Below, in pieces: positions 1 through 64,000 of a stretch of DNA of 64,000 bases. The position numbers were made by a program, and so were the translations under genes. The stretch covers positions 1-64,000 of the forward strand of contig NZ_ANNU01000044.1 in the NCBI RefSeq assembly GCF_000346615.1, written 5' to 3'. The stretch comes from Nafulsella turpanensis ZLM-10 (GTDB taxonomy: Bacteria > Bacteroidota > Bacteroidia > Cytophagales > Cyclobacteriaceae). The stretch's first letter is position 1. Each line of letters opens with the position of its first letter. The notes beneath the pieces were generated by a model, which searched no databases, was not told the origin of the DNA, and saw nothing but the letters and a program-made list of their open reading frames with translations.

Positions 1-32
1 ATGCTTTTTCTGCACTTTTAAATTCACACAAA

Positions 33-67
33 GAGGGCAGTTCTCGCACAGACTGCCGTTGCCAGCA
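33..67 (+). repeat. right half of an attC-like site (S0), cut by the window edge region
   Basis: The small inverted repeat GGCAGT...ACTGCC directly precedes GTTGCCAGC, the start of the first complete cassette. The site belongs to a cassette to the left whose body is not in the window. Its arms differ in sequence from those of the later sites. Confidence 0.4.
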
Positions 68-80
68 ATAAAATTGCACT

Positions 81-590
81 ATGAAACATCATTACTTATT
101 TATGTTCTTATTTTTCTGTATTTCTTGTGCAGAAAATAAATCAGCCGAGACCGAAGATAAGACGCAAAAGCTACAAGCAGTGACAACTGGATTTGACCCC
201 GCAAAATCCCCAGAATATAAAAGAGTATTTATAGGGACTCCATACCAGCAAAACAAAGACACCTTCTTAATTGGGGAAACACTAAGAGCAAGGGTGAGTT
301 TTGACGAAAAAGTAGAGGTGCTTAAAGCTGTAGCCAAAGACGCAAACCTTGACTTCAACATTGATTACAATGCGGACGCCATAAATCAGGACAAGAGCTT
401 ATTGGTTATGCCATCCGAGGACAATGAATATGCAGATGTCAAATTTAAAGTGGCAGTCAAGGATTCATCCATTCAATATCAACAGATGGAATGGAGATTT
501 GCTATTACGTTTAAGTTCATTGAAAAGGATGTAGCAATCTATGACACAACATTCAGTAGAAGCGTACCCTATGTGGTTAAAATAAAATAA
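81..590 (+). CDS. hypothetical lipoprotein, cassette 1
   Basis: This 169-residue protein starts with a short positively charged then hydrophobic segment and a lipobox-like CISCAEN at residues 13-19. It is therefore probably a lipoprotein anchored at Cys16. The rest is a soluble, beta-rich looking domain with no family I recognise. It fills a single cassette: the cassette start GTTGCCAGCA lies 23 bp upstream of the ATG and the matching complement follows the stop within 20 bp. The gene has the AT-rich composition of the other cassettes. Its function is unknown. A periplasm-facing location is inferred from the lipobox only. Confidence 0.7.
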   Translation: MKHHYLFMFLFFCISCAENKSAETEDKTQKLQAVTTGFDPAKSPEYKRVFIGTPYQQNKDTFLIGETLRARVSFDEKVEVLKAVAKDANLDFNIDYNADAINQDKSLLVMPSEDNEYADVKFKVAVKDSSIQYQQMEWRFAITFKFIEKDVAIYDTTFSRSVPYVVKIK

Positions 591-597
591 GTAATAC

Positions 598-734
598 TGC
601 TGGCAACCATGCAAACAGGTTATTGGGCATTTACTTCCAAATTCAGGCTTCACAGCCATTTATATACTACAAGGAACCCGGAAACTGATGTTCTCTAAAA
701 TGCCCAACACCCAGTTTGCGGACCGTTGGCGTGC
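598..734 (+). repeat. attC-like site S1 between cassettes 1 and 2
   Basis: The outer left arm TGCTGGCAAC pairs with the start of cassette 1, not with the right edge of this site. Inner arms GCAAACAGGTTATTGGGCA (from 611) and TGCCCAACACCCAGTTTGC (from 701) are near-perfect inverted repeats. The centre carries CACAGCCATTTAT, which recurs in three other sites. The right edge GGACC is followed by GTTGGCGTGC, the start of cassette 2. Confidence 0.75.
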
Positions 735-743
735 ATTAACCCC

Positions 744-1394
744 ATGACTCAATTGACTCCAGATATAAAAGAAAGGTTCTTTAAGACAATCTATGGAGAG
801 ATTTCTATTGGGGACTTTGAGGAATGGCTCTATCAGTCAAATGAGCTAGAACAGCTATTAGGGGCGGACGACCATTTTGAGCTTATCTCTTATAACTTCA
901 AACAACCAGGTGCTATTTATGGACTAATTAAGCTTCTATATAAACACCTAGACCGTGCAGAGTATGAAGTGTGGAGATTACATAAACTACTTGGGCAAGT
1001 AGAGTATAAAGAGGGGGATTATCCTGCCGCAATAACGGAATTCTACGACCTCTACAGCAAAGGGTATACCTTCTTCGATAATTTAGCTTTCGGATACTCG
1101 CTATTCCTAGAGTGTCCAAATCAATATGGAGTTGATACCTTCGAAGAGCTTACCCTAGAACAACAAATGAACTTGGCTAATAGCTGCTATCCTCAGATTT
1201 TAGAAGAGACCAAACGAGTAAAGGAATGGTTAAAGTCTGATAAAATCATTCCGACTGGGACTCAAGATAAAGATTATGGTCACTTCAAATTTATTGACAA
1301 TCGGACTGAAGAGGAGAAAGAACCAACCACCTTTAAAAGGGAGGAACCTTCTCAAAATCAGCTTAGGAAGAAGTGGTGGCAGTTTTGGAAGTAA
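744..1394 (+). CDS. hypothetical TPR-like protein, cassette 2
   Basis: The protein is 216 residues from the ATG at 744. A TTG at 726 is also in frame, but it lies inside the recombination site core, so the ATG is preferred. The middle part, roughly residues 70-130, contains helix pairs such as LHKLLGQVEYKEGDYPAAI that resemble one tetratricopeptide repeat. The C-terminus ends in a charged tail closing with KKWWQFWK, an aromatic tip seen on many small Bacteroidota proteins. There is no signal peptide, so it is probably cytoplasmic. It is the only gene of its cassette, and the complement of the cassette start follows the stop codon at 1407. Its function is unknown. Confidence 0.65.
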   Translation: MTQLTPDIKERFFKTIYGEISIGDFEEWLYQSNELEQLLGADDHFELISYNFKQPGAIYGLIKLLYKHLDRAEYEVWRLHKLLGQVEYKEGDYPAAITEFYDLYSKGYTFFDNLAFGYSLFLECPNQYGVDTFEELTLEQQMNLANSCYPQILEETKRVKEWLKSDKIIPTGTQDKDYGHFKFIDNRTEEEKEPTTFKREEPSQNQLRKKWWQFWK

Positions 1395-1406
1395 AATAAA
1401 TTAAAC

Positions 1407-1475
1407 GCACGCCAACAATTAAGCTACAATGAGCCGAAGTAAGGCTTCGGTTCATTACTAGCGCAGGTTGAACTC
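1407..1475 (+). repeat. short attC-like site S2a between cassette 2 and the int-transposase module
   Basis: GCACGCCAAC is the exact reverse complement of the cassette 2 start. It is followed by a strong hairpin in which AATGAGCCGAAG pairs with CTTCGGTTCATT, extended by AGCTA/TAGC, with the loop at about 1441-1445. The site ends at GCAG followed by GTTGAACTC. At about 65 bp it is half the length of the other sites and shares no arm sequence with them. The hairpin could also be read as a terminator of the upstream gene, but it has no T-tract. Confidence 0.55.
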
Positions 1476-1720
1476 TTAGCTCCGGTAGCGGGGCATCTAT
1501 GGGGATTGAATAGTTTTCTTTTTGGGGAAGGGGCTTTAGCTGGCAGTGAAAGCGAATGAAGCCGTCATTTTCTGAAGGATGTGCTGCAGGATTTTCCTTC
1601 TTTTTCTGCTGATTTGCTGCTTTAGGAGTGCCTTTAGCAGAGATAAGGCAATAGGATTCCATGGCTTCTTTTGAAGCTTTTTTATTTTCGCCCCTGATGT
1701 AATTGTCTTCTGCATGGCCT

Positions 1721-2836
1721 TCACTGCGGCGGCCCCCTTTCCGGCTCAATGACTCTGATGATGATACGGCCCTGCTCCTGGCAGCAGGGGCATTTCTCAG
1801 GGTCATAATGCAGCTTTTCTTTAGCAATTTGCATCCAGGAGTATTTAATCTTTCTCCATGCAGGCTGCAAAAGAGCCTTTTTGGCAATATTGAGCTCTAC
1901 AGGTTTATTCCTGGAGGCAAGGATACCATAGTGGCGGATTCTGACAAAGCCTGCAGGGAGAACATGTGAAGAGAACCTTCTGAGGAACTCTGTGCCACTA
2001 AGGCTGCTCTGCTTTTTTACACCCTCCTGCCTGTAGTCTTTGTAGGAGAAGCAGACCTTTTCCCTGTCAACATGCAGGAGTCGGTGATTGGAAATGGCTA
2101 CTTTATGGGTATACCTGCCCAGGTACTCCACTACTGTTTTGGCAGAGCCGAAGGGTCTTTTGGCATAGACTACCCATCTGGTGCTGAAAGCCTGCTTTGC
2201 AATATGCTGTGGCACCTCTACCTCCTTCCTAAGGGCAGCCATGAACCTGGCACGGAATACGGCACTTAAGGCTTTCTTGGGGAAAAGGTATTTGTCTTTG
2301 TAGCGGGCATTCTTCCACTTACCCGAAGGTGTAATGCCTCCCCCGGGTACAATACAATGCAGGTGTGGGTGCAGCCATAGCTGCTGTCCCCAGGTGTGGA
2401 GGATAGCCACCATGCCTGTTTTGGCTCCCAGGTACTTGTGGTCGGCAGCAAAGCAGCGGATGGTTTGCCAGCAGGCAGCAAAGAGGGCGTTGTATACTTC
2501 TTTGTCATATTGAGGCAGCAGCTCATTGAAAGCATGTGGCAAAGTAAAGACAATATGGTAGTAAGGAACCGGCAGAAGCTCATTCTCCCGGTCCAGTATC
2601 CATCTTTCTTTGTTGGTCTGTTGGCAGCGGGGACAATGCCTATTGCGGCAGGAATTGTAGCTGATGCTTTCCACGCCACAATTCCTGCAGGCAGCAATAT
2701 GCCCGCCAAGAGCTTTGGTCCGGCACAGGCTTAATGCCCTGAGGGTTTTTCTTACCTGCAGGGGTGGATTATACTGCTGCTCAAAGACTTGTCCATGAAA
2801 ACGGATGATATCAGCTACTTCATGTGCCGGCTTCAG
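1721..2836 (-). CDS. IS91-family transposase (HUH/Y2 type, zinc-binding N-terminus)
   Basis: This single-strand DNA transposase nicks and rejoins DNA at the element ends by rolling-circle-like transposition. The frame is open from 2857. It has no ATG, GTG or TTG before a GTG at 2674, and that GTG would remove half of the zinc-binding domain. I place the start at a CTG at 2836-2834, whose last two bases overlap the TGA stop of the upstream recombinase (CTGA). This gives 371 residues, a normal family length. Zinc ligands are visible at about C38, C50, C53, C63, C68 and C71. The HUH motif is HPHLH near residues 156-160, and the two tyrosines lie in YLGRYT near 238-242. The start codon is inference; the family call is firm. 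Confidence 0.85.
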   Translation of the reverse strand: MKPAHEVADIIRFHGQVFEQQYNPPLQVRKTLRALSLCRTKALGGHIAACRNCGVESISYNSCRNRHCPRCQQTNKERWILDRENELLPVPYYHIVFTLPHAFNELLPQYDKEVYNALFAACWQTIRCFAADHKYLGAKTGMVAILHTWGQQLWLHPHLHCIVPGGGITPSGKWKNARYKDKYLFPKKALSAVFRARFMAALRKEVEVPQHIAKQAFSTRWVVYAKRPFGSAKTVVEYLGRYTHKVAISNHRLLHVDREKVCFSYKDYRQEGVKKQSSLSGTEFLRRFSSHVLPAGFVRIRHYGILASRNKPVELNIAKKALLQPAWRKIKYSWMQIAKEKLHYDPEKCPCCQEQGRIIIRVIEPERGPPQ

Positions 2837-3768
2837 GACCTGGCCGGATAAAGCCTGTCAAAGGGGCTATGAGCCAGCTTCCGCTCTATCTTTGCCACAT
2901 GCAGGTACATCATGGTGGTTTGGATATGGGAATGGCCCAGCTGCTCTTTGATGGTGACGATATCCACGCCCTGTTCCAGAAGATGCGTGGCAAAAGAGTG
3001 GCGCAGGGTATGTACACAGGCATCTTTGAGGATGCCTGCCTTCGCAAGGGCCAGGCGGAAGCTTTGCTGCACGGCACTGCGGCCCAGAGGAGTGCCTTTA
3101 TCTTTGCCGTTAAAAAGATAGACTTTAGGCTTTGAGCCTTTGATATACTGCTGCAGTCCTTTAGAGATGTAATCACTCAGCACCACATACCTGCTCTTAT
3201 TGTTTTTGGACTGGCGAATATGAATCTGCTTACGGTCAAAGTCAATGTCGCTGATGAGGAGATTACAGACTTCACTGATACGCAGACCCGCCGAATAGAT
3301 AAGACTCAGCAGTACCCGCTGCTTGAGCCGCTGAGGTGCTTTAAAGAGCCTTCTGAGCTCTTCCTGTGAAAGGACCAGGGGCAGTTTGCGCTGGCTCTTG
3401 ATGTTAGGCAGGTGAATGAGTCTGTCTTCCTTTTCATAGATGCGGTAGAGGAAGCGCATGCCATAGACAGCATGCTTGAAATAGGTGTCACTCAGGTCTT
3501 TGTTCTGCTTGAGGGAAAACAGGTAGGAATTAATCTCTTCTGTGTCCAAATCAAGGGGAGATTTACCAAAGTAAAGGCTGATTTGGGCAATGGAGCGGGA
3601 GTAGTTGAAGACAGTGCTTTCAGAATAGCTTTTGAGGGTAATCTGCTCTTCGAACTTAGCCATGTGGACTGAAAATCCCGGAACTTCCTTTTTGGCTCTT
3701 TCCAGTAAAGTTTTCGCTGAGTTGGGACGGGTATTTAGCCATCCGTAATTTTTACTTATCTTGCTCAT
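2833..3768 (-). CDS. tyrosine recombinase, IntI/Xer-like, partner of the IS91 transposase
   Basis: The 311-residue site-specific recombinase has an N-terminal SAM-like core-binding domain (about residues 30-115) and a catalytic domain (about 130-305). The catalytic residues are visible: Arg163 in GLRIS, His253 and Arg256 in HTLRHSFATHL, His279 in LGHS, and Tyr288 in MMYLHV. The tail HVAKIERKLAHSPFDRL resembles the C-terminus of integron integrases. The extra helix segment that defines true IntI, a KYP...W.W.FP block before the HxxR motif, is absent. I chose the ATG at 3768 over a TTG at 3792. It overlaps the transposase frame, so the two are probably translated together. Whether it also acts on the neighbouring palindromes is an open question. 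Confidence 0.85.
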   Translation of the reverse strand: MSKISKNYGWLNTRPNSAKTLLERAKKEVPGFSVHMAKFEEQITLKSYSESTVFNYSRSIAQISLYFGKSPLDLDTEEINSYLFSLKQNKDLSDTYFKHAVYGMRFLYRIYEKEDRLIHLPNIKSQRKLPLVLSQEELRRLFKAPQRLKQRVLLSLIYSAGLRISEVCNLLISDIDFDRKQIHIRQSKNNKSRYVVLSDYISKGLQQYIKGSKPKVYLFNGKDKGTPLGRSAVQQSFRLALAKAGILKDACVHTLRHSFATHLLEQGVDIVTIKEQLGHSHIQTTMMYLHVAKIERKLAHSPFDRLYPARS

Positions 3769-3827
3769 ATCGATTATGTTTTTTTTGAGCAAGATACCTC
3801 CGGGTGGCTCTTTAGCTACCGGAGGTT

Positions 3828-3967
3828 GAGTTCAACCCAACAAACAGGTTATTGGGCATTAACTTGTAAATTCAGGCCTCACAGCCATTTATAAACTAAA
3901 CAGCAGGCGGATAATGACTCGCTCTTATCTGCCCAACACCCAGTTTGCGAACCGGTTGTGGCGTATG
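3828..3967 (+). repeat. attC-like site S2b after the int-transposase module
   Basis: GAGTTCAAC is followed by CCAACAAACAGG and TTATTGGGCATT. The far arm GCCCAACACCCAGTTTGCG is followed by AACCG and GTTGTGGCGT, the start of cassette 3. The central CACAGCCATTTAT is conserved with S1, S3 and S4. The left edge is the complement of the int-transposase module start at 1467. Confidence 0.7.
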
Positions 3968-4040
3968 CAAAAAAGGGTGAAGTCGGCACAAATAGGATTG
4001 AAAATTCGTTATATTAGACATGAGGAAAAAGGATGATATA

Positions 4041-4268
4041 ATGACAAGAGAAAAATTAATAGAAAAGACGATAGATAGGCTCTCAAAGCTTCCTGACCAA
4101 AAATTGAAAGAAGTGTCAGATTTTGCAGAATTCCTCTTAAGCAAGATTGAGGATAGAAATTTGACTGAAGGAATTCAGCAGTTAGCAGCGGATTCTAAAT
4201 CTTTCAAATTCCTAGAGGACGAGGAAGACCTATATTCTGCATCGGACTTGAAAGAGAGCTACAAATGA
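4041..4268 (+). CDS. DUF2281/VapB-like antitoxin, cassette 3
   Basis: This is a small acidic protein of about 75 residues from the ATG at 4041; an in-frame ATG at 4020 would add seven residues. The start MTREKLIEKTIDRLSKLP followed by KEVSDFAEFLLSK matches the DUF2281 type of short antitoxin. The C-terminal part, with LEDEEDLYSASDLKESYK, is likely the toxin-wrapping tail. Its TGA stop overlaps the ATG of the MazF-like gene (ATGA), so the two are translationally coupled, as is usual for toxin-antitoxin pairs. It would neutralise the toxin and repress the operon. A family assignment weaker than DUF2281 is possible, but the antitoxin role follows from context. Confidence 0.7.
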   Translation: MTREKLIEKTIDRLSKLPDQKLKEVSDFAEFLLSKIEDRNLTEGIQQLAADSKSFKFLEDEEDLYSASDLKESYK

Positions 4269-4585
4269 AAAAGGGAGACATTGTTCTAATTCCTTTTCCT
4301 TTTACAGATTTAACAGGGGCTAAAAATAGACCTGCCTTAATATTAATTGATTCTGATGAGGACATTACAGTTTCATTCATTACAACCCAACTAAAGTGGC
4401 AGGAAAAGTTTGACGTAAGACTGGAACCATCTAAAGAAAATGGACTCAAAAAGACTTCACTGATTCGGTTGGCGAAAATTACGACTATAGATAAAGAGCT
4501 GGTGATTGGAAAGCTGGGGCAATTAACGGACCCAGAAATGGAAGATGTCAACCGTGGATTAATTGCCCTTCTCGGCCTAAAATAA
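4265..4585 (+). CDS. MazF/PemK-family endoribonuclease toxin, cassette 3
   Basis: This is a 106-residue type II toxin of the MazF/PemK fold, expected to cleave mRNA. It opens with KGDIVLIPFPFTDLTGAKNRPALIL, the typical first strands with the conserved GxxRPALIL block. It ends with IGKLGQLTDPEMEDVNRGL, matching the family's final helix. It overlaps the antitoxin stop by four bases. The cassette end GCCACAAC follows within 20 bp, so the pair fills the whole cassette. Length and motifs look intact, so it is probably active when not bound by antitoxin. Confidence 0.85.
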   Translation: MKKGDIVLIPFPFTDLTGAKNRPALILIDSDEDITVSFITTQLKWQEKFDVRLEPSKENGLKKTSLIRLAKITTIDKELVIGKLGQLTDPEMEDVNRGLIALLGLK

Positions 4586-4589
4586 ATAA

Positions 4590-4730
4590 CACACGCCACA
4601 ACCCAACAAACAGGTTATTGGGCATTCCCTGGTAATGCTGGCTCCACAGCCATTTATTAGCTAAACAGCAGGCGGATATTACTTTGCCATTAAATGCCCA
4701 ACACCTAGTTTGCAAACCGTGGGTGTTAAT
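4590..4730 (+). repeat. attC-like site S3 between cassettes 3 and 4
   Basis: CACACGCCACAAC complements the start of cassette 3 at 3955. It continues with CCAACAAACAGG and TTATTGGGCATT, the conserved centre CCACAGCCATTTAT, and the far arm AATGCCCAACACCTAG. TTTGCAAACC then leads into GTGGGTGTTAAT, the start of cassette 4. This is the cleanest example of the site family. Confidence 0.75.
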
Positions 4731-4790
4731 AACCAGAAAATCTTAAATACGTAAAAAGTTGTATATTTATTTTAAATAACACAATGAGCT

Positions 4791-5024
4791 ATGCAGACAA
4801 TTCGGTTAAGGGTAAATGAAAAGGTGTACAAGCATTTAATGTGGTTCCTTAATAAATTCAGTAAGGATGAATTACAGATAATTGAGGAAAATGAAGAATT
4901 CTTATCTATCCAAAAGGACTTGCAGGATGAGCTCAATAGAATTGAAGCGGGGAAAGCTGAATTTGTTGGCTTACAGCAACTTGACGATGAGTTAGAATCC
5001 ACTATCCGTAAGTATGAAGCTTAA
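4791..5024 (+). CDS. RelE/ParE-type antitoxin, cassette 4
   Basis: This 77-residue acidic, helix-rich protein begins with MQTIRLRVNEKVYKHLMWFL and carries a long charged region rich in Glu from about residue 30. It resembles antitoxins encoded upstream of RelE/ParE toxins in Bacteroidota. Its stop lies 11 bp inside the downstream toxin frame, a typical coupled layout. The partner toxin is interrupted by a stop codon, so this antitoxin may have no active target here. The short N-terminus could bind DNA as a ribbon-helix-helix, but that is not certain from sequence alone. Confidence 0.7.
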   Translation: MQTIRLRVNEKVYKHLMWFLNKFSKDELQIIEENEEFLSIQKDLQDELNRIEAGKAEFVGLQQLDDELESTIRKYEA

Positions 5025-5301
5025 ATTCACGAAAGGATTCAGAGAAAAATTAAATGCACAGGTAGATTACATAGCCAAGGAAAAACCAACAGCTGCACGA
5101 AGATTTAAAAATGACCTGATTGCAAGAATTAAGTAAATTCCTGACATGCCTTTTAAGCATAGAAAATCCATCTACTTTGATAGAGAGGATGTCAGAGATT
5201 TGGTTTTTAAAGGGTACATAGCAGTTTACAGGGTGAATCAGGATTTAAAAGAAATAGAAGTATTCGGATTTACGAAGTATCAAGAAAATCCCTTCAAGTA
5301 A
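5014..5301 (+). pseudogene. RelE/ParE-family toxin with an in-frame stop, cassette 4
   Basis: The frame from the ATG at 5014 reads as a RelE/ParE toxin of 95 codons: KLKFTKGFREKLNAQVDYIA, then FKNDLIARIK, a TAA at 5134-5136, then IPDMPFKHRKSIYF and VFKGYIAVYRV. It closes with IEVFGFTKYQENPFK. Removing the stop restores one continuous family-like protein, so this looks like a single nonsense mutation (codon 41). An ATG at 5146 could restart only the C-terminal half. The intact antitoxin remains upstream. A sequencing error is the main alternative. Confidence 0.75.
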
Positions 5302-5307
5302 TAAGGT

Positions 5308-5445
5308 ACTAACACCAACTATACAAACAGGTTATTGGGCAAATACTTGTAATTCAGGTATCACAGCCATTTATATACTAAACCGTAGCCGGAAATTGAG
5401 GGGCAATTAAATGCTCAACACCCAGGTTGCGGACCGTTGGTAGTC
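5308..5445 (+). repeat. attC-like site S4 between cassettes 4 and 5
   Basis: ACTAACACCAAC pairs at 10 of 12 positions with the start of cassette 4 (GTGGGTGTTAAT). Arms CAAACAGGTTATTGGGCA and TGCTCAACACCCAGGTTGC flank the conserved centre TCACAGCCATTTAT. GGACC is followed by GTTGGTAGTC, the start of cassette 5. Confidence 0.7.
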
Positions 5446-5461
5446 ATTTCAACAAATCTGG

Positions 5462-5869
5462 ATGAATAAAAAATTTCTCCCCGTTTGGGTAATCTTTGCT
5501 GCGGGATTAATCTATTCAGGAGTAAAGATTTATAACTCTTACAGTGAGGACGTAGGACTACTAATTGGTACATGCGGACTTTTTGGAGTTTTCATGATTT
5601 TCGAAATCTTAAGAAAGCATAAAGACTTTTCCTTATCAAACGGGGACTTGATTGTCAGGCAGACGTTGAGAAGAGAAAAAATAATAAAACTTAAAAGCTT
5701 AAAAAGCTGGACGGAAGATGCTTTTTATTATCCCGGACACTCCAAAAGGACCTTAATCCTAGAAACGACTGACGGGCAGAAAATGTCTTTATCAGATAAA
5801 GATGATGAGATGGAATTTGAAAAGCTTTATCATCAGCTCAAGGTAAAACACGGACAAATTAAAAGGTAA
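5462..5869 (+). CDS. small membrane protein with PH-like domain, cassette 5
   Basis: The protein has 135 residues. Two hydrophobic segments (about 6-24 and 32-50) form a membrane hairpin, separated by a short YNSYSEDVG loop. The following soluble part, from about residue 55, has the pattern of a bacterial PH-like domain: DLIVRQTLRREKIIKLKSLKSW, then a beta-rich stretch and a closing helix. The role is unknown. Such proteins often occur as orphan membrane proteins in cassette arrays. It is the only gene of its cassette and the matching cassette end begins three bases after the stop at 5869. Confidence 0.65.
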   Translation: MNKKFLPVWVIFAAGLIYSGVKIYNSYSEDVGLLIGTCGLFGVFMIFEILRKHKDFSLSNGDLIVRQTLRREKIIKLKSLKSWTEDAFYYPGHSKRTLILETTDGQKMSLSDKDDEMEFEKLYHQLKVKHGQIKR

Positions 5870-5871
5870 AC

Positions 5872-6006
5872 GACTATCAACCCAATAAAAAAGCAAACGC
5901 CGGTAGGGCTCTCTGATAATGTTCTTGAAAACCAAAGACTTTTCTTTAACTTATAAGCTCAACGTAACCCGGTATCTGCGTTTTGCAGGAACTTTACCCG
6001 TCATTT
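5872..6006 (+). repeat. attC-like site S5, second sequence type
   Basis: GACTATCAAC complements the start of cassette 5 at 9 of 10 positions. The arms differ from S1-S4: GCAAACGCCGGTAGGG on the left and CCCGGTATCTGCGTTTTGC on the right form an imperfect palindrome around an AT-rich centre. The right border is less clear, because the next cassette seems to start with TTACCCGTCATTT, not with a GTT. Confidence 0.55.
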
Positions 6007-6025
6007 AAAGACAAAGAACCTTTCC

Positions 6026-6055
6026 TTGATTATTTCCGTTTTTGTAATAACTTTG
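6026..6055 (+). promoter_or_regulatory. Bacteroidota-type promoter of the MazE-MazF cassette
   Basis: TTG at 6026-6028 is followed 19 bp later by TAACTTTG at 6048-6055, matching the Bacteroidota -33/-7 form TTG-N19-TAnnTTTG. The start codon of the antitoxin lies about 20 bp downstream. Cassettes of toxin-antitoxin genes usually carry their own promoter. Confidence 0.55.
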
Positions 6056-6076
6056 TAATTACTTAAATGGAAGCTT

Positions 6077-6322
6077 ATGGAACTATCAATAATCAAAATA
6101 GGGAATTCAAAAGGACTTCGCTTATCTAAATCCATACTGGATAAATATAGGATTAAGGATAAAGTGGAGGTGATTTTAGAAGAAGGTCAGATTATTCTTA
6201 AACCTATTGACCAACCTAGGAAGGGATGGGATAAGGCTTTTAAGAAAATGCACAAAAATGGAGAAGACCAACTTTTAATGGATGATATTTTTGAGGATGA
6301 AAATTTTGACCAGTGGGATTGA
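6077..6322 (+). CDS. AbrB/MazE-type antitoxin, cassette 6
   Basis: This is an 81-residue protein with an N-terminal SpoVT-AbrB swapped-hairpin domain. ELSIIKIGNSKGLRLSKSIL, followed by DKVEVILEEGQIILKPI, is the typical MazE pattern with the GNSKG turn. The acidic C-terminus (about residues 60-81, closing with FEDENFDQWD) would occupy the toxin's RNA site. It would bind operator DNA as a dimer and repress its own promoter, which is visible just upstream. Its TGA overlaps the toxin start (TTGA), so the genes are coupled. The family assignment is confident. Confidence 0.85.
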   Translation: MELSIIKIGNSKGLRLSKSILDKYRIKDKVEVILEEGQIILKPIDQPRKGWDKAFKKMHKNGEDQLLMDDIFEDENFDQWD

Positions 6323-6636
6323 ATCAGTATGACATTGTTCTGGTCAATTTGGACCCTACTATTGGGAGTGAAATTAATAAGTTCAGACCTTGTGTGATTA
6401 TATCACCAAATGAGATAAATGATAATCTGCGAAATATCACCATTGCTCCGATGACTACAAAAAGTCATAGTTATCCTACACGAGTGAAAGTTAAACATAA
6501 AAATCAGACCGGATGGGTAGTGATTGACCAAATCAGGACTATAGACAAAAAGCGGATAATAAAATCATTAGGACAACTTAGTCCTTCAGAAATCATTGAG
6601 TGTAAGAAAGTAATAAAAGAGACATTCGTTGATTGA
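6319..6636 (+). CDS. MazF-family endoribonuclease toxin, cassette 6
   Basis: The MazF fold toxin has about 105 residues. The start MNQYDIVLVNLDPTIGSEINKFRPCVIISP fits the canonical first two strands with the RPCVIISP block, so the TTG at 6319 overlapping the antitoxin stop is preferred over a GTG two codons upstream. NITIAPMTTKSHSYPTRV and VIDQIRTIDKKRI are the conserved central strands; the GWVVIDQIRT segment contains the usual catalytic Arg-Thr pair. It would act as an mRNA interferase held in check by the MazE-like partner. All motifs look intact. Confidence 0.88.
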   Translation: MNQYDIVLVNLDPTIGSEINKFRPCVIISPNEINDNLRNITIAPMTTKSHSYPTRVKVKHKNQTGWVVIDQIRTIDKKRIIKSLGQLSPSEIIECKKVIKETFVD

Positions 6637-6640
6637 AAAT

Positions 6641-6781
6641 AAACGATGGGTGATACCAAAAAAACATCAACGGCTGGTTTCCTTGGATAGCAAACTAAAT
6701 AGCTATTCATTATATAACTATCGGCGGATACCAATCTGGTACTAATATTCAGCAGCTGTTGTTTTTCCAAACGTTAGCGGC
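6641..6781 (+). repeat. attC-like site S6, third sequence type
   Basis: The left border AAACGATGGGTGA pairs with the start of cassette 6 at 10 of 13 positions. Arms AAACATCAACGGCTGG and CAGCAGCTGTTGTTTTTCC form an imperfect inverted repeat. The right border is GTTAGCGGC at 6773, the start of cassette 7, which matches the integron consensus start well. Confidence 0.55.
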
Positions 6782-6795
6782 AACTTTTAGGTCCC

Positions 6796-7659
6796 ATGAA
6801 AGCACAAAAAGATAGATTATATGAGGATGTGAGGTTTCTTACAGAAATAAGACCTTACCGTAATTATCTCAATGTAGAGAGTCTGGAAAAGGTATGTGCC
6901 TACACTAAAGATGCTTTTAATAAAGCGGGACTGACAGTGGAGGAACAGAAGTGGACGGTGGATGGGAGGGAGTACAAAAATATAATTGCAACCTATAATA
7001 AAAGCCCGGGAAAGCGCCTGATTGTTGGGGCACATTACGATGTCTGCGGAGACCAGCCGGGAGCAGACGATAATGCGAGTGCGGTTGCCGGATTATTGGA
7101 GACTGCAAGGTTAACTGGTGAAAGCCAGCCTGAAATTGATTATCAAATTGACTTTGTTGCCTACTGTCTCGAAGAACCTCCTTTTTTTGGATCACAGGAG
7201 ATGGGGAGCTTTATACATGCCAAATCACTCTATGATGACGGAGTTGAAGTAATGGGAATGATTTGTTATGAGATGATTGGTTACTTTTCAGATGAACCCA
7301 ACTCCCAGCCATTTCCCTCTCCGGAACTTGCCAAACTCTATCCCAGTACAGCGAATTTCATCATTGTAGTAGGTATCGATTCCTACGCTGACTTTAACCA
7401 AAGAATAAAGTCTTTAATGGCCGGGAATTCAAAAATTGATGTTCAGGTGATTAGTTTTCCGTCAAAAGCCGGATTGGCCGGGCTGTCGGATCAGCGAAAC
7501 TACTGGCATTTTGGATACCCCGCACTCATGATAAATGATACCTCCTTCATTAGAAATCCTAATTATCATTTGAAATCAGATACCATTGAAACTTTGAATT
7601 TCGACAAAATGACCGAAGTCATCAATGGATCTTTTAATGCCATTATTAATTTAGCTTAA
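6796..7659 (+). CDS. M28-family metallopeptidase, cassette 7
   Basis: This 287-residue enzyme belongs to the M28 aminopeptidase family, which uses two zinc ions to cleave peptides or acyl groups. Metal and catalytic residues are recognisable: His80 and Asp82 in GAHYDV, Asp91 in GADDNASA, Glu126/Glu127 in CLEEPP, and His258 near the C-terminus in NYHLKSDT. There is no signal peptide, unlike many family members, so it may act in the cytoplasm or lack export. It is the largest single-gene cassette of the array: GTTAGCGGC at 6773 pairs with GTCGCTAAC ending at 7671. Its substrate is unknown, and an acyl-cyclase (glutaminyl cyclase-like) activity cannot be excluded. Confidence 0.85.
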   Translation: MKAQKDRLYEDVRFLTEIRPYRNYLNVESLEKVCAYTKDAFNKAGLTVEEQKWTVDGREYKNIIATYNKSPGKRLIVGAHYDVCGDQPGADDNASAVAGLLETARLTGESQPEIDYQIDFVAYCLEEPPFFGSQEMGSFIHAKSLYDDGVEVMGMICYEMIGYFSDEPNSQPFPSPELAKLYPSTANFIIVVGIDSYADFNQRIKSLMAGNSKIDVQVISFPSKAGLAGLSDQRNYWHFGYPALMINDTSFIRNPNYHLKSDTIETLNFDKMTEVINGSFNAIINLA

Positions 7660-7662
7660 GCG

Positions 7663-7937
7663 GTCGCTAACACGGCATAATGGCAGTGCATGCTCCTTCC
7701 TGCTTCAGACCCTACATTGGTAAATCAAATAATAGTTTTAACAGGCATTCCGGTAGCTGCCCGGATCTGACCATGATGCGGGGCTATTGGCTTACCCTGA
7801 AATGAGCCATAAGTTGATTCAACGAATAGTAGCAGTATTTCTCTTCTCCCTGCCTCACACAGCATTCTTTTCATTGCCCTTATATCTCTTCCTGAAACAC
7901 TTTCGGGAGAATATGATTTTTTAAATAAAAGAAGATT
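7663..7937. other. array end and intergenic stretch without a recognised gene
   Basis: GTCGCTAAC at 7663-7671 is the closing border of cassette 7. I see no clear second arm after it, so the last attC-like site appears decayed or truncated. The remaining bases up to the next gene show no open frame of note and no convincing promoter. This is the boundary between the cassette array and ordinary chromosome. Confidence 0.5.
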
Positions 7938-9080
7938 ATGGCAGATAAAAATGAGCTAAAGAATAAACTGATGAAGGCGCTTTCGCAGGCTGAACAAAGC
8001 TTGTCAAGGGCTAAACTGAGCTTTAAAGAACAATTTCATTTGCTGGACCCTCTCATGATACTGCCTTACTATGGCTTTGGTAACGACCACTATGTATTCC
8101 TGAAGGGGAGGGTGCTGGAAAATGAAAAAGTAAAGGAGAAAAAGGAAGGAGCCAGCACCCTGGAACATTTAAAAAATACCTACAAGCGCTTTGAGTCAGA
8201 CGAAATTCCGGATATTAAGGTAAAAGGAAGTTTTGCCGGACAGGAACAGGAAGTAAAAACAGATGATGAAGGCTTTTTTGAGTTTGAATTCAGGTTCGAC
8301 CACCCTATAGACTATGCCCAACATGGTTACGAGCTAAAGCTGCAGCTGCTGGAAACGAAAACAGAGGAGGATGAAAAAGAAGCAAAGGGCTATATTTTTG
8401 TGCCGGATAAAGATGCTGAATATGGCGTAATTTCCGATATTGATGATACCGTCTTGGTCTCCAGGGTAACGCATTTCATGGCAAAGCTTAAGCTGTTGTT
8501 GCTGAAAGATGCAACAGAGCGGAGCCCATTTCCGGGAATCGCTGCATTCCTGCGGGCGCTACGCAGGGGATCCGATGATAAAGGTAAAAATGCACTCTTT
8601 TTTGTGTCGGGAAGTGAATGGAACCTCTACGATTTGCTCATAAATTTTTTTCGCTTTCATGATGTCCCTGAAGGTCCGCTTTTACTGCGCGACCGGGGCA
8701 CCCGTTTTGATAAAGGGTCGTTCGAGACCAGTGAAAGAAACTATAAGCAGCATAAAATTCGCCACATCCTCCGGACATACCCTCACCTGAAATTCATTTG
8801 TATTGGAGACAGTGGCCAGCACGATCCTGAAATTTATCAAAAGGTGCTGGAAGAGTTTCCCGGGCAGATAATGGGAATCTATATCCGGGATGTGTCACCG
8901 GAAAAGCGGGACAGGGAAGTGCACCGGATTGCCCGACAGGTAAAAGAGAAGGGGGCCGAAATGGTTCTTGCGGAAGAAACTTTATCGGCAGTAGAGCATG
9001 CGCTAAGCATGAAGTGGATTAATGAAAACCAGCTGGCTGAAATTAAAGAGGAATGCCGGAAAGATAAGCAGGAAGGTTAG
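7938..9080 (+). CDS. App1-like phosphatase (DUF2183)
   Basis: The 380-residue protein has an App1 catalytic domain. Yeast App1 is a phosphatidate phosphatase; the bacterial substrate is not established. The catalytic DxDxT motif is DIDDT at residues 167-171, followed by FPGIAAFLRAL, FFVSGSEWNLYDLL and CIGDSGQHDPEIY, which are the other haloacid-dehalogenase-like motifs of this family. The first 160 residues form a separate beta-rich region, with KGRV and a KVKGSFAGQEQEV segment that may act as a regulatory or lipid-facing domain. There is no signal peptide or membrane span. It stands alone, just right of the cassette array. Confidence 0.85.
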   Translation: MADKNELKNKLMKALSQAEQSLSRAKLSFKEQFHLLDPLMILPYYGFGNDHYVFLKGRVLENEKVKEKKEGASTLEHLKNTYKRFESDEIPDIKVKGSFAGQEQEVKTDDEGFFEFEFRFDHPIDYAQHGYELKLQLLETKTEEDEKEAKGYIFVPDKDAEYGVISDIDDTVLVSRVTHFMAKLKLLLLKDATERSPFPGIAAFLRALRRGSDDKGKNALFFVSGSEWNLYDLLINFFRFHDVPEGPLLLRDRGTRFDKGSFETSERNYKQHKIRHILRTYPHLKFICIGDSGQHDPEIYQKVLEEFPGQIMGIYIRDVSPEKRDREVHRIARQVKEKGAEMVLAEETLSAVEHALSMKWINENQLAEIKEECRKDKQEG

Positions 9081-9256
9081 CGACTGATTTCGTAATTTTG
9101 TGGACTCGCTTTTTGTGTGCGAAGGTCGGCGTGCATCTGTAAATGCTGAGAACATTCCCGTAAAAGGAAAACGATACCTTAAAGCAGGCTTCCACATAAA
9201 ATGGCAGCGACCCTTATTATTCACTTTATTAAATCAGCTTCTCTTAATTTATTCCA

Positions 9257-10231
9257 ATGCTCCACCAACAATCTACCCGCTTAAACAAGTATATCAGTGA
9301 AAGTGGCCTCTGCTCCAGGCGGGAGGCCGATCGCTTTATTGAGCAGGGAAGTGTGCTGTTAAATGGTAAAAGAGCTAAAATCGGCGACCAGGTAGTGCCG
9401 GGCGATAAGGTGGTGGTGAATGGGCATACCATTGCGCCCCGTAAAGCCGAAGATCTGATCTTCCTGGCTTTTAACAAGCCGGTAGGAGTGACCAGCACCA
9501 CAGAATCGGGCACGAAAGGGAATATCGTGAGCTATGTGAACCACAGCCAGCGCATTTTCCCGATAGGCCGGCTGGATAAGGATTCGCAGGGACTGATTTT
9601 TCTTACCAATAATGGGGATGTAGTTAATAAAATTCTGCGGGCAGGCAACCAGCACGAAAAGGAGTATGTGGTAACAGTGGATAAGCCCATTACTGATAAG
9701 TTTATTGAAGGGATGGCCAATGGCGTACCCATGCTGGGGACTGTTACTAAAAAGTGCCAGGTAACGAAAGAGACTCCTTTTGTTTTCCGCATCATTCTGG
9801 TACAGGGCCTCAACCGTCAGATTAGGCGAATGTGTGAGCATTTTGGTTATGATGTAATTAAGCTGGAGCGGGTCCGGATAATGAATATCAGTCTAAAGGG
9901 ACTTCCGGTGGGGGACTGGCGGGAGCTGACAGAGGAGGAGCTGGCTTCCATCAATAAAATGATTGCCAATTCCTCTTCCGAAGGGGCTCCTGCCGGAAGG
10001 GGTACTAAGAAAAAGGCAAAAGAGAGCCGGTTTGATGGTGCTCCAAATGGCAGAGGCCCGAAGGGTAAGTTCAGGGGCAAAGCCGGAGCCAGGCCGGATG
10101 GAACTTCTGCTGGTAAAGGGAGACGGAATTCAAAACCGGGAGCAAAAAGTAGTGTTCCGGCAAAAGGAGCAGGAAAGCCGCCGAAAAGCAAGAGTAGCGG
10201 AAGGGGCAGGAGGGGAAGCTCCAAGCGCTGA
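9257..10231 (+). CDS. rluF: 23S rRNA pseudouridine synthase RluF
   Basis: The enzyme converts a uridine of 23S rRNA (position 2604 in E. coli numbering) to pseudouridine. An S4 RNA-binding domain covers residues 6-55 ([20 protein letters not shown]). The catalytic domain follows, with the active Asp in [12 protein letters not shown] near residue 100, and the late motif [15 protein letters not shown] near 190. Family members end near residue 240. This one continues with about 85 residues rich in Gly, Lys, Arg and Ser, including three related blocks ([24 protein letters not shown]). Such basic tails probably increase RNA or ribosome contact, which is inference. It is encoded alone. Confidence 0.9.
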
Positions 10232-10359
10232 GCCCGGTAATTGTTTCTCCGGCCAAAAGGAAGAGCAGTGGCCCTGTGCGTTAACCTCTTCTCTATTGGT
10301 TTCCTCTGAACTTTTGTGGTAATTTTGGCGGTTAATTCCATAGCTAAAAACTATCCCTA

Positions 10360-12558
10360 TTGAGCCAGCAACTTCTTCTTATTACGCCTCCCTTCACCCA
10401 GCTGAATACCCCATACCCGGCCACGGCTTATTTAAAAGGCTTCCTCAACACCAAAGGAATCCCTTCTACGCAGTGCGACCTGGGCATAGAGGTAATACTG
10501 GACCTTTTCTCTTCCGAAGGACTTCGCAGGCTCTTTAATGAAATTCAGGATCGCCAGCCGGATTTATCAGACAATTCCCGGCGCATTATGGCCCTGCGAA
10601 AAGATTACCTGAAAACAATAGACCAGGTAATAGACTTCCTGCAGGATAATAACCCAACCCTGGGGCATATCATCTGTGAGGGCAACTATCTGCCGGAAGC
10701 TTCCCGTTTTTCGCAGCTCGACGACCTGGAATGGGCCTTTGGCACCATGGGCACCCGCGATAAAGCCCGCCACCTGGCCACTCTTTATCTCGAAGACCTT
10801 TCCGACCTGGTCATAGAAGCCATCGATCCGCATTTTGGCTTTAGCCGCTATGCAGAACGGCTGGGCCGTTCTGCCAACTCTTTCGATGCCCTGCATGCCG
10901 AGCTGCAAAAGCCAGACAGCTTTATCGATACCATTACCCTCCGTCTCCTCCGTGAGAAAATAGCAAAGACGCAACCTACACTGGTGGCTCTTTCGGTACC
11001 CTTTCCCGGCAACCTGTACAGCGCGCTTAAATGCGGGCAGTGGCTCAAGCAACACCACCCGGAAATGAAGGTGGTAATGGGCGGCGGCTTTGCCAATACC
11101 GAATTACGCTCCCTTACCGATGTGCGGGTGCTCGAATATTTCGATTTCATCTGCCTCGACGATGGCGAAGCACCCATTTACCATCTCATTGAGCACCTCG
11201 ACGGCAGGCGTAGCCTGGAGATGCTGAAGCGTACCTTTGCACTGGCCAATGGAGAGGTGACCTATTTCAACGGGAGTATAGAAAAGGATTACCCCCAGCG
11301 GGAAACAGGCACACCCGATTATAGCGACTTTCTGCTCGACAAGTATCTCTCTGTCATAGAAATTGCAAACCCTATGCACCGCCTCTGGAGCGATGGCCGC
11401 TGGAACAAGCTAACGCTGGCCCATGGGTGCTACTGGGGGAAATGCACCTTTTGCGATATTTCCCTCGACTATATTCAGCGCTATGAGCCGCTGACCGCTC
11501 GCCTCCTTTGCGATCGGATGGAAGAAATCATTCAACAGACAGGTCAAAATGGTTTTCATTTTGTCGATGAGGCTGCCCCGCCCGCTCTTATGCGGGAGCT
11601 GGCCCTGGAAATTATCCGGCGGGAGCTGACCGTGGTCTGGTGGACGAACATACGCTTTGAAAAAAGCTTTACCCTGGACCTTTGCCGCCTCCTGAAGGAG
11701 TCCGGCTGCATTGCTATCTCCGGAGGGCTTGAGGTGGCCTCTGACCGCCTGCTGGGACTGATAAAAAAAGGGGTAACTATTGCACAGGTAGCCAAAGTAG
11801 CTGACAATTTAACACAGTCGGGTATTATGGTGCATGCTTACCTTATGTATGGCTTTCCTACCCAAACAGCCCAGGAAACGGTGGATTCACTGGAAGTGGT
11901 ACGGCAGCTGTTTGAGCAGGGGGTGGTGCAGTCGGGCTTTTGGCACCAGTTTGCCATGACGGCTCATAGTCCTGTTGGACTTAGCCCTGCGCTCTTTGGG
12001 GCAGAAAAGCTGAGTGAAGAGGTGGGAAGCTTTGCCAATAACGATATTTACCACCGCGACCCCGGCGGGGCCGACCATGAAGCCTTTAGTGAAGGGCTCA
12101 GGAAATCACTCTTTAACTATATGCACGGGCTCTGTTTTGAGTTTCCGCTACAGGAGTGGTTCGATTTTAAAATCCCGCAAACGACTATTCCGCCCAATCT
12201 TATTCACAGGATTTTAACAGCGGATGAACCTGCTGTACCTAAGCCTAATGCAAAGCTGGTTTGGCTGGGAAACAGTCCAATGGTGAGTTATTTCAGTAAA
12301 AAGAAGAAGGGAAGAAATGTGGCCATGGCCGAAATAGTGTTCGCCAATAAAAAAGACCAGTTGGTCCTTCAGCTAAAAGGAGAGTGGGGGCAGTGGCTGG
12401 AAGAAATGTTGCCGCTTCTGATGCCCGGAAGGGGAGGTGTGTTTACTTACTCACAGCTGCAGGAGCATTTTAACGCCCGCTATCCCGGCCAGTGGGAGCA
12501 GCTCTGGAACAGCCGCCAGTGGCAGGAGCTAAGGGAGAATGGTTTGCTGGTTCTGTAG
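10360..12558 (+). CDS. cobalamin-binding-type radical SAM protein
   Basis: The protein has 732 residues from a TTG start. The N-terminal third resembles a B12-binding fold, with LITPPFTQLNTPYPATAYL at the start and VVMGGGFANTELR near residue 235. The radical SAM domain follows. Its cluster-binding cysteines are C357, C362 and C365 in GCYWGKCTFCDIS, a C-x4-C-x2-C spacing one residue longer than the classic motif. FHFVDEAAPP and SGGLEVASDRLL are later core motifs. The C-terminal 150 residues are of unknown function. Radical SAM enzymes of this type often do methylations or cyclisations. The substrate is not predictable, since neighbours are unrelated. Confidence 0.85.
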   Translation: MSQQLLLITPPFTQLNTPYPATAYLKGFLNTKGIPSTQCDLGIEVILDLFSSEGLRRLFNEIQDRQPDLSDNSRRIMALRKDYLKTIDQVIDFLQDNNPTLGHIICEGNYLPEASRFSQLDDLEWAFGTMGTRDKARHLATLYLEDLSDLVIEAIDPHFGFSRYAERLGRSANSFDALHAELQKPDSFIDTITLRLLREKIAKTQPTLVALSVPFPGNLYSALKCGQWLKQHHPEMKVVMGGGFANTELRSLTDVRVLEYFDFICLDDGEAPIYHLIEHLDGRRSLEMLKRTFALANGEVTYFNGSIEKDYPQRETGTPDYSDFLLDKYLSVIEIANPMHRLWSDGRWNKLTLAHGCYWGKCTFCDISLDYIQRYEPLTARLLCDRMEEIIQQTGQNGFHFVDEAAPPALMRELALEIIRRELTVVWWTNIRFEKSFTLDLCRLLKESGCIAISGGLEVASDRLLGLIKKGVTIAQVAKVADNLTQSGIMVHAYLMYGFPTQTAQETVDSLEVVRQLFEQGVVQSGFWHQFAMTAHSPVGLSPALFGAEKLSEEVGSFANNDIYHRDPGGADHEAFSEGLRKSLFNYMHGLCFEFPLQEWFDFKIPQTTIPPNLIHRILTADEPAVPKPNAKLVWLGNSPMVSYFSKKKKGRNVAMAEIVFANKKDQLVLQLKGEWGQWLEEMLPLLMPGRGGVFTYSQLQEHFNARYPGQWEQLWNSRQWQELRENGLLVL

Positions 12559-12629
12559 AGCAGGAACAGAGCGACATTACAGAAAAAAAGCAGGACACAC
12601 CCTAAGGCATGCCCTGCAAAATAATAATT

Positions 12630-13673
12630 TTATAAAGAAGCCATGTCAATGACAAATCGGTAACGGACGTCACCCTTCAGCATGCGCTCATAGGCTTCGT
12701 TAATGTAGCTCATATCAATTACTTCCACATCCGACACAATATTATGTTCGGCACAGTAATCGAGCATTTCCTGGGTTTCGGGCAGCCCTCCAATAAGCGA
12801 ACCCCCTACGCTACGACGGTTGCCAATGAGGTAACCACCAATTATTTTTGAAGGCTCCGGAGGCACTCCCACGCAAATCATGGTTCCGCTGGTTTTGAGC
12901 ATCTTCAGGTACATATTGTAGTCGTGCGGGGCCGATACAGTGTTGACAATAAAGTCAAACTGATTCGTGAGGGCCTTTACCTGCGCAGGATCTTTGGTTA
13001 AAGCGAAATGGCTGGCACCGAGCCTGCGGGCATCTTCTTCTTTAGAAGGGGAGGTGCTGAGCATGGTAACCTCTGCCCCAAAAGAAGCCGCAAATTTTAC
13101 CGCCATGTGCCCTAAACCTCCCAGCCCAAGTACGGCCACTTTGTGGCCTTTACCCACTTTCCAGTGGCGCAGGGGAGAGTAGGTGGTTATGCCGGCGCAA
13201 AGAAGTGGCGCAACGCCTTCGAGCGGGAGCCTGTCAGATATCAGGAGTACAAAATCCTGGTCCACGACTATTTGCTTGGAGTAGCCGCCATAGGTGTTGG
13301 TACCGTCTACCGGGTCGGGACTGTTGTACGTCCAGGTGTTGCCCACTTCGCAGTATTGTTCCAGGCCCTGCTGGCAGTTGCTGCATTCGCGGCAGGAGTC
13401 CACCAGGCATCCTACACCGGTCAGTTCACCTACCTTAAATTTGGTTACCTCGGATCCAACATTTGTAATGCGGCCGACAATCTCATGGCCCGGGATGCAG
13501 GGGTATACCGTTCCGCCCCATTCGTTGCGGGCTGTGTGTAAGTCGGAGTGGCATACGCCGCAATACATAATTTCTATTTGTACATCGTGCGGGCGTAATG
13601 CTCTTCTTTCAAAGGTAAAAGGTGCCAGAGGCTGGTCCGCCGCCTGGGCTGCATATCCTTTCGTTGCTGTCAT
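12630..13673 (-). CDS. zinc-dependent alcohol dehydrogenase, YahK/CAD type
   Basis: This is a 347-residue medium-chain dehydrogenase that reduces aldehydes to alcohols with NADPH or NADH. The catalytic zinc ligands are Cys38 in GVCHSDLH and His/Glu in GHEIVG near 63-64. The structural zinc site is CRECSNCQQGLEQYC near 93-107. The nucleotide fold has GLGGLGHMAVKFA near 180. YNSPDPVDGTNTYGGYS matches the cinnamyl-alcohol-type subgroup to which E. coli YahK belongs. The gene is convergent with the radical SAM gene and stands alone on its strand. The physiological aldehyde is unknown. Confidence 0.9.
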   Translation of the reverse strand: MTATKGYAAQAADQPLAPFTFERRALRPHDVQIEIMYCGVCHSDLHTARNEWGGTVYPCIPGHEIVGRITNVGSEVTKFKVGELTGVGCLVDSCRECSNCQQGLEQYCEVGNTWTYNSPDPVDGTNTYGGYSKQIVVDQDFVLLISDRLPLEGVAPLLCAGITTYSPLRHWKVGKGHKVAVLGLGGLGHMAVKFAASFGAEVTMLSTSPSKEEDARRLGASHFALTKDPAQVKALTNQFDFIVNTVSAPHDYNMYLKMLKTSGTMICVGVPPEPSKIIGGYLIGNRRSVGGSLIGGLPETQEMLDYCAEHNIVSDVEVIDMSYINEAYERMLKGDVRYRFVIDMASL

Positions 13674-13917
13674 ATTTAGTCTTGTAGTTTACTGGAAAAA
13701 TAATAAATCGGGTACATTCTACACTGCCCAATTAAAAGCATAGGAGGGCAGTGAAAGTAACAGTACTGCCTGTATAAATAAAAGATAATCGTGCTTGTTT
13801 TCAGCTAAAGACAAAATGATAAGTATCCTGCCTAAAAAGTAGTTCCCGTCCGCCAGTGGCCTTCCGCCAGACTTATGGTCTTTTTGCTTAAATTGGTGCT
13901 TTCTAAACTTGTGCCAG

Positions 13918-14322
13918 ATGAAAGGGAATAAATTGTTTTATGGGATTGCCATTGCGGTAGCTCTGCTGTTAGGATACTTCTTTTGGGCAACTTTTAGCCA
14001 GCCGGGCGTGCAGGATTTGAAGGGAGACTATGAGCGGGTTGCTTTTTATAAAAATGAAAATAATACAGGGCCGGTGCAACGGAAATATGCCATTACCACT
14101 AGTGACACCCTCTGGCTGGAAATGGAGCAGTATGGCGAATATATGCCCCATACGAAGTATGGCAGGACGGTAGTTTATTTTTTTTCCGAAAGCGCTCCTG
14201 TACCGACTGAATTACAGCCAGGGGAGGAGAGCCTGGCGCCCGAATATCATCCTTATGTACTGGCCCGGTATGAGAAAAACCATATGGGTAAAGTTTCTTT
14301 TATTAAGTATCCTTATCAGTAA
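13918..14322 (+). CDS. hypothetical membrane-anchored protein
   Basis: The protein has 134 residues from the ATG at 13918; a TTG three codons earlier is also in frame. An N-terminal hydrophobic helix (about residues 5-24, FYGIAIAVALLLGYFFWATF) would anchor it in the inner membrane or be cleaved. The rest is soluble and aromatic-rich, with KYAITTSDTLWLEMEQYGEYMPHTKYGRTVVYFF, and faces the periplasm. I recognise no family. The roughly 180 bp after the stop have no clear gene. Confidence 0.6.
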   Translation: MKGNKLFYGIAIAVALLLGYFFWATFSQPGVQDLKGDYERVAFYKNENNTGPVQRKYAITTSDTLWLEMEQYGEYMPHTKYGRTVVYFFSESAPVPTELQPGEESLAPEYHPYVLARYEKNHMGKVSFIKYPYQ

Positions 14323-14502
14323 GAATAAGACCCTCTTTTGAGATAGGTTATTTAAACCTAAAGCTGAAACAGTTTCCGGGAACCGGTGATGTAGAATTGG
14401 AAAGTATCGGAGGAGCCTATCATTGGTGGGAGTAAAAACTACCTGATGGGGAGAAATATCTGAAGATAGCGGCGACAGGCTCAGGGCAGGGGGTACTTAT
14501 CA

Positions 14503-15207
14503 TCAAGGGGAGTTCTTGGCCGTCACTGTAGCAGTTGGCCTTTTAAGTGGGGCATATACCTTAAAGCTGAACTGCAGCACATTATCATTGCCCTTTCTAT
14601 TGCCCCACTGGCCGATGTTGTCGAGATAATCGGTAAGGGTGTTAAGATAGCCGGCCTCCAGCCCAAGTCCCCAGGCATTGGGCAGCAGGTACATAAAACC
14701 CAGCCTGGAGGGGAGCATAATGGAAGAATTGCCATAGGTTTCGTTAGGGGCCCGGGTGGTGTAGCGGTTCAGTAATGAGTTGCCCAAATCATCTTCAGGC
14801 TTATAGCGGGCCAGGCCAATACCCTGGCTCAGGTACAGGATATAATTTTCTTTTTTCAGCATGTTAACGTGCAGCTCGTACTGAATGGTAAAAAGGGAGC
14901 TGCTGAAGAAACGGTTTGGACTGGCAGTTGGATCAGGGCTAAAGCGGTATTCGCTGTTTTCGCTACTGATTTTGCCGTAGCTGATGCCAAAGCTGCCATT
15001 AAGCCTTTTGCTCCTGTTGAGCTGCACACCCACTAAGAAAGAGCCTGTATAGGCATTATAGTCTGCCTGCAGGTCGCCGCTGAACTGATTCATGGCAAAG
15101 CCTCCGTAGAGGAAGCTGCGGGGCTGCTGTGCCTCTGCTGCCAGGCTGCTGATGAATAGTAACAGGGGCAGTATACTTACCATTCTTTTAATCATACAAA
15201 TAATCAT
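14503..15207 (-). CDS. outer-membrane beta-barrel-like protein
   Basis: The 234-residue protein has a signal peptide (about 1-26, IKRMVSILPLLLFISSLAAEAQQ). The mature part alternates hydrophobic and polar residues, with repeated aromatic-girdle patterns such as LYGGFAMNQFSGDLQ, GSFLVGVQLNRSKRLNGSFGISYG and WGLGLEAGYLNTLTDYL. It most likely folds as a small outer membrane barrel of about eight strands, similar to Bacteroidota porin-family proteins. Its function is unknown. A transcription terminator directly upstream separates it from the glucose dehydrogenase gene. Confidence 0.7.
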   Translation of the reverse strand: MIICMIKRMVSILPLLLFISSLAAEAQQPRSFLYGGFAMNQFSGDLQADYNAYTGSFLVGVQLNRSKRLNGSFGISYGKISSENSEYRFSPDPTASPNRFFSSSLFTIQYELHVNMLKKENYILYLSQGIGLARYKPEDDLGNSLLNRYTTRAPNETYGNSSIMLPSRLGFMYLLPNAWGLGLEAGYLNTLTDYLDNIGQWGNRKGNDNVLQFSFKVYAPLKRPTATVTAKNSP

Positions 15208-15213
15208 ACAAAA

Positions 15214-15238
15214 AGCCCGAACACTTGTTTCGGGCTGA
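15214..15238 (-). terminator. terminator after the GH15-glucose dehydrogenase pair
   Basis: AGCCCGAA and TTCGGGCT form a perfect 8-bp stem at 15218-15236. On the minus strand it is followed by a run of T. It ends the dehydrogenase transcript just before the start of the barrel protein gene. Confidence 0.7.
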
Positions 15239-15294
15239 AAGTACGACGAAATTACTGAAAATGATAATCTGTGGCGGAAAGCTTTACCGCTATC

Positions 15295-16419
15295 TTACAG
15301 GCTTTTTTCGGGCTCTTTTTCTCCCCATTCTATCACTGTTTTAATATCTTCCTCCGATCGGAGGCTGAGGGCATCCATAAAGTCATTATAAGACACCCTG
15401 GTGGTAATGAGTGAGTCGATTAGGTTCCCGTACTTATTCTTTGATTTTTCAAGGTCGCTGATGGCCATGGCGAAGTGGCGGGTGCTCGCATTGACGCTGC
15501 CAAGGATAATCTGGTTCTTGAGCACCATCTGTTTCATGGTATCTGCTCCCTGAAAGCAGACCGGACGATCTCCACCCGGGATTCCCGTCATTACATAAAT
15601 GCCGTTTCGGCCCAGTACATCAATCAGCTCGAAGCTTAAGGAGGCCACACCGGTGGCTTCGAAAATAAAGTCAAACTCCCCGTACTGTTCATCAATATCG
15701 GTGGTTTTTATTTGGCGGCCATCGATATAGGAACCACCTATCTGTTGAAGGATTTGAGGGCGCCTGCTGTCTTCATCTACAATATCGAGCCCAACCACTT
15801 CGGCACCGCGTAAACGCAGGGCAAAAGCGGCTAAGAGACCAATGGCACCTACACCAGCAACCAGGGCTTTTTTACCTTTAAGCCAGTCTTCGTACTTAGC
15901 CTCCGGAAGGCGGGCAGCCTGTAGGGTAAGGGCTTCGTCGATGGCCTTGGCGGCCACTGACATTGGTTCGGTTAAAACGCCTACAGACCGAATGCTTACC
16001 GGGACCTTTACAATGTAATCTTCATGGTCGACTACATATTCTGTTTCAAAGCCATGGAGTTCCTTAATGCCTCTTTCTTTGTAGCGGCCGGTCCTGCACA
16101 TATCGCTGCGTCCGTTCTGGCAGGGCACACATTCGTTGCAGCCTCGGCGGACGGTAAAAACGGCAAAATCGCCTTCCTTTACTTTGCTTACCTCACTACC
16201 CACTTCTAATACCTGGCCAAACATTTCATGGCCGATGATGAGGTGCCGGCTGTGCTCCGGTGGATCGGCTCGGCCACCCAAAGCCTCCTCCCGGTCGGTG
16301 CCGCAAATGCCCACTTCCAGCATGCGCACTTTTACTTCATAGGGCGAGGAAAGAGAAGGTTCGGCTGAATCGATTAAACGGGTGTTGGTGGTGCCCGGTT
16401 CTATGGCTATTGCTTTCAT
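15295..16419 (-). CDS. glucose 1-dehydrogenase-like, zinc-dependent
   Basis: This is a 374-residue medium-chain dehydrogenase of the glucose dehydrogenase branch. It oxidises aldoses such as glucose to the lactone with NAD(P). Zinc ligands are Cys39 in GICGTDRE and His/Glu in GHEMFG near 64. The structural cysteines lie in RGCNECVPCQNGRSDMC. The C-terminal LTEPMSVAAKAIDEA and GVGAIGLLAAFALRLRGAEV match that family, not typical alcohol dehydrogenases. Its start overlaps the stop of the upstream GH15 gene by four bases, so the two are one operon: the glucosidase can release glucose and this enzyme can oxidise it. That link is inference. Confidence 0.85.
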   Translation of the reverse strand: MKAIAIEPGTTNTRLIDSAEPSLSSPYEVKVRMLEVGICGTDREEALGGRADPPEHSRHLIIGHEMFGQVLEVGSEVSKVKEGDFAVFTVRRGCNECVPCQNGRSDMCRTGRYKERGIKELHGFETEYVVDHEDYIVKVPVSIRSVGVLTEPMSVAAKAIDEALTLQAARLPEAKYEDWLKGKKALVAGVGAIGLLAAFALRLRGAEVVGLDIVDEDSRRPQILQQIGGSYIDGRQIKTTDIDEQYGEFDFIFEATGVASLSFELIDVLGRNGIYVMTGIPGGDRPVCFQGADTMKQMVLKNQIILGSVNASTRHFAMAISDLEKSKNKYGNLIDSLITTRVSYNDFMDALSLRSEEDIKTVIEWGEKEPEKSL

Positions 16420-18245
16420 AATGCGTTGTCGTTTAGTTCTTTGTTTCGTTGGTCATCGAGTTGCTGGTCGAGGCTAAGGGCGGCACTAATAAGGCCCAGG
16501 TGGGTAAAGGCCTGCGGAAAGTTACCCAGATGCTCTCCCCGGAAGCCCAGCTGCTCTGCATATAGCCCCAGGTGGTTGGCATAGCCGAGCATCTTCTCGA
16601 AATAAAGCCGTGCTTTCTGTATCTGCCCACCTCGGGCAAGACACTCCACATACCAGAAGGTGCACATCGAAAAGGTACCCTCTTCTCCCTCCAGGCCATC
16701 TGCCGCGGCTACTTCCGGCCGGTACCGGTATACCAGGGAGTCGGAAACCAGCTCCTCCTCAATTACTTTAAGGGTCGACACCCAGCGGGGGTCGCGGGCG
16801 CCAAGAAAGCGGATAAGAGGCATCAGCAGCGTAGCCCCATCTACTGTTTTGGAGCCTTTGCTCTGCACAAAACATTGCTTTTCTTCATCCCAGAAATCAT
16901 CGAACACCGACTGGTAAATTTTATCCCTTACCTTTTCCCAATGGTCCGGGAAGGGAAAAGGCCTCATTTTTCCGAGGCGGATGGCTCTGTCTACCGCTAC
17001 CCAGCACATCATGCGGGAGTAGAGGAAATGCCGCTGGCCACCCCGAACCTCCCAGATGCCTTCGTCCGGCTGGTTCCAGTTTTCACATAACCAGTTAATT
17101 TGCTGGATAAGGGACTGCCAGAGGTCGTATGAAATGGGTTCACCATATTTGTTGAAGAGGTATACCGCATCGAGCAGCTCCCCGTAAATATCGAGCTGAA
17201 GCTGGTCGTGAGCGCCATTACCAATACGTACAGGCCTGGAGTGGCGGTAGCCTTCCAGGTGGGGCAGTGTTTTTTCCGCCAGGTCAACGCTACCATCCAT
17301 TTTATACATAAGGCCAAGGTAGCCGGCACTGCCAATATCCTGGCATTTCTTTTCTATCCAGGACACAAAGCGGGCGGCTTCTTTGGTATAGCCCAGGCGA
17401 AGCATCGCATACATACTGAAGGAGGCATCACGAATCCAGGTATAGCGGTAGTCCCAGTTGCGCTCACCGCCTATCCATTCCGGCAGGCCAAAGGTTGGGG
17501 CGGCAGCGATGGAACCATATTTACGGGAGGTCAGGAGCTTAAGAACCAGGGCAGAGCGATTCACCACATCGCGCCAGCGCCCTTTGTAGCGCGACTTGGC
17601 CACCCAGGCCTTCCAGTAATTCATGGTCGCGTAGAGCGTGTTTTCTGCGAACTTCTCCACACTTACTTTGGCACTCTCGATATTATCCAGGTCCTCCAGC
17701 ACAAAATCGGCCTTTTCACCGGCCTTCAGGCTAAACTCCGTTATTACATCTCCCTCCGATATCCGGAGGGGAATACTGCTTTTGAGCTTCAGCACCACTC
17801 CGTCTTCTCCCTTGCTGCGGAAGTATACTTCATTTTCCTTTCGGTCTACCTCATGACCGCTTTGGGCATAGTTGAAGCGGGGCTGGCATTTGAGGAGAAA
17901 TTTAATTTCGCCCCTGATGCAGGAAACCCTTCGCACCAGGCTGTTGTCCTCGCAGTTTTCTGCCACCGGCATATAGTCTGTTATTTCGGCCACTCCTTCG
18001 GAGGACAGGAAGCGGGTGAGAAGAATGTTTGTATCGGGCAGGTACATCTGCTTGTTATGACATTCCTGGAGCACAGGATGAATAGAGAAGCGGCCTCCTT
18101 TTTCCTTGTCCAGTATAGCACCGAAAACAGAGGGAGAATCGAAGTCGGGGAAACACATGAAGTCAATGGAGCCATTCAGGCCCACCAGTGCGACTGTGTT
18201 TAAGTCTCCTATAATGCCGTAATTTTCTATCGGTTGATAATTCAT
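16416..18245 (-). CDS. glycoside hydrolase family 15 (glucoamylase/trehalase-like)
   Basis: The 609-residue cytoplasmic enzyme belongs to family GH15, which hydrolyses alpha-glucosidic bonds of starch fragments or trehalose by inversion. The N-terminal domain opens with the conserved IENYGIIGDLNTVALVGLNGSIDFMCFPDFDSPSVFG. The (alpha/alpha)6 barrel follows from about 230, with GGERNWDYRYTWIRDASFSMYA and the C-terminal block EGTFSMCTFWYVECLARGG holding one catalytic Glu. There is no signal peptide. It overlaps glucose dehydrogenase. Bacterial enzymes of this exact layout include trehalases, so the substrate may be trehalose. Confidence 0.88.
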   Translation of the reverse strand: MNYQPIENYGIIGDLNTVALVGLNGSIDFMCFPDFDSPSVFGAILDKEKGGRFSIHPVLQECHNKQMYLPDTNILLTRFLSSEGVAEITDYMPVAENCEDNSLVRRVSCIRGEIKFLLKCQPRFNYAQSGHEVDRKENEVYFRSKGEDGVVLKLKSSIPLRISEGDVITEFSLKAGEKADFVLEDLDNIESAKVSVEKFAENTLYATMNYWKAWVAKSRYKGRWRDVVNRSALVLKLLTSRKYGSIAAAPTFGLPEWIGGERNWDYRYTWIRDASFSMYAMLRLGYTKEAARFVSWIEKKCQDIGSAGYLGLMYKMDGSVDLAEKTLPHLEGYRHSRPVRIGNGAHDQLQLDIYGELLDAVYLFNKYGEPISYDLWQSLIQQINWLCENWNQPDEGIWEVRGGQRHFLYSRMMCWVAVDRAIRLGKMRPFPFPDHWEKVRDKIYQSVFDDFWDEEKQCFVQSKGSKTVDGATLLMPLIRFLGARDPRWVSTLKVIEEELVSDSLVYRYRPEVAAADGLEGEEGTFSMCTFWYVECLARGGQIQKARLYFEKMLGYANHLGLYAEQLGFRGEHLGNFPQAFTHLGLISAALSLDQQLDDQRNKELNDNAL

Positions 18246-18364
18246 TTAACACCTTGGCTTTGTGGTACATTCTAGGAATAAAAAGAGTATAGGGGAAAGA
18301 AGGTTTTGAGGGAAGGGCTTTTTTCTCTCTGGGGCAGTAGGACGAATACCTGGAACCAGGGGAA

Positions 18365-18398
18365 ATAAAAAAGCCCGGAGGGTTGCTCCGGGCTTTGC
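18365..18398 (-). terminator. terminator after accC
   Basis: AAGCCCGGAG and CTCCGGGCTT form a 10-bp stem with a five-base loop. On the minus strand it is followed by a T-run. It closes the accC transcript. Confidence 0.75.
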
Positions 18399-18418
18399 TA
18401 TGCAAAATAGGTGGTGGA

Positions 18419-19762
18419 TTATAATCCTGTAAGGTCGAAATTATCGAGGAATTTCGTAGTGAAATGCCCGGACTTAAAGGTGGGGTCGTCCATCAGGCGA
18501 ATGTGGAAAGGAATCGTTGTTTTAATTCCTTCAATCACAAATTCCTGTAGTGCCCTCTTCATTCTGGTTACACACTCTTCGCGCGACTGCCCGCTTACAA
18601 TAAGTTTGGCAATCATGCTATCGTAGTTCGGCGGAATGGTATAGCCGGCATATACGTGGCTGTCTACCCGAACCCCGTGGCCACCAGGCAGGTGCAGATT
18701 GGTAATCATGCCAGGGCTTGGACGGAAACCTTTTCCCGGATCCTCCGCATTGATGCGGCACTCCATGGCATACATTTTAGGGAAGTAGTTTTTGCCGCTG
18801 ATGGTCTCCCCGGCAGCTACTTTTATCTGCTCCTTAATCAGGTCGTAATCCGTTACTTCTTCGGTAATCGGGTGCTCTACCTGAATACGGGTATTCATTT
18901 CCATGAAGTAGAAGTTGCCATGCTTGTCGAGCAGAAACTCAATGGTACCGGCACCTTCATAATTAATGGCTTCGGCTCCTTTAATGGCCGCCTGCCCCAT
19001 CCTTTCGCGCAGCTCCTGGTTCAGAGCAGGCGAAGGGGTTTCCTCCAGCAGTTTCTGGTGACGGCGCTGAATAGAGCAGTCGCGTTCGGACAGGTGGCAG
19101 GCACGGCCGGTGCGGTCTCCTACAATCTGGATTTCGACGTGTCGTGGCTCTTCCACGAATTTCTCGAGGTACAGGCCATCGTTGCCAAAGGCTGCTCCGG
19201 CTTCCTGGCGGGCATCGTTCCATGCCTTTTCAAATTCGCTTTCGTCCTTGACAATACGCATGCCACGGCCACCGCCACCGGCAGTTGCTTTCAGGATTAC
19301 CGGGTAACCCATTTCCTTGGCAATTCCTTTTCCTTCGGCAACAGATTTAAGCAGGCCTTCCGAACCAGGAATAGTGGGAACGCCGGCAGCCTTCATGGTC
19401 GCCTTGGCCGTAGCCTTGTCGCCCATCTGGTTTATCATTTCGGCGCTGGCACCAATAAACTTGATGTTATTTTCCTCGCATATCTTGCTGAACGCTGCAT
19501 TCTCTGAAAGGAAGCCATAGCCAGGGTGAATGGCATCGGCATTGGTAATTTCAGCGGCAGCAATTATGTTAGGTATATTCAGGTACGAAAGGGAGCTTTG
19601 TGGAGGGCCAATGCAAACGGCCTCATCGGCAAAACGTACGTGCAAACTTTCTTTATCGGCCGTAGAGTATACTGCTACGGTTTTTATGCCCATCTCCCTG
19701 CAGGTACGGATAATACGCAGGGCAATTTCGCCCCGGTTTGCTATCAGTATTTTTTTAAACAC
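18419..19762 (-). CDS. accC: acetyl-CoA carboxylase, biotin carboxylase subunit
   Basis: This 447-residue subunit carboxylates biotin on AccB using ATP and bicarbonate, the first half-reaction of malonyl-CoA synthesis. The N-terminal fold has [21 protein letters not shown]. The ATP-grasp domain has [10 protein letters not shown] near 163 and [13 protein letters not shown]. The catalytic region shows [16 protein letters not shown] near 285-300. Length is normal for the family. It lies downstream of accB, but a strong terminator lies between the two genes, so its expression may partly depend on read-through or its own promoter. Confidence 0.95.
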
Positions 19763-19789
19763 GGTATAGTTGGTTTAGTCAAAGTAAAA

Positions 19790-19816
19790 AGAAACACCCG
19801 AAAGGGGGGTGTTTCT
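19790..19816 (-). terminator. intrinsic terminator between accB and accC
   Basis: AGAAACACCC pairs with GGGTGTTTCT in a perfect 10-bp stem around a 7-base loop, followed by TTTT on the minus strand. It lies after the accB stop and before the accC start, so it should reduce accC transcription relative to accB. Confidence 0.7.
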
Positions 19817-19837
19817 GATGACGGTATTAGCCGGTCT

Positions 19838-20326
19838 TTAAGAAGGATCAACCAAAAAGAGTGGCTGGTCGTATTCTACCGGCGAGGCATTGTCGACCAG
19901 GATTTTTACAATCTTTCCTGAAACCTCTGATTCAATTTCGTTAAAGAGTTTCATGGCCTCCACGATACAAACTGTTTGTCCTGACTTCACTGTATCGCCT
20001 ACCTTTACAAAGGCGTCAGACTCAGGGTTTGCAGAGCGATAGAAGGTGCCAATCATAGGAGATTTAATCTCGATGTATTTGCTGCTATCTTCTTTTGGTG
20101 CACTGGCAGGCGCTTTTTCAGTTGTCTGCGGAGCTGGGGCCGCTGCCGGAGCAGGGTTTGCCGCAGGAGCCGCCGAAGAGGTACGTGGGGTAAATTCCGC
20201 GCTGGCCTGTGGGTTCGCCGAATGCTTTTTAACGGCTATTTTAAAGTCGCTGGTTTCGATGTTTACTTCGTCCAGCCCAGATTTTGAAATAAAATCGATG
20301 AGCTCTTGAATCTCTTGAGGTTTCAT
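19838..20326 (-). CDS. accB: acetyl-CoA carboxylase biotin carboxyl carrier protein
   Basis: This 162-residue carrier holds biotin on Lys126 in the invariant EAMKL motif and swings it between AccC and the carboxyltransferase. The N-terminal 35 residues bind AccC. Residues about 38-80 form a flexible linker rich in Ala and Pro ([15 protein letters not shown]). The biotinyl fold starts near 85 with [13 protein letters not shown]. The gene starts two bases after the efp stop on the same strand, so it is co-transcribed with efp. Confidence 0.95.
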
Positions 20327-20328
20327 AG

Positions 20329-20895
20329 TTAACGTTTTACTCTTTCCGAATAAGAATTTGTTCTGGTGTCGACACGGATGAACTCATCCTGGTCAATAAA
20401 TAAAGGAACCTGAATTGTTGCTCCGGTTTCCAGCTCAGCTGGTTTGGAAGCATTGGTAGCAGTATCACCTTTAAGGCCAGGCTCAGTATAAGTCACCTGC
20501 AGGTCCACAAAAGGAGGCAGCTCGCAGCTAAGAGGTGTTTCGGTTTCGGCATGGTAAAGCACATCTACTTCCTGACCTTCTTTCATAAGCTGAGGAGCGT
20601 TGATGAGCTTTTCTTCCAGCATTACCTGTTCGAAGGTTTCGCTGTCCATAAAGTGGTAACCCAGGTCATCTTTGTACAGGAACTGGTGCGGTCGTTTTTC
20701 GATGCGTGCCGTGGTTACTTTAGTGCCGGAGGAGAAAGTATTATCAATTACTTTTCCTGTGGTAACACTTTTAAGCTTTGTTCGCACAAAAGCAGGGCCT
20801 TTGCCTGGTTTTACGTGCTGGAATTCAACGATAGAATACAGGTCGTTGTTGAATTCAATGGTAAGTCCGTTTCTAAAGTCTGCGGTTGATGCCAT
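20329..20895 (-). CDS. efp: translation elongation factor P
   Basis: The 188-residue factor binds between P and E sites of the ribosome and rescues stalling at consecutive prolines. Its three beta-barrel domains are visible, and the tip of domain I carries Lys32 in [10 protein letters not shown], the position modified in bacteria with the EpmA/B or other systems. The C-terminal [17 protein letters not shown] closes the OB domain. Efp lies directly before accB, a Bacteroidota arrangement. A small GC-rich hairpin lies in its 5' leader. Confidence 0.95.
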
Positions 20896-21041
20896 TTATT
20901 TTACTTGCAAACCTGCCTTGCCGGCAGGCGGGTTTAAAAATATGCTAATTTTCTAACTTTTATTGCGTTTTTATGCTGAAAATGCGAGCTGCACCAAATA
21001 AAATTCAATTTAGCAATCTATCATTAATTTTAAAAGAAAGC

Positions 21042-22043
21042 TTATTGTTTCGGATCGTAGGCCCATTTTATCCAGACAGACCCCCAGGTAAAGCCGCCAC
21101 CGAAAGCTGCCAGTATTAAATTATCGCCTTTTTTAAGCTGGCTTTCATAATCCCACAGGCATAGGGGAAGAGTGCCGCTGGTCGTATTTCCATACCGGTG
21201 AATGTTGAGCATTACCTTTTCGCTGCCTACGCCCATACGGTTAGCCGTGGCGTCGATAATGCGTTTATTGGCCTGGTGGGGGACCAGCCACGAAACATCA
21301 TCGGCATTTAACTGGTTTCGCTCCATTATTTCTGCCGATACATCGGCCATATTGGTAACGGCAAATTTAAAAACAGCTGAGCCTTCCTGGTACACAAAGT
21401 GCTCGCGGGCAGCAACTGTTTCGAGAGATGCCGGCCTGCGGCTACCGCCGGCTTTCATGTGAAGGTGCTGTGCGCCTGCGCCATCGCAGCGGAGAATGGA
21501 ATCCATGACTCCTACCTCTTCAGTAGTAGGTTCCAGCATAACTGCGCCGGCTCCATCGCCGAAAATAATGCAGGTGGAGCGATCGGTGTAATCCACAATG
21601 GACGACATTTTATCAGAGCCAACAATCACTACCTTTTTACAGCTCCCTGTTTCAATAAATTTTGAGCCTGTATTAACCGCATATAAAAAGCCGGAACAGG
21701 CGGCCATTAAATCGTAACTAAAAGCATTTTTAGCGCCAATGGCATCGCATACTATGTTGGCCGTAGCCGGAAATACCATGTCGGGCGTTACCGTGGCGCA
21801 AATGAGGAGATCTATTTCTTCGGGCCGGGTTTTTGTTTTTTCAAGCAGGTCTTTTACCGCCTCAATCGCCATTACAGAGCTTCCCTTGTCTTCTCCTTTC
21901 AGGATATGCCTTTCCTTAATACCCGTACGGCTGGTAATCCATTCGTCGGTAGTGTCGACCATGGTTTCGAGCTCTTTGTTGGTTAACACATAGTCCGGCA
22001 CATATCCCTGCACACCTGTAATTGCCGCTCTGATTTTATTCAT
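21042..22043 (-). CDS. fabH: beta-ketoacyl-ACP synthase III
   Basis: The enzyme condenses acyl-CoA with malonyl-ACP to start fatty acid synthesis; it is a 333-residue thiolase-fold protein. The triad is complete: Cys116 in AACSGFLYA, His256 in VPHQAN and Asn286 in [11 protein letters not shown]. Substrate length cannot be told from sequence, but Bacteroidota usually make branched starters. The fused-E1 branched-chain dehydrogenase at 52.7 kb could supply such acyl-CoAs. It lies between rpmF and efp; plsX, often found here in other bacteria, is absent. A terminator separates it from rpmF. Confidence 0.95.
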
Positions 22044-22246
22044 ATAAAGAGGATATATAAAACGCTAATTTATTGCCGCCAGCTGCTTTTTAAAATGGTT
22101 AAAAAGCAAAGGGCAGGCAAAAGTATATTCCACAAAAATGAGTGCTTAATGCCAAAGATGCAAACCTAATGGATATAATTAAGCGGAACAGCTGTTAAAT
22201 AGCCGTTTACGCTGTTTAGGCTTGTGTTCTTCCATGTTTAAGCAGC

Positions 22247-22277
22247 AAAAAAAAACCTTACCATTAAAGCGGTAAGG
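22247..22277 (-). terminator. terminator after rpmF
   Basis: CCTTACC pairs with GGTAAGG around an eight-base loop, followed on the minus strand by nine T. It terminates the yceD-rpmF transcript, so fabH must use its own promoter. Confidence 0.75.
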
Positions 22278-22303
22278 CTTGTGAAATAATGTATAAAACA
22301 GGC

Positions 22304-22495
22304 TTATGCCAGTACTTCTTTTTCTAATACTACCTGACCTTTGTAATAAAGTTTGCCTTCGTGCCAGTAGGCCCGGTGCCACAGGTGGTGCTCACCGGTA
22401 GTAGGGCAAATTGCAAATTGCTTAGGAGTTGCCTTGTAGTGTGTTCTTCTCTTGTCTCTTCTGGATTTCGAGGTTTTACGTTTAGGATGCGCCAT
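22304..22495 (-). CDS. rpmF: 50S ribosomal protein L32
   Basis: This is a 63-residue ribosomal protein. It opens with [21 protein letters not shown], the standard basic L32 start, and continues with the [14 protein letters not shown] stretch. The four-cysteine zinc site of many L32 proteins is not present; only Cys29 remains, so it is a zinc-independent form. It follows yceD, its normal partner, by about 30 bp and is probably co-transcribed with it. Confidence 0.93.
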
Positions 22496-22525
22496 TTTTT
22501 TTCTAAACTATTAAATTATGGTTTC

Positions 22526-23095
22526 TTAATTATTCTTCAGGTTTTTTAAAATTGCCCAGCGAGGATCGGTAGTATCTTCTTCAGGGGCTTCGTCGTCTTC
22601 GGTTTCTTCGCCCTCTTCCATGCTGCTGTACACCAGTCGGCCTTCGCTCAGTTCATCGAATTCATCCTCGTCCTCTTCTTCAAGATAATCCGGGTGAATT
22701 TTCTTCATCGGCAAAGATATACCGATAATTTCATAAATGAACTGCGCCAGGTTTATTTTTTGCGTATTCTGGGTAATAACTAAAATGTCATCATCCAATT
22801 CTACTTCTTCCTCACCGTACTTTACTATCAGCCGTTCATCCAGGTTTATCGGGTAGTCAAAGGTTTCCAGACTCCGATCGCAGGTTAATTCCACCTGTCC
22901 TTCTACATGTATATCGAGGGTTAACATCCGGGTGGATTTATTAAGTACCACCTCTGCGCGAGCGTTCCCTTTTTCAACTAATCCGTAATCAAACAAGGCA
23001 AAGAATGCATCATTTACTTCCATCTCATAGGTGTGCTCGCCATCGGCGATCCTAAAGATTTCAATGTCAAACTGCCTTTTTACTTTTGTTTCCAT
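22526..23095 (-). CDS. YceD/DUF177 family protein
   Basis: This 189-residue protein is of the DUF177 family, encoded before rpmF in most bacteria and linked to 23S rRNA accumulation in plants and E. coli. A beta-rich core contains LTCDRSLETFDYPIN and ERLIVKYGEEEVELDDD. The C-terminus is long and highly acidic (EDEDEFDELSEG and EEGEETEDDEAPEEDTTDPRWAILKNLKNN), ending in the conserved PRWAxLKxL motif. A promoter with TAAATTTG lies just upstream. Confidence 0.9.
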   Translation of the reverse strand: METKVKRQFDIEIFRIADGEHTYEMEVNDAFFALFDYGLVEKGNARAEVVLNKSTRMLTLDIHVEGQVELTCDRSLETFDYPINLDERLIVKYGEEEVELDDDILVITQNTQKINLAQFIYEIIGISLPMKKIHPDYLEEEDEDEFDELSEGRLVYSSMEEGEETEDDEAPEEDTTDPRWAILKNLKNN

Positions 23096-23116
23096 CTTTT
23101 TGGAAATTTAAGACCG

Positions 23117-23124
23117 CAAATTTA
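23117..23124 (-). promoter_or_regulatory. -7 element of the yceD-rpmF promoter
   Basis: TAAATTTG on the minus strand matches the Bacteroidota -7 consensus TAnnTTTG, 22 bp before the yceD start codon. The matching -33 box, at 19 bp, is only T-rich, so this is a moderate call. Confidence 0.4.
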
Positions 23125-23319
23125 TAAATATTTTCCTGAATAAAAAAGCTTCCGGTATATTCACCTGGATATGCCTGATTATTCTACAGTTGGTAAGCCT
23201 CCTGGAGCCAAAAAAGTTCTTTCCTGAAGCAGGATTTATTCTATGTTTTCAGGAGCCGGGCCATCCTGGGGTAAAGATTAAAGGTTGCAATGAGGAAGCA
23301 CTTCAGTGGCAGAGAAAGC

Positions 23320-23889
23320 TTAAAGCTTATCCAGAAAATTTCTGTCAGGATTTAGCCCTTCTTTATAGGCAGTAATGGAAGAGCCTGTTATTTTTTTAAA
23401 CTGCCCCGAAAGGTAATGGACACTGCTGTAGCCCAGCTTGTCGGCAATCTGGCTTACGTTAAGTTCCCCTTCGTCCAGCAGGGCCTTTACTCTTTCGATT
23501 CGGCAGCGGATATAGTAGTTTTCGATGGTGAGACCGTAGTGCCTGGTGAAATGCTTGGAGAGAGAAGAGTAGTTCCTGTGCAGGGAGTCAGCTAGGTAGC
23601 TGGAAAGAGTAGTGGCCGCACCCTTTGTTTCTTCCAGTTTCAGGTATTCTAGTATTTTCAGGCGAATCTGCTCTGTAAGTTGTGCATCCGGGTCGTTGAG
23701 TAGTTCGAAGCCCAGCTTTTTCAGCCTTCCTTCTGCCTCTGTTATGGAAAAGTTTTCTCCACTACGAATTTGGGCATAACCCAGCTGTACGTCCTCCACC
23801 TCGGCCCCAAGGTCTTCGAGCGTATCTCTCACCACCATTATGCAGCGGGGGCAAACCATATTTTTGATGTGGAGGATTTTTTCTTCCAT
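23320..23889 (-). CDS. HMA-AraC fusion transcription regulator
   Basis: The 189-residue protein joins a heavy-metal-associated (HMA-like) domain at residues 1-70 to an AraC-type DNA-binding domain at about 90-185. The first part has KNMVCPRCIMVVRDTLEDLG with the metal-binding CxxC in VCPRCI, and the betaalphabeta pattern of copper chaperones. The second part contains LNVSQIADKLGYSSVHYLSGQFKKITG, the second HTH of AraC proteins. It could sense copper or a similar metal ion and control transport genes. No metal transporter is adjacent, so the target is unknown. Its neighbours yceD and pdxA are unrelated. Confidence 0.85.
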   Translation of the reverse strand: MEEKILHIKNMVCPRCIMVVRDTLEDLGAEVEDVQLGYAQIRSGENFSITEAEGRLKKLGFELLNDPDAQLTEQIRLKILEYLKLEETKGAATTLSSYLADSLHRNYSSLSKHFTRHYGLTIENYYIRCRIERVKALLDEGELNVSQIADKLGYSSVHYLSGQFKKITGSSITAYKEGLNPDRNFLDKL

Positions 23890-23969
23890 TTCCCCTGGGT
23901 TTTACTTTGAAAAATAACCGCAAAGACGGTTTAGTTTAAAAGTCATCATGCTGCCATATGCTTGTCTTA

Positions 23970-24980
23970 CTATCCCTTCCTCCTCCTTATTATATCGCAG
24001 GCAAGGTATAGGGCTTCGCGCATGGATTGTTCGCTGGCCACATTCTTCCCGGCAATATCATAAGCAGTGCCATGGTCGGGCGAGGTGCGGACAATGGGAA
24101 GGCCGGCTGTATAGTTGACGCCGCTTTCGAAGGCAAGAGACTTAAACGGAATTAAACCCTGGTCGTGGTACATGGCCAGAATACCATCAAACTTCTCCTG
24201 CTGACGGGTACCGAAAAAGCCATCGGCCGGAAGCGGGCCAAAAATTAGTTTCCCTTTTTCTTTCAGCTCTTTTATCAGCGGAATAATAATGTCCTGCTCT
24301 TCGGTGCCCAACAAACCGCCTTCACCGGCATGGGGGTTTAGGCCCAGTACGGCAATGCGGGGCTTGGTTATGTTAAAATCCTGGCGGAGTGTTTTTTCCA
24401 GAATATTGAGCTTGCTGCGTAATTTTTCCTTTGTTAGCTGTTTGCTTACACTGTTGAGCGGAATATGCCCCGTTACCACACCTACCCGCAGGTTACCGGA
24501 GCATAAGAGCATCAGGCTGTCTTTTGCCTTAAAGGTTTCGGTGAAAAATTCCGTATGGCCAGGGAAGCGAAATTCGTCGTTTTGAATATTATTTTTGTTG
24601 ATTGGTGCGGTAACGATTCCTTCAATCTTCCCTTCCTGTAGGTGCCCCGCTGCTTTTTGCAGGGCAAGGAGTGCGGCCTTTCCTCCTTCGGGAGTTTCCT
24701 GGCCCATATTAATCTCCATCATCTCCTGCCAGCAGTTCACCACATTTACCTTGTCGGGGTGGAAACGATCTTCGTTGTTTACCTGGTGGTAGTTGAAGTC
24801 GTTCAGACGCATGGCCTTTCGATAATACGCGAGTACCTTTGCAGAACCATATACGACCGGGGTTATCATGTCGAGCAGACGGTCATCGGCCAGGGTTTTA
24901 ATAACTACTTCAGGCCCAATACCATTAATATCTCCTAAGCTAAGCCCTATTACCGGCTTATACAGTGAATGTTCCTCCAT
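23970..24980 (-). CDS. pdxA: 4-hydroxythreonine-4-phosphate dehydrogenase
   Basis: This enzyme of vitamin B6 synthesis (DXP-dependent route) oxidises 4-phosphohydroxy-L-threonine with NAD; it is 336 residues. It opens with IGLSLGDINGIGPEVV, the family start. GFPGHTEFF-like FPGHTEFFTETF and VTGHIPL are the central metal-binding region, and NPHAGEGGLLGTEE and MYHDQGLIPFKSLAF give the other metal ligands and substrate site. The enzyme works with PdxJ. The gene sits directly after pepA on the same strand, with its ATG one base from the pepA stop side. Confidence 0.95.
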   Translation of the reverse strand: MEEHSLYKPVIGLSLGDINGIGPEVVIKTLADDRLLDMITPVVYGSAKVLAYYRKAMRLNDFNYHQVNNEDRFHPDKVNVVNCWQEMMEINMGQETPEGGKAALLALQKAAGHLQEGKIEGIVTAPINKNNIQNDEFRFPGHTEFFTETFKAKDSLMLLCSGNLRVGVVTGHIPLNSVSKQLTKEKLRSKLNILEKTLRQDFNITKPRIAVLGLNPHAGEGGLLGTEEQDIIIPLIKELKEKGKLIFGPLPADGFFGTRQQEKFDGILAMYHDQGLIPFKSLAFESGVNYTAGLPIVRTSPDHGTAYDIAGKNVASEQSMREALYLACDIIRRRKG

Positions 24981-26423
24981 TTATTTTTTATCAAAACGCT
25001 TTATGAACTGATACAACAGGCGAACGCCTACTCCGGAGCCTCCTTTGCCACGATAGCTGTCGGGCTTGGTAAGAAAGGCTGGTCCGGCGATATCCAGGTG
25101 CATCCAGGGGTAATCTGTAAAATGTTTCAGAAACAAACCGGCCGTAATTGCACCGGCATTAGGCCCCCCCAGGTTGCTGAGGTCGGCAATGGAAGACTCC
25201 AGCTGTTTTTCATATTCTTCCCAGAGCGGAAATTCTACCAGGCGCTCATAAACCTCTCTGCCTGCCTCACAGAGCTGTTGCTTCTGATTTTCTTCGGCTG
25301 TGCCCATACATACAATTCCTTCGGGCCCAATGGCACGGGCAGCCGCACCGGTAAGGGTAGCCAGGTCGATGACCAGGGCCGGGCGATACCGCTGGGCATA
25401 GCAAAGAGCATCGGCCAGAATCAACCTTCCTTCGGCATCGGTATTTAATACTTCCACTGTTTTTCCATTGCTGATGGTGATAACGTCGCCGGGGGTAATG
25501 GCTTCTTCACCGGGGCGGTTATCCGTAGCAGGAATAAGACCGATAACATGCACCGGCAATTTATTTGCGGCTACTGCATAAAGTGCTCCGGCCACAGAGG
25601 CCGCACCCCCCATATCGCTCTTCATCATATCCATACTGCCGGGGGTGGGTTTAAGGCTAAGGCCTCCGGTATCGTATACCACGCCCTTGCCTACCAGAAC
25701 AATTGGTTGCGTGTTAACTGCATTTTTGGGCTTATACTCCAGTATGCTAAAGGTTGGTGGTTGCTGGCTGCCGGCATTTACCGCAAGGAGCCCACCCATT
25801 TTAAGGCTTTGGATGCGCGACTCTTCCAGTACCTCCACCTGAAAGCCAGCTTCCTGTCCTAGTCTTTCCAGCTCGTGGCCCAGCTGGGTAGCACTCAGGT
25901 AAATTACCGGCTCGTTTACCAGGTCGCGGGCAGCAAAAGTAGCCTTTGCCAGCTGCAAAACTTCATTAGCCTGCTCTTCCGTTACTTTCGGGTGAGACAG
26001 CTTTATTTGCTGCAGTATTTTGTCTGCTTCCGTTTTCCTGCTTTTGTACTTTTCGAAACGATAAGAGGAGAGCAGGAGGCCCTCCAATACAGCCAGTAGA
26101 TAGGGTGCCGCAATCTGCTTACCGGCTAGTTGCAGCTGGTTAACTGATTCCTTTTTAAGAAGGCTGCTGAGCTCATGCGCTTTCTTGCGAAAGGTTTCCA
26201 GCGTACGGTATTCTTCTTCCTTTTCTTTTACTTTCAGCAGAAACAGCCAGCTGTTATAGCGGTTAAGGGCGATAAGCGATTGATCCTGATCCAGCTTTTT
26301 CTTTACCCATTGCGCTTCTGCTTCGGAGAGGGAAAGGTCGTTGAGCTCCTCTGCATCTTTTAAAAGATACAGTAGGTTTTCAGTTAATTGAAAGGAATTT
26401 TGAATATGTATGGAAGGCTGCAT
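24981..26423 (-). CDS. pepA: leucyl aminopeptidase, M17 family
   Basis: This cytosolic enzyme removes N-terminal amino acids from peptides using two metal ions; it is 480 residues from the ATG at 26423. An open frame continues upstream to 26951, but that stretch is antisense to rsmA and is not used. The N-terminal domain covers roughly residues 1-160. The catalytic domain contains VGKGVVYDTGGLSLKP with Lys and Asp ligands, MDMMKSDMGGAA, and the family signature NTDAEGRLIL. pdxA is directly downstream. Its promoter overlaps the divergent rsmA promoter. Confidence 0.93.
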   Translation of the reverse strand: MQPSIHIQNSFQLTENLLYLLKDAEELNDLSLSEAEAQWVKKKLDQDQSLIALNRYNSWLFLLKVKEKEEEYRTLETFRKKAHELSSLLKKESVNQLQLAGKQIAAPYLLAVLEGLLLSSYRFEKYKSRKTEADKILQQIKLSHPKVTEEQANEVLQLAKATFAARDLVNEPVIYLSATQLGHELERLGQEAGFQVEVLEESRIQSLKMGGLLAVNAGSQQPPTFSILEYKPKNAVNTQPIVLVGKGVVYDTGGLSLKPTPGSMDMMKSDMGGAASVAGALYAVAANKLPVHVIGLIPATDNRPGEEAITPGDVITISNGKTVEVLNTDAEGRLILADALCYAQRYRPALVIDLATLTGAAARAIGPEGIVCMGTAEENQKQQLCEAGREVYERLVEFPLWEEYEKQLESSIADLSNLGGPNAGAITAGLFLKHFTDYPWMHLDIAGPAFLTKPDSYRGKGGSGVGVRLLYQFIKRFDKK

Positions 26424-26432
26424 GATTAATTG

Positions 26433-26440
26433 TACTTTTG
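26433..26440 (+). promoter_or_regulatory. -7 element of the rsmA promoter
   Basis: TACTTTTG matches the TAnnTTTG consensus and lies 37 bp before the rsmA start codon. The -33 box is not clear. Only six bases separate it from the pepA -7 element on the other strand. Confidence 0.4.
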
Positions 26441-26446
26441 GTTCTA

Positions 26447-26454
26447 CAAATTTA
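26447..26454 (-). promoter_or_regulatory. -7 element of the pepA promoter
   Basis: TAAATTTG on the minus strand matches the TAnnTTTG consensus. It lies 23 bp before the pepA ATG. The -33 region is T-rich only. Confidence 0.4.
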
Positions 26455-26477
26455 GGACAATATTCGGGAATTAAAAT

Positions 26478-27323
26478 ATGGAAGAAAGGAGCCCAAAGTA
26501 TGGTGCGGCCCGGAATGGCTTTGGTCGAAAAGGACAAGGCGCTGAAGGAGATGCTAAGGTAAGGCCTAAAAAACGGCTCGGACAACATTTCCTGACGGAT
26601 CAGCGTATTGCACAAAAGATTGCCGGTTCCCTCAGTGGCTGGAAAGATTATGAGCAGGTGCTGGAGGTAGGTCCTGGTATGGGAGTACTTACGCAGTACC
26701 TCCTGCAGGATAGCCGCTTTACTATCCATGCCGTAGAGCTCGATGAGGAGTCGGTACAATACCTGCATCAGCATTTTAAGGAAATGAGTGAGCGGGTATA
26801 CCATCAGGATTTCCTGAAAAAGAAGCTGGATGACTGGTTTAGCGAACCTTTTGCGTTGATTGGTAATTTTCCTTACAATATCAGCTCCCAAATATTTTTT
26901 AAAGTACTGGAGTACCGGCAGCAGATTCCTGAAGTCGTTGGTATGATACAAAAGGAAGTTGCCCAGCGCATTGCGGCCGGGCCCGGAAGTAAAACATATG
27001 GTATTTTAAGTGTGCTTATACAGGCGTATTACGAGGTGGAATATCTGTTTACGGTGCCTCCCGGGGTGTTTAACCCGCCGCCAAAGGTTCATTCAGCCGT
27101 TATTCGCTTCAGGCGAAATGAGGTGGAACAGCTTGACTGTGACGAAAAGTGGTTCTTCAGGATTGTAAAGCAAGGCTTTCAGAACCGCCGGAAAACCCTG
27201 CGGAATGCCCTGAAAGCACTGAATCTGACGGAGGAGGTAAAAGCGTTACCCCTGCTCGATAAAAGGGCAGAGCAGCTTTCAGTAGCCGATTTTGTTTTTC
27301 TAACACAGAAAATAACAGCATAG
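26478..27323 (+). CDS. rsmA: 16S rRNA dimethyladenosine transferase
   Basis: RsmA (KsgA) dimethylates two adjacent adenosines near the 3' end of 16S rRNA late in 30S assembly. The 281-residue protein opens with about 33 extra charged residues before the usual KKRLGQHFLTDQRIAQKI. The SAM-binding motif is VLEVGPGMGVLTQYLL near 60. IGNFPYNISSQIFFKVLE near 135 is motif IV, the catalytic NxPY (NFPY). The stop codon TAG overlaps the GTG of mgtE by one base, so both are one transcript. Confidence 0.95.
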   Translation: MEERSPKYGAARNGFGRKGQGAEGDAKVRPKKRLGQHFLTDQRIAQKIAGSLSGWKDYEQVLEVGPGMGVLTQYLLQDSRFTIHAVELDEESVQYLHQHFKEMSERVYHQDFLKKKLDDWFSEPFALIGNFPYNISSQIFFKVLEYRQQIPEVVGMIQKEVAQRIAAGPGSKTYGILSVLIQAYYEVEYLFTVPPGVFNPPPKVHSAVIRFRRNEVEQLDCDEKWFFRIVKQGFQNRRKTLRNALKALNLTEEVKALPLLDKRAEQLSVADFVFLTQKITA

Positions 27324-28696
27324 TGGAACAGGCAGCAGAAGTAACCCAATTTCAGCTCAGCAAAGAGTTTCTGGAACGACTGGAACAGGCAGTGAAAGAG
27401 CAGGATACTGCTTTTATACAGGATAGCCTCGCCCAGGTGAAACCTGCCGATATTTCCGCCATTTTACACGAATTTGATGCGGAGGAGAGTAAATTTATCT
27501 TCGATCTCCTTCCGGTAGAAAAGGCGGCCGTTATTCTAAGCGAGCTGGATGAAGATGTAAGGGTAAACTTCTTAAAAAACTTCTCTTCCGAAGAAATTGC
27601 CCCCTATGTAGAGCAGCTGGACTCCGACGATGCCGTGGACCTGCTCAATGAGCAGTCCGTTAAAACCCGCGAAGAGGTAATTGCCAACCTGAACAATACT
27701 GAAAAGGTCGACCACATTGTGGACCTGCTGCATTACGAGGAAGATTGTGCCGGGGGCCTTATGGCTAAAGAGCTTATTAAAGCAAATATTAACTGGACGG
27801 TTACCCAAACCATAGAGGAAATCCGGCGACAGGCCGAAAATGTGAGTAAAATCTACTCGGTTTATGTGGTGGACGATGATGAAAAGCTGCTGGGTAAAGT
27901 GTCGCTGAAAAGGATGCTGCTCTCCCGGGCCGGCACCCGCATTGCCGACATTTACGATCCGGAGATTATATGCGTACAAACCTATATGGAGGAAGAAGAG
28001 GTCGCTTCTATGATGCGGAAATATGACCTCGAAGCCGTGCCCGTGGTAAACGTGCAGAACAAACTGGTAGGGCGCATAACCATCGACGATGTGGTGGATG
28101 TAATTACCGAACTTGCCGAAGAAGAAAGGCAGATGATGAGCGGTATTACGGAAGATGTGGAGGAAAGCGATTCCGTCTGGCGTATCAGCCGCGCCCGCCT
28201 TCCCTGGCTGGTGATAGGTATGGTAGGAGGAATACTGGCGGCCCGCTTTATTGGAGTTTTTGAAAGTGACATTGAAATTGTTCCAGCCCTGGCTTTTTAC
28301 ATTCCCCTTATTACCGCTACCGGTGGTAATGTGGGTATACAATCCAGTAGTATCATTCTGCAAAGCCTTGCCAATCCTTCTGTTTTTAGCGAAAGTGTAT
28401 GGAAACGCCTGCTAAAAGTGCTGATGGTGGCCATTTTTAATGGCCTTATTCTGGCTTTGCTGGTGCTGGCGGCTGTGCTGTTAATTGGCTCGGAAACAAA
28501 ATTGGTTTTTGTCGTTTCCATTGCCTTGTTTTGCGTGGTGCTGCTGGCTTCTTTTATGGGAACCATCACCCCTCTGGTGCTGGACCACTTCGGGATTAAT
28601 CCTGCGCTCGCATCCGGACCGTTCATTACCACGGCCAACGACCTGCTAGGTCTGGGCGTATATTTTGCCGTAGCTCATATGCTGTTCAATCTGTAA
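27323..28696 (+). CDS. mgtE: magnesium transporter MgtE
   Basis: This homodimeric, Mg2+-selective channel has 457 residues. An N-terminal cytosolic helical domain (about 20-130, with repeats like DLLPVEKAAVILSELDEDVR) is followed by two CBS domains (about 140-265, SVKRM-like KVSLKRMLLSR and VGRITIDDVVDVI). Five membrane helices occupy about 290-455. PLITATGGNVGIQSSS is the conserved pore-lining stretch of TM2. The CBS and N domains sense cytosolic Mg2+ and close the pore. It starts from a GTG overlapping the rsmA stop. Why it is coupled to rsmA is unknown, but ribosome maturation needs magnesium. Confidence 0.93.
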   Translation: MEQAAEVTQFQLSKEFLERLEQAVKEQDTAFIQDSLAQVKPADISAILHEFDAEESKFIFDLLPVEKAAVILSELDEDVRVNFLKNFSSEEIAPYVEQLDSDDAVDLLNEQSVKTREEVIANLNNTEKVDHIVDLLHYEEDCAGGLMAKELIKANINWTVTQTIEEIRRQAENVSKIYSVYVVDDDEKLLGKVSLKRMLLSRAGTRIADIYDPEIICVQTYMEEEEVASMMRKYDLEAVPVVNVQNKLVGRITIDDVVDVITELAEEERQMMSGITEDVEESDSVWRISRARLPWLVIGMVGGILAARFIGVFESDIEIVPALAFYIPLITATGGNVGIQSSSIILQSLANPSVFSESVWKRLLKVLMVAIFNGLILALLVLAAVLLIGSETKLVFVVSIALFCVVLLASFMGTITPLVLDHFGINPALASGPFITTANDLLGLGVYFAVAHMLFNL

Positions 28697-28721
28697 AAAT
28701 ACTTCGGACCCTTTTAATGCC

Positions 28722-29666
28722 ATGATAATCCTGAACAGGAAAGTGCTGATCATCGACAAAATGCATGATAGCATTTTTAATATGCTTGAACAAATTGGTT
28801 TTTCGGCCGACTATCGTCCGGATGCTAGCAGACAGGAAATAGAGGCTGTTGTTGGTGATTATGAGGTGTTGTTTCTGCGAAGCAAGCTGAGTGTCGATGA
28901 AGCTTTTCTAAGGAAGGCCGGCAGGTTAAAAGTAGTCGGCAGGGCAGGGGCTGGTGTGGATCAACTGGATGTAGAGACGCTGGAACAGAGAGGCATAAGC
29001 CTGATAAACGCACCGGAAGGAAACCGCGATGCAGTAGCAGAACATGCTGTTGGAATGCTCCTCTGCCTGCAAAATAACCTCCTGAAGGCCGATGCACAGG
29101 TGCGCCAGTCCATCTGGGACAGGGAAGGGAACCGCGGAACAGAGCTTTCAGAAAAAACAGTGGGCATTATCGGATATGGCCATATGGGGCAGGCTTTTGC
29201 CCGGCGCCTGCAGGGCTTTGGCTGTCGTTTGCTGGCCTATGATAAATTTCGGCAGGGGTTTAGCGATGAACTTGTGCAGGAGAGTAGCCAGGAAGATATT
29301 TTTGAGCAGGCCGACGTGGTGAGCTTTCATTTTCCCCTCACTGAAGAAAATAGGGGAATAATAAATGGAGCTTATTTGAGTCGCTTTAAAAAGGAGATCC
29401 TGCTGATAAATACGGCCCGGGGCGAAATTTTACCATTAAAGGATCTGGTCGAAAAACTGAAAAGTGGTAAAGTGAGAGGGGCAGCTCTTGATGTACTGGA
29501 AAATGAAAAGTTGCACCAGCTTTCAGCGGAAGAGAAAGAAAATTTTGATTACCTTGTTCAGTGCGATAAGGTTCTTTTAAGTCCCCATGTAGCCGGGTGG
29601 ACGCATGAGTCTTATCGGAAGATAAATGCGGTTTTGGTTGAAAAGCTAAAAAATCTCCTTTATTAA
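28722..29666 (+). CDS. D-2-hydroxyacid dehydrogenase (SerA-like)
   Basis: This is a 314-residue NAD-dependent D-2-hydroxyacid dehydrogenase. The nucleotide-binding motif is VGIIGYGHMGQAFARRL near 146. The catalytic Arg is in INTARGEILPL near 228, and the catalytic His is in LLSPHVAGWT near 287; the Glu partner is in ALDVLENEKL near 255. These match phosphoglycerate dehydrogenase and glyoxylate reductase types, but it lacks the ACT domain of SerA. The substrate is therefore open. It follows mgtE by 25 bp, possibly in the same transcript. Confidence 0.88.
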   Translation: MIILNRKVLIIDKMHDSIFNMLEQIGFSADYRPDASRQEIEAVVGDYEVLFLRSKLSVDEAFLRKAGRLKVVGRAGAGVDQLDVETLEQRGISLINAPEGNRDAVAEHAVGMLLCLQNNLLKADAQVRQSIWDREGNRGTELSEKTVGIIGYGHMGQAFARRLQGFGCRLLAYDKFRQGFSDELVQESSQEDIFEQADVVSFHFPLTEENRGIINGAYLSRFKKEILLINTARGEILPLKDLVEKLKSGKVRGAALDVLENEKLHQLSAEEKENFDYLVQCDKVLLSPHVAGWTHESYRKINAVLVEKLKNLLY

Positions 29667-29708
29667 TGCTATTTTTACCGGGAGAGAAAGTAATATTTTA
29701 ATGCCAAT

Positions 29709-30551
29709 ATGAAAAATTTCCCTATTATTCAACGGACTTTAAAATGGTACTCGCATGTAACGGAACAGCCAATCCTTACTTCCTTCCTGGTATTGATAAT
29801 TGTAAGTATCCTGGTGCTCGGGCTGAGCGCCCCTTACTATTTAAATGACTTTAAGGATTTTTATAAGCAGGTACTGGCCGAGGCTCATGGTATGATCTTC
29901 GACATAGCCATTATTGGTATCCTCATTCTGTGGCTTAATAAAAGCGGGGAAAAAAGGTTGCGGATTAAAACGTATAAGGATGAAATTGATGACTTCCGGC
30001 TATGGAAATCTGAAGAAGCAGCCTTCCGTACGGTGGGTAACATTAAAAGGCTCAACCGGCACAAAATCTATAACATTAACCTGGTTAACTGCTTTCTCAC
30101 TAAAACCAACCTCAATTACTGTATTCTGGAGGGCTCCAACCTCAACTCGGCCGATATTAATACTTCGCAGCTCATCGAATGTAACCTTCGGAATGCCCGC
30201 CTGAACCAGACGAATTTCGAAAATTCCACACTTAATCAGGCCGATTTATCGCATGCTTATGCCAGTGGAGCAAATTTCAGGGATGCCTTTCTCATTAAGG
30301 CACAAATGGTACAGGCTTATTTGATAAAAGCCGAATTAAAGGGGGCTTTTTTAATGGAAGCAAACCTGAATGGAGCGTACCTTACCGGGGCAGATTTTAC
30401 CGGCGCCAATTTATATAAAGCCGACCTGCGGAATGCGGTAGGGCTTACGCTTGAACAGTTAGAGAAAGCGCGTACACTTTACCTCGCCCAGCTGGATGAG
30501 GACCTGATGGAGCAGGTAAAATTACGGCTGCCCAGCCTGGTGGAGAAGTGA
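29709..30551 (+). CDS. membrane protein with pentapeptide repeats
   Basis: The 280-residue protein has two membrane helices near residues 20-40 and 62-80. After a linker comes a pentapeptide-repeat region (about 125-245) of the A(D/N)Lxx type: LNYCILEGSNLNSADINTSQ, LRNARLNQTNFENSTLNQADLSHAYASGANFRDAF, AYLTGADFTGANLYKADLRNA. This folds as a right-handed quadrilateral beta helix facing the cytoplasm or periplasm. The function of such proteins is generally unknown. It is encoded alone, converging with the histidine kinase gene. Confidence 0.85.
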   Translation: MKNFPIIQRTLKWYSHVTEQPILTSFLVLIIVSILVLGLSAPYYLNDFKDFYKQVLAEAHGMIFDIAIIGILILWLNKSGEKRLRIKTYKDEIDDFRLWKSEEAAFRTVGNIKRLNRHKIYNINLVNCFLTKTNLNYCILEGSNLNSADINTSQLIECNLRNARLNQTNFENSTLNQADLSHAYASGANFRDAFLIKAQMVQAYLIKAELKGAFLMEANLNGAYLTGADFTGANLYKADLRNAVGLTLEQLEKARTLYLAQLDEDLMEQVKLRLPSLVEK

Positions 30552-30561
30552 AATACAAGCT

Positions 30562-31959
30562 TTAAAGAGGAAGGTACACCGTAAAGCGGGTAGCTCCTGG
30601 CTTTGAATCGAGGGTAAGTTTTCCTTCATGGTGGTCTACTATACGCTTGGCTATATCGAGGCCAAGGCCGCTGCCTTCACCTACCTGCTTAGTGGTAAAA
30701 AAAGGATCGAAAATCTGCTCCTGCACTTCTTCCGGTATGCCTTCACCGTTATCTTCTATCTCAATTTTTAGTGATGAATTTTCCTGTGCGGCACTAATCC
30801 GTAGCTTTCCTCCTTCCGGCATTGCATCTATCGCATTGTCAATAAGGTTGGTCCATAGCTGGTTAAGTTCACCTGCATACACACAAGCCTCAGGTAAATC
30901 TTCTGCAATGGCCTCTTCGACTTTTATATTCTTTTTCTTTAGCTTAAAGTTGAGCAGGGTAAGGGTGTTAAGAATGCCTTCCCGAATATCTGTGGTTTCC
31001 TTTTCAGTACTCCTGTCCATGTGAGAGTACGCTTTTACGGCATTAACGAGCTGGCTGATTCTTGCCGAAGAGTGCTGGATGTTTTGAGAAAGCTTTTGCA
31101 GACTGAGCATATACTTGAGCCACTGAAGGAGGGCCTGCAGCTTTTCTTTGTTTTGTTCTTCCTGAAAGAAAGAAGGTAGCTGCTCAGGTCGGACAGGGTA
31201 ATCGGCAAATGATTCGGCTAAAGTCCGCGCCTGGTCAATATCTCTTTTTTTCAGCCATTCTTCCCAACTGTCGCCCAGGGAGGTTTTCTCCATCAGGCTT
31301 AAACGGGCGGCCTGTTTATTATTAAGGGAGCTGAGAAGTTGTTGTACTTCTCTGAATGCGGTGGAGATAGACTCTCCCCGAAGCAGCTCTTCTAGAATGG
31401 CGGGCATTTCCTGTAGCTGCTCCTTCAGCACCTCGGCACTTCGGGCTACGGCAGCGGCAGGATTGTTGAGCTCATGCGTCAGGCCCGCCGACAATCGGCC
31501 AAGGGCTTCCATTTTACTGGATTGCTGCTGGCTTTTGGTAAACTCTCTTACCCGGCTGGTCATGATATGGACGAGCACCTCTACAAGCTGCTGGTGTTCC
31601 AGTATCATTTCCCGGAAAAACTCTTTTTTCAGCATCAGAAGTTCACTGGCCTCGCTGGCTCTGGCCGCCGCATTTGCATGGCTGGCTCTGGAGTAGGGTA
31701 GGGCACCGGTAATGGCTCCACTCTCTATTTCCTGTATTACCCGGGAGCTCCCTTTCTGTTCCTGAATGAAACTGATCTTTCCTTTCAGAATAATAACCAT
31801 CCGGTCAAGAGGAGCGCCCTTTTCAAAAAGGTATGCTCCTTCCTGCAACTGGAGGTACTCAAGCTTACCGGCCAGCCATTGCAGCTGCTCTTCCGGTACC
31901 CCGGAGAGAACAGGATTTTCCCTGAGCGCGGGCACCCATCGGGAAGGAGAAGTACTCAT
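30562..31959 (-). CDS. soluble histidine kinase with cyclic-nucleotide-binding domain
   Basis: The protein has about 465 residues from the ATG at 31959, which has an AAGGAGG box just before it; a TTG seven codons upstream is also in frame. Residues about 15-130 form a cAMP/CRP-type sensor domain (LEYLQLQEGAYLFEKGAPLDRMVIILKG). A HisKA domain has the phospho-accepting His in GRLSAGLTHELNNPAAA. The HATPase_c domain shows NLIDNAIDAMPEGG, EDNGEGIPEE and GSGLGLDIAKRIV. No membrane helices are present, so it is a cytoplasmic kinase. A response regulator is not adjacent. Confidence 0.88.
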   Translation of the reverse strand: MSTSPSRWVPALRENPVLSGVPEEQLQWLAGKLEYLQLQEGAYLFEKGAPLDRMVIILKGKISFIQEQKGSSRVIQEIESGAITGALPYSRASHANAAARASEASELLMLKKEFFREMILEHQQLVEVLVHIMTSRVREFTKSQQQSSKMEALGRLSAGLTHELNNPAAAVARSAEVLKEQLQEMPAILEELLRGESISTAFREVQQLLSSLNNKQAARLSLMEKTSLGDSWEEWLKKRDIDQARTLAESFADYPVRPEQLPSFFQEEQNKEKLQALLQWLKYMLSLQKLSQNIQHSSARISQLVNAVKAYSHMDRSTEKETTDIREGILNTLTLLNFKLKKKNIKVEEAIAEDLPEACVYAGELNQLWTNLIDNAIDAMPEGGKLRISAAQENSSLKIEIEDNGEGIPEEVQEQIFDPFFTTKQVGEGSGLGLDIAKRIVDHHEGKLTLDSKPGATRFTVYLPL

Positions 31960-32010
31960 GTAGAAACCTCCTTCCTGCAAGGTGGAATCCGCCCGTAAAA
32001 GATCAGCATT

Positions 32011-32556
32011 TTAGCTGATGGTAACATGCCCCCAGTTTTCGCCGGAGCGAATACGGTTCAGCTGCGTGTGGGTAATGCCAAAGCGTTTGGCAATCATGCT
32101 AAGCCTTGTTTTATCGGATTTCAGTAATTTTTTAATGATGCGGACATCCGGTTCGGTAAGCTTATAGCCTGTGGTGCGGCTGCGAAGTACTTCGGGGTTT
32201 TTATTGTTGTGCGCCACGAGCTCTTCTTCAGTGGCCCATTTCAGATTATTAACGTTATTGTTTTCCTTATTGTAATCGAGGTGAATAACGTAATATTGCT
32301 CCGGGGAATCTTTATTGATAAAGGTTTCCGCAATGATGCGGTGTACATAAAACTGGCGAACGATTTTACCGCCGAATTTTACCGTAATGGACTTATATCC
32401 TCCCACATTTCCACCACGAATTATACGACCTTTCTCCTTATCTATCGCGTAGCTTCTGACTCTTCCATTCGTCGATACCTCATATTTGGCATGTGAAAGG
32501 TTGGTCTGAAAGTCTACCTCTTTCCATCTTTCAGGTGTATATACATTATGTTCCAT
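32011..32556 (-). CDS. NUMOD4-HNH protein with helix-turn-helix tail
   Basis: The 181-residue protein starts with a NUMOD4 motif (about 8-55, TPERWKEVDFQTNLSHAKYEVSTNGRVRSY). An HNH-like segment follows (about 60-115), with HRIIAETFINK and IHLDYNKENNNVNNLKWA. The C-terminus has RLSMIAKRFGITHTQLNRIRSGENWGHV, a helix-turn-helix. The architecture matches free-standing homing-type endonucleases, yet it sits between ordinary genes with no intron or phage signs. It may be a domesticated DNA-binding regulator. Whether it cuts DNA is not known. Confidence 0.75.
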   Translation of the reverse strand: MEHNVYTPERWKEVDFQTNLSHAKYEVSTNGRVRSYAIDKEKGRIIRGGNVGGYKSITVKFGGKIVRQFYVHRIIAETFINKDSPEQYYVIHLDYNKENNNVNNLKWATEEELVAHNNKNPEVLRSRTTGYKLTEPDVRIIKKLLKSDKTRLSMIAKRFGITHTQLNRIRSGENWGHVTIS

Positions 32557-32762
32557 AAGTTAGTAGTATAGGCTAGGTAAAAAATAACAGGGGAACAATG
32601 GGCTAAATTCCACGCTCCTCTCCTTAAAAAAATCAATGAATTACTCATCTTGTTTTGTGCAACTGTTAAGATAACATGAAGAGCACCAAAGAGTTTCCTG
32701 TTTTTTTTAAGAAGGAGCAAATTTTTTGTAAATTATTAAAAAAATGCTGCAAACCGCGTGTT

Positions 32763-33854
32763 ATGAAAGTCGGAAATCCATATAAGTACCTGACTTTATT
32801 TACCTTACCTGCGCTTGCGTTCCTGTCTTTTTTCAGCTATGGATGGCTCTGCTTCCTCCCAATACTCTATATTTTTGTCTTTTTGCCCCTGTTCGAGCTG
32901 CTTACCCGTCCCGATACGAGCAATCATTTGCCTGAACAGGAAAATTCCCTTGCAGGGCAGCGGGTGTATGACTTTATCTTATATGCAGCTGTTCCTGTGC
33001 AGTATGGTTTACTGATGTTGTTCTTCTTAAAGGTACAGGAGGCAGAGCTCAGCTGGACTACTCTTACGGGAAGGATTACAGCCATGGGGCTGATGTGTGG
33101 GGTTTTTGGAATTAATGTGGGCCATGAGCTGGGGCACAGGAGCAGGAAGTATGAGCAATACATGGCACAGGCCCTGCTGCTGACTTCGCTTTATATGCAC
33201 TTTTTTATTGAGCATAACAGGGGCCATCATAAGATGGCCTCCACTTCCGAAGATCCCTCCACTGCCCGAAAGAATGAATCGGTTTATGCGTTCTGGCTTC
33301 GCTCGGGTGGCCACAGTTACCTTTCCGCATGGCAGCTGGAGAAAGATCGTCTCCATAAGCAAGGAAAGCAAGCCCTGCACTGGCAAAACCAGATGCTCCG
33401 TTTTCAGCTTTATCAGTTTGGTCTGCTCCTCACGGTCGGGCTGGCTTTTGGGCTGAATGTTTTAATGTGTTTCGTGGCAGCAGCGGTAATGGGTATGCTC
33501 CTCCTCGAAACGGTCAATTATATTGAGCACTACGGCCTGCTTCGTAAAGTGCTCAATAATGGCCGGTATGAGCGGGTAATGCCGCAGCACTCCTGGAATA
33601 GCAATCATCCCCTCGGGCGCCTGATGTTGTTTGAACTTAGCCGCCACTCAGACCATCATTATAAAACAAGCCGTAAATACCAGATTCTCCGGCACCATGA
33701 ACAAAGCCCGCAAATGCCCACCGGCTACCCGGGTATGATGATACTCGCCCTGGTGCCACCCCTATGGTTTCGGCTAATGAATTCCAGGATTGAGGAGAAT
33801 CTTCGCTCTCCTATTTTGAAGGTTGGCGTAACAAAATCAGTGGTTAATGGCTGA
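32763..33854 (+). CDS. alkane 1-monooxygenase, AlkB type
   Basis: This integral-membrane di-iron enzyme hydroxylates the terminal carbon of alkanes or related chains. It has 363 residues from the ATG at 32763; an upstream ATG at 32676 is in frame but adds an unusual charged leader. Six membrane spans are likely. The histidine motifs are in order: HELGHR near 140, HNRGHH near 170, NYIEHYG near 250, and RHSDHHYKTSRKYQ near 290, all matching AlkB. No rubredoxin gene is adjacent; electrons must come from elsewhere. It overlaps at its end with a decayed gene on the other strand. Confidence 0.9.
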   Translation: MKVGNPYKYLTLFTLPALAFLSFFSYGWLCFLPILYIFVFLPLFELLTRPDTSNHLPEQENSLAGQRVYDFILYAAVPVQYGLLMLFFLKVQEAELSWTTLTGRITAMGLMCGVFGINVGHELGHRSRKYEQYMAQALLLTSLYMHFFIEHNRGHHKMASTSEDPSTARKNESVYAFWLRSGGHSYLSAWQLEKDRLHKQGKQALHWQNQMLRFQLYQFGLLLTVGLAFGLNVLMCFVAAAVMGMLLLETVNYIEHYGLLRKVLNNGRYERVMPQHSWNSNHPLGRLMLFELSRHSDHHYKTSRKYQILRHHEQSPQMPTGYPGMMILALVPPLWFRLMNSRIEENLRSPILKVGVTKSVVNG

Positions 33855-33855
33855 T

Positions 33856-34105
33856 AAGCCTGTTGAAAAACTTCCTTAAATGAGGGTATTCATTTACTGA
33901 AACAAGAGGTTGTTTTATTTTAAACTGTAAAACAATACTCAGGTTCCCGTTGAGCATGGCCGCTTTATAAATGAACTGAGCTTTATTACCTGGAGGATAT
34001 CCTCTGGTTTTTCTTCTATCGTAAAACCTTCCGGTAAAATGATGTTGCAGCTAAGGATTTTTTCTGAAGTATAGCCAAAATCCACGGGCAGGTTCTGTTT
34101 AAAAG
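33856..34105 (-). pseudogene. C-terminal remnant of a DUF3857/3858-type transglutaminase-like gene
   Basis: On the minus strand, downstream of the TPR-kinase gene, the bases read as NLPVDFGYTSEKILSCNIIL then PEGFTIEEKPEDIL in one frame. After a one-base shift near 33970 they continue as MLNGNLSIVLQFKIKQPL then VSVNEYPHLRKFFNRLI. This resembles the C-terminal region of the secreted transglutaminase-like DUF3857/DUF3858 proteins of Bacteroidota, with their PxDFGY and NEYPxLRxFF segments. The large N-terminal part is missing and the frame is shifted, so it is a decayed fragment. It lies directly against the alkB stop. Confidence 0.6.
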
Positions 34106-34111
34106 GAGAAG

Positions 34112-36205
34112 CTATACCGTTTCAAGTACAACTTCTGCTTTAGGAACTGTAAAACGAAAGGTGCTTCCTTTTCCCTCTTTACTCTCCACCTGTAGTTCGC
34201 CACCATTCTGCTGGATAAATTCCTTACAAAGCATTAAGCCTAAACCGGTACCCTTCTCATTGGCGGTGCCGGGGCTTGAATGCTTGTATTCAATTTTAAA
34301 TAGTTTCTGAAGGGCTTCCGGACTTATTCCCACACCGGTATCCTCTACTACTACTTCTATGACATCTTTCCATTCCTTCGCCGATATAGTGACCAATCCG
34401 CCTGCTTTGGTGAATTTAAGGGCATTGCTGATAAGATTGCGCAAAACAGTATTCATTTGATTTTCGCCTGCAAAAGCCTGTAGGTGTTCCGGTACATTGG
34501 TAATAATGCTGATGTTTTTGTTGTCTGCCATTTTTTGCAGTAGATCAATATTGGATCTGACTAAGGAGCGGAGCTTCAGGTTAGTTGGCTTTAGCTCCAT
34601 AATTCCTGTCTGGGAGCGCGACCATTCCAGCAGGTTCTCCAGCAGGCTAAGCAGGTTTTTTAGCGACTTATCCAGGTCCTTTGCCAGGGACTGAATTTCT
34701 TCTTTGGTAAGAGCATCGGTATGCTTTATGAGCATGCCCGAAAAAGCCGTAAGGGAGTTAAGAGGGCCTTTTAAATCGTGGCTGATGATGCTGAAGAACT
34801 TATCTTTGGTGGCATTTAACTCCTGCAGCTCTGTGTTTTGCTGGTGAATGGTTGAATTGGTATAGCGGAGGACCTGCGTATTTTTACGGTTGTTGCGGTA
34901 AAGAAAAACTATCAGGCCGAGGATAGTAATCAACAGCAATACAATAGTGATGAGAAAATCGCGAAAGTTGGTTTGCTTTTGCATAGCCAGTTCACGCAAT
35001 TGTTTGTCTTTTTTTAAGGCATCTATTTCTCTTTCCTTTTCGGCAATTTCGAAACGGGTCTGCAGTTCGGCCATGCGCCTTTCACTTTCCTCTCCATATA
35101 TAAAGTCGCTGATGGCTACAAATAAATCCTTATACTGAAGGGCTTTTTCGTAATCTTTTAAAGCAGCATAGCAGGCATAGAGATTTTCGTAACTGTCGCG
35201 TATAATCTTTTTGTCATTTCTTATCTCGCCAATAACGAGGGCAGACTCAAGAAGAGGTAAGGCCTCCTCGTATTGTTGCTGCGCAATACTTAAAAGGCCA
35301 AGGTTATTTAATGCCTGTGCCTGCCCGTCGGGGAACTGTATTTCCCTGAAGATTTGCAGGCTTTCGTTCATAGATATCCTTGCCTCTGCATGTTGGCCCT
35401 GTTGCAAGTAAAGGCGGCCCAGGGACAGCTTACTTTCCCCTATGCCTTCCTTATCCGCAATATTCTTTCTAATTGTTATGGCCTTCTGGTGGCGTTCAAG
35501 AGCCTGCTGCAGGTTTCCTTTTGCCTGGTAAATAAGGGCAAGCCTGAACTGGCTGTCGGCTATTCCTTTTTGGTAATGTTGCTGCCTGCTAAGGGTAAGG
35601 GCTTTTCCATAATAATCGACTGCCTTACTCTCGTTACCAATGCTGGCATATACCCGGCCAATTTGAATGAAGCCATCTGCGGCCGGACCCTTTAGCTGCA
35701 GGCGTTCGGCCAGTATTTGCGCCTGCATAAAGTATTCGATTGCTTTATAGCTGTTCCCCACTTCATGGTAAATGTCGCCAATGGTATTAAGAATGCTTAC
35801 CTGCTCCGGCAGGAGCTGGTGCTGCTGGCTTACGGATAAGGCTTCGAAGCAATGCTGAAGGGCAGAGTCGTAATTGGAAATGAGGTGACGAACGGAATTG
35901 CCTACATAATTTCCTGCAATGGCTAATTGGCGGGGATTGCCTGAATCCCTTGCCAGGGCGTAAGCTTCACGGCTTTTCTGTAAGGCCAGTTCAGGCTTAC
36001 TCCGGAGGTATATGGGGATAATCTCTTCCAGGAGCCGGAATCTTTCTGTTCGCCCTGAAAGTTCCAGGGCCGCTTCCAGGCTGTCAACTTTCGCCAAGGA
36101 TGGCTGTGCGGAAACAGAAAAGCCTGACAGGAGAAGCATAAGACCCACTGTAAAGGCAGTACTGCTGGTTTTGCAGAGCAGATATAGGCGGAATAGAGCA
36201 ATCAA
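34112..36205 (-). CDS. TPR-containing sensor histidine kinase
   Basis: The protein has 697 residues from a TTG; the first ATG in frame is 22 codons later. A signal peptide-like start ends in FSVSAQ. Several tetratricopeptide repeats follow (about 75-370, for example GNLQQALERHQKAITIRKNIADKEGIGESKLSLGRLYLQQGQHAEA). A membrane helix lies near 410-430 (FLITIVLLLITILGLIVFLYR). The kinase core has the His in FFSIISHDLKGPLNSL and the ATP site with EDTGVGISPEALQKLF and GTGLGLMLCKEF. A periplasmic TPR sensor would detect a ligand or protein; its partner regulator is not nearby. Confidence 0.9.
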   Translation of the reverse strand: MIALFRLYLLCKTSSTAFTVGLMLLLSGFSVSAQPSLAKVDSLEAALELSGRTERFRLLEEIIPIYLRSKPELALQKSREAYALARDSGNPRQLAIAGNYVGNSVRHLISNYDSALQHCFEALSVSQQHQLLPEQVSILNTIGDIYHEVGNSYKAIEYFMQAQILAERLQLKGPAADGFIQIGRVYASIGNESKAVDYYGKALTLSRQQHYQKGIADSQFRLALIYQAKGNLQQALERHQKAITIRKNIADKEGIGESKLSLGRLYLQQGQHAEARISMNESLQIFREIQFPDGQAQALNNLGLLSIAQQQYEEALPLLESALVIGEIRNDKKIIRDSYENLYACYAALKDYEKALQYKDLFVAISDFIYGEESERRMAELQTRFEIAEKEREIDALKKDKQLRELAMQKQTNFRDFLITIVLLLITILGLIVFLYRNNRKNTQVLRYTNSTIHQQNTELQELNATKDKFFSIISHDLKGPLNSLTAFSGMLIKHTDALTKEEIQSLAKDLDKSLKNLLSLLENLLEWSRSQTGIMELKPTNLKLRSLVRSNIDLLQKMADNKNISIITNVPEHLQAFAGENQMNTVLRNLISNALKFTKAGGLVTISAKEWKDVIEVVVEDTGVGISPEALQKLFKIEYKHSSPGTANEKGTGLGLMLCKEFIQQNGGELQVESKEGKGSTFRFTVPKAEVVLETV

Positions 36206-36496
36206 TTACAGTTAATATAGGCTTTAAGAAGGCAATATCTGTCCTTTTAGTGACTTTTAATTGTAAAAGGAGGCCTTAACCTTACATTTAAACGGATTGT
36301 AAAGAAAGAGCAGGTTCGGGAATGATGATTACCTGCTTGTAAACTCCTTTTCAGAACTGCAGCGGCCAGTTGGCAGGTGAGGATTTTGTGATTTTTTCAT
36401 TATCCTTCATGAGTTATGTAATATTTTAGATTAAATTCGTTCATTTTAAAAGTAGATTAAAACAATTTTTTTGTCGACTTGTTTTAGGAGTACAAA

Positions 36497-36527
36497 TTTG
36501 AATAAAAGAGAAAAATCACTACTTTTG
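36497..36527 (+). promoter_or_regulatory. promoter of greA
   Basis: TTTG at 36497-36500 and TACTTTTG at 36520-36527 are separated by 19 bp. This matches the full Bacteroidota consensus, one of the clearest promoters in the window. The greA start is 122 bp downstream. Confidence 0.6.
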
Positions 36528-36534
36528 TCTTCGG

Positions 36535-36562
36535 CCCTGGTAGCAAATATTGCTTATCAGGG
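36535..36562 (+). other. leader hairpin of greA
   Basis: CCCTGGTAGCAA and TTGCTTATCAGGG form a stem with one bulge. A T-rich run follows. It lies between the promoter and greA and may be an attenuator or a protein-binding site. Confidence 0.35.
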
Positions 36563-36648
36563 TTATTTTTATTGAATAAACTGGTAAATTCAAGCAGCAA
36601 GACGGTTTTGGAAACGAATCCGTTCTTTTATTTTAAAAGCAAGGAGCT

Positions 36649-37128
36649 ATGTCAAAGATATCATATTACACTAAAGAGGGTTTAGAGAAATTAAAAGCAG
36701 AACTAAACGAACTGAGAACGAAAGGCAGGACCGATATTGCCCGGCAAATTGCAGAGGCAAGAGATAAAGGAGACCTGAGCGAAAATGCAGAATATGATGC
36801 GGCCAAAGATGCACAGGGTTTGCTGGAGCTGAAAATTGCCAAACTGGAAGAGGTGGTGGGCAATGCCCGGGTAATAGATGAATCTACCCTCGATACATCA
36901 AAGGTTTCTATACTTTCAAAAGTAAAAATCAGGAATAAGAAGAATAATATGACCGTTACCTATGTTTTGGTTTCGGAAGAAGAGGCAGATCTGAAAAGTA
37001 ACAAAATCTCTATTAAGTCACCTATTGGCCAGGGACTGATGGGCAAGAAAGTGGGAGATACCGCTGTGGTAAAAGCCCCTGCTGGTACGATAGAGTTTGA
37101 AGTGCTGGAAATAGGCCTGATGGATTAA
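36649..37128 (+). CDS. greA: transcription elongation factor GreA
   Basis: GreA (159 residues) binds RNA polymerase and stimulates cleavage of the backtracked RNA 3' end, so that stalled elongation can resume. The N-terminal coiled coil (about 1-75) has EGLEKLKAELNELRTKGR and ARDKGDLSENAEYDAAKDAQ with the acidic tip residues. The C-terminal FKBP-like domain ends with SPIGQGLMGKKVGDTAVVKAPAG. A good promoter and a leader hairpin precede it. A HIT gene follows 11 bp downstream in the same transcript. Confidence 0.95.
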   Translation: MSKISYYTKEGLEKLKAELNELRTKGRTDIARQIAEARDKGDLSENAEYDAAKDAQGLLELKIAKLEEVVGNARVIDESTLDTSKVSILSKVKIRNKKNNMTVTYVLVSEEEADLKSNKISIKSPIGQGLMGKKVGDTAVVKAPAGTIEFEVLEIGLMD

Positions 37129-37139
37129 AAATTTTTTAG

Positions 37140-37535
37140 ATGAGCTCAATTTTCACTAAAATCATTAACAGAGAGATTCCCGGTCATATTGTGGCCGAAG
37201 ATGAGCAGTTTATTGCATTTTTAGATGTAAACCCGCTCGTAAAAGGTCATACGCTTGTTGTTCCAAAAAAGGAAGTTGACTATATATTTGATTTGCCGGA
37301 AGAGCTACTGGCGGGGCTGAACCTCTTTGCAAAAAAGGTGGCGGCCGGCATAAAAGCAACGGTTCCCTGTAAGCGAATAGGTGTAGCGGTGGTGGGGCTT
37401 GAAGTTCCGCATACGCATATGCACCTGGTGCCGCTCAACCAAATGGAGGATATCAACTTTACCAAACCAAAGCTAAGCCCATCTAAAGCAGAGCTGGAGC
37501 AGCTTGCCCTGCAAATACAGGAAAATATTAAATAG
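37140..37535 (+). CDS. HIT-family nucleotide-binding protein
   Basis: This 131-residue histidine-triad protein is a nucleotidyl hydrolase or transferase acting on adenosine nucleotides such as AMP-lysine or Ap4A. It opens with SIFTKIINREIPGHIVAEDE, the family start. The triad is HTHMHLVPL near 111-119, of form HxHxHxx. VGLEVPHTHMHL is the signature. It follows greA by 11 bp, with a terminator after its stop. Confidence 0.9.
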   Translation: MSSIFTKIINREIPGHIVAEDEQFIAFLDVNPLVKGHTLVVPKKEVDYIFDLPEELLAGLNLFAKKVAAGIKATVPCKRIGVAVVGLEVPHTHMHLVPLNQMEDINFTKPKLSPSKAELEQLALQIQENIK

Positions 37536-37559
37536 AAAATTGCGGAATAGCAGTAATAA

Positions 37560-37594
37560 GAAACGCAAGCCGGAGAGGTTTGCGTTTTTTTTTG
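37560..37594 (+). terminator. terminator after the greA-HIT operon
   Basis: AACGCAAGCC pairs with GGTTTGCGTT, one pair being a G-T, followed by a run of T. It is just before the convergent ruvC end. Confidence 0.75.
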
Positions 37595-37621
37595 TTTTGG
37601 AGTATTGTAACAATGCTGCGC

Positions 37622-38188
37622 TTACGCAATTCGATTAGGGTTATCTTCCAGAAAGGCCTTCCAGCTTTTATTACTCCTGTTATTATTTCCACCCTGGTAA
37701 TGGTGGGTAAGGGCAACTGCCAGGGCATCGGTAGCATCGAGCAGTTTGGGCATTTCGGTAAAACTAAATTCCCGCATCAGCATATGCGCTACCTGCTCTT
37801 TAGAAGCATTCCCATTGCCGGTTACGGCCTGCTTAATTTTTTTAGGAGCATATTCTTTAATAGGAATATCGCGGGAAAGAGCCGCGGCCATGGCTACCCC
37901 CTGGGCACGACCTAATTTAAGCATAGACTGAACATTTTTCCCATAAAAGGGAGCTTCCAGCGCTACCTCATCCGGGTGAAACTCATCGATGAGTGTAATA
38001 ATACGATCGTAAATCTTCTTTAATTTTAATTCGTGGTCCTTATATTTGCTTAAATGAATAACACCAAACTGCAGTACCTGCAGCTTTCTGTTCATACTTA
38101 TAATAAGTCCGTAACCCATTACACTTGTGCCCGGGTCAAGGCCCAGTATAATTTTCTCCTCTTTCCGCTCCAATGGCTGTATCATCAT
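37622..38188 (-). CDS. ruvC: Holliday junction resolvase RuvC
   Basis: This 188-residue endonuclease resolves Holliday junctions together with RuvAB. It opens with KIILGLDPGTSVMGYGLI, with the first catalytic Asp. EVALEAPFYGKNVQSMLKLGRAQG carries the second acidic ligand, and ATDALAVALTHHY the last Asp pair. The length is normal, with a short extra C-terminal tail. Its ATG shares bases with the ATG of the divergent membrane protein gene. Confidence 0.93.
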   Translation of the reverse strand: MMIQPLERKEEKIILGLDPGTSVMGYGLIISMNRKLQVLQFGVIHLSKYKDHELKLKKIYDRIITLIDEFHPDEVALEAPFYGKNVQSMLKLGRAQGVAMAAALSRDIPIKEYAPKKIKQAVTGNGNASKEQVAHMLMREFSFTEMPKLLDATDALAVALTHHYQGGNNNRSNKSWKAFLEDNPNRIA

Positions 38189-39188
38189 GATGCAATATAG
38201 TACCTTATCTTATCTCAAAAAAGAAGCTGTAAGCAAAACGCTGATATGGCTGGTGAAAGCATTGGTACTGCTGCTCATTATTTATTTTATTGGCTTAAAA
38301 ATTTATGGAGGCCAGTTAAGCCCGGCCACCATTGGGGCCTTTAGCCTGCAGCTATATACGCAGCACCCCTGGTATGCCTTCGTGGTGCCATTCCTGCTGG
38401 TTTTTGTTAACTGGGGACTGGAGGCTAAAAAGTGGCAGTTGCTTTCGGCGCCGGTTTCCAGGCTTTCGCTGGCACAGTGCAGCCGGGCTGTGCTGAGCGG
38501 CCTGAGCCTTGGTTTTATTACCCCTCGTAGTCTGGGCGATTATGCAGGAAGGTTAATGGAAAGCCGGGGAGAGGAACGTGTGAAGCTGGTGGGGGCTGTA
38601 TTGCTGAACCGCATCAGCCAGTCATTTTGTACTTATTTTGCGGGTTTGGCAGGGCTCCTCTACCTCATTACTTTTACTGCCATGGGGGTGCAGCCTCAGT
38701 GGCACTGGATGTTCCCGGTAATGGCAGGGGGGATGTTGCTTTGTGTTCTTTTTTTAGGAAAGGGAAGAGGAAGGCTGGTGGAGGTCCTTCAGGGATTAGT
38801 AGGAAAAAAATGGATGCGTCTGCTTGAAATTATTGGTGATTATAGCAGTAGTACGATGGCCATGCTACTGCTGTGGGCTGCCCTGCGCTATGTCGTTTAT
38901 ACTTTTCAGTTTGTCTGGATATTGAAAATGGCAGGCCTGGAGCTTCCGCTGCCTGTAATGGTGGCGGGCGTTGCCGCGGTTTTTGTTATGAAATCCGTTA
39001 TTCCGGCTTTTAACTTCCTGAGCGATCTGGGCGTGCGGGAGTTTTCGGCCCTATTCGTATTTTCGGCTTTTGCGGTGCCGGAAGCAAAAGTGGTGCTGGC
39101 AAGTCTGCTGGTTTGGTGCCTCAATATCTTGCTTCCAACCTTTATCGGTGCGATTCATATTTTTCAAATGCGCTTTAACCGTAGCTGA
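38187..39188 (+). CDS. lysylphosphatidylglycerol synthase-like flippase domain protein
   Basis: This is a membrane protein of about 333 residues with seven or eight hydrophobic helices. It matches the transmembrane half of MprF and the AglD/UPF0104 family, with GLSLGFITPRSLGDYAGRLM in the conserved part and VFVMKSVIPAFNFLSDLGVREFSA near the end. There is no aminoacyl-transferase domain. It probably moves a lipid or lipid-linked sugar across the membrane. The next gene is a glycosyltransferase whose ATG overlaps its stop (TGATG), so a role in making a membrane glycolipid is likely, by inference. Confidence 0.8.
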   Translation: MMQYSTLSYLKKEAVSKTLIWLVKALVLLLIIYFIGLKIYGGQLSPATIGAFSLQLYTQHPWYAFVVPFLLVFVNWGLEAKKWQLLSAPVSRLSLAQCSRAVLSGLSLGFITPRSLGDYAGRLMESRGEERVKLVGAVLLNRISQSFCTYFAGLAGLLYLITFTAMGVQPQWHWMFPVMAGGMLLCVLFLGKGRGRLVEVLQGLVGKKWMRLLEIIGDYSSSTMAMLLLWAALRYVVYTFQFVWILKMAGLELPLPVMVAGVAAVFVMKSVIPAFNFLSDLGVREFSALFVFSAFAVPEAKVVLASLLVWCLNILLPTFIGAIHIFQMRFNRS

Positions 39189-40315
39189 TGCTGACCATTG
39201 CCTATCTAAGTATCCTCTTCCTTTACTCGCTGGCCACAGGCCTGCTTTATTACTGGTGGCGACAGATAGAAACGCCGGGTGTGGAGGAGCCTCAATCCTC
39301 TCTTTTTTTAAGTGTGATAGTGGTCATAAGAAATGAGGAGGCTAACATTCAAAACCTTTTAGCCGATCTTGAGAAACAGCAATATGCTCCCAGTGGGTTC
39401 GAGGTGATTGTGGTCGATGACCATAGCACCGATGCTTCCTTTTCGCTAGTAGAGCAGGTGGCGGAAAAAAGCCATCTAAGCATTCGCCTTTTCAGGCTTG
39501 AAGATGCTGCGGGAAAAAAGGCAGGCTTATCGCTAGGGGTACACCAGGCAAAAGGGGAGGTAGTGCTGGTTACCGATGGTGACTGCAGGCTACCTTCGGG
39601 ATGGCTGCAAAGCTATGGACGCTCTTTTGCTAATGCTGATGTTCGGTTTGTGTCGGGGCCGGTTACATTTTGCGAAAGTAAAAATTTCTTTGCACAGTTG
39701 CAGACCATTGAATTTGCCAGTCTGGTGGGGACGGGAGCGGCCTTTCTGAAGGCAGGTTTTCCCGGAATGTGTAATGCCGCTAATATGGCATTCCGGAAAA
39801 ATGCCTACCTGGAAGCAGAGCATTCCCGAACTGATTTTCATATTCCTTCGGGTGATGATGAATTTTTATTACAGGCTATATATAATAAGTATCCGCGACA
39901 GGTGTACTTTCTTAAGAGCAGGGAGGCCGTCGTTCAAACCATTCCACAGCCCGACTGGAAAGCTTTTGTACAGCAGCGAAAACGCTGGGCCGGCAAGTGG
40001 CGTCTGCACCGGAAACCGGCTGTGGCAGCTACCGCACTTTCACTTTTCCTGTTTTATACAGCCTGGATTGGACTGTTGCTTAATTTGTTACTGTCAGGAC
40101 AATGGTTCCTTTTTTTTGGAGGAGTGTTGCTGAAGTTCAGCATCGAATTGTTATTTTTACAAGCTGTAATGGGCCTGATGGGGAAAAAAATACCATGGCT
40201 GGCCTTAATCTTCCTGCAGCTGGTATATCCATTTTATGTACTCTATTTTGGAGTAGCAGTAAATTTTGGAAGCTTTAGCTGGAAAGGCAGGACTTATAAA
40301 TATGCAAGTGTATGA
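39188..40315 (+). CDS. glycosyltransferase family 2, membrane-bound
   Basis: The 375-residue enzyme starts with a membrane helix (about 1-25), followed by a GT2 domain. The sequence VVIRNEEANIQNLLADLEKQ, VVDDHSTD near 78 and TDGDCRLPSGW near 125 give the GT-A donor and metal site. QQRKRWAGKW near 262 is the QxxRW motif of processive or membrane GTs. Three helices close the protein (about 280-350). It likely adds sugars to a lipid carrier. The next gene overlaps its stop (ATGA). Confidence 0.88.
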   Translation: MLTIAYLSILFLYSLATGLLYYWWRQIETPGVEEPQSSLFLSVIVVIRNEEANIQNLLADLEKQQYAPSGFEVIVVDDHSTDASFSLVEQVAEKSHLSIRLFRLEDAAGKKAGLSLGVHQAKGEVVLVTDGDCRLPSGWLQSYGRSFANADVRFVSGPVTFCESKNFFAQLQTIEFASLVGTGAAFLKAGFPGMCNAANMAFRKNAYLEAEHSRTDFHIPSGDDEFLLQAIYNKYPRQVYFLKSREAVVQTIPQPDWKAFVQQRKRWAGKWRLHRKPAVAATALSLFLFYTAWIGLLLNLLLSGQWFLFFGGVLLKFSIELLFLQAVMGLMGKKIPWLALIFLQLVYPFYVLYFGVAVNFGSFSWKGRTYKYASV

Positions 40316-40566
40316 CGGATCAGGAATTTGATGTAATGGACGAGCTGTACTTCGTACAGTCATTTGCAGAGTTGCAGCAGTCCTGCCAGTTAGAGGCACA
40401 GGAGCTGAAGCAACTTTTACTCAGTTTAATCAGAAAAGAATGGGTTCGGTGGATGATTGATCGGGCCGATGAAGCACCTTCCGGCGAAACTATTCAGGAA
40501 GAGCAAATGGAGCAATATTATTATCTGGCTACCAAGGCCGGTTTGCTGGCGCATAACAGCAGGTAA
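40312..40566 (+). CDS. conserved hypothetical small protein
   Basis: This is an 84-residue, mainly helical acidic protein with no signal peptide and no membrane segment. FAELQQSCQLEAQELKQLLLSLIRKEWVRW, followed by YYYLATKAGLLAHN at the end, has the look of a small winged-helix. It starts inside the stop of the glycosyltransferase gene and is followed by the OppC-type permease gene after only 3 bp. It may regulate or bind the transporter; the function is unknown. Confidence 0.7.
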   Translation: MTDQEFDVMDELYFVQSFAELQQSCQLEAQELKQLLLSLIRKEWVRWMIDRADEAPSGETIQEEQMEQYYYLATKAGLLAHNSR

Positions 40567-40569
40567 AGT

Positions 40570-41808
40570 ATGTTAAACCAGTTTCACCATTCCCCAAACT
40601 ACTACGTTCGTAAGCGGCTGTTGCGAAATAAGCCTGCCATGTTTGGCTTAAGTATTATTATTCTTTCGGCCATTTGTGCCATGCTGGGTTGCCTGATTAT
40701 GCCCGACAGCACCCCTAATGTTAATGATGGAGCCATCCAGATTCAAAAGCAGGTGCCGGTATATACTACAAAGCTGCTGAAAATCAGGAAAAATTTTGTG
40801 GAAGAAGAGACAGGCCTGCTGGAGAAAATGTTTTTTGGAGAGCCGAGCCCCTATGTACTGGTGCCTATTCACTCTTATGAAGTGGATGGTTATACCATCC
40901 GGGCAGAAATGGTTGGCCGCGACGGAGAGTGGGAGGATTATGATCTCATCAATACCGTAAAGGCCCTGCACATTGGCGAAAGCGGCCTCCCCGGCTTTGA
41001 TGGGGGAAAGAATTACCGGACGGAAGGTGAGCAGGTGCAGTATGTCGATGCTTTCGGAGTGTTGCAGGAAACAAACAGGCAGGAACTACTCCGGGAGCTG
41101 GAAGAATATAATATCGAGGAAAGAACCTATTGGCTTGGGACCGATAAAGCCGGGCGGGACATGCTTAGCCGCCTGCTGTTTGGGATGCGGATTTCGCTGG
41201 CGATAGGCTTTGTGTCGGTCCTTATTTCAATGGTACTCGGAACTTTGCTGGGGGCTCTGGCGGGTTTTTTTGGAGGAAGAATAGACTCCCTGGTTATGTG
41301 GCTGATGTCTGTTATCTGGTCCATACCTGGAATTATGCTGGTAATTGCTATCAGCCTTGCCTTGCAGAGCAGAGGGGTATGGGTAGCCTTTGTAGCTGTG
41401 GGACTTACCATGTGGGTAGATGTAGCCCGTGTGGTAAGGGGGCAGATTTTCAGTATCAGGCAAAAGTTGTATATTGAGGCTGCCAGGGCTTTTGGTGTTT
41501 CTAACGGGCAAATTATTTACGCGCATATTCTGCCAAACATTCTGGGGCCCCTGATTGTGATAGCTACGGCCAATTTTGCTGCTGCTATTTTATTAGAGGC
41601 CGGGTTGAGTTTTTTAGGCCTGAGCGTGCAGCCACCCACTCCTTCGTGGGGAATTATGATTTATGAGGGCTACCATGCCATCGGTACCAACAACAGCTGG
41701 CACCTTATTGCCTTTCCGGCCATTGCTATTTGCCTGATGGTGCTTTCGTTTAATTTATTAGGAAATGGTCTTCGCGATGCCTTCGATCCTAAAACACTTT
41801 TAAAATAA
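40570..41808 (+). CDS. peptide-type ABC transporter permease (OppC/DppC)
   Basis: The 412-residue permease is of the OppC/DppC class. An N-terminal helix is at about 27-47. A large external region of about 150 residues (residues 50-200) is an unusual insert. The core follows with YWLGTDKAGRDMLSRLLFGMRISLAIGF and the EAA loop AARAFGVSNGQIIYAHILPNILGPLIV. Oligopeptide systems need OppB, OppD and OppF, but none is in this operon, so partners must be elsewhere. It is flanked by a short hypothetical gene and a PP2C phosphatase. Confidence 0.88.
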   Translation: MLNQFHHSPNYYVRKRLLRNKPAMFGLSIIILSAICAMLGCLIMPDSTPNVNDGAIQIQKQVPVYTTKLLKIRKNFVEEETGLLEKMFFGEPSPYVLVPIHSYEVDGYTIRAEMVGRDGEWEDYDLINTVKALHIGESGLPGFDGGKNYRTEGEQVQYVDAFGVLQETNRQELLRELEEYNIEERTYWLGTDKAGRDMLSRLLFGMRISLAIGFVSVLISMVLGTLLGALAGFFGGRIDSLVMWLMSVIWSIPGIMLVIAISLALQSRGVWVAFVAVGLTMWVDVARVVRGQIFSIRQKLYIEAARAFGVSNGQIIYAHILPNILGPLIVIATANFAAAILLEAGLSFLGLSVQPPTPSWGIMIYEGYHAIGTNNSWHLIAFPAIAICLMVLSFNLLGNGLRDAFDPKTLLK

Positions 41809-41809
41809 A

Positions 41810-43039
41810 ATGGAGCAATTGAATTTTGAGCATGCGTATCAATTAAAGAAACTGGAGCTGGAGGCTTTGCTGGAGGTTACGCAGGCAATCAATAATAACC
41901 TGCCGGAAGAGCAGCTCTACCGAATTTTTTATTTTACTCTAAGGGCAAACCTTAATATCGGCAAGTTTGCCCTGTATGTATATGAGCGAGGGCAGTGGGT
42001 GTGCAAAGTCCACCATAGCAATACCTACGACTTTAAAGGACTTCCACTCGAAAAAACAGTGGTAAGGGAAATCCAGGAATTAAGTGGTACGGAAGAGCTG
42101 CCGGAGGTATATCGAAAAGAATTTCAGCAGGTATTTCCTATCAAGCACAAGGACCAGATACTCGCTTATATGTTCCTGAACAATGGAATGAAGCAGTTGC
42201 ACGAAAATGATGGAGAATTGAAGTTCGTCCGTGCGCTCACCAATATAACCATTGTGGCCATCGAAAATAAAAAGTTGGCCAGGCAGCAACTCGAGCAGAA
42301 AGCCATTCAGAAGGAGCTGGAAATTGCGAAAGACGTACAGCGCTTCCTTTTCCCAAGCATCCTCCCCAATACCGATAGCTTACAGGTAACGGCCCAGTAC
42401 CTGCCACACCACCAGGTAGGTGGAGATTATTACGATTTTATTCAAATAGGAGAAAACAGGTTTCTCGTTTGTGTCGCCGATGTTTCGGGTAAAGGAGTAC
42501 CGGCCGCTATTTTAATGGCAAACTTCCAGGCTTCCCTGCGCACAATGGTGCGACAGACGTTAAACTTACGCGAAATTGTTCATGAGCTCAATCATCAGGT
42601 GATGCAGAATGCCCACGGCGAAAATTTTATCACTGCCTTTTTTGGTCTTTATGATAAGGAGCAGGCTTGCCTGCAGTATGTAAACTCCGGCCATAACCCT
42701 CCCTTCCTTATCCGGAGAGATAAGCCGGGGATAAGTATGATGGAAGGAGGTAGTACCATTCTGGGGATTTTAAATGAGCTGCCCTTCTTAAAAGTGGGAG
42801 AGGTAAAAGATTTGCATGACTTTTTATTGTTCTGCTATACCGATGGCCTCACCGAAACCTTTAATGAACAGGAAGAGGTATGGGGCCCGGAGCAGTTAGA
42901 GGCTTACCTGGAAAAGAACCAGCAGGCTGGGGTGGAACAACTCATGGATGGAATTATTCAGGAAATTGACCGCTTTCGCGATGGGCACCCGCACCACGAC
43001 GATATAACCATGCTGGCCTGTGCCTACAAAGCACTTTAG
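41810..43039 (+). CDS. GAF-PP2C (SpoIIE/RsbU-like) serine phosphatase
   Basis: This is a 409-residue protein. The first 160 residues form a GAF-like domain (LEVTQAINNNLPEEQLYRIFYFTLR; FVRALTNITIVAIENKKLARQQ). A coiled-coil linker precedes the PP2C-type domain (about 170-405), which has QYLPHHQVGGDYYDFIQIGENRFLVCVADVSGKGVPAAILMAN, a typical metal site. LLFCYTDGLTETFNEQ and HHDDITMLAC are the later Asp motifs. Such phosphatases control partner-switch pathways via STAS proteins, though none is next door. It is translationally packed, one base after the permease stop. Confidence 0.88.
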   Translation: MEQLNFEHAYQLKKLELEALLEVTQAINNNLPEEQLYRIFYFTLRANLNIGKFALYVYERGQWVCKVHHSNTYDFKGLPLEKTVVREIQELSGTEELPEVYRKEFQQVFPIKHKDQILAYMFLNNGMKQLHENDGELKFVRALTNITIVAIENKKLARQQLEQKAIQKELEIAKDVQRFLFPSILPNTDSLQVTAQYLPHHQVGGDYYDFIQIGENRFLVCVADVSGKGVPAAILMANFQASLRTMVRQTLNLREIVHELNHQVMQNAHGENFITAFFGLYDKEQACLQYVNSGHNPPFLIRRDKPGISMMEGGSTILGILNELPFLKVGEVKDLHDFLLFCYTDGLTETFNEQEEVWGPEQLEAYLEKNQQAGVEQLMDGIIQEIDRFRDGHPHHDDITMLACAYKAL

Positions 43040-43041
43040 CC

Positions 43042-43668
43042 ATGTATCTTCATTTTACACCGGCACCGGTACAATGGGCCTTTCCCCGCTATACATGGCA
43101 CAGGAGCAGAACGGCCAAAACTATTTACCTGACCTTCGATGATGGCCCGGTACCGGAAGTAACTCCTTTTGTACTGGACGTACTGGAGCAGTTTAATGCC
43201 AAAGCCACTTTTTTTTGCGTGGGCGATAATGTACGCAAGCATCCGGAGATATTGAACAGGGCGCTCGCGGCAGGGCATCAGGTAGGTAACCACACCTTTA
43301 ACCACCTGAAGGGCAGCAAAACGGGAAAGGATGAATATCTCCTGAATGTGCAGCAATGCACGGATGAAATCAAAAGCGCAGGCGGTACTTCTCCGGGGCT
43401 TTTTCGTCCTCCCTATGGTCGTATCAGGAAAGAACAGGCAAAGGCGCTCCTACCTCACTACGAAATGATTATGTGGGATGTATTGTCGGCCGATTATGAT
43501 CAGTCTCTTTCTGCTGAAAGCTGCCTCAGGAAAAGTATCAGGTATACCAAGAATGGCTCCATTGTTGTTTTTCACGATAATCCCAAAGCGTTCGGGAATC
43601 TCTCCCTGGTATTGCCCCGCTACCTCCAACATTTTACCAACTTAGGCTACGCTTTTCAATCTTTATGA
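43042..43668 (+). CDS. polysaccharide deacetylase (NodB domain)
   Basis: This is a 208-residue carbohydrate esterase of family 4, which removes N-acetyl groups from chitin- or peptidoglycan-like sugars. Metal and catalytic motifs are visible: TFDDGPVP near 33, NHTFNH near 83, and RPPYGR near 117. There is no signal peptide, so it may be cytoplasmic, or it may act on a lipid-linked glycan. It lies between the PP2C gene and a second glycosyltransferase gene that starts inside its stop (ATGA). Confidence 0.88.
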   Translation: MYLHFTPAPVQWAFPRYTWHRSRTAKTIYLTFDDGPVPEVTPFVLDVLEQFNAKATFFCVGDNVRKHPEILNRALAAGHQVGNHTFNHLKGSKTGKDEYLLNVQQCTDEIKSAGGTSPGLFRPPYGRIRKEQAKALLPHYEMIMWDVLSADYDQSLSAESCLRKSIRYTKNGSIVVFHDNPKAFGNLSLVLPRYLQHFTNLGYAFQSL

Positions 43669-44780
43669 GTCTGTTGTACAGCATAGCGCTTGCAGCCATT
43701 TTGCTCCTGCTGGGCGTAAAGCTGGCGGCTTGCTGGCTACTCCGGACTAGCAGAGAGGCTGAAGCATCGGCTATGGAGCAGTGGCCACCAGTGGCAGTTT
43801 TGCTGGCCGTCCGAAATGAAGCACCCCGTCTTTCCCGCTGCCTGAACGCTCTCTCCGCATTGGACTACCCTGCCGAAAAGCTACAGGTATGGATAGGCAA
43901 CGATGCTTCGGAGGATGAGACAAAAGCCGTGGCCGGGGCTTTTTGCCAGGGCAGGGCTGGCTGGAGAGTGCTGGATATTGAGGAGGATTGGGGGCAGGCA
44001 AAAGGAAAAGCCAATGTACTTGCCCAATTAGCCCATGCAGCAGGGGAGGAGCCTGAGTTTTTCTTTATCACCGATGCCGATGTAGCTGTTTCCGCCTCAT
44101 GGATTAAGTCAATGCTTGGCCACTTTACTCCTGAAGTCGCTATTGTTTCCGGGACCTGTATAGTAGAAGGCCGGCACTTTTTTGCCCGTATGCAACGCTT
44201 CGACTGGGCTTTAAACCAGGGGCTTGCCAAAGCTTACAGCCTGTTGCGTGGAGCGAAAAAAACGTTAACTGTCTTTGGGAATAACATGGCCGTTCGGAAG
44301 GAAGCTTATCGGAAAGTTGGGGGCTTTGCGTCCATTCCTTTTTCCGTTACCGAGGATTTTGAACTTCACCGGCAGTTGAGCAGGCTGGGCTACAGGAGCC
44401 TCCATACCCTGGATCCGACAGCAAAATCGCATACCTTACCCATTGAGCGGTGGAAAAACCTGCTTCACCAGCGGAGGCGCTGGATGGAAGGGGCACTGCA
44501 GTTACCATGGTTTATGGTCACTATACTATTTGTGCAGGCCCTGTTCTTTCCGGCTGTTTTGCTGCTTTTATTTGTAAGTCCTTTGCTTGGCGTTGGGGTA
44601 TGGATTGCAAAAGTCTGGCTGCAGCGGTTGGTTGTCCGTCAGTTTTTCAGCAGGATTCAGGAGCCCTCATCATTGCCATTCTTCGGTTTTGAAATTTATT
44701 TGCTGTTCCTGGGGTTGAACCTCCTTGTTTTTTACCTGCTGCCGTTTTCCTTCAGCTGGAAAGGGAGAAGGTACCGCTAA
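43665..44780 (+). CDS. glycosyltransferase family 2, membrane-bound
   Basis: This 371-residue enzyme is related to the first GT2 in the operon. It has an N-terminal helix (about 3-25) and the GT-A motifs VAVLLAVRNEAPRLSRCLNAL, GNDASEDETKA and FITDADVAVSASW. QRRRWMEGALQLPW is the QxxRW block near 266. C-terminal membrane helices are at about 285-360. It is the last gene of the tight operon and probably extends the same glycan. The roughly 230 bp behind it have no gene. Confidence 0.87.
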   Translation: MSLLYSIALAAILLLLGVKLAACWLLRTSREAEASAMEQWPPVAVLLAVRNEAPRLSRCLNALSALDYPAEKLQVWIGNDASEDETKAVAGAFCQGRAGWRVLDIEEDWGQAKGKANVLAQLAHAAGEEPEFFFITDADVAVSASWIKSMLGHFTPEVAIVSGTCIVEGRHFFARMQRFDWALNQGLAKAYSLLRGAKKTLTVFGNNMAVRKEAYRKVGGFASIPFSVTEDFELHRQLSRLGYRSLHTLDPTAKSHTLPIERWKNLLHQRRRWMEGALQLPWFMVTILFVQALFFPAVLLLLFVSPLLGVGVWIAKVWLQRLVVRQFFSRIQEPSSLPFFGFEIYLLFLGLNLLVFYLLPFSFSWKGRRYR

Positions 44781-45010
44781 ATATTTAAGCTGCATACCCG
44801 GATGGCAGGGGTGCAGATTTCAAATCATACGGGAATCCCTTTTCAGGCTTAGCTTATAAAAGAGGGGCTTTCCTCCTGCTGTAATAGGAGAGGGAGCACA
44901 TGGAAGGAGGAATGGCTATGGAGGATTCTTTGGGCAATGACCGAATTCCATTAAGTTTGCAGCTTGTAAAAGTTAAATGGCAATTTTTTACTCAAACAGC
45001 CTAATAGGAA
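44781..45010. other. intergenic, no recognised gene
   Basis: I see no convincing open frame, terminator or promoter in this stretch, apart from purine-rich sequence. It separates the envelope operon from tatD. Confidence 0.5.
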
Positions 45011-45784
45011 ATGAACCACTGGATAGACAGCCACGCACACATATACGATAAAGCGTTCGACAAGGACCGATCGGAGGTAATTAACAAATGCAGAGATGAA
45101 GGTATGCTGCAGATATATATGCCAAATGTCGACCACACCTCTATTGACCGGATGCTGGAGACAGAGGCGCGTTACCCCGAATGTGTTGCCACGATGGGGC
45201 TGCACCCCTGCTCCGTAAATAAAGATTTTGAAAAGGAACTGTACAAGGTGGAAGAATGGCTCGATAAAAGACCTTTTGCAGCAGTTGGAGAGATAGGAAT
45301 AGACCTCTACTGGGATAAAACTTTTTTACCCCAGCAGGAAGAGGCGTTCAGAATTCAAACCCGCTGGGCCAAAGAAAAAGGGATACCTGTTATAATCCAC
45401 TGCAGGGAAGCTTTTGCAGAAACGCTTGCCCTGGTAGAGGAACTCAGAGATGAAAACTTCAGGGGAGTATTCCATTGCTTTACAGGCACACTCGAAGAGG
45501 CGGAAAAGGCAGTTGACCTGGGGCTTTTCCTGGGCATAGGAGGAGTCGCTACGTTTAAAAATGGTGGGCTGGATAAGGTACTGCCACATATTGATTTAAA
45601 GAACCTGGTGCTCGAAACCGATAGCCCTTACCTTGCGCCGGTCCCTCACAGAGGCAAGCGCAATTCCCCTTCGTACATTCCGCTGGTAGCTCAAAGGCTT
45701 GCGGAGCTAAGTGGCAAGAGCCTGGAGGAGGTATATACTATCACCACTGCCAACACTCAAAACCTGTTCAGTGCAAATGATTAA
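45011..45784 (+). CDS. TatD-family metal-dependent deoxyribonuclease
   Basis: The 257-residue TIM-barrel hydrolase of the TatD family uses divalent metals for 3'-5' DNA exonuclease action. Ligands are DSHAHIYDKAFD near 5, GEIGIDLYW near 92 with Glu, HCREAFAETL near 127, FHCFTGTLEEAEKA near 152 and ETDSPYLAPVPHRGKRN near 203. It is most similar to YcfH/TatD types. The stop is overlapped by the asparaginase ATG. Confidence 0.9.
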   Translation: MNHWIDSHAHIYDKAFDKDRSEVINKCRDEGMLQIYMPNVDHTSIDRMLETEARYPECVATMGLHPCSVNKDFEKELYKVEEWLDKRPFAAVGEIGIDLYWDKTFLPQQEEAFRIQTRWAKEKGIPVIIHCREAFAETLALVEELRDENFRGVFHCFTGTLEEAEKAVDLGLFLGIGGVATFKNGGLDKVLPHIDLKNLVLETDSPYLAPVPHRGKRNSPSYIPLVAQRLAELSGKSLEEVYTITTANTQNLFSAND

Positions 45785-46850
45785 CTCAAAGATTCACATA
45801 AACACAGCGGCTCCTGAAAATCCGGAAGCAAATTTACTCATCATTTATACCGGCGGAACGGTAGGAATGGTATACGATGAAAAAGGAGCACTGGTGCCAT
45901 TCGATTTTCAGCAGATACTGGATAAAATCCCCTCCCTGAGTCGATATAACCTATTATTAACCGTAATTTCTTTTGTAGAACTTATCGACAGTTCTAATGC
46001 TACCCCTGAAACCTGGCAGGAAATCGGAGACATAATTAATGAGAACTATAACAATTACGACGGATTCGTAGTTTTGCACGGGACGGATACAATGGCGTAC
46101 AGTGCTTCGGCAGTCAGCTTTATGCTGCAGGGGCTTAACAAGCCTGTTGTTTTTACCGGAGCACAATTACCTATTGGAGCCGTTAGGACCGATGCAAGGG
46201 AAAACCTGGTTACTGCCCTGGAAATTGCATCGGCTAAAAGAACTGACGGAGCACCCATAGTACCGGAAGTGTGCATTTATTTTAACTACCGGCTGTTGCG
46301 GGGTAACAGAGCCCGCAAGGTACAGAGTGTGCATTTCGATGCATTTGAATCTAATAATTACCCTCTGCTGGCAGAAGCAGGGGTGGAGATATTGTTTAAT
46401 GAAGCTTTTATTCGTCCTTACCAGGCAAACAGCCAACTGAATTACCATCGAAATTTTAGTAAACAGGTTTTAATCCTGAAGTTGTTTCCGGGAATTAGCC
46501 AGGAGGTAGTAGAAAATATGCTGAACGTTCCGGGGCTAAAAGGAGTGGTGCTGGAGACTTTTGGCTCAGGTAATGCGCCCACTTTCCCGTGGTTCATCAG
46601 GGCACTTGAAAAAATTATAGCCAATGGGGTAGTGGTACTTAACATATCGCAATGCCATGGCGGAAAGGTAATGCAGGGAAGGTACGGAACCAGTAAGTTG
46701 CTGGAAGACATAGGGGTATTGAGTGGGGCAGATATGACCACAGAAGCAGCTATGACAAAGACAATGTTATTACTTGGCGAAGATTATTCTGTGAACCGTC
46801 TGAAAAGCGAATTTTCAGTGCCCTTGTGTGGGGAAATGGCCGGGGATTAG
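45777..46850 (+). CDS. ansA: type I L-asparaginase, cytoplasmic
   Basis: This enzyme hydrolyses L-asparagine to aspartate and ammonia and has 357 residues. The catalytic Thr lies in IYTGGTVGM near residue 26, and the second Thr-Lys site lies in VVLHGTDTMAYSASAVSFM near 104. There is no signal peptide, as for cytosolic type I. I chose the ATG at 45777 overlapping tatD's stop (eight bases) over an earlier in-frame start inside tatD. The downstream 85 bp lead to the tRNA gene. Confidence 0.9.
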   Translation: MINSKIHINTAAPENPEANLLIIYTGGTVGMVYDEKGALVPFDFQQILDKIPSLSRYNLLLTVISFVELIDSSNATPETWQEIGDIINENYNNYDGFVVLHGTDTMAYSASAVSFMLQGLNKPVVFTGAQLPIGAVRTDARENLVTALEIASAKRTDGAPIVPEVCIYFNYRLLRGNRARKVQSVHFDAFESNNYPLLAEAGVEILFNEAFIRPYQANSQLNYHRNFSKQVLILKLFPGISQEVVENMLNVPGLKGVVLETFGSGNAPTFPWFIRALEKIIANGVVVLNISQCHGGKVMQGRYGTSKLLEDIGVLSGADMTTEAAMTKTMLLLGEDYSVNRLKSEFSVPLCGEMAGD

Positions 46851-46872
46851 TCGTTAAAAAATGGATTATATA

Positions 46873-46904
46873 TTTGCATAAAGCGTTTTTTATCTATTTA
46901 TTTG
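46873..46904 (+). promoter_or_regulatory. candidate promoter of tRNA-Ser
   Basis: TTTG at 46873-46876 is followed after 20 bp by TTTATTTG at 46897-46904, one mismatch from the -7 consensus. The tRNA starts 31 bp after it. TATATTTG at 46869 is a second possible -7 element. Confidence 0.35.
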
Positions 46905-46934
46905 TGCCTTATTGCTTTGAAATATTACTTACAC

Positions 46935-47023
46935 AGAGAGGTGGCCGAGTGGCTTAAGGCGCACGCCTGGAAAGTGTGTATACCCTTCACGGGGTATCGA
47001 GGGTTCGAATCCCTCTCTCTCTG
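46935..47023 (+). tRNA. tRNA-Ser (anticodon GGA)
   Basis: The acceptor stem AGAGAGG pairs with TCTCTCT before the discriminator G. The D-arm is GCCGAGTGGCTTAAGGC. The anticodon loop is CTGGAAA with anticodon GGA at 46969-46971, the variable arm is long, and the T-arm is GAGGGTTCGAATCCCTC. The length of 89 nt fits a class II serine tRNA. The 3' CCA is not encoded. Confidence 0.95.
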
Positions 47024-47103
47024 CTGATTTTTTTAAAATCAATAAATACAACTTGAAATTAAATCTAACCTATTTAACACCAGTACTTACTAACAACTAA
47101 ACT

Positions 47104-47952
47104 ATGAAAAAGTTATTCGCTTTATTGATGCTTTTTAGTGTAATGAGCTTCGGTAATTCTACTGCCGTTTTTGCGCAGGATGTAGAAACTGAAGCTGTTG
47201 AGGAAACGGCCGTTGAAGATACTGCTGCTGTGGAAGAAGAAGTAGTTGAAACGCCCCCAGTTGCTATTGAGCCGGCTGCCGAAGAAGCAGAATTTGAAGG
47301 AGAAGAAAGTGAAAATTTCCATCAGGTAGTAAAAAGATACTTTATCGATGGTGGTTGGGAATTTATGGGCATTGTATTGCTGTGTCTGATCCTTGGTCTT
47401 GCCATTGCAATTGAAAGAATTATTACCCTTAATATGGCTACCACCAATACAAAGAAGCTTTTAGCTAATGTAGAAGATGCACTTGCCACTGGCGGCATCG
47501 AAGGAGCCAAAGAAGTTACCCGTAATAACAGCAGCCCAATCGCTTCTATTTTTACCCAGGGCTTAATGCGTAGCTCAGAAGGTATCGATATGGTAGAAAA
47601 GTCTATTATTTCTTACGGTTCTGTAGAAATGGGTCGTCTTGAAAAAGGACTGGTGTGGATTTCTCTTTTTATCTCTCTGGCTCCAATGCTTGGGTTCATG
47701 GGTACGGTAATTGGTATGATTCAGGCATTTGATGCGATTGAGCAGGCTGGTGATATTTCTCCTGTTGTTGTGGCAAATGGTATTAAAGTGGCCCTTTTAA
47801 CAACAGTAGCCGGTCTTATTGTTGCCATTATCCTTCAGTTATTTTATAACTACTGCGTATCGAAAATCGACTCTATCGTGAATAAGATGGAAGATGCTTC
47901 TATCGCCCTGGTTGACCTTTTGGTGAAGCACCAGCTAACTACCAGAAGATAA
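47104..47952 (+). CDS. exbB: MotA/TolQ/ExbB proton channel protein
   Basis: This is a 282-residue subunit of the proton channel that energises TonB-type outer membrane uptake. The N-terminus is unusual: a signal-like segment (about 1-25, LFALLMLFSVMSFGNSTAVFA), then a 50-residue stretch of Glu, Ala and Val (EETAVEDTAAVEEEVVETPPV). The first membrane helix is near 80-98 (FMGIVLLCLILGLAIAIERI), and two more span about 180-240 (FISLAPMLGFMGTVIGMIQAF, VALLTTVAGLIVAIILQLFY). The core is standard. It heads a four-gene operon with exbD genes. Confidence 0.9.
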   Translation: MKKLFALLMLFSVMSFGNSTAVFAQDVETEAVEETAVEDTAAVEEEVVETPPVAIEPAAEEAEFEGEESENFHQVVKRYFIDGGWEFMGIVLLCLILGLAIAIERIITLNMATTNTKKLLANVEDALATGGIEGAKEVTRNNSSPIASIFTQGLMRSSEGIDMVEKSIISYGSVEMGRLEKGLVWISLFISLAPMLGFMGTVIGMIQAFDAIEQAGDISPVVVANGIKVALLTTVAGLIVAIILQLFYNYCVSKIDSIVNKMEDASIALVDLLVKHQLTTRR

Positions 47953-48008
47953 TTTACCTTTAGGTAGATAGAAGGTTCTTAAATCATAAACGAAAATTTA
48001 ACAAGAGT

Positions 48009-48344
48009 ATGGAAGAGAGTTCAAGCTTTTTCGATATAGCACTATATGTGGGATATTTTCTGGTAATCGTGGCTGCTGTTGCTGCCATTGTTCTGCCCCT
48101 GATTAAATCCTTTAGCAATCCTCGCAGCCTCTTAGCGATTGGCGGCGGAATTTTAGCCCTGGCTGTAATTTTTCTGATAGGATATGCGTTAGCAGATAGT
48201 GAAGTAATGCCTTATTATGCCCGTTACAGCCTTGATGGTGGTGGCGGTAAGATTATAGGAGGTGCCATTATTACCATGTATATTCTACTTGGCCTGGCGC
48301 TCCTTAGCATTGCGGTTACAGAAGTTTCTAAACTATTTAGATAA
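48009..48344 (+). CDS. small membrane protein of the ExbB/ExbD operon
   Basis: The protein is 111 residues with three hydrophobic helices (about 8-35, 42-65, 80-105). I recognise no domain. A similar gene stands between exbB and exbD in other Bacteroidota, as I recall. Its position in the operon suggests that it is a part of the complex or an assembly factor. The stop is eight bases before the first exbD. Confidence 0.75.
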   Translation: MEESSSFFDIALYVGYFLVIVAAVAAIVLPLIKSFSNPRSLLAIGGGILALAVIFLIGYALADSEVMPYYARYSLDGGGGKIIGGAIITMYILLGLALLSIAVTEVSKLFR

Positions 48345-48351
48345 TTAAATT

Positions 48352-48909
48352 ATGGCAAGAAAGAAAGACAGAGGAACACCGGAAGTTAACTCAGGCTCCA
48401 TGGCCGATATCGCTTTCCTTCTGCTGGTGTTCTTCCTCGTAACCACAACAATCCCGAACGAAAAGGGCTTGTTGTTACAACTTCCTGCAAAGCCGGACCC
48501 AAACCAGCCGCCACCGGAAGTAAAGCTTAATGACCGGAATATCTTTAAGGTGCTGATCAACTCAGAAGACCGCCTGTTGGTGGAAGATGAGCCGCTCAAT
48601 GACCCCAGCAAACTGAAGGAGATGGTGAAAGAATTCGTGATGAATCCGAATAACGATCCAACGCTTTCAGAAAGTCCTCAGGATGCCATTGTTTCCCTGA
48701 AGAACAACCGTGGTACCAGCTACGAAATGTTTATAACGGTGCTGGATGAACTGCAGGGAGCCTATTATGAAATATATGCTGAGAGAGCAGGAGTGTCACC
48801 AGAAGAATTCCGTAACCTGGACCTGAATAATCCGGAAGAACGGGCAATATACGAGAGAGGAAGAGGAGATATCCCAATGGCGATATCCATTGCCCAACCA
48901 AGTAAATAA
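48352..48909 (+). CDS. exbD: ExbD/TolR-family protein, first copy
   Basis: The 185-residue periplasmic-domain subunit of the ExbB-ExbD complex starts with a basic stretch, RKKDRGTPEVNSGSMADIAFLLLVFFLVTT, with the membrane helix and the conserved Asp at the membrane entrance (ADIAFLLLVFF). The periplasmic part has LLVEDEPLNDPSKLKEMV and a C-terminal extension, in a beta-rich fold. It would transmit the proton flow to TonB. It is followed after 14 bp by a second copy. Confidence 0.9.
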   Translation: MARKKDRGTPEVNSGSMADIAFLLLVFFLVTTTIPNEKGLLLQLPAKPDPNQPPPEVKLNDRNIFKVLINSEDRLLVEDEPLNDPSKLKEMVKEFVMNPNNDPTLSESPQDAIVSLKNNRGTSYEMFITVLDELQGAYYEIYAERAGVSPEEFRNLDLNNPEERAIYERGRGDIPMAISIAQPSK

Positions 48910-48923
48910 AGAGGAGAAATATT

Positions 48924-49388
48924 ATGAGCAAGTTTCGTAAGAAGTCAAATACAAAGCAGGAAATACCAACCTCGGCCCTGCCGGATATTATCTTTATGCT
49001 TCTCTTCTTCTTCATGGTAACTACGGTTATGCGTGAGAATACAGTAAAAGTGGAGCAGCAGCTGCCACGTGCCGAGCAAATTAAAAAGCTCGAAAAAGTG
49101 GAACTGGTATCTTATGTATACATTGGTAAGCCCACAGAAACAAGCGTGTACGGTACAGAACCCAGAATTCAAATAAACGATGTGTTTATTGATGTAAAGG
49201 ATATCGTGCAGTTTGTAGAGGAAGAACGTTCTAAACTGAATGAAGCGGAAAAAAATCAGCTGACTATTTCCTTAAAGGTGGATAGTGAAGCAAAAATGGG
49301 TTTGATTACCGATGTTCAGGAAGAGCTGAAAGAAGCTAATGCCCTGAAGGTGATGTACTCCACCCCTCAGGAGATCGATCTGGATTAA
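48924..49388 (+). CDS. exbD: ExbD/TolR-family protein, second copy
   Basis: This 154-residue ExbD has the same start type: KFRKKSNTKQEIPTSALPDIIFMLLFFFMVTTVM, with the conserved Asp in PDIIFMLLFFF. The periplasmic domain has a different sequence from the first copy (KKLEKVELVSYVYIGKPTETS), so the two copies probably form a heteromer. A GAGGAG box lies 12 bp upstream. A terminator follows about 60 bp after its stop. Confidence 0.9.
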   Translation: MSKFRKKSNTKQEIPTSALPDIIFMLLFFFMVTTVMRENTVKVEQQLPRAEQIKKLEKVELVSYVYIGKPTETSVYGTEPRIQINDVFIDVKDIVQFVEEERSKLNEAEKNQLTISLKVDSEAKMGLITDVQEELKEANALKVMYSTPQEIDLD

Positions 49389-49445
49389 AAACAGGACCGG
49401 TTTTCCTATGCGAGAACCAAACCATTACAATAATTACAATATAAG

Positions 49446-49474
49446 AGCTCCTCTAAACAGAGGGGCTTTTTTTG
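49446..49474 (+). terminator. terminator after the ExbB/ExbD operon
   Basis: AGCTCCTCT pairs with AGAGGGGCT around AAAC, followed by TTTTTTT. It is a strong intrinsic terminator in the correct orientation. Confidence 0.8.
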
Positions 49475-49688
49475 TTTCCGGCCTGCCTTTTCACTTGAAG
49501 AGCCGCTTCTCCATGTTTCTCCCCGATAGGTTGGTTCCATTGCATGCCTCAGGTCCAAAGGCATATAGTCTTTCCCTGGAGCCCTGCACCTGCTCCGGAG
49601 GTGGCTTGAGCAGCCTCTCTAGCTATGGTATAATCCTTTGCTTGATTTTGGTTTATTTCCTGCCCAAAGCATGAAATCAGTTGAATAA

Positions 49689-49739
49689 GAAAAAGCCTTT
49701 ATCGATACCAGAAGGAGATCAGTAAAGGCTTTTCTTTTA
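49689..49739. terminator. bidirectional hairpin after amn and exbD
   Basis: AAAAAGCCTTTA pairs with TAAAGGCTTTTC over a 20-base loop, with T-runs on both sides. It can end both the minus-strand amn and any read-through from the left. Confidence 0.55.
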
Positions 49740-49807
49740 GATGGAGATTTAAATTTTGCCTGGTAAAAAGGCTCATGGATGAAGAGTGCGGGGAGTGTTA
49801 TCTGAAG

Positions 49808-50581
49808 TCATTCGAACTTCAGGTGTTTTACAGATTCACCCGAATCTCTTAACTCAATGAGAGAGTCGATGCCGATGTCCAGGTGTTTGGTTACATACAC
49901 ATCTGTTACTTTACGGTCGCTGGCTTCTGTTTTCACCCCTTCCGGAATCATCGGGTTGTCAGATACAAGCAGTAGGGCTCCATGCGGAATTTCATTCACA
50001 AAGCCGGTAATGAAGAGGGTGGCAGTTTCCATATCAACGCCCATAGCTCTGATGGAACGAAGGTACTCTTTAAACTCCTCATCATGCTCCCAAACACGGC
50101 GGTTAGTGGTGTAAACCGTACCTGTCCAGTAATCCATTTCGTGCTTCTTAATCATGGAAGAAACAGAGCGCTGGAGGCGGAAGGAGGGAAGGGCCGGAAT
50201 TTCGGGTGGCATATAGTCATTACTGGTTCCTTCGCCCCTGATGGCTGCAATAGGAAGAATAAGGTCGCCCAGCTTCGTTTTTTTCTTTAACCCGCCGCAT
50301 TTGCCCAGGAAGAGAGCCGCCTTTGGTTTAATGGCACTCAAAAGGTCCATTACAGTGGCAGCCATAGCACTGCCCATCCCAAAATTAATAATAGTGATGT
50401 CTTCGGCTGTGGCTGTTTGCATTGGCTTACTTTTTCCTATTACCGGAACCCCAAACTTCTCAGCAAACATTTCTACATAGCCGATGAAGTTGGTCAGTAA
50501 AATATATTCGCCAAACTTTTCGAGCGGAACACCAGTATAGCGGGGGAGCCAGTTGGCAACGATCTCTTCTTTTGTCTTCAT
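49808..50581 (-). CDS. amn: AMP nucleosidase
   Basis: This enzyme hydrolyses AMP to adenine and ribose 5-phosphate, and has 257 residues in the short form. It opens with MKTKEEIVANWLPRYTG. Motifs include FGMGSAMAATVMDLL, the phosphate-binding glycine loop, and GKCGGLKKKTKLGDLILPIAAIRGEGTSNDY. MGVDMETATLFI has the ribose-binding Met-Glu pair. It belongs to the nucleoside phosphorylase fold. It ends next to a divergent gene for an HsdR_N-like protein. Confidence 0.9.
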   Translation of the reverse strand: MKTKEEIVANWLPRYTGVPLEKFGEYILLTNFIGYVEMFAEKFGVPVIGKSKPMQTATAEDITIINFGMGSAMAATVMDLLSAIKPKAALFLGKCGGLKKKTKLGDLILPIAAIRGEGTSNDYMPPEIPALPSFRLQRSVSSMIKKHEMDYWTGTVYTTNRRVWEHDEEFKEYLRSIRAMGVDMETATLFITGFVNEIPHGALLLVSDNPMIPEGVKTEASDRKVTDVYVTKHLDIGIDSLIELRDSGESVKHLKFE

Positions 50582-50606
50582 ATTTATTTTGTTCTAATTT
50601 TACGCA

Positions 50607-51053
50607 ATGATACAACTGAATTTGCCTGCCTTTGAGCACAAAATAAAGAAACAGCAGGATAAACTCTATATCTATGACAGCATCCGGCGCAAGTATTTAC
50701 TGCTGACGCCCGAGGAGTGGGTAAGGCAGCACTTCCTTCATTACCTGATATCCGACCTGCGCTACCCAAAGGGCCTGATTACCACTGAAAGCGGTTTAAA
50801 GTACCACCAGTTGCAACGCAGGACTGATATAGTCGTTTTTGACCGTCAGGCAAAGCCATTTATGATTGTGGAGTGCAAAGCCCCTTCGGTAACCATTAAT
50901 CAGCAGGTATTTAACCAGATTGCTACTTATAATAAGGTGCTGCAGGCAAATTTGTTAGTAGTGAGTAATGGGCTTCAGCATTTTTGCTGCCAGCTAAAGC
51001 CCGGAACTCAAAGTTGGGAGTTCCTGCCTACAATCCCTTCCAGCCCCTTATAA
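50607..51053 (+). CDS. HsdR N-terminal-domain nuclease-like protein
   Basis: The 148-residue protein corresponds to only the N-terminal nuclease domain of type I restriction HsdR. The PD-(D/E)xK pattern is RRTDIVVFDRQAKPFMIVECKA with Asp near 73 and the ECK block near 88. There is no helicase and no HsdM or HsdS gene here, so it is not a restriction system. A role in DNA repair or another nuclease activity is possible. It is divergent from amn. Confidence 0.8.
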   Translation: MIQLNLPAFEHKIKKQQDKLYIYDSIRRKYLLLTPEEWVRQHFLHYLISDLRYPKGLITTESGLKYHQLQRRTDIVVFDRQAKPFMIVECKAPSVTINQQVFNQIATYNKVLQANLLVVSNGLQHFCCQLKPGTQSWEFLPTIPSSPL

Positions 51054-51085
51054 AAAAGGACTGCCGCTAAGCAGTCCTTTTTCTT
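51053..51085. terminator. bidirectional terminator between the HsdR_N-like gene and ald
   Basis: AAAGGACTGC and GCAGTCCTTT form a 10-bp stem around a six-base loop, with A and T runs on each side. It serves both convergent genes. Confidence 0.75.
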
Positions 51086-51112
51086 CATAAATTGTAATTC
51101 AGCGGAAGAAGT

Positions 51113-52249
51113 TTACTGCCCCGGGGCATAATGCCTGTTCAGGTGCATTTCTGCCGGAACATGAGGCAGGCCAAATGCTTCCGCGACTCCTTCATACACA
51201 ACATCGCCATGTATAACATTCAGGCCTAAAAGAAGCTCTCGGCTATCGATACAGGCTTTCTGCCATCCTTTATTCGCTAACTGAATAGCATAAGGAAGGG
51301 TCGCATTCGTCAGGGCCAGGGTTGAAGTATAAGGCACGGCACCTGGCATGTTGGCTACACAGTAATGCACAATGCCATCAATTACATAAGTCGGGTCCTG
51401 GTGAGTAGTAGGCTTACAGGTTTCAATACAACCGCCCTGGTCAACTGCCACATCCACCAGTACAGTACCCGGGCGCATATCTTTCAGCATGTCGCGGGTA
51501 ATCAGGTGAGGCGCTTTTTTACCAGGAATCAGGACAGCACCAATAATCAGGTCGTGAGACGGAAGCAGCTCGCGAATATTGTACTCGTTGGAGTAAAAAG
51601 TATTTACGTTGGCTGGCATTACTTCTGAAAGATAGCGAAGGCGGTTCAGGTTAATATCCAGAATGGTAACATCGGCTCCTAATCCTGCAGCCATTTGTGC
51701 GGCGTGCGTACCCACTATACCACCACCCAGAATCATTACTTTGGCAGGACGAACACCGGGTACACCACCTAACAGGATGCCGCGGCCCCCCATTGGTTTT
51801 TCCAGGTATTTAGCCCCTTCCTGTACAGACATTCTACCCGCTACTTCCGACATTGGCACAAGGAGTGGCAGACTACGATCTGCTTTCTCTACTGTTTCGT
51901 AGGCAAGGCAAACCGAACGGCTCTTAATCATGGCTTCGGTAAGAGGCTGACTGGAGGCAAAGTGGAAATAAGTAAAAATAAGCTGGTCTTCTTTTACAAG
52001 TTTATATTCACGCTCAATCGGTTCTTTAACCTTCATGATCATTTCTGCAATACCATACACCTCCTCTATAGTAGGAAGAATCTGGGCACCTGCAGCAACA
52101 TATTCCTCGTCTAAGAAACCACTGCCTTCACCTGCGGTAGATTGTACATATACCTGATGGTTGAACTTCTTCAGTTCCTGAACACCGGCAGGCGTTAAGG
52201 CTACGCGGTTTTCGTTATTCTTGATCTCCTTAGGAACACCAATTATCAT
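51113..52249 (-). CDS. ald: alanine dehydrogenase
   Basis: This enzyme interconverts L-alanine and pyruvate with NAD and ammonia. It has 378 residues with the AlaDH/PNT fold. MIIGVPKEIKNNENRVALTPAGV is the standard start. The catalytic Lys and His lie in MKVKEP near residue 75 and YFHFASSQPLTEA near 95. The NAD motif is VMILGGGIVGTHAAQMAAGLGA near 170. Its expression probably uses a promoter just upstream, within the AT-rich intergenic region. Confidence 0.94.
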   Translation of the reverse strand: MIIGVPKEIKNNENRVALTPAGVQELKKFNHQVYVQSTAGEGSGFLDEEYVAAGAQILPTIEEVYGIAEMIMKVKEPIEREYKLVKEDQLIFTYFHFASSQPLTEAMIKSRSVCLAYETVEKADRSLPLLVPMSEVAGRMSVQEGAKYLEKPMGGRGILLGGVPGVRPAKVMILGGGIVGTHAAQMAAGLGADVTILDINLNRLRYLSEVMPANVNTFYSNEYNIRELLPSHDLIIGAVLIPGKKAPHLITRDMLKDMRPGTVLVDVAVDQGGCIETCKPTTHQDPTYVIDGIVHYCVANMPGAVPYTSTLALTNATLPYAIQLANKGWQKACIDSRELLLGLNVIHGDVVYEGVAEAFGLPHVPAEMHLNRHYAPGQ

Positions 52250-52274
52250 TGTGCTTGTGTTTTAAAAGTTTTGG

Positions 52275-52282
52275 CAAATATA
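52275..52282 (-). promoter_or_regulatory. -7 element of the ald promoter
   Basis: TATATTTG on the minus strand matches the TAnnTTTG consensus and lies 26 bp before the ald start. The -33 element is not obvious. Confidence 0.4.
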
Positions 52283-52546
52283 ATATTTGTCCGTTAAAGA
52301 ACAGGAAACATTTCGTCTTTTTCACTGGTATAAGAAAAGAGTAACTCCTTAAATGCAATCGTTTGAAATTTGTTTGAAAGCAGGTAGATTAAAATGATTT
52401 AAAATTCCTGTTAAATTATATTCTGAAAATACCTGCATTATAAATATTATATTTTGTTGCCTTGTGCTTTTAAGAACTTTCATTGCTAAATAAGTTAAAT
52501 GCCATTCTGTTTAGCCTTTAAGGCTAGTTTGGCTTGGAGGAAGGGA

Positions 52547-52577
52547 TTTGGATGCTACCTCTTTTTTTATAATTTTG
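52547..52577 (+). promoter_or_regulatory. promoter of the fused E1 dehydrogenase gene
   Basis: TTTG at 52547-52550 and TAATTTTG at 52570-52577 have a 19-bp spacer and match the Bacteroidota consensus. The start codon is about 130 bp downstream, giving a long leader. A second -7-like TATATTTG at 52647 lies closer. Confidence 0.5.
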
Positions 52578-52709
52578 TTTATCATTCAATAAAAATGAAC
52601 AAAATTTTTTATTGATATTGCTGCATATTTTGCTTTTTATTAAAATTATATTTGGTCCATCGCTGGTTTCCGAATATAAAAATATTCTCAACTTTAAATC
52701 CGGTTTATA

Positions 52710-55118
52710 ATGGGTACGAACACAACAACCGTTTCAGAAAATAAGGCCATTGCCACAGATGAAATACTGTCCGACTACCGCTTAGCCTGTGAAAGTCGAC
52801 AGGCCAGCCTTATGGGCCGGAAAGAAGTTTTTATGGGGAAAGCAAAGTTCGGCATTTTTGGCGATGGAAAAGAGGTGGCCCAGATTGCCATGGCAAAGGC
52901 TTTCCGGGAGGGCGACTTTCGCTCCGGTTATTACCGCGACCAAACCTTTATGTTCGCAACCGGGGAGCTGACCATAGAACAGTATTTTGCCCAGCTCTAT
53001 GCCCATACCGATGTAGAGGCCGATCCTGCCTCGGCCGGCCGCCTCATGAATGGGCACTTCGGTACCCGTATGCTGGACGAAAACGGAAACTGGAAAACCC
53101 TTACTGAAAAGAAAAACAGCAGTTCAGATATCTCTCCAACGGCCTCTCAAATGCCGCGACTGGTAGGGTTGGCCTATGCTTCCAAATTGTACCGCCAGAA
53201 TCCGGCCCTGCAGGAGTTTAAAGATTTTTCTATCAATGGAAATGAGATAGCCTTTGGTACTATCGGTAATGCCTCTACCTCCGAAGGCATGTTCTATGAA
53301 GCAATTAATGCAGCCGGTGTATTGCAGGTGCCCATGCTGGTATCGGTTTGGGATGATGCCTATGGTATATCTGTTCCGCAGGAATACCATACCACTAAAG
53401 GCAGTATTTCAAAAGTACTGGCCGGCTTCCAGCGCAAAAAAGGAGAAGCAGGTTACGAAATATATGTAGTGAAAGGATGGGACTACCTGGCCCTGGTAGA
53501 TACTTACCGGAAAGCGGCGCAGGTATGTCGTGAGGAACATGTACCGGGCCTTGTACATGTCGTTGAGCTTACCCAGCCACAGGGCCACTCCACCTCCGGT
53601 TCGCACGAGCGCTACAAATCCAAAGAAAGACTCGAATGGGAGGCGGAACATGACTGCATCCGCAAAATGCGGGAGTGGATACTGGAGAATGATATGGCTT
53701 CGGCAGAGGAGCTGGATGCCATAGAAAAAGAAGCAGTGAACCGTGCCCGTGAGGCAAAGAATAATGCCTGGAAAGCCTTCAGGGCCTCTATTGAGGAAGA
53801 GCAGCAGGAGGCGATGGAACTGCTGAAGCAGGCAGCCGGTGAGGCTGCTCCGATTGAAGCTATTTCGCGTGAGCTGGCCGAGACCCTTAACCCTGTTCGA
53901 CTCGATGGAGTAAGAGCCGTAAAACGAGCCCTGCGCTATTTGCGCGAAAGCCAGTCGCCGGTAAAAAGCTCTATGCTGAGCTGGCTGGAAAAGGTAGAGG
54001 GAAGAAACAAAGACCGCTTCAACAGCCACCTGCATAGCCAGTCGGAGCAGGCCGCACTAAAGGTAAAGGAAGTAAAAGCGGAAATTAATGAAGAAGACGA
54101 TCAGGTAGATGGTAGAGAAGTACTGCAGGCCTGCTTCGATGCAGCTCTTAGCCGCGACCCCCGCGTATTTGCATTCGGGGAAGATGTAGGTAGAATTGGC
54201 GATGTAAACCAGGCCTTTGCCGGCCTTCAGGAAAAATACGGAGAGCTAAGGGTAACCGATACCGGCATTCGGGAGTGTACCATTATTGGGCAGGGCATAG
54301 GGGCAGCCATGAGAGGCCTCCGGCCTATTGCCGAGATTCAGTACCTGGACTACCTGCTTTATGCTATCCAGATACTTTCAGATGACCTTGCCAGCCTGCA
54401 GTACAGAACCAAAGGAGGGCAGAAGGCGCCGCTGATTGTGCGAACAAGAGGGCACCGCCTGGAAGGGGTGTGGCACTCCGGTTCCCCCATTGGCATGATT
54501 CTTCATTCCCTGCGTGGGATGTATGTACTGGTGCCAAGAGATATGACCCAGGCTGCCGGCTTTTATAACACCCTGTTGCAGTCAGACGATCCGGCCCTGA
54601 TGATTGAATGTCTGAACGGCTACCGCTTAAAAGAGCGGATACCTCGCAATATCGATACTTTTACAGTGCCTCTGGGCGTGCCGGAGGTACTGAGAGAAGG
54701 GGAGGATGTGACCATCGTTACCTATGGCTCTATGTGCCGTATTGTAATGGAAGCAGCACAGCAACTGGAAGAGTTTGGCATTAGCTGTGAGGTAATAGAC
54801 GTGCAGACACTTCTGCCGTTTGACCTGGACCACCGCATTGTGGAATCGCTGAAAAAGACGAGCCGTATTATTTTTGCGGATGAGGATGTACCCGGTGGCG
54901 CTTCTGCCTATATGATGCAGCAGGTAATCGAAGAGCAGGAGGGGTACCGTTACCTGGATTCTCAGCCAGTTACCATTGCCGCCCAGCCACACCGCCCGGC
55001 CTATTCTTCCGATGGCGATTATTTCTCCAAGCCTAATATTGAAACAGTATTCGATACAGTTTATAAATTAATGGAAGAGGTAGATCCAAAAGCTTTTCCA
55101 CCTGTTTATAAAGGATAA
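52710..55118 (+). CDS. fused E1 alpha/beta 2-oxoacid dehydrogenase
   Basis: The 802-residue thiamine-pyrophosphate enzyme fuses the alpha (about 1-440) and beta (about 460-802) subunits of the E1 component of the branched-chain or pyruvate-type complexes. The alpha part has GTIGNASTSEGMFYEAINAAGVLQVPML and the TPP site. The beta part has FAFGEDVGRIGDVNQAFAGL, RVTDTGIRECTIIGQGIGAA and DEDVPGGASAYMMQQV. The most likely substrates are branched-chain 2-oxoacids, which would supply precursors of iso-fatty acids. E2 and E3 genes are not adjacent. Confidence 0.88.
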   Translation: MGTNTTTVSENKAIATDEILSDYRLACESRQASLMGRKEVFMGKAKFGIFGDGKEVAQIAMAKAFREGDFRSGYYRDQTFMFATGELTIEQYFAQLYAHTDVEADPASAGRLMNGHFGTRMLDENGNWKTLTEKKNSSSDISPTASQMPRLVGLAYASKLYRQNPALQEFKDFSINGNEIAFGTIGNASTSEGMFYEAINAAGVLQVPMLVSVWDDAYGISVPQEYHTTKGSISKVLAGFQRKKGEAGYEIYVVKGWDYLALVDTYRKAAQVCREEHVPGLVHVVELTQPQGHSTSGSHERYKSKERLEWEAEHDCIRKMREWILENDMASAEELDAIEKEAVNRAREAKNNAWKAFRASIEEEQQEAMELLKQAAGEAAPIEAISRELAETLNPVRLDGVRAVKRALRYLRESQSPVKSSMLSWLEKVEGRNKDRFNSHLHSQSEQAALKVKEVKAEINEEDDQVDGREVLQACFDAALSRDPRVFAFGEDVGRIGDVNQAFAGLQEKYGELRVTDTGIRECTIIGQGIGAAMRGLRPIAEIQYLDYLLYAIQILSDDLASLQYRTKGGQKAPLIVRTRGHRLEGVWHSGSPIGMILHSLRGMYVLVPRDMTQAAGFYNTLLQSDDPALMIECLNGYRLKERIPRNIDTFTVPLGVPEVLREGEDVTIVTYGSMCRIVMEAAQQLEEFGISCEVIDVQTLLPFDLDHRIVESLKKTSRIIFADEDVPGGASAYMMQQVIEEQEGYRYLDSQPVTIAAQPHRPAYSSDGDYFSKPNIETVFDTVYKLMEEVDPKAFPPVYKG

Positions 55119-55137
55119 GCCTTCGGGATAGGAAACA

Positions 55138-55171
55138 AAAAAGCTTCTCCTGAGCGGGGAAGCTTTTTTTC
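55138..55171. terminator. bidirectional terminator after the E1 gene
   Basis: AAAAGCTTCTCC and GGGGAAGCTTTT form a long stem with A and T runs on either side. It serves both the E1 gene and the minus-strand lipoprotein gene. Confidence 0.75.
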
Positions 55172-55183
55172 TGCTGCTGACTA

Positions 55184-55948
55184 CTATTCGCCTGCCTCTA
55201 CCTCTTCTAAGGTAAAAGGGGGGGACTCTACTATATTGCTAACATGCAGGGCGCGGTCGATGATATAGACCCGCAGTTTTAGAGTTTCATTCCTGAAGTA
55301 GGGCAGCAATCCATTATTGATAAACTGGTAGGTAAGCGTTCCGCTCAATGGCTTATCCGGAAGTTTCGGATCAAATAAAATCGGGAAGCGGCCATGAGGT
55401 GAAATACCGCAGCCTCCACCGGGAGGAGCTGTGGTCCAGTCAAAAGGAACAAATCCTTCCTCCCGTTCTACCAGAAACTCTAAATAAATATTATAATAAT
55501 AAGGGTTTGGGGTAGAGTACAGAGTGTCTGGCCCCACTTCACCAAAAGTCTTTTTATAAGGGCTGTTATCGGAGGTGCTGTAATAGTAAAAGGCTCCGGT
55601 ACTATCGAACCTGCCTAATATATAATTTGTGCAGCTATAGGGCCTTGTAAAAGGAGGCATGGTGTCATTGCTGCTAATGGTAAGGACGTTGCCGCTTCCG
55701 TCTTCTTCAAAGGTAAAGGAGTGGTAAGGAGGATCCAGTTCATCTCCCTTCAGCCCCAGGTCGCCATCACCATCCTGGAAGGCAATGGAAATGACCAGCG
55801 AGTCTGTCGGATCATTTGGAGTATCGTAAAAGGTAACATCCTTAAAGCTGATTTCCGGTTCTACAGGAAACTCAGGAGCCTCATAGCAGGCAGAGGCTGA
55901 CAGCAGCAAAAAAATAAAGAGGGTGGATAAAGTGTGTGAATCCTTCAT
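55184..55948 (-). CDS. hypothetical lipoprotein
   Basis: The 254-residue protein has a signal peptide whose lipobox lies in LLSASACYEA; Cys21 would be lipidated. The mature part is beta-rich. ISIAFQDGDGDLGLKGDELDPPYHSF has an Asp-rich, calcium-loop-like block. The C-terminal half, with GTLTYQFINNGLLPYFRNETLKLRVYIIDRALH, has a fibronectin-like look. It is a cell-envelope protein of unknown role, of a type common in Bacteroidota. Confidence 0.75.
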   Translation of the reverse strand: MKDSHTLSTLFIFLLLSASACYEAPEFPVEPEISFKDVTFYDTPNDPTDSLVISIAFQDGDGDLGLKGDELDPPYHSFTFEEDGSGNVLTISSNDTMPPFTRPYSCTNYILGRFDSTGAFYYYSTSDNSPYKKTFGEVGPDTLYSTPNPYYYNIYLEFLVEREEGFVPFDWTTAPPGGGCGISPHGRFPILFDPKLPDKPLSGTLTYQFINNGLLPYFRNETLKLRVYIIDRALHVSNIVESPPFTLEEVEAGE

Positions 55949-56022
55949 GTACTGAGCAGTTCTTATCGTTAAAAATAACGAATAAATTATAATATTTGTA
56001 TGTTACTCTTATTTTATAACTA

Positions 56023-57012
56023 TTGAAAAACTTAAAAGATTTGCAGTCGCGGGTATTACAGCTGAGCCCTGCTGATTTTGAGGACCTTGCGCTGGAGGTT
56101 TTTAATTTTCAGGCACAGGAAAATGTAGTTTATGGTGAGTACCTGCAGCATCTGAATGTAGAACCCTCAGAAGTATCGGCTATATCAGGTATTCCTTTTA
56201 TGCCTATTGATTTTTTCAAAACGAAATCGGTACGGGCCGGACAATGGACGGAGGAAGGATACTATGAAAGTAGTGGTACCGGATACGGAGTTCGGAGCAG
56301 GCATTACATTCAGGATATAGGCTTTTATCAGCAGGGTGCTCAAAAAGCTTTTGAGCGCCTGTATGGACCCTTAAGTCAGTTTGCAATCCTGGCACTGCTT
56401 CCTTCTTACCTGGAGCGGGAGCATTCTTCACTGGTGGCTATGGCCGATTTTTTTATGTCGAAGGCCGACAGTAAGCTTTCAGGCTTTTATTTATATGAGC
56501 ATAAGGCTTTGCTGGAGCAGGTAGAGCGGGTAAAGAAAGCTGGGAAAAAGCTGTTGCTGATAGGGGTAAGCTTTGCCTTACTTGATTTGGCCGAAGAAGG
56601 AGCTGACTTAAGTGGTGCAATTGTGATGGAGACAGGAGGCATGAAAGGCCGGCGTAAGGAAATGATAAGAGCGGAACTACATGAGGTTTTAAAAAAAGGT
56701 TTGGGAATAGCTCAAATTCATTCAGAATATGGGATGACTGAGCTGTTATCGCAGGCTTATGCCCGCAGGGAGGGGCTTTTTGAAACGCCCCCCTGGATGA
56801 AGGTGTACATTCGCGATCTGAATGATCCTTTTAGTTTTGTAAACTTTGGCAGGAGTGGAGGTGTTAATGTCGTAGATTTAGCAAATGTTCATAGCTGTGC
56901 ATTTGTAGAAACACAGGATATTGGGATATCCCATCCAAACGGTACATTCGAAATATTAGGCAGGTTTGATAATTCAGAGATTAGAGGGTGCAATTTATTG
57001 CTCTTTTCTTAA
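56023..57012 (+). CDS. LuxE/PaaK-like acyl-transferase
   Basis: This 329-residue protein is similar to acyl-protein synthetase LuxE and the phenylacetate-CoA ligase N-terminal fold, which activate carboxylates as adenylates. YYESSGTGYGVRSRH holds the P-loop SSGTG near 84. GAIVMETGGMKGRRKEMIRAEL and QIHSEYGMTELLSQAYARR are the adenylation core, and RFDNSEIRGCNLLL closes the fold. It starts from a TTG. It lacks the C-terminal lid of full ligases. The substrate is unknown; no lux genes are nearby. Confidence 0.85.
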   Translation: MKNLKDLQSRVLQLSPADFEDLALEVFNFQAQENVVYGEYLQHLNVEPSEVSAISGIPFMPIDFFKTKSVRAGQWTEEGYYESSGTGYGVRSRHYIQDIGFYQQGAQKAFERLYGPLSQFAILALLPSYLEREHSSLVAMADFFMSKADSKLSGFYLYEHKALLEQVERVKKAGKKLLLIGVSFALLDLAEEGADLSGAIVMETGGMKGRRKEMIRAELHEVLKKGLGIAQIHSEYGMTELLSQAYARREGLFETPPWMKVYIRDLNDPFSFVNFGRSGGVNVVDLANVHSCAFVETQDIGISHPNGTFEILGRFDNSEIRGCNLLLFS

Positions 57013-57070
57013 CAAAATCGTTAATTCATATATTTAAACAATTCAACAAGCGTTAATAAATTACGTAAAC

Positions 57071-57101
57071 TTGTAGCATTTTAGCAGAACTGATATATTT
57101 G
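57071..57101 (+). promoter_or_regulatory. promoter of the small lipoprotein gene
   Basis: TTG at 57071-57073 is followed after 20 bp by TATATTTG at 57094-57101. The start codon is 33 bp downstream. It matches the Bacteroidota promoter form. Confidence 0.55.
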
Positions 57102-57133
57102 TTTTGTGATCTGTTATACCAAAATCTAAAATC

Positions 57134-57274
57134 ATGAAATTAAAAGCTTTACTTTTCGCGCTGGTTCTATTCGGTTTAGGTGCCTGTACTCAAAGAACTT
57201 GCCCTACTTACACCATGCAGGATGGAGAAAACCATAAGGTAAATATTGAAACAGCTGATGTAGAACAAGTGTAA
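57134..57274 (+). CDS. small lipoprotein, 46 residues
   Basis: This tiny protein starts with KLKALLFALVLFGLGACTQ, a signal peptide and lipobox with Cys18. The mature part has only 29 residues and begins CTQRTCPTYTMQ. The RTCPTY block recurs in short lipoproteins of other Cytophagales, as I recall. It has its own promoter and a terminator directly after the stop, so it is a real gene. Its function is unknown; a peptide this small may be an outer-membrane structural or signalling factor. Confidence 0.75.
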   Translation: MKLKALLFALVLFGLGACTQRTCPTYTMQDGENHKVNIETADVEQV

Positions 57275-57297
57275 AATTAAAGCACTCTCGGCATAAA

Positions 57298-57333
57298 AAC
57301 AGAAATCAGCCCTTTACTGGCTGATTTCTGTGT
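57298..57333. terminator. bidirectional terminator between the lipoprotein and the sigma-54 activator
   Basis: ACAGAAATCAGCC and GGCTGATTTCTGT form a perfect 13-bp stem around CTTTACT, with T-rich flanks in both directions. Confidence 0.8.
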
Positions 57334-58477
57334 ATTTAACAACGTCCTCTTCGGTTATTTCCTGCGCGCCCATTATTACCAGGCGCTCCACCACATTTCT
57401 CAACTCCCGTATATTGCCGGACCAGCTATGCTCCTGTAGCTTTCTGATACCTGCGGCAGACATACTCTTTTTAGCAGTGCCATATTCGTTGGCGACATCT
57501 TCCAGAAAACGGTCAACTAAAAGCGGAATATCTTCTTTGCGATCCTTCAAAGCCGGAACCTTTATAACAATTACACTCAGGCGGTGGTAGAGGTCTTCGC
57601 GAAACTGGTTTTCTGCAATCATTTCCCTGAGGTTCTTATTCGTGGCGGCCAGAATACGGACATCTACTTTTATGTCCTTGTCGCCTCCTACCCGGGTAAT
57701 TTTATGCTCCTGCAGAGCCCGTAGCACTTTTGCCTGGGCAGAAAGGCTCATATCCCCGATTTCGTCCAGAAAAAGAGTACCCCCATTGGCCTGTTCGAAT
57801 TTGCCAATCCGCTGCTTTACGGCAGAGGTAAAGGAGCCCTTTTCGTGGCCAAAAAGTTCGCTTTCGATAAGCTCGGCAGGAATGGCGGCGCAGTTTACCT
57901 CGATAAGGGGCGAACCGCTTCTAGCGCTCTTTTCGTGCAGCCAGCGGGCCACCAGCTCTTTACCGGTGCCGTTAGGGCCGGTTATCAGTACCCGCGCTTC
58001 TGTAGGGGCTACCTTCTCAATGGCTTCTTTTACCTGAAGAATTGCTTCGGATTCGCCCACCATATCGTACTTTCGGGCAACTTTTTTACGAAGGGTCTTG
58101 GTTTCGTTTACCAGGGTAGACTTATCCAGGGCATTCCGGACCGTCAGGAGCAGGCGGTTGAGGTCTGGTGGCTTTTCTATAAAATCAAAAGCTCCTTTTT
58201 TAGTGGCATCTACAGCCGTTTCTATGGTAGCGTGGGCCGATATCATGATAAACTGCGATTCGATACCTGCTTCCATGGCTCGTTCCAGCAGTTCCATGCC
58301 ATCCATTTTAGGCATTTTAATGTCGCATAGTACCAGGTCGTAATGCTCGCTGGTTACTTTCTTTAGGCCTTCCTCACCGTCTTTGGCCTCATCGACTTCG
58401 TATTTCTCATACTCTAAAATATCGCGCAGGGTATGGCGGATGCTCTGTTCGTCGTCTACTACTAAAATTTTTGCCAT
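57314..58477 (-). CDS. sigma-54 activator without a DNA-binding domain
   Basis: This 387-residue NtrC-like regulator has a receiver domain (about 1-120, with Asp52 in VLCDIKMPKMDG) and an AAA+ domain (about 140-375). The Walker A is ITGPNGTGKELVARW, and the sigma-54 contact loop reads GSFTSA instead of GAFTGA. Walker B is GGTLFLDEIGDM. After the AAA+ domain it ends in NIRELRNVVERLVIMGAQEITEEDVVKYTEISQ, with no Fis-type helix-turn-helix. The protein could act from solution, or may have lost its DNA target. No kinase is adjacent. Confidence 0.88.
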   Translation of the reverse strand: MAKILVVDDEQSIRHTLRDILEYEKYEVDEAKDGEEGLKKVTSEHYDLVLCDIKMPKMDGMELLERAMEAGIESQFIMISAHATIETAVDATKKGAFDFIEKPPDLNRLLLTVRNALDKSTLVNETKTLRKKVARKYDMVGESEAILQVKEAIEKVAPTEARVLITGPNGTGKELVARWLHEKSARSGSPLIEVNCAAIPAELIESELFGHEKGSFTSAVKQRIGKFEQANGGTLFLDEIGDMSLSAQAKVLRALQEHKITRVGGDKDIKVDVRILAATNKNLREMIAENQFREDLYHRLSVIVIKVPALKDRKEDIPLLVDRFLEDVANEYGTAKKSMSAAGIRKLQEHSWSGNIRELRNVVERLVIMGAQEITEEDVVKYTEISQ

Positions 58478-58501
58478 TGTATAAAAATAGGGTTAAAAAA
58501 T

Positions 58502-58904
58502 AAACGCAGGCCTGTAAGCCGGGTTCTGTCAACTGGCATATGCCAGTTCCTTATCATTTATCTGGGCCCGCCATCACTGGCGGGCTCTATCGACCTACCC
58601 ATTCTACTCTCTGCCTGGGCAGAATTGAGCGAGCAACTCTCTTTCCGGCCAAAACCGGAAAAGCAGAACCTATTTGGTCTTTCAACTCCTAAGGTTTACC
58701 ATGCGCCCTTTATCACTAAAGGACCGGTGGGCTCTTACCCCGCCTTTTCACCCTTACCCTGCAGGCAGGGCGGTTTGTTTTCTGTGGCACTGGCTGTAGC
58801 CTGCAGCTTTCGCCACAGGCCCCTTCCTGTTAGGAAGTAGGATGCTCTGCGTTGCCCGGACTTTCCTCACCGGCCGGGGCCGGTGCGATAAGGCAGCCTG
58901 CGTT
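58502..58904 (-). ncRNA. rnpB: RNase P RNA
   Basis: The catalytic RNA of ribonuclease P (bacterial class A) is recognisable from its P4 strands: GAGGAAAGTCCGGGC near the 5' end and ACAGAACCCGGCTTACAGGC near the 3' end on the minus strand. The P1 helix AACGCAGGC with GCCTGCGTT closes the molecule, which fixes the ends near 58904 and 58502. It matures tRNA 5' ends. Open frames inside are chance. Confidence 0.93.
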
Positions 58905-59023
58905 CTTTTTACCAATTAATTAAAAGTTACAGATTCATACAAGTCTGTACATTGTTTTAGCACTCTCCTAAAAGATAACGGATGCTTATCCTGTGATCTT
59001 TCTTTTCAGGCATCAAAATTCTT

Positions 59024-59458
59024 TCACACTACATGCTGCCTGCTTAGCTTCATTTCCCATTCATCTGCTACGGTGGCTACTTCTAAAATAATTTCTTTCA
59101 GCAGCGCTTCCGTAATTGTATCGAAAAAGGCCGATGCTTCTACTTTTACTATGTTATCCGAAACAGAAAAGCGGGCATGGCAAAAGGTGGCATTGGCCCT
59201 CAGGAGGGCTTCAGTATTAATGTTATTATTAAAACCACATACTTTACTGGAAAATTCAATTTCTTTTCTGGCATTTCCTGTGTGCTGTCGCTGTAACCCC
59301 AGTACTGTCTGAAAGCGGCCTTCGGTTATGGGTACAAATATGACGGATTTATTTTTATCGTAGGCTGAGAAGTGCCCCTTAATTTCAGTGGCAAACCTTT
59401 CCATAAATTCGTTAAATACCATGGCAGCTCCTGTTTTAGAATGGTTTGTTGTGTTCAA
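59024..59458 (-). CDS. hypothetical protein
   Basis: The protein has 144 residues from the first in-frame start; a second ATG at 59422, 12 codons later, is followed by VFNEFMERFATEIKGHFS and may be the true start. It is a compact alpha/beta protein without signal peptide or membrane helix. I recognise no family. The fold pattern (helix, strands, helix) is like small secretion-chaperone or YbjN-type proteins, but this is weak. The gene is isolated between rnpB and the Smr gene. Confidence 0.6.
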   Translation of the reverse strand: MNTTNHSKTGAAMVFNEFMERFATEIKGHFSAYDKNKSVIFVPITEGRFQTVLGLQRQHTGNARKEIEFSSKVCGFNNNINTEALLRANATFCHARFSVSDNIVKVEASAFFDTITEALLKEIILEVATVADEWEMKLSRQHVV

Positions 59459-59504
59459 CCTTCTAATAAAATGACCACAGCCAGGCTTATTTGTTTCAGA
59501 TAGC

Positions 59505-60473
59505 TTACTTTATCTTCACAAGAGTTCCTCCATAGCCGAATTTATCTTTTTGAGCATCTTTAAAGAAAAGAACCTGCTCGTGCCGGCCCAGGTATTTGTG
59601 AATAGCGCTTTTTAAAGTTCCGTTCCCCACGCCATGGACATACACCACTTCATCCATACCGGCCGCAATTGCCAGGTCGAGGTGTTTTTCAAAGCTGTCG
59701 AGCTGCAGCTGCAGCATTTCCTGCTTACTGAGCTTTGTGGGGTCCGGGCTAAGCTTTTCAATATGAAGGTCGAGCAGGGCAGGGGGCTGCCCGGTAATGC
59801 CGGCGGCCTGTGCCTGTACTTCTTTATTGGCCTGCAGGCTTTCTTTTAGTTGCTGTGGATCTACTGTAGTGGTCTCTTCGTCGAGCCTGAAGGTGTAAGC
59901 CTCGGCATTTAAAACCGGGGCGGTCTTCTTGCTCTTATAGAAGGATGAAGCTTTGAACTTAATTTTTTTCGTGAGTGGTACCTTGAGCTTATCTGTGGCT
60001 CTTGGAGAAAAAAAGAGACATTGGAAAACATAAGCCGGCCATTGCTCGAATTGCTGAATGTTCAGCTCAGAAAGCTTACTGAAGCTCCCTGCTGCCAGAC
60101 TCCCACAGGCAATTCCTTTCAGCTGGTTGTTTTTTTCTTCATAAAAAGAAAAGGGCAACTGCTGAATGCTGTTATTGATAAGATAGGCCGCCACTACCCT
60201 GTCATTTAAAGGCTTGAAAGCCAGAAAAACCCCTTCATTGGCAGGTGGATTTTGAGGACTCACCCGCACAGGCTGAGTGGCTGCGGGCGCCGAGGTGGCT
60301 TCCTGCCTAAAGTAGGCGGTTTCCTCTTTGGCCACTACAACCACCTCACTTTTGAGTACGGGAATCTGGAAGCCATCTTCTATTTCTATTTCAATAAGCT
60401 TATTATCAATAATGCGGGTAATGATTCCTTCTTCCTTTCCGCGGAGTACCCTTACTTTATCACCTATATTCAT
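59505..60473 (-). CDS. DUF2027/Smr-domain protein
   Basis: The protein has 322 residues from the ATG at 60473; an upstream extension of the frame is not used. Residues about 1-45 hold a KOW-like motif (MNIGDKVRVLRGKEEGIITRI). A DUF2027 middle region follows. The C-terminal Smr domain (about 240-322) has LLDLHIEKL, VYVHGVGNGTLKSAIHKYL and the closing block ending in YGGTLVKIK. The Smr domain can act as a nuclease in MutS2, but here it may only bind nucleic acid. It is conserved in Bacteroidota. Confidence 0.85.
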   Translation of the reverse strand: MNIGDKVRVLRGKEEGIITRIIDNKLIEIEIEDGFQIPVLKSEVVVVAKEETAYFRQEATSAPAATQPVRVSPQNPPANEGVFLAFKPLNDRVVAAYLINNSIQQLPFSFYEEKNNQLKGIACGSLAAGSFSKLSELNIQQFEQWPAYVFQCLFFSPRATDKLKVPLTKKIKFKASSFYKSKKTAPVLNAEAYTFRLDEETTTVDPQQLKESLQANKEVQAQAAGITGQPPALLDLHIEKLSPDPTKLSKQEMLQLQLDSFEKHLDLAIAAGMDEVVYVHGVGNGTLKSAIHKYLGRHEQVLFFKDAQKDKFGYGGTLVKIK

Positions 60474-60546
60474 GCTGTTTGTGTCTGTTGCTGCTAAATT
60501 ATCAAAAATACTTAAGAACGGTTGGCGGAGAGTATTTCCCGGTTCT

Positions 60547-61479
60547 TTAAAAATATAACGGATGAAAGCGGATTCCGTTCCTGTTCCACTCCAGTGCGGG
60601 GGCAGGAAGGTGAAGGCCTTCGAGTAAAAATATAAGCCCATTGAGCCATTTTCGCTTTCCCTTCAGGTGGCTTAAATCAATATCAGGTGCAAGGTACCAT
60701 TGCTGCAGGGGTTCATATCCCCTCAGCCGGTTGGATTCCGGCAGGGCATATACCATATCAGTGGTTCCATAGCCGAAAGCCAGGTGTAGCCATTTAGGAT
60801 ATTGGCTGTTGTCGGGCAAAAACTTTTTCAGGTCGACGGCCAGCCAGTAAGTCTGTCCATTATAATCTTTCAGTATTTGCGTGGGAAGGGTATGGCCAAG
60901 GGTGCCGGGTCTTTCTGCAGCAAATGGGGTGGTGTGAAAGGAGAACTTTGGTTTAATCCTGACTTCTTCCCATACCAGGTGCTGCCCTGCATACAGGAGG
61001 CTGCCGACGCTGTTTGCGGCCACATCTCCCCAGGAGGCACCATACTCGGCAGAAAACCCATCCAGTATTTCAACAGGAGTCATCAGGAGCCAGCCGCCAA
61101 GGCTGCCATACAGCTGGGCTTTCCGTCTTGGCAGGCCTGCCCACTGAAAAGCTTCCGCTCCTATTCGGCTTAAGTGGAAGCTACTGTAAGCATGGCCACT
61201 TTTATCGACCAGCATCCACTGGCGGTTATCATTAAAAAAATGAAAGCTGCTCTGGTCCTGCTCACTATACCAAAGAGCATTAAGGCCAAAGAGGAGGCCT
61301 GTGTAGCCAGCCGCACCTCCTGCCAGAAGGGCCCTCATGCGCCTGTCCTGTATACTATCCGGCTGCTGTGCCTGCAATGAGATGGAGAGAAGGCAAAGGA
61401 AAAGGAGCGGCAACGATAGCTGAAGGCATCCCTGCCACCAGGAGCAGGGCTTAAAAAATGGTAAAGCAGGTAGAGTCAT
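60547..61479 (-). CDS. DUF2279 outer-envelope protein
   Basis: The protein has 310 residues from the ATG at 61479; the longer open frame is not chosen because a signal peptide follows this ATG (LQLSLPLLFLCLLSISLQAQ). It belongs to DUF2279 (YfiM-like), with DKSGHAYSSFHLSRIGAEAFQWAG and TPVEILDGFSAEYGASWGDVAANSVGSLLYAGQ as the family signature. It is predicted to be a periplasmic or outer-membrane lipid-related protein. The gene is followed by the DUF2027/Smr gene on the same strand. Confidence 0.85.
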   Translation of the reverse strand: MTLPALPFFKPCSWWQGCLQLSLPLLFLCLLSISLQAQQPDSIQDRRMRALLAGGAAGYTGLLFGLNALWYSEQDQSSFHFFNDNRQWMLVDKSGHAYSSFHLSRIGAEAFQWAGLPRRKAQLYGSLGGWLLMTPVEILDGFSAEYGASWGDVAANSVGSLLYAGQHLVWEEVRIKPKFSFHTTPFAAERPGTLGHTLPTQILKDYNGQTYWLAVDLKKFLPDNSQYPKWLHLAFGYGTTDMVYALPESNRLRGYEPLQQWYLAPDIDLSHLKGKRKWLNGLIFLLEGLHLPAPALEWNRNGIRFHPLYF

Positions 61480-61965
61480 ATTAAAAACACCTAAAAGAGT
61501 AGCGGCTTTTATGCCAACCATAACTCCCTGAGCGTTGATGGTTAAGAAAGTTTGAACCAGAAGGGCTTTTAGGAGTGTTGGAAAAGTATCATGTTTCCTG
61601 CCACTAAGTTCTGCTATATTAGTAAGGATAATCAAGATGGGCAAGTGAGCCGCTTCCTCTATCCTTTAAGAGGTGCGCTAATTGCGAATATGGAAAATGT
61701 GGTACCTGAAAACAGGTGGTTTAGCCATAATTACATGAATGGCTTGTATTTCAGGGAAAATTATAAAACCTTTAAAGCTGTTTCTTTGCAAATAAGTGGA
61801 ACAGTATTTGATTTAAAAAGTAATAATAATAGGAGCAGCTGTAGTAAAGGAAAGCCGGCAGGGCTTTTCTGCTCCCATGCAAATGCTAATGTCTTGGTCT
61901 CTGGTGTAATAGAAGAACTTACCTTTAAAACACCGGAACCTGTTAAAATTTAAAACCAAAATTAC
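61480..61965. other. intergenic, no confident gene
   Basis: This 486-bp gap separates divergent genes and must hold both promoters. A 120-codon plus-strand frame at 61591-61953 is present, but it shows no family signal and I do not call it. Confidence 0.5.
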
Positions 61966-64000
61966 ATGAAAAGAATACCTGTTGTGGCTGGTGTAATCCT
62001 GAGCCTCTTTTCTTTTTTAACCGTACAATGCCAGGCCAGGGATACGGCTGCTTACCAGTTCGACCCCTCCGATACCACTTTACTGGTACCTACCAAAAAA
62101 CTCTCTGAGGAATCGCAAATTGTGGTTGGCGTGCTGAATCAGGCCCACTACCGGAAGCAAAACCTGAACGATTCTCTCTCTTCCGTAATATTCGATAATT
62201 ATTTAAGCAGCCTGGATGGCTCTAAAGTTTACTTTCTTCAGGAAGATATCGATCGTTTTGAGAAGTACCGCTATAAAATTGATGATTACCTGAAAAAAGG
62301 CGACTTGAGTGCTGCTTATGATATTTATAATACCTTTAGAAAGCGCTTTTCAGGCAGGATGGATGAGGTGGATTCGCTGGTGCAGCTGGAATATGATTTT
62401 ACGCTGGATGAATATTATGAAACCGACCGTGAAAATGCCAAATGGGCTGCCAGCGATGCAGAACTGGATGAATTGTGGCGGAAGGTGATTAAGAGCCAGG
62501 CACTTTCTCTGATGCTCGCCGATAAAGAATGGGCAGACATTCATGAAACGCTCGATGACCGTTACGAGCGGATGGCACGTTTTATTTCGCAAAATAAACC
62601 TATTGATGTGTTTCAGGTGTATATGAATGCCTTTACGGAATCGTACGACCCCCATACCGCTTATTTCTCTCCCAGAACGGCTGAGAACTTCAAAATAAAT
62701 ATGAGCCAGTCCCTGGAAGGAATTGGCGCCTCATTACAGCAGGATGGCGATTATACAAAAGTAGCAGATGTAATTGCCGGTGGCCCTGCCTTTACCAGCA
62801 AACTTATTTTTAAAGATGATAGGATTGTTGGTGTGGCACAGGGTGAAGACGGAGAAATGGTTGATGTAATTGGCTGGCGCCTCGATGATGTGGTACAGCT
62901 AATCCGCGGCGAAAAAGGCACCACTGTTCGCCTGAACATCTTGCGGGCCAAAGATGGTGCCGGGGCACTGCCGGTAGAAATAAGCTTAGTTCGCGATAAA
63001 ATTAAGCTGGAAAACGAAAGGCCCAGGAAAACCATGGTACCTTATACCGAAAATGGTAAAACGTATCAGATTGGGATCATTACCATCCCGAGCTTTTACA
63101 TGAATTTCGAAGAAGCACAGGCAGGAAACCCAAACTATGGCAGTACCACCCGTGATGTACGAAAACTTATTACAGAGCTTGAAGCCGATGGAATGGATGC
63201 TCTCCTGATCGACCTTACCTATAACGGAGGCGGTTCCCTTCCTGAAGCCATTGAGTTATCAGGACTCTTTATTCCTGAAGGGCCTGTGGTGCAGGTGCGG
63301 AACTCCGATGGCAGCGTAGAAACCGGCGATGATCCGGACCCTAAAACATTTTATGAAGGACCGCTGGGCGTAGTGGTAAACCGCTTTAGCGCTTCGGCAT
63401 CTGAGATTTTTGCCGGAGCCATACAGGACTATAAGCGTGGAGTAGTCATAGGCGAGCAGACTTTCGGTAAAGGAACTGTACAGAATCTCCTGGACCTCGA
63501 CCGCATTGCCAGAACAGATGAAAAGCTGGGGCAGCTTAAGCTGACGCTTGCCAAATTTTACCGGGTAACAGGCAGCAGTACCCAGCATAAAGGAGTTACG
63601 CCTGATATCCAGCTTCCTTCGGAGTTTAGTGGCGAGGAATTTGGGGAGAGCTCTTACCCCGCCGCCCTTCCATGGGACCAGATTAAAGATACTGACTTTG
63701 TACCTGTGAATGCTGTTACAGAAGACCTGATTGCAGAGCTGAGAGCTCATTACCAGCAGCGCCTCAAAACAGATGAAGAGCTGATAGACCTTGTGGAAGA
63801 TATAGAGGCCATGAAGGAGGCCAGGAAAGATACCCGCCTTTCCCTGAACCTGGCAGAAAGAAAGAAAGAGCTGAAAGAGCTGGAAAGCATGAGAGAGGAG
63901 TTGCTGGAAGAAGAGATAGGAAGTGAGCTGGAAGCAGAAGAGCCAGCCGAAGAGAAAGAGCCCCTCGAGGAAAAGGACCCCTACATTAAAGAGAGCGTTC
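61966..64000 (+). CDS. prc: tail-specific protease Prc/CtpA, partial at the right edge
   Basis: This is a periplasmic carboxy-terminal processing protease, open at the right edge after 678 codons. A signal peptide opens the protein (about 1-25, RIPVVAGVILSLFSFL). The N-terminal helical domain holds NYLSSLDGSKVYFLQEDIDRFEKY. A PDZ domain lies at about 245-340 (LEGIGASLQQDGDYTKVADV). The catalytic domain has Ser in RFSASASEIFAGA and Lys in GEQTFGKGTVQ. The C-terminus is a glutamate-rich segment that continues past the window. It degrades or processes envelope proteins. Confidence 0.93.
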   Translation, partial: MKRIPVVAGVILSLFSFLTVQCQARDTAAYQFDPSDTTLLVPTKKLSEESQIVVGVLNQAHYRKQNLNDSLSSVIFDNYLSSLDGSKVYFLQEDIDRFEKYRYKIDDYLKKGDLSAAYDIYNTFRKRFSGRMDEVDSLVQLEYDFTLDEYYETDRENAKWAASDAELDELWRKVIKSQALSLMLADKEWADIHETLDDRYERMARFISQNKPIDVFQVYMNAFTESYDPHTAYFSPRTAENFKINMSQSLEGIGASLQQDGDYTKVADVIAGGPAFTSKLIFKDDRIVGVAQGEDGEMVDVIGWRLDDVVQLIRGEKGTTVRLNILRAKDGAGALPVEISLVRDKIKLENERPRKTMVPYTENGKTYQIGIITIPSFYMNFEEAQAGNPNYGSTTRDVRKLITELEADGMDALLIDLTYNGGGSLPEAIELSGLFIPEGPVVQVRNSDGSVETGDDPDPKTFYEGPLGVVVNRFSASASEIFAGAIQDYKRGVVIGEQTFGKGTVQNLLDLDRIARTDEKLGQLKLTLAKFYRVTGSSTQHKGVTPDIQLPSEFSGEEFGESSYPAALPWDQIKDTDFVPVNAVTEDLIAELRAHYQQRLKTDEELIDLVEDIEAMKEARKDTRLSLNLAERKKELKELESMREELLEEEIGSELEAEEPAEEKEPLEEKDPYIKESV

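Follow-up and report, generated by a model that had tools for sequence, protein, structure and literature searches.

An IS91-type transposase and tyrosine recombinase module with attC-like ends of its own in cassette arrays of Bacteroidota

The window, by which we mean the whole stretch of 64,000 nucleotides of Nafulsella turpanensis ZLM-10 DNA that was analysed, carries genes for a tyrosine recombinase and an IS91-type transposase between inverted ends, inside an array of gene cassettes. IS91 elements are generally understood to have no terminal inverted repeats and to insert next to GAAC/CAAG-type tetranucleotides. The locus raises the question of whether these ends belong to the element or to its site, and whether the module uses attC-like DNA as a target or is itself carried as a cassette, the two options offered by the original prediction. 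In the window, a 141-nt repeat (family D1) recurs at 605, 3834, 4599, and 5316, and the cassettes each have their own 10-nt complementary arm pair, starting with GTT and ending with AAC, which is the arm arrangement of integron cassettes. All resident features lie on the plus strand: a cassette at 58..607 (ORF 81-590; arms GTTGCCAGCA/TGCTGGCAAC), a cassette at 725..1416 whose R'' box was hit and whose ORF is in sense, with the module antisense to it, and a cassette at 3955..4602 encoding a PemK/MazF-like toxin and a small DUF2281-like partner. The segment at 3837..3954 is the remainder of the interrupted resident attC, of the 141-nt repeat family, separated from its cassette by the module.

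The module itself is a cassette-like unit of 2420 nt at 1416..3835 on the minus strand, with ends set by comparison to relatives present in several copies and by the N|TT rule described below; in minus-strand reading it starts with TTGAACTC at 3835 and ends with ...CTTAATTG at 1416. Both genes lie on the minus strand, with the recombinase preceding the transposase. The recombinase (2833..3771, 312 aa) has an intact catalytic R...HxxR...H...Y set and matched Phage_integrase (PF00589) at 2e-42 in a profile search; it scored 213 bits for NF040815 (cut-off 220) and 182 bits for TIGR02249 (cut-off 265). In an alignment with IntI1 the IntI patch was absent, and with TIGR02249 below its cut-off the protein did not qualify as an IntI. 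The HUH transposase (1721..2839) contains the HPHLH and YLGRY motifs and matched Y2_Tnp at 1e-57, transpos_IS91 at 384 bits, and PF04986, PF14319, and NF033538; the module thus meets the IS91 criterion of an HUH Y2 transposase with a zinc domain. At 2837-2839, the transposase has an in-frame CTG, overlapping the recombinase stop, where its relatives have ATG.

On the recombinase side, the module has an R'-type end, (G)TTGAACTCAACCTCCGGTAGC (3813..3836, minus strand), with 30 nt identical in locus L041, and on the transposase side an R'' arm, GCTACCGGAGCTAAGAGTTCAAC (1467..1490, minus strand), which pairs with the opposite end upon circularisation. The R'' box GAGTTCAAC at 1475-1467 is followed on the minus strand by a hairpin and by the last base, G, at 1416. 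This hairpin, CTGCGCTAGTAATGAACCGAAG CCTTA CTTCGGCTCATTGTAGCTTAATT (1417..1466, minus strand), was assigned as the L''/loop/L' part of the module's own attC-like site by the circle-junction fold and covariation. The inverted ends GTTGAACTC...GAGTTCAAC were present, and the wider match covered 20 of 23 bases, the left end GGTTGAACTCTTAGCTCCGGTAGC from 1466 matching the right end, read inward, GGTTGAACTCAACCTCCGGTAGC from 3837 down. The 30-nt right end GTTGAACTCAACCTCCGGTAGCTAAAGAGC was unchanged in a relative from another assembly whose recombinase is 82% identical, and equivalent ends occur in more than 30 other insertions; thus, the inverted ends belong to the element and are not a chance match. 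The inverted ends of about 20 of 23 bases claimed by the original prediction were therefore real and the element's own, and the bounds it gave, 1466-3837, must be corrected to 1416-3835, the hairpin at 1417-1466 having been cut off.

Six copies in one finished genome and more than 30 insertions, mostly in Bacteroidota, have a common anatomy. Exact ends were taken from copies at different sites in five genomes (G004, G130, G480, G391, and G293). G004 is a single-contig genome from the same order; its copies, inserted at different places, have in common precisely the sequence from TTGCACTAAACC to ...GTGCAAC together with a hairpin segment of 45 nt that closes with CTTATATG, and past this shared stretch they read GTTGGC, GTTAGC, GTTATG, and so on. 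We considered and rejected the idea that the module is an array cassette using the 141-nt attC of the array, as the multiple copies of G004 show the module's own attC on the transposase side. The same anatomy was present in G130, G131, G480, G391, and G293, in many single copies, and in plasmids of Myroides, Sphingobacterium, and Chryseobacterium; a module on a Legionella plasmid (L162) has a clear attC with a longer hairpin, and no clear attC was seen in the proteobacterial relatives L163 and L164. An automatic search with fixed 14-nt arms missed the copies of the window, G480, and G391, which were picked up instead through multi-copy alignment or manually. A derivative without the recombinase gene (L080) still has both ends, and in the second module of the window's genome (contig C60) the recombinase frame is broken. 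The first 60 nt of the window's contig (C44) and of C60 (L062) are identical and stop where a cassette begins, so that the assembly is broken by arrays.

When the two module ends were joined as a circle, they formed a full attC-like site, with an R''/R' stem, an uneven spacer, and an L''/L' stem; the module therefore meets the cassette criterion of a single R''-L''-L'-R' attC made from joined ends. The complementary arms at the ends are 13-14 nt long and covary. Among 17 distinct elements, 81% of the cells were paired, and double-change cells numbered 51, compared with 17.7 in shuffles (0/500 as high) and 10-14 in slid controls. This alignment used hand-picked ends, which biases it towards pairing and not towards double changes. 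Because about 2.3 kb separates the two sides of the R stem once the element is integrated, the covariation supports the joined form. The attC type of the module was constant across hosts and unlike the attC families of the host arrays.

The junction was always N|TT, without target duplication. At the left junction, TT was preceded by G in every insertion, and the last base of the element itself was G or A depending on the lineage; because the right junction has the base of the element and the left junction that of the target, the crossover is N|TT. For the Myroides p63039 module, the two flanks put together gave 153 nt that were matched 153/153 in four plasmids, from Bacteroides xylanisolvens, B. 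thetaiotaomicron, Riemerella anatipestifer, and Empedobacter stercoris, with nothing duplicated or lost, and this perfect empty site confirmed the crossover. The module thus meets the cassette criterion of G and TT at the junction and fails the IS91 criterion of a GAAC/CAAG-type target without duplication, as there is no duplication but the target is G|TTR.

In the window, the target was the R'' box GCACGCCAAC (1407..1416, plus strand; bottom strand G|TTGGCGTGC) of the resident cassette at 725-1416, with its exact partner GTTGGCGTGC at 725. In 15/32 insertions, the exact reverse complement of the first 10 nt of the right flank was present 400-1160 nt beyond it, against a shuffled-arm rate of 0.0, and several of the remaining insertions had short flanks. 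With one mismatch allowed, a partner was found in 19 rows, which include one and the same insertion twice (L087 and L127), and the module was antisense to the cassette gene in 19/19. These results place the usual insertion point in the R'' box, between a resident cassette and its attC; in being antisense at R'', the module fails the criterion of a same-orientation cassette joined at R'. One copy in G004 (L120) lies inside a blaI-like gene whose joined flanks read through, as judged by reading the sequence, and attC is therefore preferred but not obligatory. An empty site for a G131 copy was not found in its genus. In G118 (L168, C19, around position 1500), an apparent group II intron 3' end precedes the R'' box that holds the module in G131; in this genome, Rfam placed group II domains at 2428-2731, 930 nt further on, and none at the junction.

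These observations amount to the check proposed by the original prediction, a search for the same module elsewhere: the ends are retained in the copies, which mostly lie at attC sites, at least one (L120 in G004) lies away from them, and the outcome that would have refuted the prediction, other copies with different ends or none, was not seen. Targeting of attC-like DNA held in part, as insertion into the R'' box of a resident attC, and carriage as a cassette also held in part, as the module has cassette anatomy but through its own attC and not that of the array, as had been assumed. The segment on the right side is attC of the resident array, and the module has its own. Viewing the ends against IS91 elements without inverted repeats was the wrong frame; they are attC-like and cassette-style.

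The host arrays meet the integron criterion of tandem cassettes with matching arms and attC between them. No IntI above the TIGR02249 cut-off was found in the window's own genome or in 11 relatives, and the canonical-IntI criterion is thus not met by the arrays. Instead, tyrosine recombinases mostly of 360-627 aa occur near arrays or modules; the IntI patch, seen in IntI1 itself and in five IntI-like relatives, is missing from them. One patch-less recombinase gene in G004, and one on contig C10 of the window's genome, points into the array, in the cassette direction. In the recombinase tree, module and array recombinases stood apart from Xer, and the relation among modules, array enzymes, and IntI was weakly supported. 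Contig ends of the window's genome hold three further tyrosine recombinase loci, L063 (C10:687-2090), L065 (C41), and L066 (C84), with products of about 490-585 aa; L063 has an attC-like site beside it and appears to be the integrase of the array. Assemblies of Fibrobacterota and Latescibacterota also contain patch-less recombinases (L045 and L046, about 410-420 aa), which group with the array enzymes. In another Bacteroidota genome, G090 (L188-L190, C2:156000-214000), about 55 cassettes with matching arms are chained over 58 kb (0-2 in shuffled controls); the array is superintegron-like, with short attC-like spacers and many copies of one 402-nt cassette, and its relatives have no recognised canonical IntI. 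In Bacteroidetes proper, IntegronFinder 2.0 reports no more than one complete integron (PMC9024848).

A clinical Myroides odoratimimus has a plasmid, p63039 (L166, 36000-66000), on which four modules lie among tet(X2), catB, two aadS genes, blaMYO-1, blaOXA, and a GNAT gene. The spacers that separate aadS, blaMYO-1, blaOXA, and the GNAT gene read as attC, and aadS, for example, is enclosed by the matching arms GTTGTACGAC/GTCGTACAAC; tet(X2) and catB have similar hairpins adjacent, without an arm-by-arm test. Most of these genes are in attC-type cassettes with modules interspersed; for tet(X2) and catB such an assignment would rest on hairpin likeness alone. The module suggests a route by which resistance genes such as tet(X2), aadS, and blaMYO-1 come together and spread in Bacteroidota, within arrays described as almost absent from this phylum in a standard survey (PMC9024848).

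The anatomy, ends, exact junction, target, orientation, and spread of the module are shown by sequence. The recombinase as maker of the joint, the enzyme that cuts each strand, and copy-out by the HUH protein are inferred, and no recombination was observed directly. We consider it likely that the module is an autonomous, self-mobile cassette whose recombinase joins its attC to G|TT, with the HUH protein probably supplying single-stranded copies. In this proposal, the joined ends in a circle would form an attC-like site folded from one strand, and the module's own tyrosine recombinase would recombine this folded site with a G|TT core, for which it would favour the R'' box of a resident attC, so that the module would end up antisense to the cassette genes. 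The single-stranded circular copy would most likely be provided by the HUH transposase, giving copy-out by HUH and paste-in by the recombinase. Two G131 copies in different attC targets (L087 and L128), 101 substitutions apart, both have TAA at the first catalytic HUH tyrosine, with the HUH frame open on both sides, and their recombinases differ in 35 synonymous and 3 nonsynonymous codons. Movement without an intact HUH in cis is a possibility that this pair suggests, though an HUH acting in trans, for example from an intact copy since lost, is not excluded.

Some observations count against the self-mobile cassette. Insertion beside a short fixed motif with no target duplication and the presence of subterminal hairpins are also features of HUH elements, the canonical integrase joins at bottom-strand R' and not R'', and L080 has both ends although its recombinase gene is gone. 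The main rival is an IS91-type rolling-circle transposon, in which HUH would target the folded attC at R'', the recombinase would be an accessory, for instance in circle resolution, and the attC look would come from ori and ter hairpins. The intact HUH motifs, the hairpin at the ori end, and the lack of target duplication favour this reading, as does the antisense R'' insertion, which resembles that of group IIC-attC introns (PMC7923331). However, an R'' arm 44-75 nt inside one end covaries with an end 2.3 kb away, which fits attC and plays no part in the IS91 cycle as known, the N|TT crossover lies within a GTTRRRY-type box, and HUH is broken in two multiplied copies; we regard this rival as unlikely.

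Less probable still is an ordinary cassette moved in trans by the resident array integrase, with the module genes as cargo. The arrays do own tyrosine recombinases, and such enzymes move cassettes, but the module attC is uniform across hosts and differs from the host-array families, and the module is always antisense at R'' and also occurs outside arrays (L120); this explanation seems very doubtful. That the inverted ends are coincidental or made by the site can be all but ruled out, since only the short arm length speaks for it, against dozens of independent copies, covariation, and an exact empty site. Going further than the self-mobile cassette, we propose a bolder reading, which could as easily prove wrong as right: a transposon class with an attC site as its end, which would combine HUH copy-out of a single-stranded circle with integron-type paste-in by a patch-less tyrosine recombinase, and would live on a widespread Bacteroidota integron world largely missed by standard tools, including tet(X), blaMYO, blaOXA, and aadS cassettes.

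To our knowledge, no IS91 element with attC ends has been reported, and we found no report of the combined IS91, recombinase, and attC anatomy in the open-access literature searched. A tetX-catB11-IS91-XerD cluster described in a survey (PMC11194056) has the same module beside tet(X) and catB, in Chryseobacterium and relatives, but neither the attC structure nor the junction is given in the relevant sections. With IS91-family elements that have an upstream tyrosine recombinase gene, the module shares the NF033538 HUH transposase, the recombinase-then-transposase order, and the absence of target duplication; it differs in ends that form an attC-like site with complementary arms, failing the IS91 criterion of no terminal inverted repeats, and in the N|TT crossover in a GTTRRRY-type box. 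Group IIC-attC introns likewise use the R'' box of attC, at TTGT/T and opposite to the cassette genes (PMC7923331), but are RNA-based retroelements without an attC of their own. IS1111-attC insertion sequences (a term listed in PMC11187229) also target attC, whereas they have a DEDD transposase with a guide RNA and no attC ends. Integron gene cassettes share the R''-L''-L'-R' anatomy, the G|TT junction, and the cassette-sized array unit, whereas the module has its own recombinase and transposase and enters R'' antisense, not R' in sense. Taken together, the module unites IS91-type transposons and integron cassettes, which were thought separate, in one element with its own recombinase and attC, and provides a natural system in which an enzyme producing single strands is co-encoded with a recombinase and an attC-like folded site, making the source of single strands for attC testable.
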